A DNA stretch of 45,615 bases from Citricoccus zhacaiensis (GTDB taxonomy: Bacteria; Actinomycetota; Actinomycetes; Actinomycetales; Micrococcaceae), in NCBI RefSeq assembly GCF_014645315.1, contig NZ_BMLQ01000012.1, forward strand, positions 1 to 45,615, read 5' to 3'. Positions 1 to 45,615 of the stretch are shown one piece after another. Both the position numbers and the translations under genes were made by a program. The notes under the pieces are model-generated. The model was given only the letters and a program-made list of their open reading frames with translations, made no database searches and was not told the origin of the DNA. Positions within the stretch are counted from its first letter, which is position 1, and each line of letters starts with the position of its first letter.

Positions 1-44
1 ACCGGCCGGTACCAGTCCGGGTTGCGATCACATCGGAACAGCAC

Positions 45-58
45 TGTGATGAGTCACA
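45..58. promoter_or_regulatory. TGTGA-N4-TCACA palindrome
   Basis: Perfect five-base arms separated by TGAG. It resembles a CRP/GlxR half-site pair but the spacer is four instead of six bases, so assignment to that family is doubtful. Its position suggests control of a gene beyond the left edge. Confidence 0.2.
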
Positions 59-252
59 CCCGCAGGGTGGACAATCTTCTGATCAAGCTACCGAGGTGGG
101 CCGGACGGGTATCGGCCGACCACCCCGATGAATGGACAAGTCCCGAAAAAGACACCCGAAGGTCAGTGGGTTTTTGAGCCACATCCATGGGACGGAACGG
201 CCGGTAGCCATCCTGCCAGCCAGTCCCAGACCAGCCACCACCAAGACTCACA

Positions 253-277
253 GTGGGTGTTGAGCTTAAACACCCAC
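253..277 (-). terminator. Hairpin after bkd operon
   Basis: GTGGGTGTT and AACACCCAC form a perfect nine-base stem with a seven-base loop, 60 bases past the E2 stop. There is no clear U-tract, as is common in high-GC actinobacterial terminators. Confidence 0.5.
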
Positions 278-337
278 CCGAACTCGACTGAAAGTGCCGG
301 GGTGAGGCGATGCCGGGGCTGCGCGGTGAGGTGGGGA

Positions 338-2050
338 CTACTCCAGCAGGAGGGCCGGCTCCTCCATGATCGCGGCGACGTCCGCCATGAACCGGGCGGA
401 CAGGTCCCCGTCCACCACGCGGTGATCGAAGGAGCCGCCCAGGGTGGTGATCCAGCGCGGGATGACCTCCCCGGAGACCACCCAGGGCTTCTGCCGGATG
501 GTCCCGAAGGCCACGATGGCCACCTCACCACGGTTGATGATCGGCGTGCCCGTGTCGATGCCCAGGGCGCCGATGTTCGTGATCGAGATCGTCCCGTCCG
601 CCATCTCTGCCGGTTGCGTCTTGCCGTCCCGGGCCCGCCTGGCCAGGGTCCCGAGGGCCTCGGCCAGGTCGCGGAGGGACAGCTCGTTGGCGTTCTTGAC
701 GTTCGGCACCAGTAGCCCGCGCGGGGTCGCGGCGGCGATCCCGAGGTTCATGTAGTGCTTGACGAGGATCTCCTCGTCCGTCCACGAGGCATTGACGTGC
801 GGGTTGCGCGCCGCGGCCCAGATCACGGCCTTCGCGAGGATCAGCAGCGGGGTGACCTTGACCCCCTCGAACTCGCGCGAGGACTTCAGCCGCTTGACGA
901 ACTCCATCGTCCGGGAGGCGTCCACGTCCACGAAGATCGAGACGTGCGGGGCGTCCCGGTAGGACTCGGAGACCGCTGCCGCCGTCGCCTTGCGCACGCC
1001 CTTGACGCGGATCCGCTCGGTGCGCCGCGCGTTGTCACCGGTGTCCGGCATCCAGAACGAGCCGGAGGTGTCGATGTTCGTCTCCCGCTCGGCCAGGTAG
1101 TTCTCCACGTCCGTCCGCGTGACCTCGCCGAACTGTCCTGTGGCCCGCACCTTGGTCAGGTCCACGCCCAGTTCCTTGGCGATGCGCCGCACCGGCGGTT
1201 TGGCCAGCACGCGCTCGAACAGTCCAGCCACGTCCGTCTGGCGTTCGCGTCCGGCTGCCACCAGGTTCCCGACGGCGGCCGGCAGCCGCAGCCCACGCGA
1301 CGCCGGGGCATTGGCGGGCGTAGGGGCGACCGGAGCTGCCGGAGCTGAGCGCTGGGCGGCGGCATCCTGACTGGCCGCTGGATGCGCCGGAGGCGTCGCT
1401 GGCGCGGCTGGGGCAGTCGGAACGGTCGGGGCGGTGAGTCCTGCGGCGTCCCGGACGGGCTCCTCGCGCAGCCTCGGGCTCCAGGACGGCGCCACCGCGG
1501 CCTGTCCGGACGGCTTCCGCGGGCGGCGGGTGGCGGCGTCCGCCTTCGGCCCGGAGCCGGTCAGCGCGGCACCGGCTCCCCCGGCAGCGCCACCCTCGGC
1601 AGCGCCACCCTCGGCCGCATTGACACCGGTCGCGCCACCGGCAGCACCGCGAGCGGACGGCCCGGCGGGATCACCACCGTCGGTCGGAACGGGGGCCTCT
1701 TCGCCGACGCCGTCCTCGGCGGTGTCACCGGATGCTGCTTCCGCTTCGGCCGGCATCGTGTATCCGGTCTCCGCGGTCGCCGGAGCCGAACCCTCCGGGG
1801 AACCGTCCGGGGAGGCCGCCGTGGTGATGCCGATGATCGGGGTGCCGACCTCGATGGTCTCGCCCGCCGGGGCCATGAGCTCGGCGACGGTGCCGGCGTA
1901 GGGGCTGGGCAGCTCGACCAGGGACTTGGCGGTCTCGATCTCGCAGAGGACGTCGTTGACGGCGACCGAGTCTCCCACGGCCACGCGCCACTCCGTGATC
2001 TCGGCTTCGGTCAGGCCTTCGCCGACGTCCGGCAGGGTGAAGATCTCCAT
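338..2050 (-). CDS. bkdC: 2-oxoacid dehydrogenase E2 (dihydrolipoamide acyltransferase)
   Basis: 570 residues. It is the acyltransferase core of a branched-chain 2-oxoacid (or pyruvate-like) dehydrogenase complex, passing the acyl group from E1 through lipoyl-lysine to CoA in the cytoplasm. Domains seen: lipoyl domain 1-80 with the modified lysine in ETAKS (K42); a long Ala/Gly/Pro-rich linker with 15-base tandem repeats near 1580-1615; E3-binding domain about 282-320 ([14 protein letters not shown]); catalytic domain about 350-570 ending with the acyltransferase signature [10 protein letters not shown] (active-site His near 542). The start has a good GGGAGG ribosome site. It is the third gene of the E1-alpha/E1-beta/E2 set; no E3 (lipoamide dehydrogenase) gene is nearby, so E3 must be encoded elsewhere. 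Substrate class is inferred from family resemblance and the neighbouring aminotransferase. Confidence 0.9.
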
Positions 2051-2077
2051 GGGTGCCTCCCGGCAATCAGTAGGCGT

Positions 2078-3151
2078 TCAGTACGCGAAGGTGCGGTCGA
2101 CGGCGTCGAGGATGCGGTCCAAATCCGGCAGGTACTGCTCCTCCACGCGGGACGGCGGATAGGGCAGGTGGAAGCCGCCGACGCGGATGATGGGCGCCTC
2201 GAGGTGCAGGAAGGACCGCTCGGTCAGGCGGGCGGCGATCTCCCCGCCGAGTCCGCCGAAGGTGGGCGCCTCGTGGGCGATCACCATGCGGCCGGTCTTC
2301 TCGAGGGAGGCCTGCAGGGTGTCGAAGTCGATCGGGGACAGCGAGCGGAGGTCCACGACCTCGATCGAGCGCCCGTCCTCGGCGGCGGCATTCGCGGCGG
2401 CCAGTGCCACCGGGACCAGGGGCCCGTAGGCGGCGATCGTCGCATCGGTGCCGGTGCGGACCACCTGGGCCTGGAAGGCGCCGAGCCCGCCGTGTCCGTC
2501 CGCGGCCAGGTCGACCTGGCCCTTGAGCCAGTAGCGGCGCTTGGGCTCGAAGATGATGACGGGGTCCTGCGACTGGATGCCCTGGCGCGTCATCCAGTAG
2601 GCATCCTGCGCGTTGGACGGGGTGATGATCCGCAGGCCGGGGGTGTGGGCGAACAACGCCTCGGGCGATTCCGAGTGGTGCTCGATCGAGCCGATGCCGC
2701 CGCCGTAGGGGATGCGGATGGTCACCGGCACGGTGGCGGTGCCGCGGGTGCGGGCACGCAGCTTGGCCAGCTGGGTGGTGATCTGGTTGAAGCCCGGGAA
2801 CACGAAACCGTCGAACTGGATCTCGGCGACGGGCCGGTAGCCGCGCAGGGCCAGGCCGATGGACGTGCCGATGATGCCGGATTCGGCCAGCGGTGAATCG
2901 ACCACGCGGTCGGCGCCGTAAGTGGCCTTCAGCCCCTCGGTCACGCGGTACACGCCGCCCAGGGAGCCGATGTCCTCGCCCATGAGCAGGGTCTTCGGGT
3001 CGGCGGCGAGTTCATCCGCCAGGGCCCGGTTGATGGCCTTGGCGATGGTCAGGGTCTCGACGCCTGCCGCCCCGCCGGCAAGCTGGGTGGGCCGCTCGGC
3101 TGACGGCGCTGCGGGCCGGCCGCCCGGCAGGGTGGTGCTCTCCGCGCTCAT
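2078..3151 (-). CDS. bkdB: 2-oxoacid dehydrogenase E1 beta subunit
   Basis: 357 residues from the chosen ATG. Beta half of the thiamine-diphosphate-dependent E1 component, which decarboxylates the 2-oxoacid together with E1-alpha. Typical family features are visible: LTIAKAINRALADELAAD at the N-terminus, GEDIGSLGGVY, PLAESGIIGTSIGLALRGYRPVAEIQF, and a transketolase C-terminal half with VVDLRSLSPID and HEAPTFGGLGGEIAARL. I start at MSAESTT because its ATG overlaps the E1-alpha stop as ATGA, the usual coupled arrangement; an upstream in-frame extension of 24 residues would lie inside E1-alpha and is Arg-rich and unconserved. Pyruvate versus branched-chain specificity cannot be settled from sequence alone, but the separate alpha/beta architecture in an actinobacterium favours branched-chain acids. 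Confidence 0.9.
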   Translation of the reverse strand: MSAESTTLPGGRPAAPSAERPTQLAGGAAGVETLTIAKAINRALADELAADPKTLLMGEDIGSLGGVYRVTEGLKATYGADRVVDSPLAESGIIGTSIGLALRGYRPVAEIQFDGFVFPGFNQITTQLAKLRARTRGTATVPVTIRIPYGGGIGSIEHHSESPEALFAHTPGLRIITPSNAQDAYWMTRQGIQSQDPVIIFEPKRRYWLKGQVDLAADGHGGLGAFQAQVVRTGTDATIAAYGPLVPVALAAANAAAEDGRSIEVVDLRSLSPIDFDTLQASLEKTGRMVIAHEAPTFGGLGGEIAARLTERSFLHLEAPIIRVGGFHLPYPPSRVEEQYLPDLDRILDAVDRTFAY

Positions 3152-4353
3152 GCCCGACGTCCTCCATCTGTTGCGTCTGGGGCCTCTAGTGCCTCTGCTG
3201 CATCCGCGAAGCCGGCCTGCCATGCACGGTGCCAGGCCTTCTCCTCGGCTACGAGCGGATGCGGTTCCGCATACACCGTGTCGAACACGGCATCCAGCGG
3301 CGCGATGGCGTCCCCGGTCATGGCCAGCACGGCTTCGCGGCTCTGGGCCGCCAGCCGCTCCCCCTCGGCGGCGACGTCGGCGAAGAACTCGTCCGGGTCG
3401 GTGCCCGCGGCCCCGGTGGCGCGCAGGTACTTCTCCAGGCGGGCCATCGGGTCGACGCCGGCCCAGGCCGCCTCCTCCTCCCGCGTCCGGTACTTCGTGG
3501 GGTCATCGGCGGTGGTGTGCGCTCCGACCCGGAAGGTGTGGGCCTCCACCAGGACGGGACCGGCTCCGGTGCGGGCCTGTTCCGCGGCCCAGGCGGTCAC
3601 GGCGTACATGGCCAACGGGTCGTTGCCGTCCACGGTGATGCCCTCGAAGCCGTAGCCCGCGGCGCGCTGTGCGAGCGGGACGCGGGTCTGGGTGGAGGCG
3701 GGCACGGAGATGGCCCACTGGTTGTTCTGGCAGAAGAACACCACGGGCAGGTTGTAGCTGGCGGCGAAGACCATGGACTCGTGGACGTCCCCCTCGGAGG
3801 AGGCCCCGTCCCCGAAGCACGCCAGGGCGATCTGGCCCTCGCGCCTCAGGCGGTCGGCGTCCCAGCCAGCCTGATCCCGCTGGATGCCCCACGCGTAGCC
3901 GGTGGCGTGCAGGGTCTGGGCGGCGAGCACGAGCGTGTAGGGCTGGAGGCGGTGGTCCTCGGCGGTCCAGCCGGCATGCGCGGCCCCGCGGAACAGCTCG
4001 AACAGTTGGCCCGGGGTGACGCCGCGGCCCAGGGCGAAGAGGTGCTCGCGGTAGGTCGGGAAGATCCAGTCGGAATCGTGCAGCGCGGTCAGGGCGCCGG
4101 CCTGGGCGCCCTCCTGGCCGATGGCGGGGACCCACAGGGCGAGTTGGCCCTGCCGCTGGAGGGAGGTGCCCTCGGAGTCCACCCGGCGCTCGGTGGCCAT
4201 GAGTCGGTACATCCGCTGCAGGGCCGCCTCGTCGAGGCCGGCGAGGTAGGGCGTGAACCTGGTGTCCTGGTGCAGGGTGCCGTCGGCGTCCAGCAGGCGG
4301 ACGGCACCATCAGGCAACTCGGTCGCCGTGGTCAGCGGCTGCGGTTCGTTCAC
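3148..4353 (-). CDS. bkdA: 2-oxoacid dehydrogenase E1 alpha subunit
   Basis: 401 residues from a GTG start. ThDP-binding alpha subunit of E1: the GDG...NN cofactor motif is at about 171-201 (GDGASSEGDV ... CQNNQWAIS). Other family hallmarks are WVPAIGQEGAQAG and DWIFPTYREH near residues 74-105. The GTG start is preceded by GGAGAAGGAG at good spacing; an in-frame extension of roughly 100 residues would run into the aminotransferase gene and is Arg/Ser-rich junk. A TAGGCT -10-like box at 4400-4405 on the minus strand suggests the three bkd genes have their own promoter in the 154-base gap after the aminotransferase gene. The stop overlaps the E1-beta start by four bases. Its first residues (NEPQP) match those of the upstream aminotransferase. 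Confidence 0.92.
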   Translation of the reverse strand: MNEPQPLTTATELPDGAVRLLDADGTLHQDTRFTPYLAGLDEAALQRMYRLMATERRVDSEGTSLQRQGQLALWVPAIGQEGAQAGALTALHDSDWIFPTYREHLFALGRGVTPGQLFELFRGAAHAGWTAEDHRLQPYTLVLAAQTLHATGYAWGIQRDQAGWDADRLRREGQIALACFGDGASSEGDVHESMVFAASYNLPVVFFCQNNQWAISVPASTQTRVPLAQRAAGYGFEGITVDGNDPLAMYAVTAWAAEQARTGAGPVLVEAHTFRVGAHTTADDPTKYRTREEEAAWAGVDPMARLEKYLRATGAAGTDPDEFFADVAAEGERLAAQSREAVLAMTGDAIAPLDAVFDTVYAEPHPLVAEEKAWHRAWQAGFADAAEALEAPDATDGGRRA

Positions 4354-4507
4354 GTGGAACTCCTTCTCCCCCGGCACGTCCGGCGCCGGTCCGGGGTCAA
4401 GCCTAGTCGCGCCGGGCCCTACTCGCGCGTTGAACGACGCCGGGACGGCACCTTTCGCTTCCTCCGCCGCTCCCGCGGCACGCACCCGGAAGGTGGGGGC
4501 TGGGAGG

Positions 4508-5617
4508 CTAGGCGGCCGGCGTCGGGCCGTCGGGGAAGTCCGCGCAGAGCTGGAGGAAGCGCGTGTTGGCCTCCTCCTCGCCGATGGTGACCCGGACACC
4601 CTCGGTGCCGAAACCGCGCACGGCCAGCGCCTGACGGCCGGCCGCCTCGAGGAACTCGGGCGTGCGGTCACCCAGGGGCAGCCAGACGAGGTTGCCCTGG
4701 GAGTCGGGGACGTCCCAGCCGAGGTCGGCCAGGCCGGTCAGCACGCGCTCACGCTCGGAGACGACCTTCGCCACGCGCTCGTTGACCTCGTCGATGTGGT
4801 CGAGGGAGGCGATGGCGGCCTGCTCGGCCACCGAGGACACGGCGAAGGGTGTGGCCAGCACTCGCAGGTACTGGGTGACGTGCGGGTGGGAGACGGAGTA
4901 CCCGACCCGCAGGTTGGCCAGCCCATGGGCCTTGGAGAAGGTCCGCAACACCGCCACGTTCGGGTGCCGGCGGTAGACCTCCAGCGCATCGACGGCGTCC
5001 GGCTGGGTGATGAACTCGGTGTAGGCCTCGTCGAGCACCACCAACACGTCCTGCGGGACCTTCGCCAGGAACGCCTCGACCTCGGCACCGGTGAGGGCGG
5101 GCCCCGTGGGGTTGTTCGGGGTGCAGACGATGATGACGCGGGTGCGCTCGGTGATGGCCGCGGCCATGGCGTCCAGGTCGTGGCGGAAATCGGCGGTCAG
5201 CGGGACCTGGATGTCCTTGGCTCCGGCCGCCCGCACGACGATCGGGTAAGCCTCGAAGGAACGCCACGCGTAGATGACCTCGTCCTGGGTGCCGTCCGGG
5301 TGGGTGCCGGCATAGGTGGTGATGATCTGCGTCAGCGCACCCAGGGAGCCTGCACCGGTGACGATGTCCTGCGGGGAGATCTGGAGGTGCTCGCCGAGAC
5401 GCTCGCGGAGGGCGGTGGACAGCGGGTCCGGGTAGCGGCAGACGTCCGTGAACCGCTCCATGACCGCACGGACCGCGGGCACCGGGCCGTAGGGATTCTC
5501 ATTGGAGGACAGCTTGTAGGGCGTGAGCCCCTCCACCGGGGCGGCGGGCTTGCCCGCCGCATAGGCCGGGAGCTGACTGAGGACCGGGCGCGGGCGGATG
5601 GGCTGCGGTTCGTTCAT
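4508..5617 (-). CDS. Histidinol-phosphate/aromatic aminotransferase (class I/II PLP)
   Basis: 369 residues, fold-type I PLP aminotransferase of the HisC/Pat group. Motifs: SSNENPYGP near 37-45, CTPNNPTGP at 165-173, DEAYTEF near 196-202, and the PLP-lysine in TFSKAHGLANLRVGY (K229). HisC uses histidinol phosphate; the actinobacterial Pat branch uses phenylalanine and other aromatic 2-oxoacids. No other his genes are near, and the gene sits directly upstream of 2-oxoacid dehydrogenase genes on the same strand, so a role in amino-acid transamination (Pat-like) is more likely than histidine synthesis; this is an inference. The ATG is preceded by a weak GGTGAG and a TAGGCT box 8 bases upstream, so the message may be nearly leaderless. 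Confidence 0.85.
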   Translation of the reverse strand: MNEPQPIRPRPVLSQLPAYAAGKPAAPVEGLTPYKLSSNENPYGPVPAVRAVMERFTDVCRYPDPLSTALRERLGEHLQISPQDIVTGAGSLGALTQIITTYAGTHPDGTQDEVIYAWRSFEAYPIVVRAAGAKDIQVPLTADFRHDLDAMAAAITERTRVIIVCTPNNPTGPALTGAEVEAFLAKVPQDVLVVLDEAYTEFITQPDAVDALEVYRRHPNVAVLRTFSKAHGLANLRVGYSVSHPHVTQYLRVLATPFAVSSVAEQAAIASLDHIDEVNERVAKVVSERERVLTGLADLGWDVPDSQGNLVWLPLGDRTPEFLEAAGRQALAVRGFGTEGVRVTIGEEEANTRFLQLCADFPDGPTPAA

Positions 5618-5654
5618 GGCTCACCAGCCTAGTCCCGGGTCGTGAACGGCTGAC

Positions 5655-5693
5655 GTGTCCACGGACCGTGTCCACAGGCGGTGTCCACAGGCG
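5655..5693. repeat. Three 13-bp direct repeats resembling DnaA boxes
   Basis: Three head-to-tail copies with exact 13-base period (5655, 5668, 5681): GTGTCCACGGACC, then GTGTCCACAGGCG twice. The core GTGTCCACA differs by one base from the actinobacterial DnaA box TTGTCCACA. They lie between the divergent aminotransferase gene and the YvlD-like gene. Confidence 0.6.
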
Positions 5694-5712
5694 GGCGTGG
5701 GACGATGGCCCC

Positions 5713-6129
5713 ATGGTGAAGTTCCTACTCCGTGTCATCGTCAACGGCCTGGCCCTCTGGGTGGCCACCCTGATCCTGCCCGGTATGGAGGTCATCCCCT
5801 CCGACACCGTCGGAGACACCGGCGACACCACCTTGAACACGGTGATCGCCTACCTCGTCATCGGTCTGGTGTTCGGCGCCGTCAACGCGGTGGTCAAGCC
5901 GGTCATCTCCCTGCTCTCCCTGCCCCTGACGTGCCTGACCCTGGGTCTGTTCACGATCATCATCAACGCCGGCATGCTCATACTGACCGTCTGGCTGACC
6001 TCCTACCTGCCGATACAGGTCACGGTGGACGCCTTCTGGTGGACGGCGGTCTTCGCGGCCATCATCATCTCGATCGTGTCCATGGTGGCCAACGGGGTCT
6101 TCGGGCTCAATCGCTCCTCGCGGGACTGA
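5713..6129 (+). CDS. Phage-holin-family / YvlD-like membrane protein
   Basis: 138 residues, four predicted membrane segments: FLLRVIVNGLALWVATLIL near the N-terminus, TVIAYLVIGLVFGAVNAVV, LTLGLFTIIINAGMLILTVWL, and FWWTAVFAAIIISIVSMV. The glycine/asparagine pattern VFGAVNAVVKPVISLLSLPLT is characteristic of the DUF/phage-holin family 4 (YvlD) integral membrane proteins, which are ordinary chromosomal proteins of unclear role rather than phage holins. I chose the MVKFLL start because the family begins there; the frame extends 15 residues upstream through the 13-base repeats. Divergent from the aminotransferase gene. No signal peptide beyond the first TM segment. Confidence 0.75.
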   Translation: MVKFLLRVIVNGLALWVATLILPGMEVIPSDTVGDTGDTTLNTVIAYLVIGLVFGAVNAVVKPVISLLSLPLTCLTLGLFTIIINAGMLILTVWLTSYLPIQVTVDAFWWTAVFAAIIISIVSMVANGVFGLNRSSRD

Positions 6130-6142
6130 CTTGAGGCGCGTG

Positions 6143-6157
6143 GGCCGGCGCCCGGCC
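6143..6157. terminator. Short hairpin between convergent genes
   Basis: GGCCGG-CGC-CCGGCC, a perfect six-base stem between the converging YvlD-like and hydrolase genes. Small but well placed as a bidirectional terminator. Confidence 0.35.
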
Positions 6158-6167
6158 GCACCGGCGT

Positions 6168-7808
6168 TCACGGGAGGATGAGCTGAAGCGGCGCCGGGGG
6201 CAGCGCCCTCCGGCCCTGCCGGTTCGAGCCCCCGTCACCGCCTGAACCGGGCCCGGAGGAACTGCTCGCCCCGGCACCCAACGGACTCCGGGGGTTGCCG
6301 GGACGGATCCGCTCCAGCTGCACACTCCGCGTCACCCCGCCGCCGACCGTCAGTGCGGCGATGTGCTCGAGTGCCGGCACCTGCCGCGCCACGTCCGGGT
6401 TTCGGTCCAGCAGGGCCGCGTGGAACGCGTAGTTCTCGAAGGAATGACCGGACATCACGCCCTTCCCCTCGGGGTATAGGGACTCGTCGTAGCCGCTCAC
6501 GGTGATGGTGGTGCGGTTCGCGGCCTGCGGATTGGCCCGTCCGTCCGCGGCGGCAGGAACATCGTGGTCATGCTCCAGGTGTGCCGCCTCCACGCTGGCC
6601 GGGACGCTGATCTCGCCGGTCGGTGAGCCAATCGTCAACAGGCCCTGCACGTCATAGTGCTCGGCGATCCGGACGTCCGCGGCGATCCGGGCGGCGTGGA
6701 GGCCGCCCTGGCTGTATCCGGTCAGCACCAGGGCATCATCCTGTCCCGCCCCCGCCGCCCGAAGGGCCTCATCCACGGCGGCGGAGACGTGTTGGGAGTC
6801 CAGGGCCAACGCCTCGGCGTTCCCGCCCATGTCCCACGGGTTGGTGGACCAGCCGTTCGCATCGTGGAAGTCCCCGGTCTGGGTTCCCGGAAGGGAGACA
6901 AGCCACACCGTCTCGGGCGTACCCGCGCCCTCCGGGGTGATCCTCGTGATCTGGACGGACCCCGGGGCGGCCTCGCGGGCCAGATCCAGGTGGGACATGA
7001 CGGTGGAGATGCTCCCCTCGCCCTCCGGCGTCCAGGTCTCCTTCCACTCGTCTGCCGGTGGGACCTTCTCCTTGGTTCTCACCGGACCGATCTGGACGAT
7101 CCCGGCGGCTCTCCCCAGCGCCGTGGCCAGGGGGTACAGCTGTTCCGGCCCGGACAGGGCGCCCGTGGCTCCCTCGTCCCGGGCCGCATAGCCGGCGACG
7201 TCCGAGGCCACCCGGAATCCCACGCCGAGTCCCAGGGACAGTGTTCCGAGCAGTCCCGCGATGACCTCGGGAGCGGCCTGGATGGCCAGTTCCGTGATCG
7301 GCTGCGGGATCGGATGGTTGGAGAGGGCGAGCACCGCCGCGGAGACGAAGGCGGCACCGCCGGCCAGCTCGATGACGGCGCGCTGGGCGGCGGCTTCCGC
7401 GTTCCGGTAGGCCTCGGCCGAGGACCGCACGCCGAGGTTCAGCACGTCGGCCTCGGCACTGATGGACAGCAGCCCGGAAGACAGTATTGCAGTGCGTGCC
7501 GCCAAGGCCCGGCCCGCTCCGGTCTGGGCCGCCGCCAAGGCCAGGAGGGAGCCCGCCCCCGCGGCCCGCATCGACAGGGCCGCCGCCTCGTCCGTGGCCG
7601 CGGCCAGCAGCAGGCTGCCCCGTTCCAGATCGTCCAGGTTGGCGTGGATGCTGGTCGGCCCGCCGTGGACGGAGAACGACGCCGGCGCCTCGCCACGTCC
7701 GCCCTCCGTCCGACCCGGAAAGCCGTCCATGAGTCCGGGGCGACCGACGCCCACGGGCACGATTGCCGTCATAGTGCCGGGCGCAGCCGCGGCCACTGGT
7801 CCGGCCAC
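6168..7808 (-). CDS. Alpha/beta hydrolase with ESX-like N-terminal region
   Basis: 546 residues from a GTG that follows the upstream stop after one base (ribosome site GGGGA about ten bases before). The N-terminal ~200 residues are Ala/Ser-rich and helical with a hydrophobic stretch, resembling WXG100/ESX-associated proteins. The C-terminal half is a lipase-like hydrolase: nucleophile elbow GYSQGG (Ser near 365), LTIGSPTG, the acidic EHDHDVPAAAD segment and a GHSFENYAFH histidine region, so a Ser-Asp-His triad is plausible. There is no Sec signal peptide or lipobox; together with the WXG100-like neighbour this suggests export by a type VII system encoded elsewhere, or a cytoplasmic enzyme. 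Natural substrate unknown. The tail (about 500-546) is Gly/Ser/Pro-rich and low complexity. Confidence 0.6.
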   Translation of the reverse strand: MAGPVAAAAPGTMTAIVPVGVGRPGLMDGFPGRTEGGRGEAPASFSVHGGPTSIHANLDDLERGSLLLAAATDEAAALSMRAAGAGSLLALAAAQTGAGRALAARTAILSSGLLSISAEADVLNLGVRSSAEAYRNAEAAAQRAVIELAGGAAFVSAAVLALSNHPIPQPITELAIQAAPEVIAGLLGTLSLGLGVGFRVASDVAGYAARDEGATGALSGPEQLYPLATALGRAAGIVQIGPVRTKEKVPPADEWKETWTPEGEGSISTVMSHLDLAREAAPGSVQITRITPEGAGTPETVWLVSLPGTQTGDFHDANGWSTNPWDMGGNAEALALDSQHVSAAVDEALRAAGAGQDDALVLTGYSQGGLHAARIAADVRIAEHYDVQGLLTIGSPTGEISVPASVEAAHLEHDHDVPAAADGRANPQAANRTTITVSGYDESLYPEGKGVMSGHSFENYAFHAALLDRNPDVARQVPALEHIAALTVGGGVTRSVQLERIRPGNPRSPLGAGASSSSGPGSGGDGGSNRQGRRALPPAPLQLILP

Positions 7809-7809
7809 C

Positions 7810-8271
7810 TCAGCACATCCCCAGGGTCGCGGCGCTCGCCACCGTGGCCTTGACGGTGTTGATACTGGACCGCAGCTGACCGATCCTCACGTGCAACTCA
7901 TCGATCGCCACGCGGGCCAGCACCGCGGATTCCTCCGCCAGCTCGGCCAGGTCCGCCGCCCGCCCACGCAGGCGGTCACTCCGGTCCAGGAACGCCGCCC
8001 CGGCCGGCGAGCGCCAGTCCAGGAACGAGAGGCTGTGGACCGACTCGGCCACCCCGCGGGTGCCGGTCCCGACCAGCCGCAGCTCCTCGACCACCTGGTA
8101 CAGCTGGGCGACCGCCGCCTCCAGGAGACGGAGCTGCTGCTCGTCGCCGAAGACGAGGTCCAGCCCCGACCCGACCGCAGGACACCACACGTCCGGATCG
8201 ATGTTCGGAAGGGGCAAGGTCCCGCCCACCAGTCCGTGGGCCGCCGGCACGCCGCCGCTGGATACTGTCAC
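7810..8271 (-). CDS. WXG100-like small helical protein
   Basis: 153 residues. Mostly helical, with the segment FLDWRSPAGAAF resembling the W-x-G turn of ESX (WXG100) proteins: Trp followed by a small residue, then Ala and Phe four to seven residues on. A helix with heptad-like hydrophobics follows ([24 protein letters not shown]). I start at the GTG preceded by GGGAGG with six-base spacing instead of the ATG seven codons upstream. The gene abuts the downstream hydrolase with a single-base gap, so the two are translationally coupled and probably act together, for instance as a secretion partner. No ESX ATPase gene is in the window. Family membership is a pattern-based judgement. Confidence 0.5.
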   Translation of the reverse strand: MTVSSGGVPAAHGLVGGTLPLPNIDPDVWCPAVGSGLDLVFGDEQQLRLLEAAVAQLYQVVEELRLVGTGTRGVAESVHSLSFLDWRSPAGAAFLDRSDRLRGRAADLAELAEESAVLARVAIDELHVRIGQLRSSINTVKATVASAATLGMC

Positions 8272-8519
8272 GTTCGTCCTCCCACCCTGCACTGCCCCGG
8301 TTTCCGCCGGTCACAGCCCCGTTTCTCCTGCTGTCCTCGACGCTAGGTACTCCCGCCGGCTCCTGGGTGGCTGTCAGGGGCTAGTGGGGACAAGCCCAGA
8401 GCAATCGGCCCGCTGTGGAGGACCCCACCGCTGCGCCGGACACGACCGCGGGAGGTGACCGGCCGTCGTCGGGCACGGCGTCCACCCCGCCGAACCGGAG
8501 GTGCTGGAAGACTGTCCCC

Positions 8520-9134
8520 ATGAAGACCCAGCGCACCGAGTTCGATCCGGCCACCCTCGGCGACCGCGAGACCACCCTGCTGGTGAAGTCGATCCTCATC
8601 CCGCGGCCCATCGCCTGGGTGGGGACGGTGGACGCGCGCGGAATCGCGAACCTGGCCCCGCACTCGTTCTTCACGATGGTCTCCGAGGAACCGCCGATCG
8701 TGATGTTCTCCTCGACCTCGCGCAAGGACTCCCTGAACAACGCCGAGGCCACCGGGGAGTTCACCGTCTCGCTCGTGGCCCGGCGGCAGTTCGAGGAGGC
8801 CAATCAGACCTCGGCGCGTTATGCCCCGGAGGTGAGCGAGTTCGAGGCCGCCGGGATCGAGGCCGAACCCTCGGCCGTCGTCGTACCTCCGCGGGTGGCC
8901 GGTTCGCCCGCCGTGATGGAATGCGTGCTGGAGAGCATCCTGCCGGTCGGCGGGAATTTTATGGTGCTCGGGCGGGTGGTGCACGTGGCGGTGGACACGG
9001 ACACGCTCGCCACGGATGCACGCGGCCGCACCCTGCCTCTCGCCCAGAAACTGGACCCGTTGACCCGCCTGGGCCGGAACGAATGGGGCACCCTGGGCGA
9101 GGTGGTGGCCATCGACCGCCCGCAGGGCGCGTAG
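8520..9134 (+). CDS. Flavin reductase-like domain protein
   Basis: 204 residues, flavin_Reduct (PF01613-like) split-barrel. Typical motifs: the N-terminal IPRPIAWVGTVDARGIANLAPHSFFTMVSEEPPIVMF (FMN phosphate and isoalloxazine binding strand), SRKDSLNNAEATGEFTVSL, and a C-terminal LPLAQKLDPLTRLGRNEWGTLGEV region common to the DIM6/NTAB subgroup. Members bind FMN and reduce flavins or act as partner components; no oxygenase partner is adjacent, so the reaction is open. Start chosen at MKTQRTEFDP where similarity to the family begins. It stands alone: the gene upstream is divergent, and the next gene has its own leaderless-type promoter. Confidence 0.8.
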   Translation: MKTQRTEFDPATLGDRETTLLVKSILIPRPIAWVGTVDARGIANLAPHSFFTMVSEEPPIVMFSSTSRKDSLNNAEATGEFTVSLVARRQFEEANQTSARYAPEVSEFEAAGIEAEPSAVVVPPRVAGSPAVMECVLESILPVGGNFMVLGRVVHVAVDTDTLATDARGRTLPLAQKLDPLTRLGRNEWGTLGEVVAIDRPQGA

Positions 9135-9159
9135 CCCCGCGGACGTCCGGCCCGGGTGC

Positions 9160-9165
9160 TAGCTT
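9160..9165 (+). promoter_or_regulatory. TAGCTT -10 box of leaderless DUF1846 gene
   Basis: TANNNT hexamer six bases before the GTG start codon, with no ribosome binding site between: the leaderless-transcript pattern. Confidence 0.45.
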
Positions 9166-9171
9166 GACGTC

Positions 9172-10794
9172 GTGGCCTCGTCGATCTCCCCCTCCGCTCC
9201 ATCCGCCCCCGAAACCCCCGCCCGAAACTCCCTGGCGGCCTCCGCGCCCGGCGATGCGGGCCTGACCGGGGGCTCCCCGTCCCCGGCACCGAATGGCCTC
9301 CCGGGCCACCGGACAGGTTTCGACCGGGACCGCTACATCGAGCTGCAGTCCCGCCACATCGAGGAGCGGCGCCAGGAAATCGGCGGCAAGCTGTACCTGG
9401 AGATGGGCGGGAAGCTCTTCGACGACCACCACGCCTCCCGCGTGATGCCCGGCTTCACCCCGGACAACAAGATCGCCATGCTGGAGCGGATCAAGGACGA
9501 GCTCGAGATCCTCATCTGCCTCAACGCCAAGGACCTGGAACGCCAGAAGGTCCGGGCCGACCTGGGAATCCCCTATGAGGAGGACGTGCTGCGCCTGGTG
9601 GACGTGTTCCGCGAGCGCGGGTTCCTGGTGCAGCACGTGGTGCTGACCCAGCTGGAGGACTCGAACCAGGTGGCGCAGGCCTTCAGCGAGCGCCTCGAGC
9701 GGCTGGGGCTGACGGTCGCCCGGCACCGGGTGATCCCGGGCTACCCGCAGGACACCAAGCGGATCGTCTCCGAGGAGGGTTTCGGACGGAACGACTACTC
9801 CGAGACCACCCGGGACGTCGTGGTGGTCACCGCACCCGGGCCGGGCTCGGGCAAGCTCGCCACGTGCCTCTCGCAGGTGTATCACGATCATGCCCGGGGC
9901 ATCGCGTCCGGCTATGCCAAGTTCGAGACGTTCCCCATCTGGAACCTGCCCCTGGACCATCCGGTGAACCTCGCCTACGAGGCCGCCACCGCGGACCTGG
10001 ATGACATCAACCTGATCGATCCGTTCCACCTCTCCGCCTATGGCGAGCAGGTCACCAGCTACAACCGGGACGTGGAAGTCTTCCCGCTCCTGAAGGCCCT
10101 GCTGGAGAAACTCACCGGTTCCTCCCCGTACGCCTCCCCCACGGACATGGGCGTGAACCTGGCCGGCAGCTGCATCGTGGACGATGAGGTATGCCGCGAG
10201 GCCTCCCGCCAGGAGATCGTGCGCCGCTACTACAAGGCTCTGGTGGATGAACGCAGCAATGACCGCGAGGCGGACATCTCCGAGCGCGTGGCCATGGTGA
10301 TGTCCCGGGCGGGCTGCGGCACCGAGGACCGCGCCGTCGTCGCCCCCGCCCTGGCGATCGAGGAGGCCACCGACGCTCCCGGCTCCGCCATCGAACTGGC
10401 CGACGGGACCATCGTCACCGGCAAGACCTCTGGCCTGCTGGGCTGTTCGGCGGCCATGCTGCTGAACGCGCTGAAGCATCTCGCCGGGATCGAGGACAGC
10501 GTCCACCTGCTCTCCCCCGCCGCAATTGAGCCGATCCAGACCCTCAAGACCGAGCACCTGGGCTCGAGGAACCCGCGACTGCACACGGACGAGGTGCTGA
10601 TCGCCCTCTCCGTCTCCGCGGCCTCGGATCCGAACGCGCGGGCGGCGCTGGCACAGCTGCGCAACCTGACCGGCTGCGACGTCCACACCACCACCATCCT
10701 GGGCACCGTGGACGAGGACATCTTCCGCAACCTCGGCATGCTCGTCACCTCGGAGCCCCGGTTCCAGCGCAAGGCCCTGTACCGCAAGAGGTAA
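9172..10794 (+). CDS. DUF1846 domain-containing protein
   Basis: 540 residues. Apart from a ~45-residue Ser/Ala/Pro-rich N-terminus, the whole protein matches the DUF1846 family: [65 protein letters not shown], the loop [19 protein letters not shown] (P-loop-like), [23 protein letters not shown], and [11 protein letters not shown]. Structures exist for the family but the reaction is unknown; the conserved Gly-Ser-Gly-Lys loop suggests nucleotide binding. The GTG start has a TANNNT box six bases upstream and no ribosome site. It is followed by a strong hairpin, so it is transcribed alone. Confidence 0.85.
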
Positions 10795-10819
10795 CCCCAG
10801 GGAACCCGCATCAATTGCT

Positions 10820-10862
10820 GGATTCCACCCCGGTGCAGCCGGCCGGCACCGGGGTGGAATCC
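10820..10862 (+). terminator. 17-bp stem hairpin
   Basis: GGATTCCACCCCGGTGC and its exact complement GCACCGGGGTGGAATCC, nine-base loop. Lies 25 bases after the DUF1846 stop and ahead of purB. No U-tract follows, but stem length makes termination likely. Confidence 0.75.
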
Positions 10863-10927
10863 CGCACCTGATGTCTCTCCCGTGTACAGAACCCGGCGTA
10901 CAAGCCAGGGATGGAAGAATGACAGCC

Positions 10928-12400
10928 ATGCCTGAGTCCTCCACGCCGCAGCCGTCCGCCTCGCCCGCCGCCTCGCCGGCCTCCCCCAACACCGAGGGCC
11001 CGACGCCGGCCCGCCAGTCCCTCGCCGACGCCGGCATCCCGCTGGGCCCGCTGGATGGTCGGTACCGCTCGGCCGTCGCCCCGCTGACCGAGCATCTGTC
11101 CGAGGCCGCCTTGAACCGCAATCGCCTGCATGTGGAGGTGGAGTGGTTCATCCACCTGGCGCACCACGAGGTGCTGCCCGGCCTGCACCCGCTGACTGAG
11201 GACCAGGAGAAGGGACTCCGCGCCATCGTCACCGACTTCGGCGCCGAGGGCGTGGCCGAGCTGGCAGCCATCGAGAAGGAGACGGTCCACGACGTCAAGG
11301 CCGTGGAGTACTACATTGGCCGCCGGCTGCCCGCCCTGCAGCTGGAACGCCTCACCCCGCTAGTGCACTTCGCCTGCACCTCCGAGGACATCAACAACCT
11401 GTCCTACGCCGTCGGCGTGCGGGACGCGATCAGCGAGGTATGGCTCCCGGCCGCGCGGGCCGCCGTCGGGACCCTGCGGGACATGGCCGAGACCGCGGCG
11501 GCGACCCCCATGCTCTCCCGCACCCACGGCCAGCCGGCCACGCCCACCACGCTGGGCAAGGAGATGGCGGTGTTCGTGCACCGCTTGGACCGCCAGCTGA
11601 AGCGCATCGAACAGCAGGAGTACCTGGGCAAGATCAACGGCGCCACCGGAACGTACGCTGCGCACCTGTCCGCCGTCCCTGGGGCCAACTGGCCGAAGGT
11701 GGCCCGCACCTTCGTCGAGCACCTCGGCCTGACCTGGAACCCGCTGACCACGCAGATCGAGTCGCATGACTGGCAGGCTGAGCTGTACGCGGACATCGCA
11801 CGCTTCAACCGCATCCTGCACGGTTTCTGCGTGGACGTGTGGAGCTACATCTCGATCGGCTACTTCGCGCAGATCCCGGTGGCCGGTGCCACGGGCTCCT
11901 CGACCATGCCCCACAAGGTCAACCCGATCCGCTTCGAGAACGCCGAGTCCAATCTCGAGCTCTCCAACGCGCTGCTGGACTCCCTCAGCGCCACGCTCGT
12001 GGAGTCCCGCTGGCAGCGCGACCTGACCGATTCGACGTCCCAGCGCAACATCGGCAATGCCCTGGGCCACTCGGTGCTCGCCCTGTCCAACGTCGCCAAG
12101 GGCATGGGCCAGCTCAAGGTGGCCGACGCCGTGCTGGCCGAGGACCTGGACCACAACTGGGAGGTGCTCGGCGAGGCCGTGCAGACGGTCATGCGCGCCC
12201 AGGCGATCGCCGGCGTGGAGGGGATGGACAACCCCTATGAGCGGCTCAAGGAGCTCACCCGCGGCCACCGCGTGGACGGGGAGCGGATGCGCGAGTTCGT
12301 GCAGGGCCTGGGCCTGGAGCCCGACGCCGAGGCTCGCCTCATCGCACTCACCCCCGCCTCCTACATCGGCCTGGCCGAGGAGTTGGCTCACCTCCACTAG
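10928..12400 (+). CDS. purB: Adenylosuccinate lyase
   Basis: 490 residues. Catalyses two steps of purine synthesis: SAICAR to AICAR plus fumarate, and adenylosuccinate to AMP plus fumarate. The fumarase/aspartase superfamily signature GSSTMPHKVNPIRFENAE is at about 321-338; other hallmarks are IPLGPLDGRYR near the N-terminus, HFACTSEDINNLSYA, and SRTHGQPATPTTLGKEMA. The sequence resembles the longer PurB form (E. coli type, with LDGRY) more than the short Bacillus type. Start: two ATGs nine bases apart follow GGAAGA; the second has better spacing and is chosen. The N-terminal ~30 residues are Ser/Pro/Ala-rich. No other pur genes are adjacent. Confidence 0.95.
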   Translation: MPESSTPQPSASPAASPASPNTEGPTPARQSLADAGIPLGPLDGRYRSAVAPLTEHLSEAALNRNRLHVEVEWFIHLAHHEVLPGLHPLTEDQEKGLRAIVTDFGAEGVAELAAIEKETVHDVKAVEYYIGRRLPALQLERLTPLVHFACTSEDINNLSYAVGVRDAISEVWLPAARAAVGTLRDMAETAAATPMLSRTHGQPATPTTLGKEMAVFVHRLDRQLKRIEQQEYLGKINGATGTYAAHLSAVPGANWPKVARTFVEHLGLTWNPLTTQIESHDWQAELYADIARFNRILHGFCVDVWSYISIGYFAQIPVAGATGSSTMPHKVNPIRFENAESNLELSNALLDSLSATLVESRWQRDLTDSTSQRNIGNALGHSVLALSNVAKGMGQLKVADAVLAEDLDHNWEVLGEAVQTVMRAQAIAGVEGMDNPYERLKELTRGHRVDGERMREFVQGLGLEPDAEARLIALTPASYIGLAEELAHLH

Positions 12401-12461
12401 GGGTCAGCCCTCCTCCGAGGGTCCAGCCTCACGGGGCGATCAGAGTTCGCCGGTATCAACA

Positions 12462-12499
12462 GACCGGCCGGGGGGCCCCTCCCGGGTAGGGTGCCGGTC
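12462..12499 (+). terminator. Possible terminator after purB
   Basis: GACCGGC and GCCGGTC (seven-base stem) flank a GC-rich loop with internal GGGGCCCC-like pairing, 62 bases past the purB stop. Confidence 0.3.
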
Positions 12500-12549
12500 G
12501 ATACCTCTGGGTGATGTGCCCGGCGGTGCCGCGTCCATACCTTCACAGG

Positions 12550-13851
12550 GTGAACCTCACCAAAGACCTCATTCCTCAGACCACACGGGTGCAGCCGTCC
12601 CGGCATCACGGCCACCTCGGCGGAGCACCCCTCGCGGCCGGGCGTGACACCGGCATCGACCTGGTGCGGGCGTTCTGCGTGGTCGTCGTGGTGCTGCTGC
12701 ACGCGCTGATGGCCGGTGTCACGGTGGGCGGGGCCGGCCCCGAGTTCGTCAACGCCGCCGAGGGGACCGCATGGTTCACGCCCCTGACCTGGGCGGTCCA
12801 GGTCATGCCGCTGTTCTTCGTGGTGGGAGGCTTCACCGGATCGATCGCCTTCCGCCGTCTGCGGGAGCGGGGCGGGACATCCGTGGACTTCCTCGCGGGG
12901 CGAGTGCACCGGCTCCTGCTGCCCGCGGTGTTCACCATCGGCGCGGCCGGCCTGGGTCTGGCGATGCTCGCGGACGGGGGCGTCTCCGCCGAGTTGGTGC
13001 AGACGGCGGGGTTCCGGTTCGGCCAGCCGCTCTGGTTCCTCGGCGCCTTCCTCCTCTGCCAGGCACTGGTGCCTGCCCTGTCCGCCGCGCACGATCGTGC
13101 GCCGCTGGGCAGCGTCCTCGGCCTCACCGCGGCCGCCGTGGTCGTCGATGTGCTGCGCATCGCCACCGGCCTTGAGGGGATCGGGTTCCTCAACCTCGCG
13201 TTCGTCTGGCTCACCCTCCAGCAGCTGGGGTTCTTCCTCGCTGACGGTCGCCTGGACACCCTGGACCGCCGCACCCGGGCCATCGCCGGCCTGGGCGCAG
13301 TCGCCCTACTGGCCGGGTCCTTCCTCATGGGGTTGTTCTCGCCGGACCTCATCGAGAACCTCAATCCTCCGACGCTCGCCCTGCTCCTGGTGGGCGTGGC
13401 CCAGACTGCTCTGCTCTCCCTCGTCCGTCCCACCCTGACCCGTCTCAGTACCCGTCCCCGCATCGAGGCGGCCATTGGCTTCGTCACGGCACGCACCATG
13501 ACCATCTACCTCTGGCACATGCCCGTGCTGCTGGCCATGGCCGGTGCCACGGCACTGCTGGCCATGGACACGGGCCTTGCGCTGCCAGAGCCGTCCAGCG
13601 CCGCCTGGTGGCTCACCCGCCCGCTATGGCTGGGCACGGCCGCGGCACTCACCACTGCGGCCGCGTGGGCGCTGGCGGCCGGTGAGCAACGCCGGATGCC
13701 GCCGCCCACCACCTCCGTCTTCCGCGTGGCGCAGGCGGTGTTGGCCGGCCTCGCCGGCGTGGCACTCCTGCTCGTGGCCGGTACCACGGTGTTCACGGCC
13801 ACGGCAGCAGTCGGCCTGTTCGTGGTGGCCCTCCGCCGGATCCGGCGGTAG
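12550..13851 (+). CDS. Acyltransferase-3 family membrane protein
   Basis: 433 residues from the GTG chosen here. Integral membrane O-acyltransferase (OafA/acyltransferase-3 type): the characteristic N-terminal block GRDTGIDLVRAFCVVVVVLLHALM, then TWAVQVMPLFFVVGGFTGSIAF with the conserved FFVVGG segment, RVHRLLLPAVFTIG, and about ten further hydrophobic helices, with TARTMTIYLWHMPVLL near 320. These enzymes transfer acyl groups to sugars or lipids of the cell envelope; the acceptor here is unknown. The start is uncertain: TACCTT six bases before this GTG suggests a leaderless message, but an in-frame GTG at 12511 would add 13 residues. Monocistronic. Confidence 0.75.
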   Translation: MNLTKDLIPQTTRVQPSRHHGHLGGAPLAAGRDTGIDLVRAFCVVVVVLLHALMAGVTVGGAGPEFVNAAEGTAWFTPLTWAVQVMPLFFVVGGFTGSIAFRRLRERGGTSVDFLAGRVHRLLLPAVFTIGAAGLGLAMLADGGVSAELVQTAGFRFGQPLWFLGAFLLCQALVPALSAAHDRAPLGSVLGLTAAAVVVDVLRIATGLEGIGFLNLAFVWLTLQQLGFFLADGRLDTLDRRTRAIAGLGAVALLAGSFLMGLFSPDLIENLNPPTLALLLVGVAQTALLSLVRPTLTRLSTRPRIEAAIGFVTARTMTIYLWHMPVLLAMAGATALLAMDTGLALPEPSSAAWWLTRPLWLGTAAALTTAAAWALAAGEQRRMPPPTTSVFRVAQAVLAGLAGVALLLVAGTTVFTATAAVGLFVVALRRIRR

Positions 13852-13987
13852 AACCGGCTGGTGGATACGCCTATCCTGAGGGTCCACGGGCCCGCTGGTG
13901 TTCCGCACGCCCGTGGACCATCACTGCCAACGGCAGTCCGGGTCACAGCACCTCGTACACGGCCTCGGAGACAGCAAAGGACGGCGG

Positions 13988-14641
13988 ATGATCGCAGCCC
14001 CCGAGGCACCGGCGTACTTGGAGACGCTGCTGTTGGTCCTGGACCTCTTCGGTGTCTTCTTCTTCGCCGTCTCAGGGTCACTGCTGGCCGCCCGGCGGGG
14101 GTTCGACCTCATCGGCTCCGTGTTCCTGGCTTTCCTGGCGGGGCTCGGCGGCGGCGTGGTGCGGGACCTCATCATCAACGAGGACGTCCCCAACGCCTTC
14201 GCCAACCCTCTGTACCTCATCCCGCCGGCGCTGGCCGCGGCCCTGGTGTACTTCCGGCTGGTCACCCAGGGCCGGCTGCGCCGCACGCTGCTCGTCTTCG
14301 ATGCCGCCGGGCTCGCCCTGTTCTGCGTCACCGGCACGCGCACTGCGCTGGCAGCAGGAATCGAGCCGATCATGGCCATCCTCCTGGGCGTGGCCACCGG
14401 TGTGGTCGGCGGCCTGCTGCGGGACGTGGTGGCCAACGAGGTCCCCGAGATCTTCAACCGTCACGGCCTCTACGCCGTGCCCGCACTGTTCGGTGCGGGG
14501 CTCAGCTCGCTGCTGTGGACGCTGGATGTCTTCAATTGGCTGACCGCAGGCCTCGTGATGCTGGCCGTCTTCGCCTTCCGCCTCATCTCGTTCCGGAGGC
14601 GCTGGACGGCCCCCAATGCCGCGCACGGCTCCGGTTCCTGA
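13988..14641 (+). CDS. TRIC/UPF0126 cation-channel family protein
   Basis: 217 residues, two repeats of three membrane helices, each containing the diagnostic glycine-rich motif: GSVFLAFLAGLGGGVVRDLI (first repeat, about 50-70) and IMAILLGVATGVVGGLLRDVVANEVP (second repeat, about 130-155). Bacterial TRIC-type proteins form homotrimeric channels for monovalent cations. The ATG is preceded by AAAGGACGGCGG. An in-frame 30-residue upstream extension is Arg/His-rich with no membrane character and was rejected. Only 49 bases separate the -35 region of the metF promoter from this stop. Confidence 0.85.
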   Translation: MIAAPEAPAYLETLLLVLDLFGVFFFAVSGSLLAARRGFDLIGSVFLAFLAGLGGGVVRDLIINEDVPNAFANPLYLIPPALAAALVYFRLVTQGRLRRTLLVFDAAGLALFCVTGTRTALAAGIEPIMAILLGVATGVVGGLLRDVVANEVPEIFNRHGLYAVPALFGAGLSSLLWTLDVFNWLTAGLVMLAVFAFRLISFRRRWTAPNAAHGSGS

Positions 14642-14664
14642 TCTGTATCCACCGAGTTCCGTCC

Positions 14665-14696
14665 GTTGCCTCTATACCTATGGACATAGTTATATT
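14665..14696 (+). promoter_or_regulatory. metF promoter
   Basis: TTGCCT (14666-14671) and TTATAT (about 14690-14695), spacer 18, with the palindromic operator filling the spacer. This predicts a leader of about 135 bases before the metF start. Confidence 0.5.
14674..14693. promoter_or_regulatory. VanR-like operator of metF
   Basis: ATACCTAT-N4-ATAGTTAT, palindromic with one mismatch; outer bases extend it to a 10-2-10 arrangement. The same element lies in the ligM promoter at 22679-22698. The half-site TAGGTAT/TAGTTA resembles the box of the PadR-type repressor VanR of Corynebacterium as I recall it. No PadR gene is in this window. Confidence 0.65.
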
Positions 14697-14837
14697 AGGC
14701 TCGGCTCAACGCGGCGTGACCGGGACCACACGGACCGGTCACGCCGCGGCCAAAGCCAGCCCGGCCGACGTCGGGCCCGTCCTCCCGGAGCAACCGGACC
14801 GCACGGGCCACGGCCCCCAAACATCCGAAGGATCCGC

Positions 14838-15710
14838 ATGAGCTCCCCGAACCCCACCCCCACCGCCTCCGGCCGCCCCTCCGTCATCACCGATCCGTCC
14901 CTGGAGATGACCGGCAAGGACAAGGACATCGATGCGCTGCGCGAGGCCGCCCCGCTGATTCCGGCCGGCACCCGCATCAACGTCACGTTCCTGGGCAACG
15001 AGGATCTCGGCATGCGCGTCAAGGCCTCCACCGCCGCCAAGGAGCTGGGGTACGTCCCGGTCCCGCACATCTCCGCCCGCCGCCTGACCTCCGAGGCCGA
15101 GCTGGTGGAGTTCCTCACGGCACTGCGTGACCAGGTCGGTGCCACCCATGCCTTCGCCGTCGGCGGCGACCCCTCGGAGCCGATGGGCCCCTACGGCGCC
15201 TCCGTGGACCTGATCACCTCCGGCCTGCTCAAGGAGTACGGCTTCACGGACATCTCGATCGCCGGCTACCCCGAGGGCCACCCGGACATCTCCGACGCCC
15301 AGCTCTGGGACGCCCTCGAGCGCAAGTACGCCTCCCTGCAGGAGCAGGGCCTCAACGGCACCATCCTGACCCAGTTCGGCTTCGACGTGGACCCCGTGTT
15401 CGCCTGGATCAAGGAGGTCCGCCGCCGCGGCATCGACCTGCCCATCCGCATCGGCGTCCCCGGCCCGGCCGGCATCAAGCGACTGCTGACCTACGCCTCC
15501 CGCTTCGGCGTCGCCACCTCCGCGGGCATCGCCAAGAAGTACGGCTTCTCCATCACCAACCTCCTCGGCACCGCCGGCCCGGACAAGATGATCCAGGACC
15601 TCGACGCCGGCCTGACACCGGCCGAGGGCGACGTCAAGCTGCACTTCTACACCTTCGGCGGAACGAAGACGACCGCCGAGTGGATCAAGGACTACCAGGC
15701 GAAGCACTGA
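14838..15710 (+). CDS. metF: Methylenetetrahydrofolate reductase-family protein
   Basis: 290 residues, single TIM-barrel domain of the MTHFR family, which interconverts 5,10-methylene-THF and 5-methyl-THF with FAD. Visible family pieces: INVTFLGNED at strand 1, VPVPHISARRLTSEAEL (the PHI-ARR motif), HAFAVGGDPSEPMGPY in the flavin region, ISIAGYPEGHPD, and LTQFGFDVDPVFAW. This is the divergent branch found beside THF-dependent demethylases, not the longer biosynthetic form. Its promoter carries the same operator as the LigM-type demethylase gene 7 kb downstream, so its job is probably oxidation of 5-methyl-THF formed by aryl demethylation. ATG preceded by GAAGGATC. Followed by a hairpin shared with the convergent SDR gene. 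Confidence 0.82.
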   Translation: MSSPNPTPTASGRPSVITDPSLEMTGKDKDIDALREAAPLIPAGTRINVTFLGNEDLGMRVKASTAAKELGYVPVPHISARRLTSEAELVEFLTALRDQVGATHAFAVGGDPSEPMGPYGASVDLITSGLLKEYGFTDISIAGYPEGHPDISDAQLWDALERKYASLQEQGLNGTILTQFGFDVDPVFAWIKEVRRRGIDLPIRIGVPGPAGIKRLLTYASRFGVATSAGIAKKYGFSITNLLGTAGPDKMIQDLDAGLTPAEGDVKLHFYTFGGTKTTAEWIKDYQAKH

Positions 15711-15775
15711 CCCTGTTCACCATCGGGTGGGGGCCAGTCGGGAGCCACCCCGGCTGACCCCTGCCCCGACGCTTC

Positions 15776-15807
15776 GAGGGCGATTCCCAGTGGTGGGGGT
15801 CGCCCTC
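15776..15807. terminator. Bidirectional terminator, metF/SDR
   Basis: GAGGGCGA and TCGCCCTC, perfect eight-base stem with a 16-base loop, between two converging genes. Confidence 0.6.
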
Positions 15808-15812
15808 ACGTG

Positions 15813-16517
15813 TCAGTAGGTGGCGCGCCCGCCCGAGGCGTCATAGACGGCACCGGTGGAGAAGCTCACCTTGTCCGAGCACAGCCAGGCGATGAGCTCG
15901 GCGATCTCCGCGGCGGTACCGAACCGCTGCATCGGGGTCATCGCCTGCGAGCGCGCCAACACGGCGGGGTCCGTGGTCGCGTTCATCGGAGTCTCGATGG
16001 CGGCCGGGGCCACCGCGTTCACCAGGACGCCCGTGGGGGCGAGCTCCTTGCCGATCGACTTGGTCAAGGCGATGACCGCGGCCTTGGAGGAGGAGTAGGC
16101 GGCCATGCCGGCATTGCCCTCCTTCGCGGCGATGCTGGCCAGGTTCACGATCCGCCCCCAGCCGCGCTCGACCATGCCCGGGGCGAAGGCCCGGCACATC
16201 AGGAAGACGCCGTCCGCGTTGACGGCGAAGGTCTTGCGCCAGCCGGCCAGTTCCGTGTCCAGCACGCGCGCGTTCGGCCCGATGATGCCGGCGCTGTTCA
16301 CGAGGATGTCCACCGGGCCGGACGCGGCGGCCAGCGCCGCCACGGACTGCTCGTCGGAGACGTCCACGGAGAAGTCCGCGCCGGCAGCCAGGTCAGCGGT
16401 GAAGACCTCGACGCCGTCCTCATGCAGTCGCTGCGCGGTGGCCGCACCGATCCCGCTCGCCCCGCCGGTGACCAGGGCACGGAGTGGGGCTCTTGCCGGG
16501 GACGGCTGGGGCTGCAT
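15813..16517 (-). CDS. SDR-family oxidoreductase
   Basis: 234 residues, classical short-chain dehydrogenase/reductase: cofactor motif TGGASGIG (17-24), NSAG (74-77), catalytic Ser128, Tyr141 and Lys145 in YSSSK, and a C-terminal GGRATY end. An acidic residue ends strand 2 (TADLAAG), which favours NAD(H) over NADP(H). Substrate unknown; similar proteins are annotated as 3-oxoacyl-ACP reductases or sugar/alcohol dehydrogenases. Start at MQPQPSP is supported by AGGAGC at five-base spacing. Divergent from a LysR gene across 73 bases, so that regulator probably controls it. Confidence 0.85.
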   Translation of the reverse strand: MQPQPSPARAPLRALVTGGASGIGAATAQRLHEDGVEVFTADLAAGADFSVDVSDEQSVAALAAASGPVDILVNSAGIIGPNARVLDTELAGWRKTFAVNADGVFLMCRAFAPGMVERGWGRIVNLASIAAKEGNAGMAAYSSSKAAVIALTKSIGKELAPTGVLVNAVAPAAIETPMNATTDPAVLARSQAMTPMQRFGTAAEIAELIAWLCSDKVSFSTGAVYDASGGRATY

Positions 16518-16577
16518 GGTCGCTCCTATGGTGTAAGCCGGGTCTGGTCTAGGCGTGGCCGTGGTGTGGCCGGCGGC

Positions 16578-16583
16578 TAGGAT
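16578..16583 (+). promoter_or_regulatory. TAGGAT -10 box of leaderless lysR
   Basis: TANNNT hexamer seven bases before the GTG start, no ribosome site, within the 73-base LysR/SDR divergent region. Confidence 0.4.
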
Positions 16584-16590
16584 CGACGCT

Positions 16591-17499
16591 GTGGACACCC
16601 GGTGGCTGGAAGCCTTCATCACGGTAGCCGAAGAACTCCACTTCGGCCGTGCCGCGTCTCGGCTGCACATGGCCCACTCCCCGCTGAGCCAGGTGATCCG
16701 CAAACTGGAGCGGGAGGTCGGATCCGAGCTCTTCGAACGCAGCACGCGCTCGGTCACCATGACCAGCGCGGGCGCGGCCTTCCTGCCCTACGCCCGGGAG
16801 ACCCTGGAACGCCTCGAGTCTGGCCGGGACGCCACGTCGGTTGCCGCCGGCCAGACGGTAGGCCGCGTCCGGATCGGCTACTCGGGCGTGCTCAACCACG
16901 TCCTGCTGCCGACGTTGACCCGCCGGGTCCACGAGGAGCTACCCGGCGTGCGGCTCGAGTTGATCGGCCGGATCCTCACCCATGACGCTGAACAGCAGCT
17001 CGGGCTCGGCGCCCTGGACCTCGCCTGCGTGGGGCTGCCGATGCCCGCGAACTCGCTGAACACCCGTCTGCTGTACCGGGAGTACCTGGGCGCCGTCCTG
17101 CCCGGGACCCATCGCCTCGCGCAACAGGACGGGCCGGGGACCATCGACCTGGCGGAGCTCGCCGAAGAGCCGTTCGTGACCACCTCGATGTCCGGTGGCT
17201 CCGCCCTGCGCCAGACGCTGTTCCGCCAGTGCGCGGATGCCGGTTTCATGCCCCGCGTGGTCCAGGAGACCTCGGACCCCTACGTGGTGCTGCTCCTGGT
17301 GGCCGTCAGCGTGGGCATCACCCTGATGCCCGAGACCATCGCGCCCATGCTCCCACCCGGTTCCGTGTTCCTTCCCCTGTCCGCGCCCAGCGTGCCCCTG
17401 GAACACGGCATCGCGTGGCGGACCCGGCCGCCGTCGCCCGCGTTGCAGGCCGTGCTGGACCTGGCCGAGCAGGTCATCGCGGAGAAGGTGACGCGCTAG
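16591..17499 (+). CDS. LysR-family transcriptional regulator
   Basis: 302 residues. N-terminal winged helix-turn-helix ([46 protein letters not shown], residues 4-48) followed by a substrate-binding domain with the usual VRIGY opening and [12 protein letters not shown] start chosen because the family begins one or two residues before the WLEAF helix and a TANNNT box sits seven bases upstream. Divergent from the SDR gene, the classic LysR arrangement, and 142 bases ahead of an MHS transporter on the same strand, which it could also control. The aromatic-acid-type MetR/BenM subgroup is possible but the ligand cannot be read from the sequence. Confidence 0.88.
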
Positions 17500-17641
17500 C
17501 CACGCGGACGTACTATGCGGATTCTCTACACAATCCATCCCGATCTTCGTCATTCACTTATATAGTTTCCATTCCTACACTCGTGTGAAGCACATCACCT
17601 CTCGCGCTCTGCGGGGGTTCCCACGAGACAAAGGGCGGTCC

Positions 17642-19009
17642 ATGTCGACTGCAATCACCGAACCAGCTTCGGTTCCCGTCAACGCACCCGGAGACACCCG
17701 GAACGCCCGGCGCGCCGCGCTCTCCGGCTTCCTGGGCAGCACCCTGGAGTACTACGACTTCTTCATCTACGGCTCGGCCGCGGCGCTGGTCTTCAGCTCC
17801 GTGTTCTTCGCCGATGACAGCGCCACCTCCGTCCTGCTGTCCATCAGCACCCTGGGCGTGGCCTACGTGGCCCGCCCCCTTGGCGCCGTCCTCTGGGGGC
17901 ACCTCGGAGACACCTTCGGCCGCCGCAACACCCTGATGGCCTGCCTGCTGATGATGGGCGTGTCCACCCTCCTGATCGGATGTCTGCCGACCTACGACCA
18001 GATCGGCATCTGGGCCCCGATCCTGCTGGTGCTCTTGCGCCTCCTGCAGGGCCTGTCCGCCGGCGGTGAATCGCCGGGCGCGGCCTCGCTGTCCATGGAG
18101 CACGCCCCGGCGGGCCGCCGTGGCTTCTTCGCCTCCTTCACCATGTCCGGAATCATGTTCGGCATCGTGCTGGCCACTCTCGTCTTCATCCCGGTGGCCG
18201 CCATGGACGACGAGGCGTTGCTGTCCTGGGGTTGGCGCGTCCCGTTCTGGATCTCCATCCTCCTGACCATCTTCGCCTTCGTCGTCCGCCGCACCTTGGA
18301 CGAGCCGGAGGTCTTCGAGGAGACCAAGGAGGCCAACGAGGTCGTCAAGGTCCCGTTCGTCGAGTTGTTCCGCAGCCACTGGGCCTCTGTGGTCCGCGTG
18401 ATGTTCGCCGCCACGTTCGCCATGATGAACACCGTCGTCAACGTCTTCGGCCTGGCCTACGCGGTCGAGTACAACGGCATCGAGCGCACCACCATGCTGC
18501 TGGCCATCGCCGCCGGCAACTTCGCCGCCGTCCTCACCCAGCCGTTCTACGGCTGGCTCTCGGACAGGATCGGCCGCAAGCCCGTCTTCATCGGCGGTGC
18601 CCTGGGAGCCGGCGTGATGATGTTCGTGTTCTTCAACGCCATCGGCACCGGGAACGTGGCCATGGTGTTCATCTCCGCGATCATCCTGTTCGGCGTCTTC
18701 TACGCAGCACCCAACGGCTCCTATATGGCCAGCTTCCCGGAGCAGTTCCCCGCACGGGTCCGTTACTCGGGCATGGCGATCGGCCTCATGCTCGGCCTGC
18801 TCGTCTCCGGCTTCGCCCCGGCCCTGGCCCAGTTGATGACCAGTGGCGACACCGCCAACTGGGGTCCCGTGGCCTGGATGTGCTGCGGGTTCGCCGTGCT
18901 CTCCGCCATCGCCTTCGCCACCGGCCCGGAGACCTACAAGGTGCCGATGCAGTTCCTGGGCCTGAAGCGCAGCGAACTGAAGAAGCTCAAGTCCGAGGGT
19001 GCCTTCTGA
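17642..19009 (+). CDS. MHS-family MFS metabolite:H+ symporter
   Basis: 455 residues, 12 predicted helices. N-terminal signature of the metabolite/H+ symporter (MHS) branch: [24 protein letters not shown], then [21 protein letters not shown] (loop 2-3 motif), and the second-half repeat [17 protein letters not shown] proteins import carboxylates such as shikimate, alpha-ketoglutarate, proline/betaine or aromatic acids. The position in the interval bounded by metF and ligM makes an aromatic acid a reasonable guess, but its promoter lacks the full operator shared by those genes. ATG preceded by AAGGGCGG. Long 5' region contains the AT-rich TTATATAGT, a possible -10. Confidence 0.85.
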
Positions 19010-19039
19010 GCCGGAACTGATCCGCACCCCGCGGTCTCG

Positions 19040-19045
19040 TAGGCT
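19040..19045 (+). promoter_or_regulatory. TAGGCT -10 box of leaderless lipoprotein gene
   Basis: TANNNT hexamer six bases before the ATG, no ribosome site. Confidence 0.45.
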
Positions 19046-19051
19046 GGGTCC

Positions 19052-19615
19052 ATGAGCCAGCACCCCGCGCAGCGACCGTCCGGCAGAGTCCGGGCGGTCG
19101 CTGGCGTCTACAGGGCGCGGAAGGCTTCGAAGGTTCTGTGCACGACGTCGGCGCTCGCCCTCGCGGCCGTCCTCGCCGGCTGCGGTGGTCCGGGAGATGC
19201 CGAGGAGGTGGTGGGTGCCTCGACCCCCTCACCGGCCGTTTCGGCGGAGGCGACGAGCATCTTCCAGCTCTCCCCCGGCCAGTGCTTCGACCGGCCCGCC
19301 GCCGAGGGGCTGTATGAGGTGGCGGTGGTTCCGTGCGAGGTGGCCCACGACCTGGAGATGTACGCCCTGTTCCAGCTGGACGACCCGGCCTGGCCTGGTG
19401 AATCCGCGGTTCACCAGCAGGCCGACCAGGGCTGCCGCGAGCAGTTCGTGTCCCTCACGGGCACGGAACCGGCGCAGTCGGATCTGGGCTACACCATGTA
19501 CACCCCGTCCGAGGGGTCCTGGTCCGAGGGTGACCGCCAGGTGCAGTGCGCACTGCAGCTCAACAGCGGCGGCCGGATGATCGGCTCACAGATGGCTGCC
19601 CCCGCAGCCGGTTAG
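19052..19615 (+). CDS. Septum_form-family lipoprotein
   Basis: 187 residues. Basic N-terminus, hydrophobic stretch and lipobox LAGC (Cys near 48) mark it as an exported lipoprotein. The mature domain matches the actinobacterial septum-formation (Septum_form) pattern: FQLSPGQCFD ... VAVVPCEVAHDLEMYALFQL, with the paired cysteines, then a second CREQF cysteine and the C-terminal CALQL. The family is named after a mycobacterial protein but its biochemical role is not established. TANNNT box precedes the ATG by six bases, so the message is probably leaderless. Converges with the two-TM gene, with only eight bases between the stops. Confidence 0.7.
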   Translation: MSQHPAQRPSGRVRAVAGVYRARKASKVLCTTSALALAAVLAGCGGPGDAEEVVGASTPSPAVSAEATSIFQLSPGQCFDRPAAEGLYEVAVVPCEVAHDLEMYALFQLDDPAWPGESAVHQQADQGCREQFVSLTGTEPAQSDLGYTMYTPSEGSWSEGDRQVQCALQLNSGGRMIGSQMAAPAAG

Positions 19616-19623
19616 TGCCCGCG

Positions 19624-20277
19624 TTAGCCCGCCGCACCGTCCAGGAACCACCGGTATCTCAACCGCAGGGCCCGCTCGGTACTGCCCGCCACTGCTCCGA
19701 TCCCGAGGGTGATCGTGAGCCACAGCGGCAGCTGCACCGGCGAGACGAAGGCCCCGATGCTCTCGGCCACCGGCGGAATGGCAGTCAGCTGCTCGGCCAG
19801 CTCCAGCAGGACCAGGACGACCCCGATGCCGATCAGGATCAGGGAGATCACACCGATCCAACGGCTCCACACCGGGTGAGAACTATCAAAGCGCGCGCGG
19901 CGCCCCTCGGCGGAACGCGAATCCGGGACCAGCTGGCGGGCGGCACCGTCCTCGGTGACATAGTGGCAACGCTTGAGCCCGAAGGCACTCGTGGCCACCT
20001 CAATGACCCCACCGGGAACGGGGAACACGGCGGGCGACTTGGACTCGGCGTGGAGCCTGCCGTCCAGGTAGAGCCGGGCCATGACCTCGCCGGTCTTCGC
20101 ATCACCGAGATAGCCGACGCTCACGGCATAGTCCACCGGCTGGCCATCCTCGCCGGTGATCCGCAGGTGCATGAGGCCGCGGTTCAGCAGTTGCCACCAG
20201 CGAAAGCGTTTCAGGGGACGCCCGTCGCCCGGTTTCACGCGCTTGGTCAGGCGATCCCGCCGCCAGTCCTGGAACAT
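19624..20277 (-). CDS. Two-TM protein of unknown function (TetR-controlled candidate)
   Basis: 217 residues, not assigned to a family I can name. The N-terminal ~140 residues look like a cytoplasmic beta-rich domain (HLRITGEDGQPVDYAVSVGYLGDAKTGEVMARLYLDG, with VPGGVIEVATSAFGLKRCHYV). Two C-terminal helices follow: WIGVISLILIGIGVVLVLLELA and LPLWLTITLGIGAVAG, ending in an Arg-rich tail. Start MFQDWRRD chosen for its excellent GGAGGAGGGCAAGG ribosome site. Divergent from a TetR gene, with two copies of a TetR-type palindrome between them, so it is the likely regulated target. Its substrate or role is unknown. Confidence 0.6.
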   Translation of the reverse strand: MFQDWRRDRLTKRVKPGDGRPLKRFRWWQLLNRGLMHLRITGEDGQPVDYAVSVGYLGDAKTGEVMARLYLDGRLHAESKSPAVFPVPGGVIEVATSAFGLKRCHYVTEDGAARQLVPDSRSAEGRRARFDSSHPVWSRWIGVISLILIGIGVVLVLLELAEQLTAIPPVAESIGAFVSPVQLPLWLTITLGIGAVAGSTERALRLRYRWFLDGAAG

Positions 20278-20349
20278 GCCTTGCCCTCCTCCGGGGTGCC
20301 GGGCCGGCGTCGTGCTGATGACGATCCCGGACCCTTCGCCGCATCCCTG

Positions 20350-20364
20350 TAGCACGCCGTGTTA
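20350..20364. promoter_or_regulatory. TetR operator copy 1
   Basis: TAGCAC-N3-GTGTTA, palindrome with one mismatch, in the divergent region of the TetR gene. Confidence 0.6.
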
Positions 20365-20381
20365 GTCCTGCGCTGAAACCG

Positions 20382-20396
20382 TAACACAGCGTGTTA
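20382..20396. promoter_or_regulatory. TetR operator copy 2
   Basis: TAACAC-N3-GTGTTA, perfect palindrome, centred 32 bases (about three helical turns) from copy 1. Confidence 0.65.
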
Positions 20397-20417
20397 TTTG
20401 AGTGCGAGAATGGGCCG

Positions 20418-21095
20418 ATGGCATCCAAGGACGCAGCAGACATCGGCACTCGCGGGAGGATCATCATCGCGGCCGCGGAAATGGTCTCCGAGGACCCTCG
20501 TGCCCGGCTGAGCGTGCGCGCCGTGGCCGCGCGGGCCGGCATCAGCACCGGCTCACTCCGATACCACTTCCCGACCCAGCGCGAGCTCCAGGACACGGTC
20601 CTGCAGACCATCTACGAGGTGGTGGCGCCGGACGACCAGATCAAGGACCGCTCGCTGCCGCCCCGGGACCGCCTGGTCGGCTGCCTGCGCAACATCCTCG
20701 CACCGGCCGGCGTCGGGCAGGAGGCCCGGGACGGCTGGGCCACCGTCTTCCGCACGTTCATCGCCCCGGAGCCGACCGACGAGTCCGACGCGGCATATCA
20801 GGCTATCTGGCGGGAGGCACAGCATCGCGTGGAGTACTGGCTCTCCGTCCTGGCCGAGGAGGGTGCCATGCCCGCCGGCGACCCGTCGGCCCGCGCCCGG
20901 TTCCTCATGACGGTGGTCAATGGGCTCTCGATTGAACGCGCCCTGCCGGCGGACGCCTCCCTCCTGGCCCATGAGACCGCGACCCTGTACCTGGCCGTGG
21001 ATGCGGTGCTCGGCTCACCGCTGCCTGACCCGACAAACGCCAGGGACGACGTCGGCGCCCCACCTGCGGAAGGTGAGGCGCCGACGTCGTCCTGA
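20418..21095 (+). CDS. TetR-family transcriptional regulator
   Basis: 225 residues. N-terminal HTH: GRIIIAAAEMVSEDPRARLSVRAVAARAGISTGSLRYHFPTQRELQDTV (residues ~14-62), the standard TetR_N arrangement with GSLRYHF. C-terminal ligand-binding helices are of the PF17940-like type (GWATVFRTFIAPEP). Start MASKDAA is 22 bases downstream of the second operator; an upstream GTG would lie inside that operator. Autoregulation and control of the divergent two-TM gene are inferred from the paired palindromes. The last 17 codons form one arm-loop-arm of a 16-base stem, so the terminator begins inside the coding sequence. Effector unknown. Confidence 0.88.
   Translation: MASKDAADIGTRGRIIIAAAEMVSEDPRARLSVRAVAARAGISTGSLRYHFPTQRELQDTVLQTIYEVVAPDDQIKDRSLPPRDRLVGCLRNILAPAGVGQEARDGWATVFRTFIAPEPTDESDAAYQAIWREAQHRVEYWLSVLAEEGAMPAGDPSARARFLMTVVNGLSIERALPADASLLAHETATLYLAVDAVLGSPLPDPTNARDDVGAPPAEGEAPTSS
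21044..21092. terminator. 16-bp hairpin inside tetR 3' end
   Basis: GGACGACGTCGGCGCC and its exact complement flank a 17-base loop; the whole stem-loop is coding and the stop codon follows immediately. Confidence 0.65.
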
Positions 21096-21100
21096 TGACC

Positions 21101-21135
21101 ATGCGGGCCACCCCACCGGTGGGGATGGCCCGCAT
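21101..21135. terminator. Near-perfect hairpin between tetR and ligM
   Basis: ATGCGGGCCACCCCACC pairs with GGTGGGG-A-TGGCCCGCAT; one bulged A and almost no loop. Placed between converging genes 31 bases before the ligM stop; second of two tandem hairpins. Confidence 0.75.
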
Positions 21136-21166
21136 AGCGGATTCGTGGCCGTTCAGGCCGAGGGGA

Positions 21167-22816
<1,650 letters not shown>

Positions 22817-22817
22817 C

Positions 22818-22823
22818 TACGCT
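22818..22823 (+). promoter_or_regulatory. TACGCT -10 box of leaderless thioesterase gene
   Basis: TANNNT hexamer six bases before the ATG, no ribosome site. Confidence 0.4.
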
Positions 22824-22829
22824 CGGACC

Positions 22830-23312
22830 ATGAGCGAAGAACCGACCGACCGCACCGCCGCCCTGCCCACGATCGGCCTGGACGGACCCATCGATCCGGC
22901 CACGGACGGCGTCAGCTTCCACACGCGCAAGTGGGTCAAACCCGAAGACCTCAACGCCAACGGCACCCTCTTCGGCGGCTCGCTCCTGCGCTGGATCGAC
23001 GAGCAGGCCGCCATCTACGCCATCATCCAGCTTGGCAACCACCGCAGCGTCACGAAGCTGATCTCCGAGATCAACTTCGTCTCCTCCGCCGAGCAGGGGG
23101 ACATGATCGAAATGGGCCTGAAGGCCACGCACTTCGGCCGCACCTCCCTGACCATGCGCGCCGAGGTCCGCAACATGATCACCCGCCAGGTCATCCTCAC
23201 CATCGAGAAGATCGTCTTCGTCTCCCTCGGCCCGGACGGCAAACCCGTCCCGCATGGCTACACGGATATCACCTATCACCGGGACCGCCTCCCGGTGCAG
23301 AACCGCAGCTGA
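22830..23312 (+). CDS. Acyl-CoA thioesterase (hotdog fold)
   Basis: 160 residues. Cytoplasmic acyl-CoA thioesterase of the YciA/BFIT type: the hotdog signature NANGTLFGGSLLRWIDEQAAIYAI (about 48-71, catalytic Asp in the WIDE segment), SEINFVSSAEQGDMIEMGL, and THFGRTSLTMRAEV. It hydrolyses acyl-CoA to acid plus CoA; chain-length range unknown. ATG preceded by TACGCT at six bases and no ribosome site. Upstream of the marR gene on the same strand but separated by about 100 bases with a separate promoter. A link to the neighbouring CoA-transferase operon is conceivable but unproven. Confidence 0.85.
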   Translation: MSEEPTDRTAALPTIGLDGPIDPATDGVSFHTRKWVKPEDLNANGTLFGGSLLRWIDEQAAIYAIIQLGNHRSVTKLISEINFVSSAEQGDMIEMGLKATHFGRTSLTMRAEVRNMITRQVILTIEKIVFVSLGPDGKPVPHGYTDITYHRDRLPVQNRS

Positions 23313-23383
23313 TGCAGCACCACACACCCCTGCCCGACGCCGGCCCTCGCCCCACCGGCACCGCCCACCTGAACGGTGGCGGA

Positions 23384-23406
23384 GAATCACAAGCGACTTG
23401 ATATCC
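23384..23406. promoter_or_regulatory. Putative MarR operator in marR promoter
   Basis: GAATCACA-N7-TGATATCC aligns without gaps to the perfect palindrome GAATATCA-N7-TGATATTC in front of the ABC/dehydratase operon (32957-32979). TATCCT at 23402-23407 doubles as -10 for a leaderless GTG at 23415. Confidence 0.5.
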
Positions 23407-23414
23407 TCGAAAGG

Positions 23415-24035
23415 GTGACAGAGATCGAACGAGACGCGCGCGGCGCTCCGGCCACCGACCGGCTGAACTACACCGCCTACCGGCTGAGCCGGGCGCTGGA
23501 CCGGTTCACCGAGAATTTGGCCCTGGCCCACGGGGTGACGCTGTCACAGTTCCTGATCCTCCAGGTCCTGGGCGAGGGGCTGCCCCTCTCCAACGCCCAG
23601 CTGGGACGGCGTACCTTCGTCAGCGCACAGGCCGCCCACCTTGTGGCGAACGAGCTGATCGACCTCGGCCTCGTGGAACGCGGCAACCACCCGACGAACC
23701 GCCGGGTGCGCCTGGTCAAGCTGACCGAGAGCGGCTGGGACCTCGTCCAACGCTGTGGGCAGGAGCTGCAGCGCCACGAGCGGCGGCTCACCGCCGCGGT
23801 GGGCGAGGACCTCGGCAACTCGATCGTCGACGTCCTGGACCACGCGGCCCGCGAACTCGCCGGCGGATACTTCGGGGATGACGAGGCCGAGGCGGACGCC
23901 ATCTCCCGGCGGCAGATCACCAGCCGGCCGCGGCACGTCCCCTCGCGCCTGGCCGCGAACCGCCTGCGCTCCGCCGGCAGGGACGCCAAGGATGCCAGCG
24001 ACTCCGGCGACCTCGCGGACGGCTCCGCCGACTGA
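23415..24035 (+). CDS. MarR-family transcriptional regulator
   Basis: 206 residues from GTG. Winged HTH core: LSQFLILQVLGEGLPLSNAQLGRRTFVSAQAAHLVANELIDLGLVERGNHPTNRRVRLVKLTESG, flanked by dimerisation helices. The C-terminal ~45 residues are a polar, low-complexity tail beyond the usual MarR length. I prefer the GTG eight bases after TATCCT (leaderless) over an in-frame GTG 13 codons upstream, because the putative operator lies between them. It converges with the eight-gene minus-strand operon (39 bases between stops), and both promoters share a related palindrome, so it is the best candidate regulator of that operon. Ligand unknown. DesR, which controls Sphingobium ligM, is also MarR-type, so control of ligM is an alternative. 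Confidence 0.8.
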   Translation: MTEIERDARGAPATDRLNYTAYRLSRALDRFTENLALAHGVTLSQFLILQVLGEGLPLSNAQLGRRTFVSAQAAHLVANELIDLGLVERGNHPTNRRVRLVKLTESGWDLVQRCGQELQRHERRLTAAVGEDLGNSIVDVLDHAARELAGGYFGDDEAEADAISRRQITSRPRHVPSRLAANRLRSAGRDAKDASDSGDLADGSAD

Positions 24036-24074
24036 TCCCCAGTCCGGCCGACAGTTCCCGCTCTGGCGACAGCC

Positions 24075-25367
24075 TCAGGAGCGCGACGGCGCCGTCCGGA
24101 CCAGCACCAGCGCGGTGCAGACCAGTGCGCTCGCGGCGGCCACCGCCAGGGACACCCGCCCGGAGCTGGCATCGATCAGCCAACCCATGAGCAGGGCACC
24201 GAACGGCACCATCCCATAGCTGCCGAGGGTCATCCAGGACATCATGCGCCCGAGGAACCGGGGGTCCACGGACTCCTGTGCCGCGGCGTTGACGATCCCC
24301 TGGTAGTAGCCGATCCCCAGTCCCAGCAGCGGGGCGGCGCACAGGAAGAGCGCCAGGGTGGGTGCTGCCGCGTTCAACGCCAGCACCACCCCGAACACCG
24401 CCGTGGCCGGGACCATCGCCCGCACGGAGACCTTGCGCTGCCGGGCCGCCAGGATCCCTCCCAGCACGGCGCCCACGGCATTGAGCGTGTGCACGGCGCC
24501 GACAGCACCGGCATCCCCGCCATAGCTGAGGTCCACTGTGGAGGTCAGCACCAGACCGAAGTTCATGGCCAGCAGGGACACCACCACGTTCACCACCAGC
24601 AGGGTGTTTACGTCCCGGCCGCGCTGGAACGGGACGCGGCCGCGCGGGCGGGCTCCGCCGTCGTGCTGGGCCCGGGGGTGCAGCTCGGCCGGGTGGATCA
24701 TCCACCGGGTGCCGAAGACCACCAGGTAGGCACCGGCGTTGATGAGGATGCACAGGGCCGCCCCCAGCCCCTGGAAGGCGAGGCCGGCGAGCGCCGGGCC
24801 GACGGAGCGGGCGGCCGCCAGGGCGATGGTGCTGATCGAGGCGGCACTGGACAGGCCGCCGGGTCCCACGAGTTCGAAGATGATCGCCTGCGCCGCGACG
24901 CGTTCGAAGGCCTGGACGGAGCCGAGGACGCCGACCAGCCCATAGATCAGCCACAGATTCGGGTCCTCGGTCACCACCAGCGCCAGGGCGGCTGTGACCA
25001 CGGCGGAGAGCAGCGAGGTCACCAGCAGCACGGTCCGGGCGGCCACCCGGTCCACCAGTCGGCCGGCGGCCAGACCCAGCACGAAGATGGGCAGGAATTG
25101 TGCGATCGTGATGCCGCTCAGGGCCTGGGCGCTGCCTGTGGCGTTGAGGACGACCAGCTGCAGGGCCAGGTTCTGGAACCAGACCCCGGTGTTGGAGATG
25201 ACCTGGCCGATGAAGTACAGGGAGAAATTCCGCTGCCGGAACGGGCCTGACGATCCCGATACTGCCGGGGACCTCGACTTGCCCTCCGCGCCGGGATCTC
25301 CCTCCGGATCGGGCTCTCTCTCCGGGCCGGGCTCTCTCTCCGGGCCGGGTTCGTCCGGCTCAGACAC
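24075..25367 (-). CDS. MFS transporter (MFS_3/EntS-like exporter)
   Basis: 430 residues, last gene of the operon. 12 predicted helices; the opening RQRNFSLYFIGQVISNTGVWFQNLALQLVVL is typical of the DHA3/EntS branch, which includes exporters of siderophores and macrolides. The cytoplasmic N-terminus carries a Pro-Gly-Glu-Arg hexapeptide repeat encoded by two perfect and one decayed 18-base repeats. GTG start overlaps the preceding stop by eight bases. Its position after CoA-transferase and dehydratase-like genes, opposite an importer at the head of the operon, suggests export of a product or of a toxic intermediate; the substrate is unknown. Confidence 0.75.
   Translation of the reverse strand: MSEPDEPGPEREPGPEREPDPEGDPGAEGKSRSPAVSGSSGPFRQRNFSLYFIGQVISNTGVWFQNLALQLVVLNATGSAQALSGITIAQFLPIFVLGLAAGRLVDRVAARTVLLVTSLLSAVVTAALALVVTEDPNLWLIYGLVGVLGSVQAFERVAAQAIIFELVGPGGLSSAASISTIALAAARSVGPALAGLAFQGLGAALCILINAGAYLVVFGTRWMIHPAELHPRAQHDGGARPRGRVPFQRGRDVNTLLVVNVVVSLLAMNFGLVLTSTVDLSYGGDAGAVGAVHTLNAVGAVLGGILAARQRKVSVRAMVPATAVFGVVLALNAAAPTLALFLCAAPLLGLGIGYYQGIVNAAAQESVDPRFLGRMMSWMTLGSYGMVPFGALLMGWLIDASSGRVSLAVAAASALVCTALVLVRTAPSRS
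25293..25346 (-). repeat. 18-bp tandem repeat in MFS gene
   Basis: Two perfect copies (25311-25328, 25329-25346) and one diverged copy (25293-25310). In frame, giving a repeated six-residue unit, so copy number can vary without frameshift. Confidence 0.85.
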
Positions 25368-26643
25368 GGCGCCGGATGAACTCGGCTATCCGCTCGGGGA
25401 TCCGGGCGGCCGAACTCGACCGCTGATCCGCGTTGTTGGCCCGGATCTCCAGTACGGGGATCCCCTCGGCTTCCAGGGCCTCGGTGATGAATCCGCTGCC
25501 CGGGGTGTCGTCGGCCACCAGGTGCACCACGCCGTCCACTCCGTGGGTCAGGGCCTCCTTGACGTACCACTGGGAGGACCACGGCGGCACGTACAGCTGG
25601 TCGGTGATCCCCACGAACCGGGCGGCGAGCGCGCGCACGGGGTCGTCGCCGTACCGGAGGTAGCCGTCCGCGGCGATGGCCAGGTACATGGACCACACGA
25701 ACACCGCCCCGAACTCCTCCTGGAACCGGGTGTACAGGCCCAGGTCTGACCACAGCCCGCGGCCGACCCACATCAGCCGCTTCCGCTCCCCCGGGCAGAC
25801 GGCGACCTGCCGGTCCACACGCTCGGCGGTCTCCTCATAGAGACTCCGCGCCGCGTCCACGGCCCACTGGGTGCCGCGCTGCCACTGCGGCGCCATCACG
25901 GCGGGCATGGTGTCATTGACGAGCACCGGGGTGGGCCGGGTGGTGGCGATCAGGTCCCGGGTGCGCCGGTTCCACTCGGCCTGCTCGTTGCCCAGGGCCA
26001 TGATCTCGGCCAGGCGGCCATAGTCCATGGTCCGTCCGGTCCGCTCCTCGAGCCAGGCGATCAGGTCCTGGATCTCGCCCTCGAGCAGGTCCAGGCGCTC
26101 CGTGCCGAAGGCCTGCTCCCACTGGTGCGGCACCAGTTCCCACCACCGGTCCGGCACCGGGTCCGCACCGGTGCGGGACAGCAGGAAGGTCTCGGTTCCC
26201 GGGCGGTTGCCCCACTGTTCGAAGATCTTGGCCGTGACGTCCCCGCTGCGTTCGGCTACCGCGAAGCGGGGGGCCGGCAGCCCGCCCCACGGCCGGTCCT
26301 CGGCCGGCAGATCCTGCTCCCCCAGCGGCATGGCGTCGTACTGGAGGCTGAAGTCCGGCAGCCCTCCAGCGGCCAACCGGTCCATGGAGGCCGGCCCGGC
26401 CTGCTTCGCGGCGATGATCGAGGACCACCACTGCGTGACCACGTACGGGATGTCCAGGGCGCGGAAGACCTCGTGCGGGGCATCGGCGTTGACCAGGGCG
26501 ATCGGCTCACCGGCGGCCGCGCGCTGGCGCACCGTCTGGAACCACTCCTTCTGGTGGCGGGTGGCGGCCACGGCCGAGCGCAGCCGCTGCCCTGCGGGGG
26601 CCTGTGGTGTTCGCGGCTGGGCCGGTGTTCGCGGCTCGGTCAC
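25360..26643 (-). CDS. 2-hydroxyacyl-CoA dehydratase-like protein lacking Fe-S cysteines
   Basis: 427 residues, HgdB/FldB-like (2-hydroxyacyl-CoA dehydratase D-component family). Recognised by overall layout: an N-terminal domain (PHEVFRALDIPYVVTQWWSS), a helical middle, and a C-terminal domain with HGVDGVVHLVADDTPGSGFITEALEAEGIPVLEIRANNADQRSSSAARIPERIAEFI, which parallels the ADG...C...GIP-L-E-D...R-E-A-F pattern. True dehydratases hold a [4Fe-4S] cluster with three cysteines; this protein contains a single cysteine in total (near 282), and the usual ligand positions are Thr/Trp, Leu and Asp. It may therefore be catalytically different or structural. ATGA overlap with the upstream partner gene. 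Function unknown. Confidence 0.65.
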   Translation of the reverse strand: MTEPRTPAQPRTPQAPAGQRLRSAVAATRHQKEWFQTVRQRAAAGEPIALVNADAPHEVFRALDIPYVVTQWWSSIIAAKQAGPASMDRLAAGGLPDFSLQYDAMPLGEQDLPAEDRPWGGLPAPRFAVAERSGDVTAKIFEQWGNRPGTETFLLSRTGADPVPDRWWELVPHQWEQAFGTERLDLLEGEIQDLIAWLEERTGRTMDYGRLAEIMALGNEQAEWNRRTRDLIATTRPTPVLVNDTMPAVMAPQWQRGTQWAVDAARSLYEETAERVDRQVAVCPGERKRLMWVGRGLWSDLGLYTRFQEEFGAVFVWSMYLAIAADGYLRYGDDPVRALAARFVGITDQLYVPPWSSQWYVKEALTHGVDGVVHLVADDTPGSGFITEALEAEGIPVLEIRANNADQRSSSAARIPERIAEFIRRRV

Positions 26644-27731
26644 AGCGCGTCCTTCCTGTTCACGTTCCGTTGCAGCGCGCGGATGATCCCAGCGGTGGCG
26701 TCCTGGACACCGCCGGCGGGCACGCGGAGCTGTTCGGCCAGCCAGAGGTCACGGCTGGCCAGCGCCGGGCGGTACTCCGCCAGGTCCCAGACAGGGCCGT
26801 CGTCCAGGTCCCGCACCAGCGCCACCACCCCGGCGGCACCGCAGCGTTCCGTCTCCGCCAGCAGGTGCTCAGTCCGTTCGGAGGACAGGGAGCGGGCCGC
26901 CGCCGGGGGCCGGGCGGTGTGCCGGTCGGCCAGCTGGGCGCAGGCCTCCTCCAGCGTGGCGGCGTTGACGGCGTCCCCGATCCAGGCGGCGTCGCCGGCG
27001 TCATGGTCCTCCCCCACCACCACGGCCCCGGCCGCCTCGAGCGCCGCGTAGACGGTGGCATCCGGATGCGAGCTGCCGGTCAGGTACACCGGTACCCGCG
27101 CACCGGCCAGTTCGGCGGGCTCGTCCAGCTCCACCGGCTCGGCCGCGCTCCGGACCAGTTCCCCGATCCGTTCCCAGGCGTCCTCGGGAGACAGTTGGGC
27201 CGCAGCACGGTAGGCCGTCAGCGCCGTGGTTCCGGAGAGAACCCGTTCTCGACGCCGGCCCTGCACCGCCTCGAGCGCCTGGCCCAGCTTTGCTTCGCGC
27301 GCCGCGGCCTCGGCCAGCGACGTCGCGTCGACCTGCTGGCCGGTGACCCCGGAGACGAAGGCCGCCAGTCTCTCGTACTGGTGGGACACAAAACGCCGCC
27401 GATGGGCACCGCCACCGCGGGGAGCATCCAGGAGGTGGACCGGGAACGGCACCCGGCCGCGCTCGTCCAGGATGCGCAGGACGTAGTAGACGCGCAGGTC
27501 CGCCATGGAGTCGTTGCAGACCACCAGCCCGGCCAGCTCGTCATGGTCGCCGGAGAGGATCTCGTCGAGAACCCGGGCCGCCACGGCGTCGGCGGCCCCG
27601 AGCAGCTCGGTGGCCTCCTGGGAGACCGCACCGGTCCAGGAGCCGAGGATCCGCACCGGGACGGCCCCGCAGGCCAGGACGACCTGCCGCGGTACATCGG
27701 CCCCGACCACGCCGATGCGCATCGCGCTCAC
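26640..27731 (-). CDS. 2-hydroxyacyl-CoA dehydratase-like second subunit
   Basis: 363 residues, a second HgdB/FldC-like protein. Pattern: RQVVLACGAVPVRILG at the N-terminus, the CND segment near 72 (VVCNDSMADLRVYYVLRIL) where dehydratases have CD, GVTGQQVDATSLAEA (the usual G-Q-V-D/T linker), LTGSSHPDATVYAALEAAGAVVVGEDHD, and a C-terminal TERCGAAGVVALVRDLDDGPVWDLAEYRP that lacks the cysteine expected before the D-P segment. So at least one cluster ligand is missing. Overlaps both neighbours by ATGA (upstream CoA-transferase, downstream partner). Probably forms a heterodimer with the 427-residue protein. No activator ATPase (HgdC/FldI-like) is encoded nearby. Confidence 0.65.
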   Translation of the reverse strand: MSAMRIGVVGADVPRQVVLACGAVPVRILGSWTGAVSQEATELLGAADAVAARVLDEILSGDHDELAGLVVCNDSMADLRVYYVLRILDERGRVPFPVHLLDAPRGGGAHRRRFVSHQYERLAAFVSGVTGQQVDATSLAEAAAREAKLGQALEAVQGRRRERVLSGTTALTAYRAAAQLSPEDAWERIGELVRSAAEPVELDEPAELAGARVPVYLTGSSHPDATVYAALEAAGAVVVGEDHDAGDAAWIGDAVNAATLEEACAQLADRHTARPPAAARSLSSERTEHLLAETERCGAAGVVALVRDLDDGPVWDLAEYRPALASRDLWLAEQLRVPAGGVQDATAGIIRALQRNVNRKDAL

Positions 27732-28969
27732 AGCACTCCCGCGGCGCGCAGATCCTCGATCCGGCCGGCGTCGTAACCGATGGCTCCCAGGACCGCATCG
27801 GTGTGCTCGCCCAGGTGGGGTGCCGGCACGTCCAGGGTGGTCTGGCTGGCGGAGAAGACCATGGGCAGCCCGGAGCCGTAGAGCCCCTCGAAGTGCCCGA
27901 ACTTCGGGTGGACGAGCGGGACCACCTCGCCGCGCTGGACCACCAGCGGGTCCCTCACGGCGTCGGCGGTCGAGCGCACCGGGGCGGCCGGTGCTCCCTC
28001 ACGGTCCAGGGCCTGCAGCACCTCGTCCAGCGGCTTCTCGGCAGCCCAGCCGGCGATCAGCCCGTGCAGGCGGTCGGCGTTGGCCACCCGGGCGTCCCGG
28101 GTGCCGAAGTCCTCGGCGTCCAGCAGGTCCGGCCGGTCGATGGCGCGGAGCACCCCGGCGGCGAACTGGTCGGTGGGTGCACAGATCGCGAAGTAGCCGT
28201 CTGCGGCCCGGAAGGTGCCGAACGGCGCCAGCCGGGGCACGTGGGCGCCGGTGCGCAGCGGGAAGCCCACGGACTCCAAGGCATCGAAGGGCTCGCAGGC
28301 CACCATGGAGGTCAGCGCCCCCAGCATGGAGACGTCCACGTGCTGGCCCTCGCCGGTGTGCTCGGCCTGCAGCACGGCGGCCAGGGTGCCGATCACCGCG
28401 AAGAGCGGTGCGGACAGGTCCCCGATCGGCAGACCGAACCGCACCGGGGGCTGGCCCGGCTCCCCGGCGGTCATCATGACGCCGCTGAGTGCCTGGACGA
28501 TGGTGTCCATGGCCTTGCGGTCCCCGTTGTCCGGACCCGCCCCGAAGCCGCTGATCGAGGTGTAGACGAGCTTCTCGTTCAGGTGGCGCACGGAGGCGTA
28601 GTCGATCCCGAGGCGTTTGGTCACCCCGGCGCTGTAGTTCTCCACCAGGATGTCCGCCTCGCCGATCAGGTCGAACAGCACCTGGCGGCTCTCCGGGTGC
28701 TTCAGGTTCAACGTGATCGATTCCTTGCCCCGCCCGCGCAGCATCATCGAGACGGACATGTCGTCATCCGAGGTACGGCGCAGGCTGAGGCCACCCTCGG
28801 TGACATAGGGAGAGTTGTTGCGGGAGGAGTCCCCGCCGCGGGCGGGGTTCTCCACCTTGATCACCCGGGCGCCGAGGCCGGCCAGCAGCAGCGTGGCATA
28901 GGGGCCCGCCAGGGCGGTGGTCAGGTCGATGACGGTCTTGCCCTTGAGCGGTGCGGTCACGGTGTTCAT
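27728..28969 (-). CDS. Family III CoA-transferase (CaiB/BaiF)
   Basis: 413 residues. CaiB/BaiF/Frc-type transferase moving CoA between acids. Hallmarks: KTVIDLTTALAGPYATLLLAGLGARVIKVENP at the N-terminus, RGRGKESITLNLKHPESRQV, ADILVENYSAGV, and the catalytic Asp in the RKAMDTIVQALSGVM segment (D155), then GEGQHVDVSMLGAL and a GAPAAPVRSTADAVRDP region. In known dehydratase pathways (e.g. phenyllactate), a family III CoA-transferase activates the hydroxyacid before a two-subunit dehydratase; the same order occurs here, supporting an acid substrate that is CoA-activated. The CoA donor and acceptor are unknown. Overlaps neighbours on both sides by ATGA. Confidence 0.88.
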   Translation of the reverse strand: MNTVTAPLKGKTVIDLTTALAGPYATLLLAGLGARVIKVENPARGGDSSRNNSPYVTEGGLSLRRTSDDDMSVSMMLRGRGKESITLNLKHPESRQVLFDLIGEADILVENYSAGVTKRLGIDYASVRHLNEKLVYTSISGFGAGPDNGDRKAMDTIVQALSGVMMTAGEPGQPPVRFGLPIGDLSAPLFAVIGTLAAVLQAEHTGEGQHVDVSMLGALTSMVACEPFDALESVGFPLRTGAHVPRLAPFGTFRAADGYFAICAPTDQFAAGVLRAIDRPDLLDAEDFGTRDARVANADRLHGLIAGWAAEKPLDEVLQALDREGAPAAPVRSTADAVRDPLVVQRGEVVPLVHPKFGHFEGLYGSGLPMVFSASQTTLDVPAPHLGEHTDAVLGAIGYDAGRIEDLRAAGVL

Positions 28970-30128
28970 CGGGGATGGTCCTCCAGTTGTACGGTCAGTC
29001 GGTCTCCGCTCCAGGCCAGGACGGTGTCCAGGCCGGCTTCGCGGGTGATCTCTTGCAGGTAGTGGCCCACGGCCTCACCGCCATCAGCGCGGGGCACGGG
29101 AACGGGACGGGCGTCGTCGTCGATCCAGCACGGGATGACCTCCGCGCTGACCCGCCCCTCCGCCTCCAGGGTGATGACGGCGATCGCCGTGTTCCGGCTC
29201 TCGGGGTGGAAGGGGTACTCGGGCATGGCGGGGTCCGGTGAGAACCCGAACAGCCGGATCCGCTCCCGGGCCCAGGCCCTCCGCTCGGGAGAGTCCCCGG
29301 GCTGGCCGCCCAGGGCGTGCGTCACCGTGGCGAGGTTGCCCAGCCCGTGGAAGATGGGCCGGCCCCGGTAGGCCTCGATCCCCTTGAGAATGTGGGCGTG
29401 GTGGGCGATCACGGCCACCGCCCCGGCGTCGATCGCCGCGTGGGCGATCTCGTACTGGTACTGCGCGATGTCCACGGGTTGGTGGACCAGTCCCTGGTGC
29501 AGGGCGACGATCACGTCCGTGCCCTCCGCCACTTGGGCCGCCACCCGGTCCGAGAACGCTGCCAGGGACCGCGGTTCGGCGAACGTGTAGGTCCGCGGCG
29601 GTCCGCCGGGGTTGGCGCCCCGGGGCTCATAGTGCGTGACGACCTCGATCCAGGCGCAGCCGGCCTTGCTGCTCCCGGCCCAGGACTCCCGGGGACCCAC
29701 GCAGTTGACGCTGAGCACCGCGACCTTCCGGCCCTCGTGCCCGACGACGGCCGGTTGCCAGGCCTCCACCAGGTCACCGCCGGCGCCGGTGGTCACCATG
29801 CCCCGGTCCCGGCAGTGCCGACGGGTGTCCTCGATCCCCTCGCCACCGAAGTCATAGACGTGGTTCCCGGCCAAGGTGAGGACGTCGAAGCCCGCACCGG
29901 CCACCGCGTCCAGCGCGGACGGCGGCGCAGGCAGGGCTGGCACGTCCGAGGACATCGTGGCGGTGGCCTCGGTGTGCGGCACCTCGAGCTGGCCGATGAC
30001 CACATCGGCCTCCGCCAGGACCGGGGCCACGGCGGCGAGGAGCGAGGTGGCATCCTCCCGTTCCAGGACGAGGTCCCCGGTGGCCATGATGGTGGTCGTC
30101 GGTGCCATACCTGGCGCCATGCCCACCG

Positions 30129-30132
<4 letters not shown>
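28966..30132 (-). CDS. CapA-family protein
   Basis: 388 residues, CapA/PgsA-type metallophosphatase fold (PF09587-like). Visible motifs: ATGDLVLERED (metal-binding GD), VVIGQLEVPHTEA (the N-x-E analogue), LTLAGNHVYDFGGEGIEDTRRHC (GNH/D block), IVALHQGLVHQPVD, and VIAHHAHILKGIEAYRGRPIFHGLGNLA (the HH-H block). CapA proteins are known from poly-gamma-glutamate export, but this copy has no membrane anchor or signal peptide and there are no pgs genes, so a cytoplasmic hydrolase role in the operon is more likely. Start overlaps the ATPase stop by ATGA. It sits between the importer ATPase and the CoA-transferase, suggesting it acts on the imported compound. Confidence 0.75.
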
Positions 30133-30961
<829 letters not shown>

Positions 30962-30962
<1 letters not shown>

Positions 30963-31960
30963 CACTGGTTCTCCTTGGTCCGGTTGTCGATCGCGGTACC
31001 GGCCTGGCCGGCGTCGGGCGCAACTGGGTCGGTGGAGGTGCCGGCCGCCGCGGCGCGACCGGTGGCCTTGGGCGCCGCGCGGGTGGCCCCACGGCTGTAG
31101 TGGGCCTCGATCTTGCCCTGGATGACCGTGAGGATGGAGACCGAAACGAGGTACCAGATCACCGCCACGATGAGCATGGGCACCACGTCATAGGTGCGGT
31201 TGTAGATGACTTGCACGGCATGCAGGAGGTCGCCCATCGCGATGACGCTGACAAGGGAGGTGCCCTTGAGGGTCGCGATGACCTGGGAGCCGGTCGGCGG
31301 GATGATGACCCGCATGGCCTGCGGCAGCACGATCCGGCTGAAGGAGTGCCACCGGCTGAAGCCCATGGCCGCCGAGGCGTCGTGCTGGCCCTGGTCCACC
31401 GAGAGGATGCCCGCCCGGATGATCTCCGCCATATAGGCCGCCTCGTGGAGGGACAGGCCGATGATGGCTGCGGTCAACGGCGTGATGAGGTCGTTCGTGG
31501 ACCAGCTGAAGAACTCGGGCCCGAACGGCACGCCCACGGAGATCCGAGGGAGTAGGTAGGCGAGGTTGAACCAGAAGATCAGCTGGACCAGCGGCGGGAC
31601 CCCGCGGAAGAAGCCGACGAAGGCCTTGCACGCCAACCGTGCGGGCCAGTAGTCGCTGAGCTGCCCGGCCGCGAGCACCACGCCGAGGGAGGTGCCCAGC
31701 ACCATGGCGACCGCCGTCAGCAGGATGCTGGTGAGCAGGCCCAGCAGCACGCTCGGGTTGAAGAGGTACTCGGCGACGATCGGCCATTCGAACCGTTCGT
31801 TGGTGACGAGGAAGGTCAGGATGCCGAAGGCCACGAGGACCAGCACCACGGTGCCCAGGATGCGCAGCGGTCTGATTCGGGGGCGGGCATCGGCAACATC
31901 GACGGCATCGGTTCGCACAGTGGGTGCGGCAGTGGTCATGGAGATCTCCGAGACGGTCAT
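30962..31960 (-). CDS. Amino-acid-type ABC transporter permease
   Basis: 332 residues. HisM/GlnP-type permease with about five or six helices; conserved cytoplasmic loop EIIRAGILSVDQGQHDASAAMGFSRWHSFSRIVLPQAMRVIIPP (the EAA motif) near 190-235, and ALKGTSLVS-like segment ATLKGTSLVSVIAMGD. The N-terminal ~35 residues before the first helix and the C-terminal ~40 residues (Ala-Gly rich, ending KENQ) are longer than in typical members. ATG overlaps the binding-protein stop (ATGA); another in-frame ATG seven codons on could also be used. Works with the adjacent ATPase and lipoprotein to import a polar compound. Confidence 0.9.
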
Positions 31961-32907
31961 TCGCCGGATGATTCACCGGACGTCTGTCCGGTCATCGGGT
32001 TGAGGGTGGGAGCATCGACCTTGGTGTCGTCCAGGCCCCATTCGGCCATGATCCGGTCATACTCGCCGTTCTCGAAGATGCCCTCGAAGGCGGCCAGCAT
32101 GGCCTCGGCGAGTTCGTTGTCCTTGGGCATGAACATGGCGAGCTGGTCGATGCCGGCGCCCTGCTCCTCGGACTGGGCAATGAACTCGAACACGCCCTCG
32201 TCCTGGGTCTGGATGTCGATGGCCGCAGTCTGGGTAGTCCCGGCGTAGTCGGCGCGGTCCGACCGGACGGCGAGGATCGTGGAGTTGGTGTCCTCCAGCC
32301 CCAGGAACTCGGGGGCTTCGAGGCCCTCGCCCTCGCACCACTCGGCGTAACGCTCCAGCTGGCTCTCGGTGACGGAGCCGGTGACGCCGGCGACGCGGGC
32401 ACCACAGACGTCCTCCGGCGTTCCTAGGTCCTCCTGCCGTTCGCTCAGGTAGAGGTAGGACGTCCGCGTGGTCATCCAGACCACGGCGTCGAAGTCCTCC
32501 TCCCGCTCGGCGGTGGTGCGGACCGGGCCGTTGAAGGCGTCATAGCGGCCGGACAGCATGCCGGTCAGCATGGCGTCCAGTCCGGACGAGGTCTGGATGG
32601 TGAACGGAACGCCCAGCTGCTCGGCGAGGGCCTCCTGGATGTCCGGGTCGATGCCCGTGATCTCGCCGCCCTCCTGCAGGGTGCGGTACGGCGGGTGGGT
32701 GTCACCGGCGATGGTGATGCCCCCGGCGGACTTGATGTCCTCCGGCAGTAGGTCGTACGCCGGGGCCTCGGTATTGACCCCACCGGCGGCGGTGGACGCG
32801 GATTCCTCGCCGGAGGATTCGACTCCGGCATCCGACGAGGAACAGGACGCGAGGGCGAGCACGGTCAGACCAGCGAGGGCTGCGGTGCCGAGACGGCTGT
32901 ACTTCAT
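31957..32907 (-). CDS. ABC transporter substrate-binding lipoprotein (SBP_bac_3)
   Basis: 316 residues, first gene of the operon. Signal peptide with lipobox LASC (Cys22), then a Ser-rich linker and a family 3 solute-binding domain (ITIAGDTHPPYRTLQEGGEITGIDPDIQEALAEQLGVPF; GMLSGRYDAFNGPVRTTAERE; CGARVAGVTGSVTESQL; FEGIFENGEYDRIMAEWGL). Family 3 proteins bind polar amino acids and related compounds; GDTHPPY is close to the opine/glutamine-binding opening. ATG preceded by GGGAGA at five bases. The promoter lies about 50-90 bases upstream and contains a long palindrome. Confidence 0.9.
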   Translation of the reverse strand: MKYSRLGTAALAGLTVLALASCSSSDAGVESSGEESASTAAGGVNTEAPAYDLLPEDIKSAGGITIAGDTHPPYRTLQEGGEITGIDPDIQEALAEQLGVPFTIQTSSGLDAMLTGMLSGRYDAFNGPVRTTAEREEDFDAVVWMTTRTSYLYLSERQEDLGTPEDVCGARVAGVTGSVTESQLERYAEWCEGEGLEAPEFLGLEDTNSTILAVRSDRADYAGTTQTAAIDIQTQDEGVFEFIAQSEEQGAGIDQLAMFMPKDNELAEAMLAAFEGIFENGEYDRIMAEWGLDDTKVDAPTLNPMTGQTSGESSGE

Positions 32908-32952
32908 GGCGATCTCCCAAGTAAGTGAGGTGCATCACGGGTGGAATGTGTG

Positions 32953-32985
32953 ACGAGAATATCATGTCGCTTGATATTCGTCATA
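32953..32985 (-). promoter_or_regulatory. Operon promoter with palindrome
   Basis: On the minus strand ATGACG, 17 bases, TATTCT: a plausible -35/-10 pair overlapping the palindrome GAATATCA-N7-TGATATTC (32957-32979). A repressor bound there would block RNA polymerase. It drives all eight genes to 24075. Confidence 0.5.
32957..32979. promoter_or_regulatory. Palindromic operator GAATATCA-N7-TGATATTC
   Basis: Perfect eight-base arms. A related sequence precedes marR at 23384-23406, matching at 16 of the first 23 positions, so MarR is the candidate binder. Confidence 0.6.
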
Positions 32986-33140
32986 GCCTCTTGTGGAGAT
33001 TGGCGCGGGAGCATCCACCGACCAGCAGCTCCAAGGGATTGATCAACGATGTAGATCATCAACCAAATACCCAGGCGGAGATGAACCCGTGCACGGCGGA
33101 GCCAGGAGGCCGATGATGGGAGCAGACGAAAGGAGACGTC

Positions 33141-33344
33141 ATGAGCGATCAGAAGGCTGGCCCCGGGACCAGCACCACCACGTCCACCGCCACCGCCGAG
33201 GCCGCGAGCACCCACGCCGAGGTGGCCGACCAGCTCATGGCGGAGGCCACCAAGGCCCAGGCCCGGCATGACCAGGATGATGCCCGCGCAGACGAGTGGG
33301 GCATGGCGTCCTTCCCCGCCTCCGATCCGCCGCAGAACTACTGA
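33141..33344 (+). CDS. Small acidic protein with SFPASDPP motif
   Basis: 67 residues, strong AAGGAG ribosome site. Ser/Thr/Ala-rich first half, then a charged helix and the C-terminal ASFPASDPPQNY. The DEW...SFPASDPP ending is shared by many short actinobacterial and proteobacterial hypothetical proteins of unknown function; that ending is why I call it a gene. Divergent from the ABC operon and followed 30 bases later by a terminator. Likely small stress or soluble protein, but function is unknown. Confidence 0.7.
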   Translation: MSDQKAGPGTSTTTSTATAEAASTHAEVADQLMAEATKAQARHDQDDARADEWGMASFPASDPPQNY

Positions 33345-33373
33345 GCGGACGCGCTTCCAGTCACATCAAACCT

Positions 33374-33406
33374 GCCCAACCACAGGGATAGCCCCGGTGG
33401 CTGGGC
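33374..33406 (+). terminator. Terminator hairpin (repeat element copy 1)
   Basis: GCCCAACCAC and GTGGCTGGGC, one mismatch. Shares its 5' sequence with the hairpin at 42585-42623. Confidence 0.6.
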
Positions 33407-33418
33407 CTGATGCCGGCC

Positions 33419-34519
33419 CTACAGTCCCAGTGCGCTGATCCCGCCCAGTGAGGTCCCGAGGATGACTACCGTGGAGAGCAGCCCGAGCAGCACCGGCCGG
33501 TAGCCGACCCGGAGGAGGCTCTTCAGGTGCACCCCGAGGCCCAGGGCGAACATCGCCGCGGACAGTAACAATGTCTGCAGGATCTGGACCACGTCCAGGA
33601 CCGGCTCCGGCAGCACGCCCGTGGTCCGCAGGAGCATGGCCGCCACGAAGCCGAGGACGAAGAGCGGGACGATCGGCGGGCGCTTCGCCGTGGTCGCGGC
33701 ACCACCCTGCCGCCGCAGGTGGATCGAGAGCCCAGCGGCCATCGGCGCGAGCATCAGCACCCGGGCCAGCTTCACGGTCACAGCGATCGCGAGCGCACCA
33801 CCGCCCACCGCCCCGCCGGCGGCCACCACCTGCGCGACCTCATGGGTGGAGGCACCGATCCAGATCCCCAGCGTTTCCTCCGACAGGCCCAGCAGTCCGC
33901 CGAGGAACGGCACCAGCGGGATCATGATCGTGCCGAACAGCACCACCAGCGCGATGGCGGTGGCGACCTCCTCCTCCTTGGCCTTGGCCACCCCGTCCAT
34001 GCCGGCCACCGCCGCCGCGCCGCAGATGGAGAACCCGGAGGCGATCAGCAGCCGCTGCGCCGGAGAGATCCCCAGCCGGGCGCCAATCCACAGTGTCCCG
34101 AAGAACGTCACGGCCACGGACGCCACCACCACGGCCAGCACCCCGAAGCCCAGGTCCAGGACCGAGGTCAGGGACACCTGCAGCCCGAGCAGCACGATCC
34201 CCGTGCGGAGTAGCTTTTTGGCCGAGATCGCCACCCCGGGAGCCAGCACCGCCGGCACGGGGGCCAGGTTCCGCCACAGGGCCCCGGCCAGGATCGCCAC
34301 GAGCAGCGGGCTGATGCCCGGCAGCAGGTGCGCCAACCCCCAGGCGAGTACCGCTGCAGCGAGGCAGACGGCGAGACCGGGCAGGGCCGGCGTCGGGAAC
34401 CGACGGAAACCCCGCCGTGCCTCCGGCAGATCCGCAGAGGTTGAACCGCGCTCGCCGCCGGTCGCAGGAGTCGGCGTGGGTGCCGCGGCTTGGGGTCGGA
34501 TGCTGTCAGGAAAGGGCAC
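33419..34519 (-). CDS. YeiH-family putative sulfate exporter
   Basis: 366 residues, about ten helices, YeiH/UPF0324 (Cons_hypoth698) family. Typical segments: LLVAILAGALWRNLAP near the N-terminus, GVAISAKKLLRTGIVLLGLQVSLTSV, LLIASGFSICGAAAVAGMDGVAKAKEEEVATAIALVVLFGTIMIPL (the SICGAAAV motif), and WIGASTHEVAQVVAAG. Members are proposed exporters of sulfate or sulfonate-derived anions; proof is limited. Start GTG chosen to leave room for a divergent promoter; an ATG 20 codons further up would sit 11 bases from the LysR start, with Arg/Trp-rich residues. Divergent from a LysR gene, as yeiH is from yeiE in other bacteria. Confidence 0.8.
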   Translation of the reverse strand: MPFPDSIRPQAAAPTPTPATGGERGSTSADLPEARRGFRRFPTPALPGLAVCLAAAVLAWGLAHLLPGISPLLVAILAGALWRNLAPVPAVLAPGVAISAKKLLRTGIVLLGLQVSLTSVLDLGFGVLAVVVASVAVTFFGTLWIGARLGISPAQRLLIASGFSICGAAAVAGMDGVAKAKEEEVATAIALVVLFGTIMIPLVPFLGGLLGLSEETLGIWIGASTHEVAQVVAAGGAVGGGALAIAVTVKLARVLMLAPMAAGLSIHLRRQGGAATTAKRPPIVPLFVLGFVAAMLLRTTGVLPEPVLDVVQILQTLLLSAAMFALGLGVHLKSLLRVGYRPVLLGLLSTVVILGTSLGGISALGL

Positions 34520-34576
34520 CCTTCGACGATTCCAGCACCAGCGGACTGCCAGTAGCCCCCGCCTGACCAACGCGGC

Positions 34577-34593
34577 CATATGATGCTGATATG
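34577..34593. promoter_or_regulatory. CATAT-N7-ATATG palindrome at LysR start
   Basis: LysR-type dyad overlapping the LysR ATG and its TATGAT -10 box (34579-34584), so binding would give direct autorepression. Confidence 0.4.
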
Positions 34594-35634
34594 TCCACCG
34601 CAGCCGAGGGCGACCCTCCGCAGAGCCGCTTGCCTGTTCCTCAGCAGGTTCCGCAGCACACCCAGCAGAACCCCCCACCGCGCGCCCCGCACATCGACTC
34701 GTGGCTGAACCTGACCATGCTGCGACTGCTGGTGGGCGTCGCCGATCGAGGGAGCCTGAGCTCCTCGGCGCGGGCTGCGGGAATAGCGCAGTCCAATGCC
34801 TCCCGTTCCCTCCGGACGCTCGAGCGGCGGCTGGGCTACACGCTGCTGCGCCGGTCCACCCGCGGCTCGACGCTGACGCAGGAGGGCGTGCTGACGGTGG
34901 AGTGGGCGCGGGAGGTGCTGGACGGCGTGGACCGGCTGTCCGCGGGGGCTGATGCCCTGGCGCACCGGGGGCAGGAGGAGCTGGCGATCGGGGCGAGCAT
35001 GACCATCGCCGAGCACCTGCTGCCCGGCTGGATCGGCGCGTTCCGGGCACGGCGGCCGGGCGTGGCCACCCAGCTGCGGGTGATGAACTCGGCCCACGTC
35101 ATCGAGGCGGTGACGGCCGGGACGGTGGCGCTGGGCTTCGTGGAGACCCCCGACCTGCCGGCGGACCTGCGTGCGGTCACGGTGTTCACGGACCAGCTGG
35201 TCGTCGTCGCCGGTCCAGGGCATGCGTGGGCACGCCGCGACGAGCCACTGGACCCGGCCGAGCTGGCCATCACCGCCCTGGTCGAGCGCGAGGAGGGGTC
35301 CGGAACTCGCGCCTTCCTCGACCGCCTCGTGGACGATCACCGCCCCGCCCCGCTCGTGGAGCTCAACAGCAACTCGGCGATCTGCCAGGCGGTGGTGGAG
35401 GGCATCGGACCCGCCGTCTTGTCCCGCCTGGCTGTGGAGGGCTACCTGCGTTCCGGCCAGCTCACCGAGATCCCGACGCGCGGGCCACGGCTCGACCGCA
35501 TCCTGCAAGCCATCTGGCGGGGCCGGCTGTCCGACGGCGGCACGGCGGCCGAGTTCCTCGAGGTCGCCCTGGGCGGTGGACGGGGAGGCTGCCCCTCGCA
35601 AGGCTCCCGGTACCCCTCGCAAGTTTCCCGGTGA
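34591..35634 (+). CDS. LysR-family regulator (YeiE-like)
   Basis: 347 residues. HTH at about 42-85: LTMLRLLVGVADRGSLSSSARAAGIAQSNASRSLRTLERRLGYTLLRRSTRGSTLTQEG, then a substrate-binding domain. Linked divergently to a yeiH gene, hence YeiE-like. The ~40-residue Pro/Gln-rich N-terminus before the HTH is unusual. TATGAT six bases before the ATG and no ribosome site point to a leaderless message; a start nearer the HTH cannot be excluded. The C-terminus contains a 21-base tandem duplication giving a repeated YPSQ-SR unit. The stop codon lies within the left arm of a 13-base-stem palindrome. Confidence 0.82.
   Translation: MSTAAEGDPPQSRLPVPQQVPQHTQQNPPPRAPHIDSWLNLTMLRLLVGVADRGSLSSSARAAGIAQSNASRSLRTLERRLGYTLLRRSTRGSTLTQEGVLTVEWAREVLDGVDRLSAGADALAHRGQEELAIGASMTIAEHLLPGWIGAFRARRPGVATQLRVMNSAHVIEAVTAGTVALGFVETPDLPADLRAVTVFTDQLVVVAGPGHAWARRDEPLDPAELAITALVEREEGSGTRAFLDRLVDDHRPAPLVELNSNSAICQAVVEGIGPAVLSRLAVEGYLRSGQLTEIPTRGPRLDRILQAIWRGRLSDGGTAAEFLEVALGGGRGGCPSQGSRYPSQVSR
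35588..35632 (+). repeat. 21-bp tandem duplication in LysR 3' end
   Basis: CCCCTCGCAAGGCTCCCGGTA followed by a second copy reading CCCCTCGCAAGTTTCCCGGTG (17-18 of 21 identical); in frame. Confidence 0.6.
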
Positions 35635-35662
35635 TCATGACTATCCCCGGTCATGATCACCG
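35629..35662. terminator. 13-bp stem palindrome after LysR
   Basis: CGGTGATCATGAC and GTCATGATCACCG, perfect, eight-base loop; a second inverted pair (TGACTA/TAGTCA) overlaps it. It includes the LysR stop codon and lies 109 bases before the AcuI-like start. Could be a terminator or an operator. Confidence 0.55.
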
Positions 35663-35770
35663 TGAGTAGTCAGGATCGGCGGGAAAGATGCTCTGGGCCC
35701 ATGGCGTCCAGCGGTGCTCCTCCGTACCGTGAGTGGGGAAGAGCAACCGGTATCGAACGAAGGAGGACGC

Positions 35771-36769
35771 ATGCGCGCAGTGATCGTGGCAGCCAAGGGC
35801 GCCGAGGCAGAGGTCAAAGAGGTGATGGAGGACCAGCTGCTGGTCGGCGTCGGAGAATCCGGCACCGTGGAACTGGACGTGCTCTACTCCAGTTACAACT
35901 ACAAGGACGGCATGGCCATCGACGGCGGCGGCCGGGGCATCCTGCAGAGCTTCCCGATCATCCCGGGGATCGACATCGTCGGCACGGTGACCGGTTCCGA
36001 GGACCCGGACTGGTCAACCGGGGACACCGTGGTGCTCAACGGGGACGGCATCGGCGAGTCCCTCCACGGCGGCTTCGCCACCCGGGCCCGAGTCCGGCCG
36101 GACGCCCTCGTGAAGCTGCCCGAGTCATTGAGCCCGGAGCGCGCTGCGGCCATCGGCACCGCGGGCTTCACCGCCATGATCTCCGTCCTGCAGCTGGAGG
36201 ACGCGGGCGTGACCACGGAGTCCGGTGACGTGCTGGTGACCGGCGCCGCAGGCGGGGTCGGCTCGGTGGCAGTGTCCCTGCTGGCCGGCCGCGGCTACCG
36301 CGTGGTGGCCTCCACCGGACGCGTCGAGGAGGAAGGCGACTACCTCCGCGGCCTCGGCGCCGCCGACCTGATCGACCGCCACGAACTCTCCGACGAGCTG
36401 GGCAAGCCCGTGCAGTCCGAGCGGTGGGCCGGGGCCATCGACGTCGCCGGCAGCACCACCCTGGCCAATGTCCTCGCGCAGACACAGTACGGCGGCACGG
36501 TCTCCGCGTGCGGCCTCGCCCAGGGGATGGACCTCCCCACGTCCGTCGCACCCTTCATCCTGCGCGGCGTCACCCTCACCGGCGCGAACTCGGTCAAGGC
36601 CCCGCGGGAACTGCGGCAACGGGCGTGGAATGCGCTGGCGTCAGAGTTGGACCTGGAGAAGCTGGACGAGATGACCACGACGATCGGCCTGGCGGACACC
36701 ATCCCCTACGCGGAGCGGATCCTGGCCGGACGCACCCGCGGGCGCACCGTCGTCGACGTCAACGCCTGA
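35771..36769 (+). CDS. AcuI/YhdH-family quinone oxidoreductase (acrylyl-CoA reductase type)
   Basis: 332 residues, zinc-free MDR. N-terminal GroES-like domain with VLYSSYNYKDGMAIDG (the S-NYKD motif typical of YhdH/AcuI), IIPGIDIVGTV, and NADPH-binding VLVTGAAGGVGSVAVSLLAGRGYRVVASTGR (about 152-182, GxxGGVG). AcuI reduces acryloyl-CoA to propionyl-CoA with NADPH. Whether this copy does so is unknown; no DMSP or propionate genes are adjacent. Excellent AGGAGGACGC ribosome site. Monocistronic, bounded by strong hairpins on both sides. Confidence 0.85.
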   Translation: MRAVIVAAKGAEAEVKEVMEDQLLVGVGESGTVELDVLYSSYNYKDGMAIDGGGRGILQSFPIIPGIDIVGTVTGSEDPDWSTGDTVVLNGDGIGESLHGGFATRARVRPDALVKLPESLSPERAAAIGTAGFTAMISVLQLEDAGVTTESGDVLVTGAAGGVGSVAVSLLAGRGYRVVASTGRVEEEGDYLRGLGAADLIDRHELSDELGKPVQSERWAGAIDVAGSTTLANVLAQTQYGGTVSACGLAQGMDLPTSVAPFILRGVTLTGANSVKAPRELRQRAWNALASELDLEKLDEMTTTIGLADTIPYAERILAGRTRGRTVVDVNA

Positions 36770-36779
36770 CCGCCCTCTG

Positions 36780-36821
36780 CACTTTCAGGGCAGAAAACTA
36801 GTGATCTCTGCCCTGAAAGTG
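36780..36821. terminator. Bidirectional terminator, 15-bp stem
   Basis: CACTTTCAGGGCAGA and its exact complement with a 12-base loop between two converging genes. Confidence 0.8.
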
Positions 36822-36855
36822 GTGCCCGGGCTGTGTCTCCTGCGGGAGTCAGCCG

Positions 36856-38022
36856 TCAGCGGAGTCCGCGGAAGAACTCCGTGATCTCCTGCGCCAGGGC
36901 CGCGGGCTGCTCGAGGGCGGCGAAGTGCCCACCGCGGTCCATCTGCGTCCAGCGGCGGATATCCGTGAAGTGACGGGCGGCCAGGCTGCGCGGCGGCACG
37001 CGGATCTCGGCAGGGAAGGCCGCATAGCCGGTGGGCACATCCACGGTGGCGCCGCCGCTCAAAGGCCCGATGCCCTGGACCTGCCCGTGGTACGGCCAGA
37101 ACGAGGACGCGATGGCACCGGTGAACCAGTACAGGGCGATGTCCGCCAGCATCCGGTCCCGGTCCACGGCTTCGAACACGTCACCGCCGTGGTCCGTCCA
37201 CCCGTGGAACTTCTCCCCGATCCAGGCCGCCAGCCCGGCCGGGCTGTCCATCAGGGCGGCCGCGAGGGTCTGCGGCTTGGTGCCCTGGATCTGGGTGTAG
37301 GCACCCTCCTGCCGGCGCCACTCCGCCTGCTGTTCCAGGTAGCGCCGTTCCTCCTCCGTGGTCTCCTCGGTGGGGGCCGCGCCGGGCAGACCGACCAGGA
37401 AGTTCAGGTGGATTCCGGTGAGTCGCTCCGGGTGGCGGACGGCGAGGCTGGTCGCGATGTGCGCGCCCCAATCCCCGCCCTGGGCGGCGAACGTGCGGTA
37501 GCCGAGGACATCCGTCATCAGTTCGGCGAAGAGATCGGCCATCTCCGGAATGGCGAGCCGGGCCTGATCGGGCCGAAAGGACGGCCCGTAGCCGGGCAGG
37601 GAGGGCGCCACCACGGTGAACGCATCGGCCGGGTCTCCCCCGAAGCGGGCCGGATCGGTGAGCCGCGGGATGAGGTCGAGGAACTCGAACACCGAGCCGG
37701 GCCAGCCGTGGCTGAGCAGCAGCGGCACGGGCGCGGGTCCCTGGCCCGGGACATGGAGGAAGTGCAGTGGAATCCCCCGCAACTCGCTGCGGAACTGCGG
37801 GAAGGAGTTCAACTCCGCCTCCTGGGCCCGCCAGTCGAACCGGTCCCGCCAGTAGCCGACCAGCTCGGCCAGCCAGTCGACGTCGGCCCCGTGGGCCCAG
37901 GCCTCTCCCGGCGCCCGGTCCGGCAGACGGGTGGTGGCCAAGCGCCGGGCGAGATTCTCAAGGTCAACGTCGGCGATGTGCAGTTCGAAGGGCACGGGTT
38001 GGCGGGGATCGACCGTTGTCAT
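36856..38022 (-). CDS. Epoxide hydrolase (microsomal type, EHN domain)
   Basis: 388 residues. N-terminal EHN domain (VPFELHIADVDLENLARRLATTRLPD ... DWLAELVGYWRDRFDWRAQEAELNSFPQF) followed by an alpha/beta hydrolase: oxyanion segment HGWPGS (105-110), nucleophile D184 in QGGDWGAH, LHFLHVPG, a Tyr-containing cap, and the catalytic His in MDRGGHFAALEQP (about 366). Hydrolyses epoxides to diols; the natural substrate is unknown. Start MTTVDPRQPV is where the EHN domain begins; a 46-residue upstream extension is Arg-rich and overlaps the VOC promoter. Divergent from the VOC gene. Confidence 0.9.
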   Translation of the reverse strand: MTTVDPRQPVPFELHIADVDLENLARRLATTRLPDRAPGEAWAHGADVDWLAELVGYWRDRFDWRAQEAELNSFPQFRSELRGIPLHFLHVPGQGPAPVPLLLSHGWPGSVFEFLDLIPRLTDPARFGGDPADAFTVVAPSLPGYGPSFRPDQARLAIPEMADLFAELMTDVLGYRTFAAQGGDWGAHIATSLAVRHPERLTGIHLNFLVGLPGAAPTEETTEEERRYLEQQAEWRRQEGAYTQIQGTKPQTLAAALMDSPAGLAAWIGEKFHGWTDHGGDVFEAVDRDRMLADIALYWFTGAIASSFWPYHGQVQGIGPLSGGATVDVPTGYAAFPAEIRVPPRSLAARHFTDIRRWTQMDRGGHFAALEQPAALAQEITEFFRGLR

Positions 38023-38141
38023 GGCCCCATTGTGGCGCACGGCACGTCTGGGCGCGAGGCCCCCTGGAGTGCCCGGGGTGCGGCGGATGGACGGCGGATG
38101 GACGGCGCACCCAGTCATCGACGACAGCCTGCCAGTGTCCC

Positions 38142-38147
38142 TACGAT
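38142..38147 (+). promoter_or_regulatory. TACGAT -10 box of VOC gene
   Basis: TANNNT hexamer six bases before the ATG, no ribosome site. Confidence 0.45.
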
Positions 38148-38153
38148 GGGCCG

Positions 38154-38550
38154 ATGGCACCCACCCACCACACCATCGACTACGTCGAGCTCGCCGCCCC
38201 GGACCTGGAGAGGGCCAAGGCCTTCTACGGCGAGGCCTTCGGCTGGGCCTTCAACGACTACGGCCCTGATTACGCGGGCATCCAGGCGGCGAACGGTGAT
38301 GGTGAGGTCGGCGGACTGAACCCCCACGCGGTTGCTGGATCCGGGATGCCGCTGGTCATCATCTACTCGGACGACCTCGACGCGACCGTGGAGGCGGTGC
38401 GCTCGGCCGGCGGACAGATCACCCAGGAACCCTACGAGTTCCCCGGCGGCCGGCGGTTCCACTTCACCGATCCCGGCGGCAACGAGCTGGCGGCCTGGTC
38501 CACCTCCTGCTCCTGCCCGGTCACAGCCGGGTCTGTACCATGCACGAGTG
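38154..38550 (+). CDS. VOC-family (glyoxalase/bleomycin-resistance-like) protein, no stop codon at expected end
   Basis: Domain about residues 1-120: HTIDYVELAAPDLERAKAFYGEAFGW, a central GGLN, VIIYSDDLDATVEAVRSAGGQITQEPYEFPGGRRFHFTDPGGNELAAWS. Relatives end within a few codons of this AAWS, but here the frame stays open, leaving no stop until 40193, eight bases after the stop of the next gene read in another frame. The 3' coordinate given is therefore the start of the neighbouring gene, not a stop. A lost stop through an indel, an assembly error, or real out-of-frame overlap are all possible. A TANNNT box six bases before ATG suggests a leaderless message. Enzyme activity unknown. Confidence 0.65.
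38536..38541 (+). promoter_or_regulatory. TACCAT -10 box of DHA2 pump gene
   Basis: TANNNT hexamer six bases before the GTG start; it lies inside the VOC 3' region. Confidence 0.45.
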
Positions 38551-40185
38551 CCACCTTCAGAGCCGCGGACCAGTGCCGCCAGCAACCCGCCGTCCGCGTC
38601 CTCGGCTTCCCCGGCCTCCCCTCAGGCCAACCACCCGGAGGCCGCCTCCCCGGCCGTGAACCCGCGGCTCCTCGTCGCGGTGCTCGCGGCCACCGGCATC
38701 GTGGTGTCCCTGGCGCAGACGCTCGTGGTGCCGATCCTCGGCGATCTGCCCGTCATCTTCGGCACGGACGTCGCCACCGCCTCCTGGGTGATCACCGTGA
38801 CCCTGCTCGTGGGCGCCGTGAGCACGCCGGTGATGGGCCGGCTGGCGGACCTGTACGGCAAGAAGCGGATGATGCTGGTGGCGGTCACCCCCTTCATCAT
38901 CGGGTCCATCGTCTGCGCCCTCGCCACCGACGTGGTGGTGATGATCCTCGGCCGCGGACTCCAGGGCCTGGGCACCGGTATGATCCCGCTGGGCATCTCC
39001 CTGATCCACGACGTGCTGTCCAAGGAGAAGGCCGGTTCGGCCATCGCCCTGATGAGCTCCTCCATGGGCATCGGCGGCGCCCTCGGCATCCCGGTGGCCG
39101 CGGCCATCGCCCAGTTCGCCAGTTGGCGCGTGCTCTTCTGGGCGACGGCGGCCATTGCCGTGGCCACGGCCGTCGCCATTGCCCTGATCGTCCCCGCGCT
39201 CCGCCCGTCGGCCCGTCCCGTCATGGCCGACGGTCCCAGCGCAGCCGGCACTGCGGGCGGCGCTGCAGGCCAGCCCCTGCCGGCAACCCCTGGCGGCAAA
39301 CCCGTCGGCTTCGACGTGGTCGGCGCGATCGGCCTGGCCATCGGACTGACGGCCCTGCTGCTGGGGATCTCCAAGGGTGCCGAATGGGGCTGGGGCAGCG
39401 TCCTGACGTTGGGCAGCGTGGGGGTGGCCGTCGTCGTGCTCGTGGCCTGGGGTGCCTACGAATGGCGCCGGCCGGGTCCGCTGGTGGACCTGCGCACCAC
39501 GCTGCGGCCCGTGGTGCTGCTGACGAATCTGGCCTCGGTGCTGTTCGGCTTCAGCATGTACGCGATGAACCTGATCATCCCGCAGGTGATGCAGTTGCCC
39601 GTGGACCTCGGGTACGGACTGGGCCAGACGATGATCCAGATGGGCCTGTGGATGGCTCCCATGGGTCTGGGCATGATGGCCGTCTCCGGGCTCGGCGCGC
39701 GGATCAGCTACCGCAGGGGTCCGAAGCTCACCCTCACGCTGGCCGGCGTCATCATCGCCGCGGGCTACGGCGCCACCGCCCTCATCCTCGCGACCCTCGG
39801 CAGCCGTGCCCCGGGGCCCGCCGACGGGGCGACGATCCTGTGGACACTGGTGCTGCTGTGCGGCGCCGGAGCCCTGGTCGGTTGCGGCATCGGCTTCGCC
39901 TACGGCGCCATGCCCGCCCTGATCATGAGCGCCGTGCCAGCCACGGAGAAGGCCTCGGCGAACGGGCTCAACGCGCTGATGCGCTCGCTGGGCACCACCA
40001 TCTCCGCCGCGGTCATCGGCGCCCTGCTCGGAGCCCTGTCCCAGCAGGTCGGCGGCATCCCGGTGCCCACCCAGACCGGGTTCCTGGTGGCCCTGCTGTG
40101 CGGCGCCGGGGCAGCGTTGGTGGCGGCCGGCGTCGCGGTGATGATCCCGGCGAAGAGGCCGGAACGGGGCCAACCTTCCGCCTGA
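38548..40185 (+). CDS. DHA2-family MFS multidrug efflux pump
   Basis: 545 residues, 14 predicted helices, EmrB/QacA type. N-terminal ~35 residues are Ser/Ala/Pro-rich, then VNPRLLVAVLAATGIVVSLAQTLVVPIL, WVITVTLLVGAVSTPVMGRLADLYGKKRMM (loop 2-3 motif A), FIIGSIVCALATDVVVMILGRGLQGLGTGMIPLGISLIHDV (motif B), and SSMGIGGALGIPVAAAIAQFASWRVLFWATAAIA (motif C, GxxxGPxxGG-like). Drug/proton antiporters or metabolite exporters; substrate unknown. GTG start chosen by its TANNNT box and by where the hydrophilic leader begins. Its frame is also open upstream through the VOC domain, so a +1 ribosomal shift in the VOC gene would create a VOC-pump fusion. Confidence 0.85.
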   Translation: MPPSEPRTSAASNPPSASSASPASPQANHPEAASPAVNPRLLVAVLAATGIVVSLAQTLVVPILGDLPVIFGTDVATASWVITVTLLVGAVSTPVMGRLADLYGKKRMMLVAVTPFIIGSIVCALATDVVVMILGRGLQGLGTGMIPLGISLIHDVLSKEKAGSAIALMSSSMGIGGALGIPVAAAIAQFASWRVLFWATAAIAVATAVAIALIVPALRPSARPVMADGPSAAGTAGGAAGQPLPATPGGKPVGFDVVGAIGLAIGLTALLLGISKGAEWGWGSVLTLGSVGVAVVVLVAWGAYEWRRPGPLVDLRTTLRPVVLLTNLASVLFGFSMYAMNLIIPQVMQLPVDLGYGLGQTMIQMGLWMAPMGLGMMAVSGLGARISYRRGPKLTLTLAGVIIAAGYGATALILATLGSRAPGPADGATILWTLVLLCGAGALVGCGIGFAYGAMPALIMSAVPATEKASANGLNALMRSLGTTISAAVIGALLGALSQQVGGIPVPTQTGFLVALLCGAGAALVAAGVAVMIPAKRPERGQPSA

Positions 40186-40359
40186 CGGTGTGATCCTTGA
40201 CACACTCACGGCGCTGGATCCACGATATGGCCACAGTCCGTCGGCGCTCCCCTCGCCCTGGTGATCCATCCTCGCTGTTCTCGATGGGTTCCGTGGCGGG
40301 CGAATCGCGGGTCCTCCCGCACGGCACCGCCGGAAGCCATCACTCGGGGAGGAATCATC

Positions 40360-42573
40360 ATGTCCAGAGTCAAGAACGGGGTGCGGCGACTTGCCTGCAC
40401 CGTGGCGGCGGTATCCATGGTGGCGGTGGGCCTCTCGGCTCCAGCCCAGGCCACCGGACCGGCGGGCCCGGCCGACGTGGGAACGGGCGGTGCTGACCAC
40501 TGCTCCGCCCTCGCCGGGCTGGAGATCGACGCCGAGCAGATCGGGGTGCCCACCTCGGGCGCCGTCGTCAACAGTGCCGAACACGTCTCGGACGAGACGG
40601 ACGGGACCTACTGCAAGGTGATCGGCAAGACCCTGCCGGTCGATCCGGAGGCTCCGGGGGTGACGTTCCAGGTGAACCTCCCGGACGGCTGGAACGGGAA
40701 GTCCCTGCAGTTCGGTGGAGGTGCATTCAACGGCACGCTCGTCACCGGAACCGGACACCACAACCTGCAGCCGCAGGACCTCGAGACCCCGCTGGCCCAG
40801 GGCTACACGACCCTCGGATCCGACGGCGGCCACGAGTCGGACGCTGGCTTCGATGCCGAGTTCGCCCTCAAGGAAGAGTCGCTGAAGGACTACGGCCTGT
40901 ACTCCATCAAGAAGGCCCATGACGTCTCCGAGATCCTCATGGACACCTACTACGGCCAGGAGTCCGAGTACGCCTACTTCATCGGTGGCTCCCAGGGTGG
41001 CCACGAGGCCCTGGACGCCGCGGCCCGGTACCCGGACGACTACGAGGGCGTGGTGGCCAACTACCCGGCCTACAACGTCATGATGCTGCACCTGTCCTCC
41101 CTGAACGCTGGCCGGGCCATGTATGCCGAGGGCGGTGAGGCCTGGCTCAGCCCGGAGGACACGAAACTGCTGACGGACACCGTCTACGAGGTGTGTGACA
41201 CGGTCGAACTCGACGGCGCCGTGGACGGCATCATCTCCAACGTGGCCGGCTGCAATGAGGTCCTGACCATCGATGCGGTCGAGCAGCTGCTGGGCTGTGA
41301 GAGTGGTGCCACCGAGGAGGATGCCTGCCTGACCCCGGAGCAGATCGCCGCCATCGATACGGTCCACTCGAGCTATGTTCCTGGCGTCGAGATCGCCGGG
41401 CAGACCGAGGCCAGGCGCTGGCCGATCCTGGAGGGCGCCCTCTGGCAGGCCTCGAACTTCGGCGCCGAGCCGCAGCCGTCCAATCCGCTCTCCGGCAGTG
41501 AGGGACTGCTCTACAGCGTCGGTGCCACCAACGTGAAGTACCTGATCACCCAGGACCCGGAGTACGACGCCATGGAGTTCGACCCCACGGAATGGGAGGA
41601 GCGGATCCAGGAGCTGGCGTCCATCACGGACGTCTCCAATGTGAGCCTGGAGCCCTTCTTCGACCGCGGCGGCAAGCTGCTGATGACCCACGGCACCGCG
41701 GACGACTTCATCAGCCCGCACAACTCGGACGCCTACTGGGAGCAGCAGCTCGAGAGCTTCGGCGAGGAGCTCGCGGACAGCGCCCGGTACTACAAGGTCC
41801 CGGGACTCGGCCACGGCTTCGGGCCGTTCAACGCCACGTGGGACGGGCTGGGTGTGCTCGCCGGCTGGGTGGAAGACGGCACGGCGCCCGGCACCCTGAC
41901 CGCCGAGGACGCCAATGAGGGAACGGACCGGACCCGGCCGATGTGCGAGTACCCGGCCTGGCCCCAGTACCAGGGCACCGGCTCCGAGGACTCGGCCGAT
42001 TCCTTCGAGTGCGTGACCACGGAGACGGTGGCCGACTTCACCGACAACGAGCCGGACTCCTCGTACTACGCCCCGGTGCGGTGGCTGCAGTTGGCGGGGA
42101 TCACCCAGGGCTATGCCGACGGCTCCTTCGGCAAGTACCGGGACATCAGCCGCGGCGAGTCCGTGGCCTTCCTCCAGCGGCACCTCGCTCCGGATGCCGA
42201 GCCGGGCGACACCACGTTCACGGATGTACCGGAGGGCTCCACCTTCTTCACCCCGATCAGCTGGGCAGCCGGCGAGGAGATCACCCTCGGGTATGCCGAC
42301 GGGCAGTTCAGGCCCGGCCAGTCCGTGACCCGCGGCGAGTTCGCCTCCTTCCTCTACCGTGCCGTGGACCCGGCACACCAGGGCCCGGAGGAGAGCGAGT
42401 TCACGGACGTGGACACCACCGATACCCACTACGAGGCCATCACGTGGATGGCGTCCGAGGGCATCTCGCAGGGCTACCGTGACGGTTCCTACAAGCCGCA
42501 CCAGCACATCACCCGCGCCGAGACCGCCACCCTGCTCTACCGATACGAGTACCTGGTGGCCGACCGAGGGTGA
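40360..42573 (+). CDS. Secreted tannase/feruloyl-esterase with three SLH domains
   Basis: 737 residues. Sec signal peptide with cleavage after AQA (residue 31). Tannase/feruloyl-esterase domain follows (about 45-520): nucleophile Ser211 in GGSQGGHEALDAA, GVVANYPAYN, Asp near 448 in HGTADDFISPHNS and His485 in GLGHGFGPF, plus CEYPAWPQY at its end with cysteines. Tannase-family enzymes cleave ester bonds of gallate, ferulate or related aromatics. About 558-735 carry three SLH repeats (DFTDNEPDSSYYAPVRWL..., TFTDVPEGSTFFTPISWA..., EFTDVDTTDTHYEAITWM...), which bind cell-wall polymers, so the enzyme should be displayed on the cell surface. Ribosome site GGGAGGAA. Monocistronic, followed by a terminator. 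Ester substrate unproven. Confidence 0.85.
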   Translation: MSRVKNGVRRLACTVAAVSMVAVGLSAPAQATGPAGPADVGTGGADHCSALAGLEIDAEQIGVPTSGAVVNSAEHVSDETDGTYCKVIGKTLPVDPEAPGVTFQVNLPDGWNGKSLQFGGGAFNGTLVTGTGHHNLQPQDLETPLAQGYTTLGSDGGHESDAGFDAEFALKEESLKDYGLYSIKKAHDVSEILMDTYYGQESEYAYFIGGSQGGHEALDAAARYPDDYEGVVANYPAYNVMMLHLSSLNAGRAMYAEGGEAWLSPEDTKLLTDTVYEVCDTVELDGAVDGIISNVAGCNEVLTIDAVEQLLGCESGATEEDACLTPEQIAAIDTVHSSYVPGVEIAGQTEARRWPILEGALWQASNFGAEPQPSNPLSGSEGLLYSVGATNVKYLITQDPEYDAMEFDPTEWEERIQELASITDVSNVSLEPFFDRGGKLLMTHGTADDFISPHNSDAYWEQQLESFGEELADSARYYKVPGLGHGFGPFNATWDGLGVLAGWVEDGTAPGTLTAEDANEGTDRTRPMCEYPAWPQYQGTGSEDSADSFECVTTETVADFTDNEPDSSYYAPVRWLQLAGITQGYADGSFGKYRDISRGESVAFLQRHLAPDAEPGDTTFTDVPEGSTFFTPISWAAGEEITLGYADGQFRPGQSVTRGEFASFLYRAVDPAHQGPEESEFTDVDTTDTHYEAITWMASEGISQGYRDGSYKPHQHITRAETATLLYRYEYLVADRG

Positions 42574-42584
42574 TCCTCTCCCCT

Positions 42585-42623
42585 CCTGCCCAGCCACAGG
42601 GATGTTCACTGCGGCTGGGCAGG
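42585..42623 (+). terminator. Terminator hairpin (repeat element copy 2)
   Basis: CCTGCCCAGCC and GGCTGGGCAGG, perfect 11-base stem, 17-base loop, starting 12 bases past the tannase stop. Its left half matches the 33374 hairpin region. Confidence 0.75.
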
Positions 42624-42806
42624 ATTGCGGGGGGCCGGATGAGCAGGGGCACTGGCGTCACACAGCTCCACGTTGCGTCCGGAAAGCGCAGTCGGGGCCG
42701 CCGCTAGCCGGTGAACTATCCTGTATGTCGGCGTATGACGGCAAGAGCGCGCACAAAAACTACGCTTTAACCGGTCACCACCCCCTTGACAACAGGAGCA
42801 CCACCC

Positions 42807-43709
42807 ATGACTCGTAACCACACCCGCGCACTCTCCCTCTCCGCCCTAGCCCTGACCGGTGCTCTGGCCCTGACCGCCTGTGGAAGCGGGGAGTCTGATG
42901 CCGAACTGGGCACCGAGGGGAACCCGGTCCAGCTCGGCGTGGTGGGCGCCTCCGAGCCCTACTGGACCACCTTCGAGGAGGCCGTCGAGGCCGAGGGCAT
43001 CCAGCTCGACATCGTGGACTTCACCGAGTACACGCAGCCGAACCCGGCCCTGTCCGAGGGCGAGCTGGACATCAACCAGTTCCAGCACATCCAGTACCTG
43101 GCGGACTACAACGTCTCCGCCGGGGATGACATCCAGCCGATCGGCGCCACCGCCATCTACCCCATGGGCCTGTACTCCGAGAAGTACGACTCGGTGGACC
43201 AGATCCAGGAGGGCGAGACGGTGATCGTCCCCAATGACACCGTGAACCAGGCCCGTGGCCTGCTGGTGCTGCAGTCGGCGGGGCTGATCACGCTGCAGGA
43301 CGGCGGCAACGCCTCCTCTACCCCGGAGGACATCATCGAGGAGGAGTCCAAGGTCGAGGTCTCCGCCCTGGACGCCGCCGTGACCGTGACCTCCCTGCCG
43401 GACGTCGCCGCCGCCATCGTCAACAACGACTTCATGGGGGACGCCGGCCTGACCCCCGAGGACGCCATCGCCCAGGACGACCCCGAGGATCCGGCCGCCC
43501 TGCCCTACGTCAACATCTTCGCCACGAAGGCCGAGGACAAGGACAACGAGGTGCTGAACAAGCTGGTGGAGATCTACCAGACCAACCAGGACGTGCTGGA
43601 CGGCGCCCAGGAGTCGGCCGGCGGCTCCGCGGTATTCCTGCAGACCCCGGCGGCGGAGCTGCAGGAGTCGCTCACGACCACCGAGGAAGCCCTCAGCAAC
43701 GCGGGCTGA
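42807..43709 (+). CDS. metQ: MetQ/NlpA-family substrate-binding lipoprotein
   Basis: 300 residues. Lipobox LTAC (Cys near 26) after a hydrophobic signal. NlpA (PF03180-like) domain: VQLGVVGASEPYWTTFEEAVEAEGIQLDIVDFTEYTQPNPALSEGELDINQFQHIQYLADYN, with FTEYTQPNPAL and D-NQFQH typical of MetQ, then VIVPNDTVNQARGLLVLQSAGLI. Members bind methionine (or its isomers and related compounds) for import. ATG preceded by ACAGGAGC. First of three transporter genes but separated from metN by a strong hairpin. The 180-base upstream region has no SAM riboswitch that I can recognise. Confidence 0.85.
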   Translation: MTRNHTRALSLSALALTGALALTACGSGESDAELGTEGNPVQLGVVGASEPYWTTFEEAVEAEGIQLDIVDFTEYTQPNPALSEGELDINQFQHIQYLADYNVSAGDDIQPIGATAIYPMGLYSEKYDSVDQIQEGETVIVPNDTVNQARGLLVLQSAGLITLQDGGNASSTPEDIIEEESKVEVSALDAAVTVTSLPDVAAAIVNNDFMGDAGLTPEDAIAQDDPEDPAALPYVNIFATKAEDKDNEVLNKLVEIYQTNQDVLDGAQESAGGSAVFLQTPAAELQESLTTTEEALSNAG

Positions 43710-43723
43710 CCCCCGGCAACCGG

Positions 43724-43774
43724 GCCCGACGCCGGCCGGCACCTCCCGCTGAGAGGCGCCGGCCGGCGTCGGGC
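43724..43774 (+). terminator. 17-bp stem hairpin between metQ and metN
   Basis: GCCCGACGCCGGCCGGC and its exact complement, 17-base loop. Expected to reduce readthrough from metQ into metNI, giving more binding protein than membrane components. Confidence 0.75.
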
Positions 43775-43854
43775 ATGGTGGGCCTCTTCTGTCCGCACAG
43801 GAGGGACCCGGACAGTAGGTGCCCGAACCGAAGGAAATGCAGGACAATCACCCC

Positions 43855-44886
43855 ATGCCCCACATCGCCCTGAAGGACGTCACCAAGGAGTATCCCGCGC
43901 CTCAGCGCGGTCATGCTCCCACCGTGGCGGTGGACCGTGTCAGCCTCGAGATCGAGAAGGGTGACGTCTTCGGCATCATCGGCTATTCGGGTGCGGGGAA
44001 GTCAACCCTCGTCCGCCTGATCAACGCGCTCGAGCCGGCCACCGCCGGCTCCATCGAGATCGACGGGACGGACATCACCCGGCTCTCGGCGGCCCGGCAG
44101 CGCCAGATGCGCACCGGCATCGGGATGATCTTCCAGCGCTTCAACCTGCTCAGCTCCCGCTCGGTGCGCCGCAACGTGGAGTACCCCCTCGAGGTCGCCG
44201 GGATGGGCAAGGCCGAGCGGCGGAGGAAGGCACTCGAGCTGCTCGACTTCGTGGGCCTGGCGGACAAGGCGGGCGCCTTCCCGGAGCAGCTCTCCGGCGG
44301 TCAGCAGCAGCGCGTTGGCATCGCCCGGGCCCTGGCCGCGGACCCGCCCATCCTGCTCGCGGACGAGGCCACCTCCGCCCTCGACCCGGAGACCACGGAC
44401 GAGGTCCTGGACCTGCTCGCCAAGGTCAACAGGGATCTCGGCGTGACGATCGTGGTCATCACCCACGAGATGGAGGTGATCGCCCGGATCGCCACCAAGG
44501 TCGCCGTGATGGACCGCGGCCAAGTCGTGGAGGCCGGCGAGACCTACTCTGTCTTCACCAACCCGCAGACCGCCACGTCGAGGCGCTTCGTGCGCACCGT
44601 GGTGCGCAATCTGCCGACCGGCGATGAACTCACCGAACTGCGCGCGCAGCACGAGGGACGGTTCTTCACCATCTCGTTCACGGACGAGGGGGCCACCGAG
44701 GCCCGCGTCTTCGGGGCGCTGGCGCGCGCCGGCGTCGACTTCAACCTGGTGTATGGCGGGGTGGACTCCATCCAGGGCCGCGTCTACGGGCTGCTGACCA
44801 TCGCCGTGCGCGGGGACGCGGCGGCGGTGGACGAGGCGGTCTCCTCCATCGGCTCCGGGGTCACCGTCGAGGAGGTGCACGCATGA
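43855..44886 (+). CDS. metN: MetN-like ABC transporter ATPase with NIL domain
   Basis: 343 residues. ABC domain: Walker A GYSGAGKST, Q-loop FQRFNLLSSRSV, LSGGQQQRV, Walker B ILLADEATSALDPE, H-loop VITHEMEVIARIA. The C-terminal ~90 residues are the NIL regulatory domain (RFFTISFTDEGATEARVFGALARAGVDFNLVYGGVDSIQGRVYGLLTIAV), which in MetN binds methionine and inhibits transport. Start MPHIALKDV chosen for GCAGGAC spacing; an upstream GTG would add 12 residues. Overlaps metI by four bases (ATGA). Confidence 0.92.
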   Translation: MPHIALKDVTKEYPAPQRGHAPTVAVDRVSLEIEKGDVFGIIGYSGAGKSTLVRLINALEPATAGSIEIDGTDITRLSAARQRQMRTGIGMIFQRFNLLSSRSVRRNVEYPLEVAGMGKAERRRKALELLDFVGLADKAGAFPEQLSGGQQQRVGIARALAADPPILLADEATSALDPETTDEVLDLLAKVNRDLGVTIVVITHEMEVIARIATKVAVMDRGQVVEAGETYSVFTNPQTATSRRFVRTVVRNLPTGDELTELRAQHEGRFFTISFTDEGATEARVFGALARAGVDFNLVYGGVDSIQGRVYGLLTIAVRGDAAAVDEAVSSIGSGVTVEEVHA

Positions 44887-45551
44887 GCATCATCGAACAG
44901 GTCACCGAGCTGATGCCGACGCTGCTGGAGCAGACCGGCATCATGCTGTGGATCGTGGCCCTGGCCCTCATCTTCGGCGGGATCTGCGGTCTCATCCTGG
45001 GCCTGCTGCTCTACGTGACCCGCAAGGGCGGGATCATGCAGCAGACGGTCGTCTTCTGGGTCATCAACATCCTGGTGAACACGTTCCGGCCCGTGCCGTT
45101 CATCATCTTCATCGCCGCCATCCAGCCGTTGGCCCGGCAGGTGGTGGGCACCGGCATCGGCTCCGACGCCGTGGTGTTCGGCATCTCGATCGCCGCCAGC
45201 TTCTTCATCGCCCGGCTCGTGGAGCAGAACCTCATGGCCGTGGACCCGGGCGTGATCGAGGCGGCCCGGGCCATGGGCGCCAGCCCCTGGCGCATCGTCC
45301 GCACCGTGATCCTGCCCGAGGCCCTGGGTCCGCTCGTGCTGGGCTACACCTTCGCCATCGTCGCCCTGATCGACATGTCCGCCGTGGCCGGCATCATCGG
45401 CGGCGAGGGGCTGGGCAACTACGCCGTCTCCTACGGCTACCGCCAGTTCGACCCCGTGGTCACCTGGACCGCGCTGTTCATCATCGTGATCGTGGTGCAG
45501 TTGATCCAGGCCTTCGGCAACATCCTGGCCCGCAAGATCCTGCGGCGGTAG
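44883..45551 (+). CDS. metI: MetI-like ABC transporter permease
   Basis: 222 residues, about five helices. Conserved cytoplasmic loop EAARAMGASPWRIVRTVILPEAL (EAA motif) near 120-145, and VVTWTALFIIVIVVQLIQAFGNILARKI at the end. Typical MetI length. The start codon overlaps the metN stop as ATGA, so the two membrane-side components are translated together. Followed by a terminator at the window's right edge. Confidence 0.9.
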   Translation: MSIIEQVTELMPTLLEQTGIMLWIVALALIFGGICGLILGLLLYVTRKGGIMQQTVVFWVINILVNTFRPVPFIIFIAAIQPLARQVVGTGIGSDAVVFGISIAASFFIARLVEQNLMAVDPGVIEAARAMGASPWRIVRTVILPEALGPLVLGYTFAIVALIDMSAVAGIIGGEGLGNYAVSYGYRQFDPVVTWTALFIIVIVVQLIQAFGNILARKILRR

Positions 45552-45590
45552 CCCACCGCAGAACAAGGCACGTTCGAGAACCACGACGGC

Positions 45591-45615
45591 GGCCGGGCAC
45601 CCTGGGTGCCCGGCC
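45591..45615 (+). terminator. Terminator after metI
   Basis: GGCCGGGCACCC-T-GGGTGCCCGGCC, perfect 12-base palindrome ending exactly at the window edge, so a U-tract cannot be assessed. Confidence 0.75.

Follow-up and report, generated by a model that had tools for sequence, protein, structure and literature searches.

The closest described counterparts of the locus reported here are the Fld and Had modules, in which a family III CoA-transferase is combined with an HGD-D pair and an activase. Dehydratases related to this pair are oxygen-sensitive iron-sulphur enzymes and, to our knowledge, the characterised members of the superfamily rely on two clusters and on an activase driven by ATP, and their radical chemistry runs at low potential. 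According to PMC11574389, each subunit of component D of the dehydratase binds a [4Fe-4S] cluster through three cysteines, and both these ligands and the activase are required.

An operon in the 45,615-nucleotide stretch of Citricoccus zhacaiensis DNA analysed here (the window) resembles the Fld/Had modules in that its family III CoA-transferase adjoins an alpha/beta HGD-D pair. Unlike them, it has neither the cluster cysteines nor an activase, which is missing from carrier genomes G001 and G005 as well, and it includes an importer, a CapA-like protein and an MFS transporter. The pair is also related to class I benzoyl-CoA reductase (PDB 8s02), of which BzdO is the best PDB match of HgdA (5.5e-13) and BzdN the third of the three PDB matches of HgdB (4.6e-4). 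Unlike BzdO and BzdN, the operon pair is devoid of cluster ligands, and activase-type genes are absent from the operon.

Organisation and distribution of the operon

The preliminary description placed eight reading frames on the minus strand between 24075 and 32907 and claimed an overlap at every junction. All eight lie at these positions, each name is backed by Pfam (Table 1), and all seven junctions overlap. The junction types needed a minor correction: the reported TGATG is present, within GTGATG, as is the single eight-base overlap, while the claim that most junctions are ATGA is slightly off, the count being three ATGA, two GTGA, one GTGATG and one of eight bases. The promoter/terminator scan gave no signal above chance, and the Rfam and tRNA scans were both empty.

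Table 1. Features of the operon and its flanks in the window
Feature	Position	Strand	Basis or remark
SBP, family 3 solute-binding lipoprotein	31957..32907	-	SBP_bac_3 7e-19 (Pfam)
ABC permease, polar amino acid type	30962..31960	-	BPD_transp_1 4e-22; HEQRo_perm_3TM above cut-off
ABC ATPase	30129..30965	-	ABC_tran 3e-35
CapA-like metalloprotein	28966..30132	-	PGA_cap 1e-49
Family III CoA-transferase	27728..28969	-	CoA_transf_3 7e-107
HgdB-like, HGD-D beta-like subunit without cluster cysteines	26640..27731	-	HGD-D 6e-21
HgdA-like, HGD-D alpha-like subunit without cluster cysteines	25360..26643	-	HGD-D 2e-32
MFS transporter, H+ antiporter type	24075..25367	-	MFS_1 9e-30, MFS_3; TIGR00900 under cut-off
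MarR-family regulator, convergent with operon	23376..24035	+	MarR_2
Operator-like palindrome TATCA-N7-TGATA	32960..32976	.	52 bases upstream of SBP start codon

The grouping of the eight genes is not due to chance, because 13 of the 29 loci compared keep all of them in the same order, at HgdA identities as low as 63%, and three more (L017, L018, L019) keep the first seven. As far as gene order can tell, the idea of a single conserved operon is thus borne out by the co-occurrence check run across genomes. Three of the 29 loci (L022, L027, L056) are cut by contig ends. Nineteen related loci belong to Micrococcales, Nocardiaceae and others, and on alphaproteobacterial plasmids the operon recurs in rewired form, served by a TRAP or another importer. 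The importer is exchanged around the same enzyme set, being of the window's ABC type in 19/29 loci and of the TRAP type in 4/29. The CapA gene is present in 23/29 loci; it was not found at L030, L040 and L055, none of which is cut at a contig end. The earlier claim that the operon has no characterised counterpart stands in so far as no description was found among the open-access PMC titles listed, which is a thin basis for calling it undescribed.

A relative of the MarR gene (at least 61% identity) accompanies 13/29 loci, the window included, and in 12 of these 13 an exact copy of the 17-bp palindrome precedes the operon. It is the only perfect match in each genome searched (G000, G001, G005, G038). 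The palindrome also precedes a gene for an exported-hydrolase homologue at L016 and L017.

Cluster ligands, activases and selection

Both subunits score above the PF06050 (HGD-D) cut-off, giving the two homologous subunits that characterise the family. The ligand columns were defined by a reference of five canonical pairs, all of which have cysteine at all six columns. At these columns the window HgdA has Leu, Gly and Thr and the window HgdB has Asp, Ser and Asp, i.e., no cysteine at any of three positions in either subunit. None of the 24 actinobacterial HgdA-like rows has a cysteine at any of the three columns, the second of which lies one residue apart between two alignments (Asp vs Gly in most rows), with actinobacterial cysteine in neither; the third column lacks cysteine in all 29 rows. 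Among HgdB-like rows, counted without L014, L017, L019, L022, L025 and L056, cysteine occurs in 0/23, 4/23 and 0/22 rows of the respective columns (L031 ends before the third), and at most one of three is kept. The sphingomonad HgdA retains two of the three ligand cysteines and has extra ones, so that a metal site is possible there. The operon HGD-D rows separate from the five canonical rows with support of 100/99, and HgdA contains several invariant Trp and other residues missing from the canonical controls.

Neither an activase (component A, PF01869) nor any other family member was found in carriers G001 and G005, which are of the same genus and 99% complete. In genomes G038 and G171 every PF01869 protein lacks the CAxGTG motif, and G350 has only an activase match under the cut-off. 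The window's own genome encodes two activases on contig C3, both beside other, canonical pairs. The preliminary description had read the CoA-transferase and the pair as a 2-hydroxyacyl-CoA dehydration module; this reading fails because the cluster cysteines are lost from both subunits and an activase was not found in G001 and G005. The loss of the cluster-holding residues makes a different chemistry probable, and, judging from the alignments, the HGD-D pair probably carries out chemistry other than that of the iron-sulphur dehydratases.

The HgdA-like subunit is under strong selection (dN/dS 0.06–0.10), as are the CoA-transferase and CapA, and by the same measure HgdB changes faster. Quicker change of this subunit may be usual, the canonical betas being also less alike than the alphas. 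Decay of the HgdA/HgdB pair is ruled out by dN/dS of 0.06–0.36.

A proposed pathway and its alternatives

Amino-acid binders such as HisJ and GlnBP use an Arg for the carboxylate and an Asp for the ammonium group. The operon importer resembles PAAT-type amino acid and ectoine importers in its family 3 binding protein, permease and ATPase, and no NCBIfam equivalog model scores at its cut-off. In its SBP, R135 and T225 are invariant in 15/15 rows, and T225, placed by PDB-chain alignments, takes the position of the Asp; going by these alignments, the SBP would have Thr for Asp, unlike the amino-acid binders, and keep the carboxylate Arg. In the CoA-transferase D155, presumably the catalytic Asp of family III, is nearly invariant in 19 rows. 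That an acid is imported and CoA-activated, as previously proposed, is plausible, whereas modification by CapA and export, proposed with it, are guesses.

Exported alpha/beta-hydrolase homologues are encoded at 11/29 loci. The hydrolase family is rare, being present in 4/59 genomes, two of which (G006, G082) lack an operon-type HgdA. None was found beside the window's operon; two relatives are encoded on another contig of the same genome, and carrier G001 is without one. Other neighbours are PaaX-like regulators (9/29 loci), LigM (5/29), pca-like genes recognised by eye at L055, and, in Croceicoccus, a p-hydroxycinnamoyl-CoA hydratase/lyase. Because of the last three, aromatic 2-hydroxyacids from plant esters, of the rosmarinate type, are suggested as a candidate substrate class; the neighbours are too thin a basis for naming the substrate.

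In our opinion, there is an even chance that the operon serves the MarR-controlled use of an ester-derived carboxylic acid by uptake and CoA-thioester catabolism, with HgdA/HgdB as a non-radical enzyme descended from the 2-hydroxyacyl-CoA dehydratase/benzoyl-CoA reductase family. Exported hydrolases would often free the acid from its ester outside the cell, and the binding protein and ABC transporter would take it in. CapA, as a metal enzyme, would change or check the acid, most likely by epimerisation if MslH is a guide. The CoA-transferase would then form the thioester, on which HgdA/HgdB would act by acid-base rather than radical chemistry; to go by the dN/dS values, HgdA would do the work and HgdB would be its fast-evolving partner. 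The products would enter general, probably aromatic, catabolism, and the MFS protein might relieve build-up. In favour of this proposal are the recurrence of the enzymes with different importers, the lost ligands, the selection on HgdA, CoA-transferase and CapA, the activase search and the neighbouring genes; against it stand the cysteines of sphingomonad HgdA, the lack of a hydrolase gene beside the window's operon and in G001, the two hydrolase genomes without this HgdA, and the uncut loci at which CapA was not found. We propose more tentatively, at somewhat under even odds, that HgdA/HgdB are a new cluster-free, oxygen-tolerant class of the superfamily that converts a CoA thioester by polar rather than radical chemistry, and that the catabolic pathway they serve is a new one, common to Actinomycetota and Alphaproteobacteria. 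If so, a selected, ligand-free branch in a dedicated operon would show a radical enzyme turned ordinary, a pathway by which soil and marine bacteria handle an acid derived from an ester would be exposed, and annotations as "two-subunit dehydratase" may mislead where ligand cysteines are absent.

Three other explanations have to be weighed against this proposal. A true radical 2-hydroxyacyl-CoA dehydratase of the FldA/FldBC or HadABC type, with other cluster ligands and a borrowed activase, would agree with the shared architecture, the cysteines kept in sphingomonads and the two activases of the window's genome; it is very improbable in view of the ligand loss in both subunits and of the activase search in G001, G005, G038, G171 and G350. 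An unlikely but more serious alternative is that HgdAB is not a lyase or isomerase and instead works with the CoA-transferase as a CoA-thioester hydrolase, a decarboxylase or a carrier/chaperone. The CoA-transferase gene is indeed found at 27/29 loci, the other two being cut contigs, HgdB and HgdA share a single reading frame in G171 and G350, and HgdB changes fast; however, the invariant Trp and other residues specific to HgdA suggest an active site of its own.

Detoxification or defence, in which a toxic acid, imported or formed inside, is modified and then pumped out by the MFS protein, would account for an antiporter/efflux-type gene in the operon and for the adjoining MarR gene. We consider it improbable: the first genes of the operon encode an importer, several neighbours look aromatic-catabolic, and, in the 29-locus comparison, no relative of the window's MFS protein is found at L017, L018, L019, L030 and the five proteobacterial loci.

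The CapA-like protein

Residues D20, E50, N90, H91, D94, H212 and H247 of CapA are invariant in 17 rows, and no signal peptide was seen by eye. Its three PDB matches (8gq9, 8gqb, 8ith) are one protein and its variants, named there as capsule protein; we take it to be MslH because 8ith carries H295N, a change described in PMC10406935. MslH is presented there as a calcineurin-like lasso peptide epimerase with metal ligands and His/Asp pairs. Among the MslH residues given there, Asn87, His88, Asp91, His259 and His295 align with CapA N90, H91, D94, H212 and H247, respectively, and Asp11 and Glu44 correspond to D20 and E50 by motif only, being outside the alignments shown; opposite the metal ligand His261 stands CapA Gly214. 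The NCBIfam MslH model gives 80 bits against CapA, far below its cut-off of 700, and, unlike with MslH, no lasso-peptide genes are seen in the operon.

In Cupriavidus, Variovorax, Rhizobium and N. aromaticivorans, plasmid-borne CapA relatives stand among other acid-use genes, with MmgE/PrpD alongside two of the four, and a Curtobacterium copy is surrounded by unrelated genes.

Anatomy, distribution and constraint of the operon

Rechecking of reading frames, Pfam names and junctions bore out the preliminary description of eight genes linked by seven overlapping junctions. Six of the overlaps comprise four bases (three ATGA, two GTGA, and one GTGATG), and the final one, preceding the MFS gene, comprises eight. 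The window lies on contig C12 of a 3.69-Mb genome. A search with HgdA, the alpha-like HGD-D subunit, identified 19 loci in named genomes of Arthrobacter, Agromyces, Microbacterium, Frigoribacterium, Nesterenkonia, Klenkia, Nocardia, Rhodococcus, Georgenia, and Salinibacterium, the nearest named relatives being Arthrobacter species (HgdA identity 88–89%). Adding the window, five loci on plasmids, and four genomes (two of the same genus and two others) to these 19 gives the 29 loci compared here.

The co-occurrence of the eight families, proposed earlier as a check, proved to be conserved: the full set, in the order of the window, is present in 13 of the 29 loci, and the first seven genes are present at three (L017, L018, and L019). 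The MFS gene sits between the CoA-transferase and HgdB genes in Salinibacterium, and the CapA gene is divergent in Microbacterium helvum. The operon is patchily distributed, being found in 4 of 99 relatives; phylum-wide, operon HgdA occurs in 3 of 396 genomes at E < 1e-100 (window's genome counted in both cases). Weaker matches occur in four more of the 396; the two of these that were inspected (L057 and L058) proved to be dehydratases of the canonical kind, in which none of the six cysteines is missing. No earlier description of the operon was found in a limited literature search.

Comparison of the window with L032 (same genus) and L013 (Arthrobacter koreensis) yielded dN/dS of 0.06–0.10 for HgdA, 0.06–0.12 for the CoA-transferase, 0.12–0.16 for CapA, 0.14–0.18 for the MFS protein, and 0.32–0.36 for the beta-like subunit HgdB. 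On these values (0.06–0.36), decay of the HgdA/HgdB pair was rejected. In the two canonical pairs of the window's genome the betas are 49% alike and the alphas 65%; therefore, part of the speed of HgdB may be usual.

Cluster ligands and activase

The preliminary description had likened the CoA-transferase and the two dehydratase-like subunits to the dehydration module of anaerobes. We find instead a conserved, predicted acid-use operon that has an enzyme from a cluster-free HGD-D branch at its core. Five canonical pairs, namely L041, L057, L058, and two encoded in the window's own genome, served as controls in an alignment with the 29 HgdA-like and 23 HgdB-like sequences. A column counted as a ligand column when four or more of the controls had cysteine there. 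All five control pairs have cysteine at all six columns. In HgdA-like rows, cysteine occupies the three columns in 4/29, 4/29, and 0/29 cases, all four rows being sphingomonad; in HgdB-like rows the counts are 0/23, 4/23, and 0/22, with Asp at the third column in 22/22. A branch with support 100/99 sets all 29 HgdA-like rows apart in the tree; because several branches are long, deep placements are unsure. Residues invariant in all 29 and missing from all five controls include W72, W254, W260, W317, and Y328; R256 is found in one control. HgdB and HgdA form one reading frame in genomes G171 and G350; HGD-D is matched by both halves of the G350 fusion and by the HgdA half only in G171.

PMC11574389 describes canonical component D as having one [4Fe-4S] cluster per subunit, with three cysteines each, and requiring an ATP-driven activase; according to the same paper, alpha-hydroxyl elimination by any other route would require a protein base to abstract a proton that is not acidic enough for it. 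A PF01869 search for the activase gave no match in the same-genus operon carriers G001 and G005, the two activases on contig C3 of the window's genome serving as positive control. Matches in G038 and G171 resemble sugar kinases and have no CAxGTG motif; the sole match in G350 is below cut-off. No HGD-D match other than the operon pair occurs in G001, G005, and G038. Borrowing of an activase would be conceivable in the window's genome alone, which has two canonical pairs on C3, each with an activase.

It should be noted that these C3 pairs, both with all six ligand cysteines, lie among PaaX-like regulators, acyl-CoA ligases, and an enoyl-CoA hydratase-like gene (names partly by eye). They apparently represent an anaerobic-type radical system in an Arthrobacter-like genome of a genus known as aerobic.

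Positions of the palindrome and of other features
Feature	Locus	Position	Remark
Palindrome TATCA-N7-TGATA	Window	32960-32976	Upstream of the operon
LigM-type vanillate/3-O-methylgallate O-demethylase gene	Window	21167-22678	Near operon; NF047885 over cut-off
MTHFR-family gene	Window	14616-15710	Near operon
Canonical HGD-D pairs	L034 (G000:C3)	140508-152439	
Exported-hydrolase relatives	L083 (G000:C7)	9420-12338	Window's own genome
Nesterenkonia operon copy	L019	3960-9990	Several genes matched piecewise across frames; sequencing error or decay
One-frame HgdB-HgdA	L055	8152-10452	Near P450 genes
One-frame HgdB-HgdA	L056	34-2466	Near P450 genes
CapA relative near MmgE/PrpD-family genes	L028	19064-21210	
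CapA relative near MmgE/PrpD-family genes	L037	20719-28431	
CapA relative near MmgE/PrpD-family genes	L050		
CapA relative near MmgE/PrpD-family genes	L051		
One-mismatch palindrome	L030	945	Single site
Alpha/beta-hydrolase-like frame	L030	1-943, minus	

Proposed substrate handling and neighbouring genes

In amino-acid binders, an Arg contacts the carboxylate and an Asp binds the ammonium group; in all 15 rows of the operon's binding protein, the Arg is retained and the Asp is replaced by Thr. CapA matched one protein in the PDB, which was taken as MslH, a lasso peptide epimerase; compared with MslH as described in PMC10406935, the aligned catalytic residues are retained, but His261 is not. 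The CoA-transferase retains its presumed catalytic Asp. The operon would import a non-amino acid, epimerise it, and transfer CoA to it; the ensuing chemistry may be polar and oxygen-tolerant, and the acid may originate from an ester.

Plasmids of Novosphingobium, Croceicoccus, and a Rhizobium encode HgdA relatives (35.7–37.9% identity). Beside CapA, HgdA, and a TRAP importer, the sphingomonad clusters encode two CoA-transferases, one of them a fused double protein, together with CocE and PETase-like hydrolases and a protein of 290 residues, which may be HgdB-like, judging by its position and weak similarity. The Rhizobium cluster, in which CapA was not found, has other ABC importers, MmgE/PrpD genes (mostly named by eye), and an enolase-superfamily enzyme (Pfam).

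A homologue of at least one of three exported-hydrolase types is present at 11 of the 29 loci, PaaX-like genes at nine, P450 at five, and LigM at five, including the window and the two same-genus genomes. Together with pca-like genes at L055 (named by eye) and a p-hydroxycinnamoyl-CoA hydratase/lyase at the Croceicoccus locus, these neighbours hint at aromatic acids without pointing to a particular one. The hydrolase relatives at L083 have as neighbours, by eye, genes for a PhnD-like importer and a PaaX-like regulator as well as one resembling an FAD monooxygenase.

Palindrome and MarR regulator

The palindrome upstream of the binding protein gene is a putative operator, to which MarR presumably binds. 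It occurs exactly in 12 of the 13 loci with a MarR at least 61% identical to that of the window (absent at L021) and was not found as an exact match at the remaining operon loci. In G000 (window's genome), G001, G005, and G038, no perfect match other than the operon copy was found; with one mismatch allowed, 0.04 occurrences are expected by chance within the window. At L030 (MarR 43% identical), the one-mismatch site adjoins the hydrolase-like frame, away from the CoA-transferase and HgdBA genes. At L016 and L017, a further palindrome lies in front of a gene for an alpha/beta-hydrolase whose start resembles a signal peptide (by eye). Since this family is rare (4 of 59 genomes, the window's counted), the pairing is unlikely to be due to chance. 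Among the three HgdA carriers of the 59, G001 is without the hydrolase; in G000 and G005 it is encoded away from the operon.
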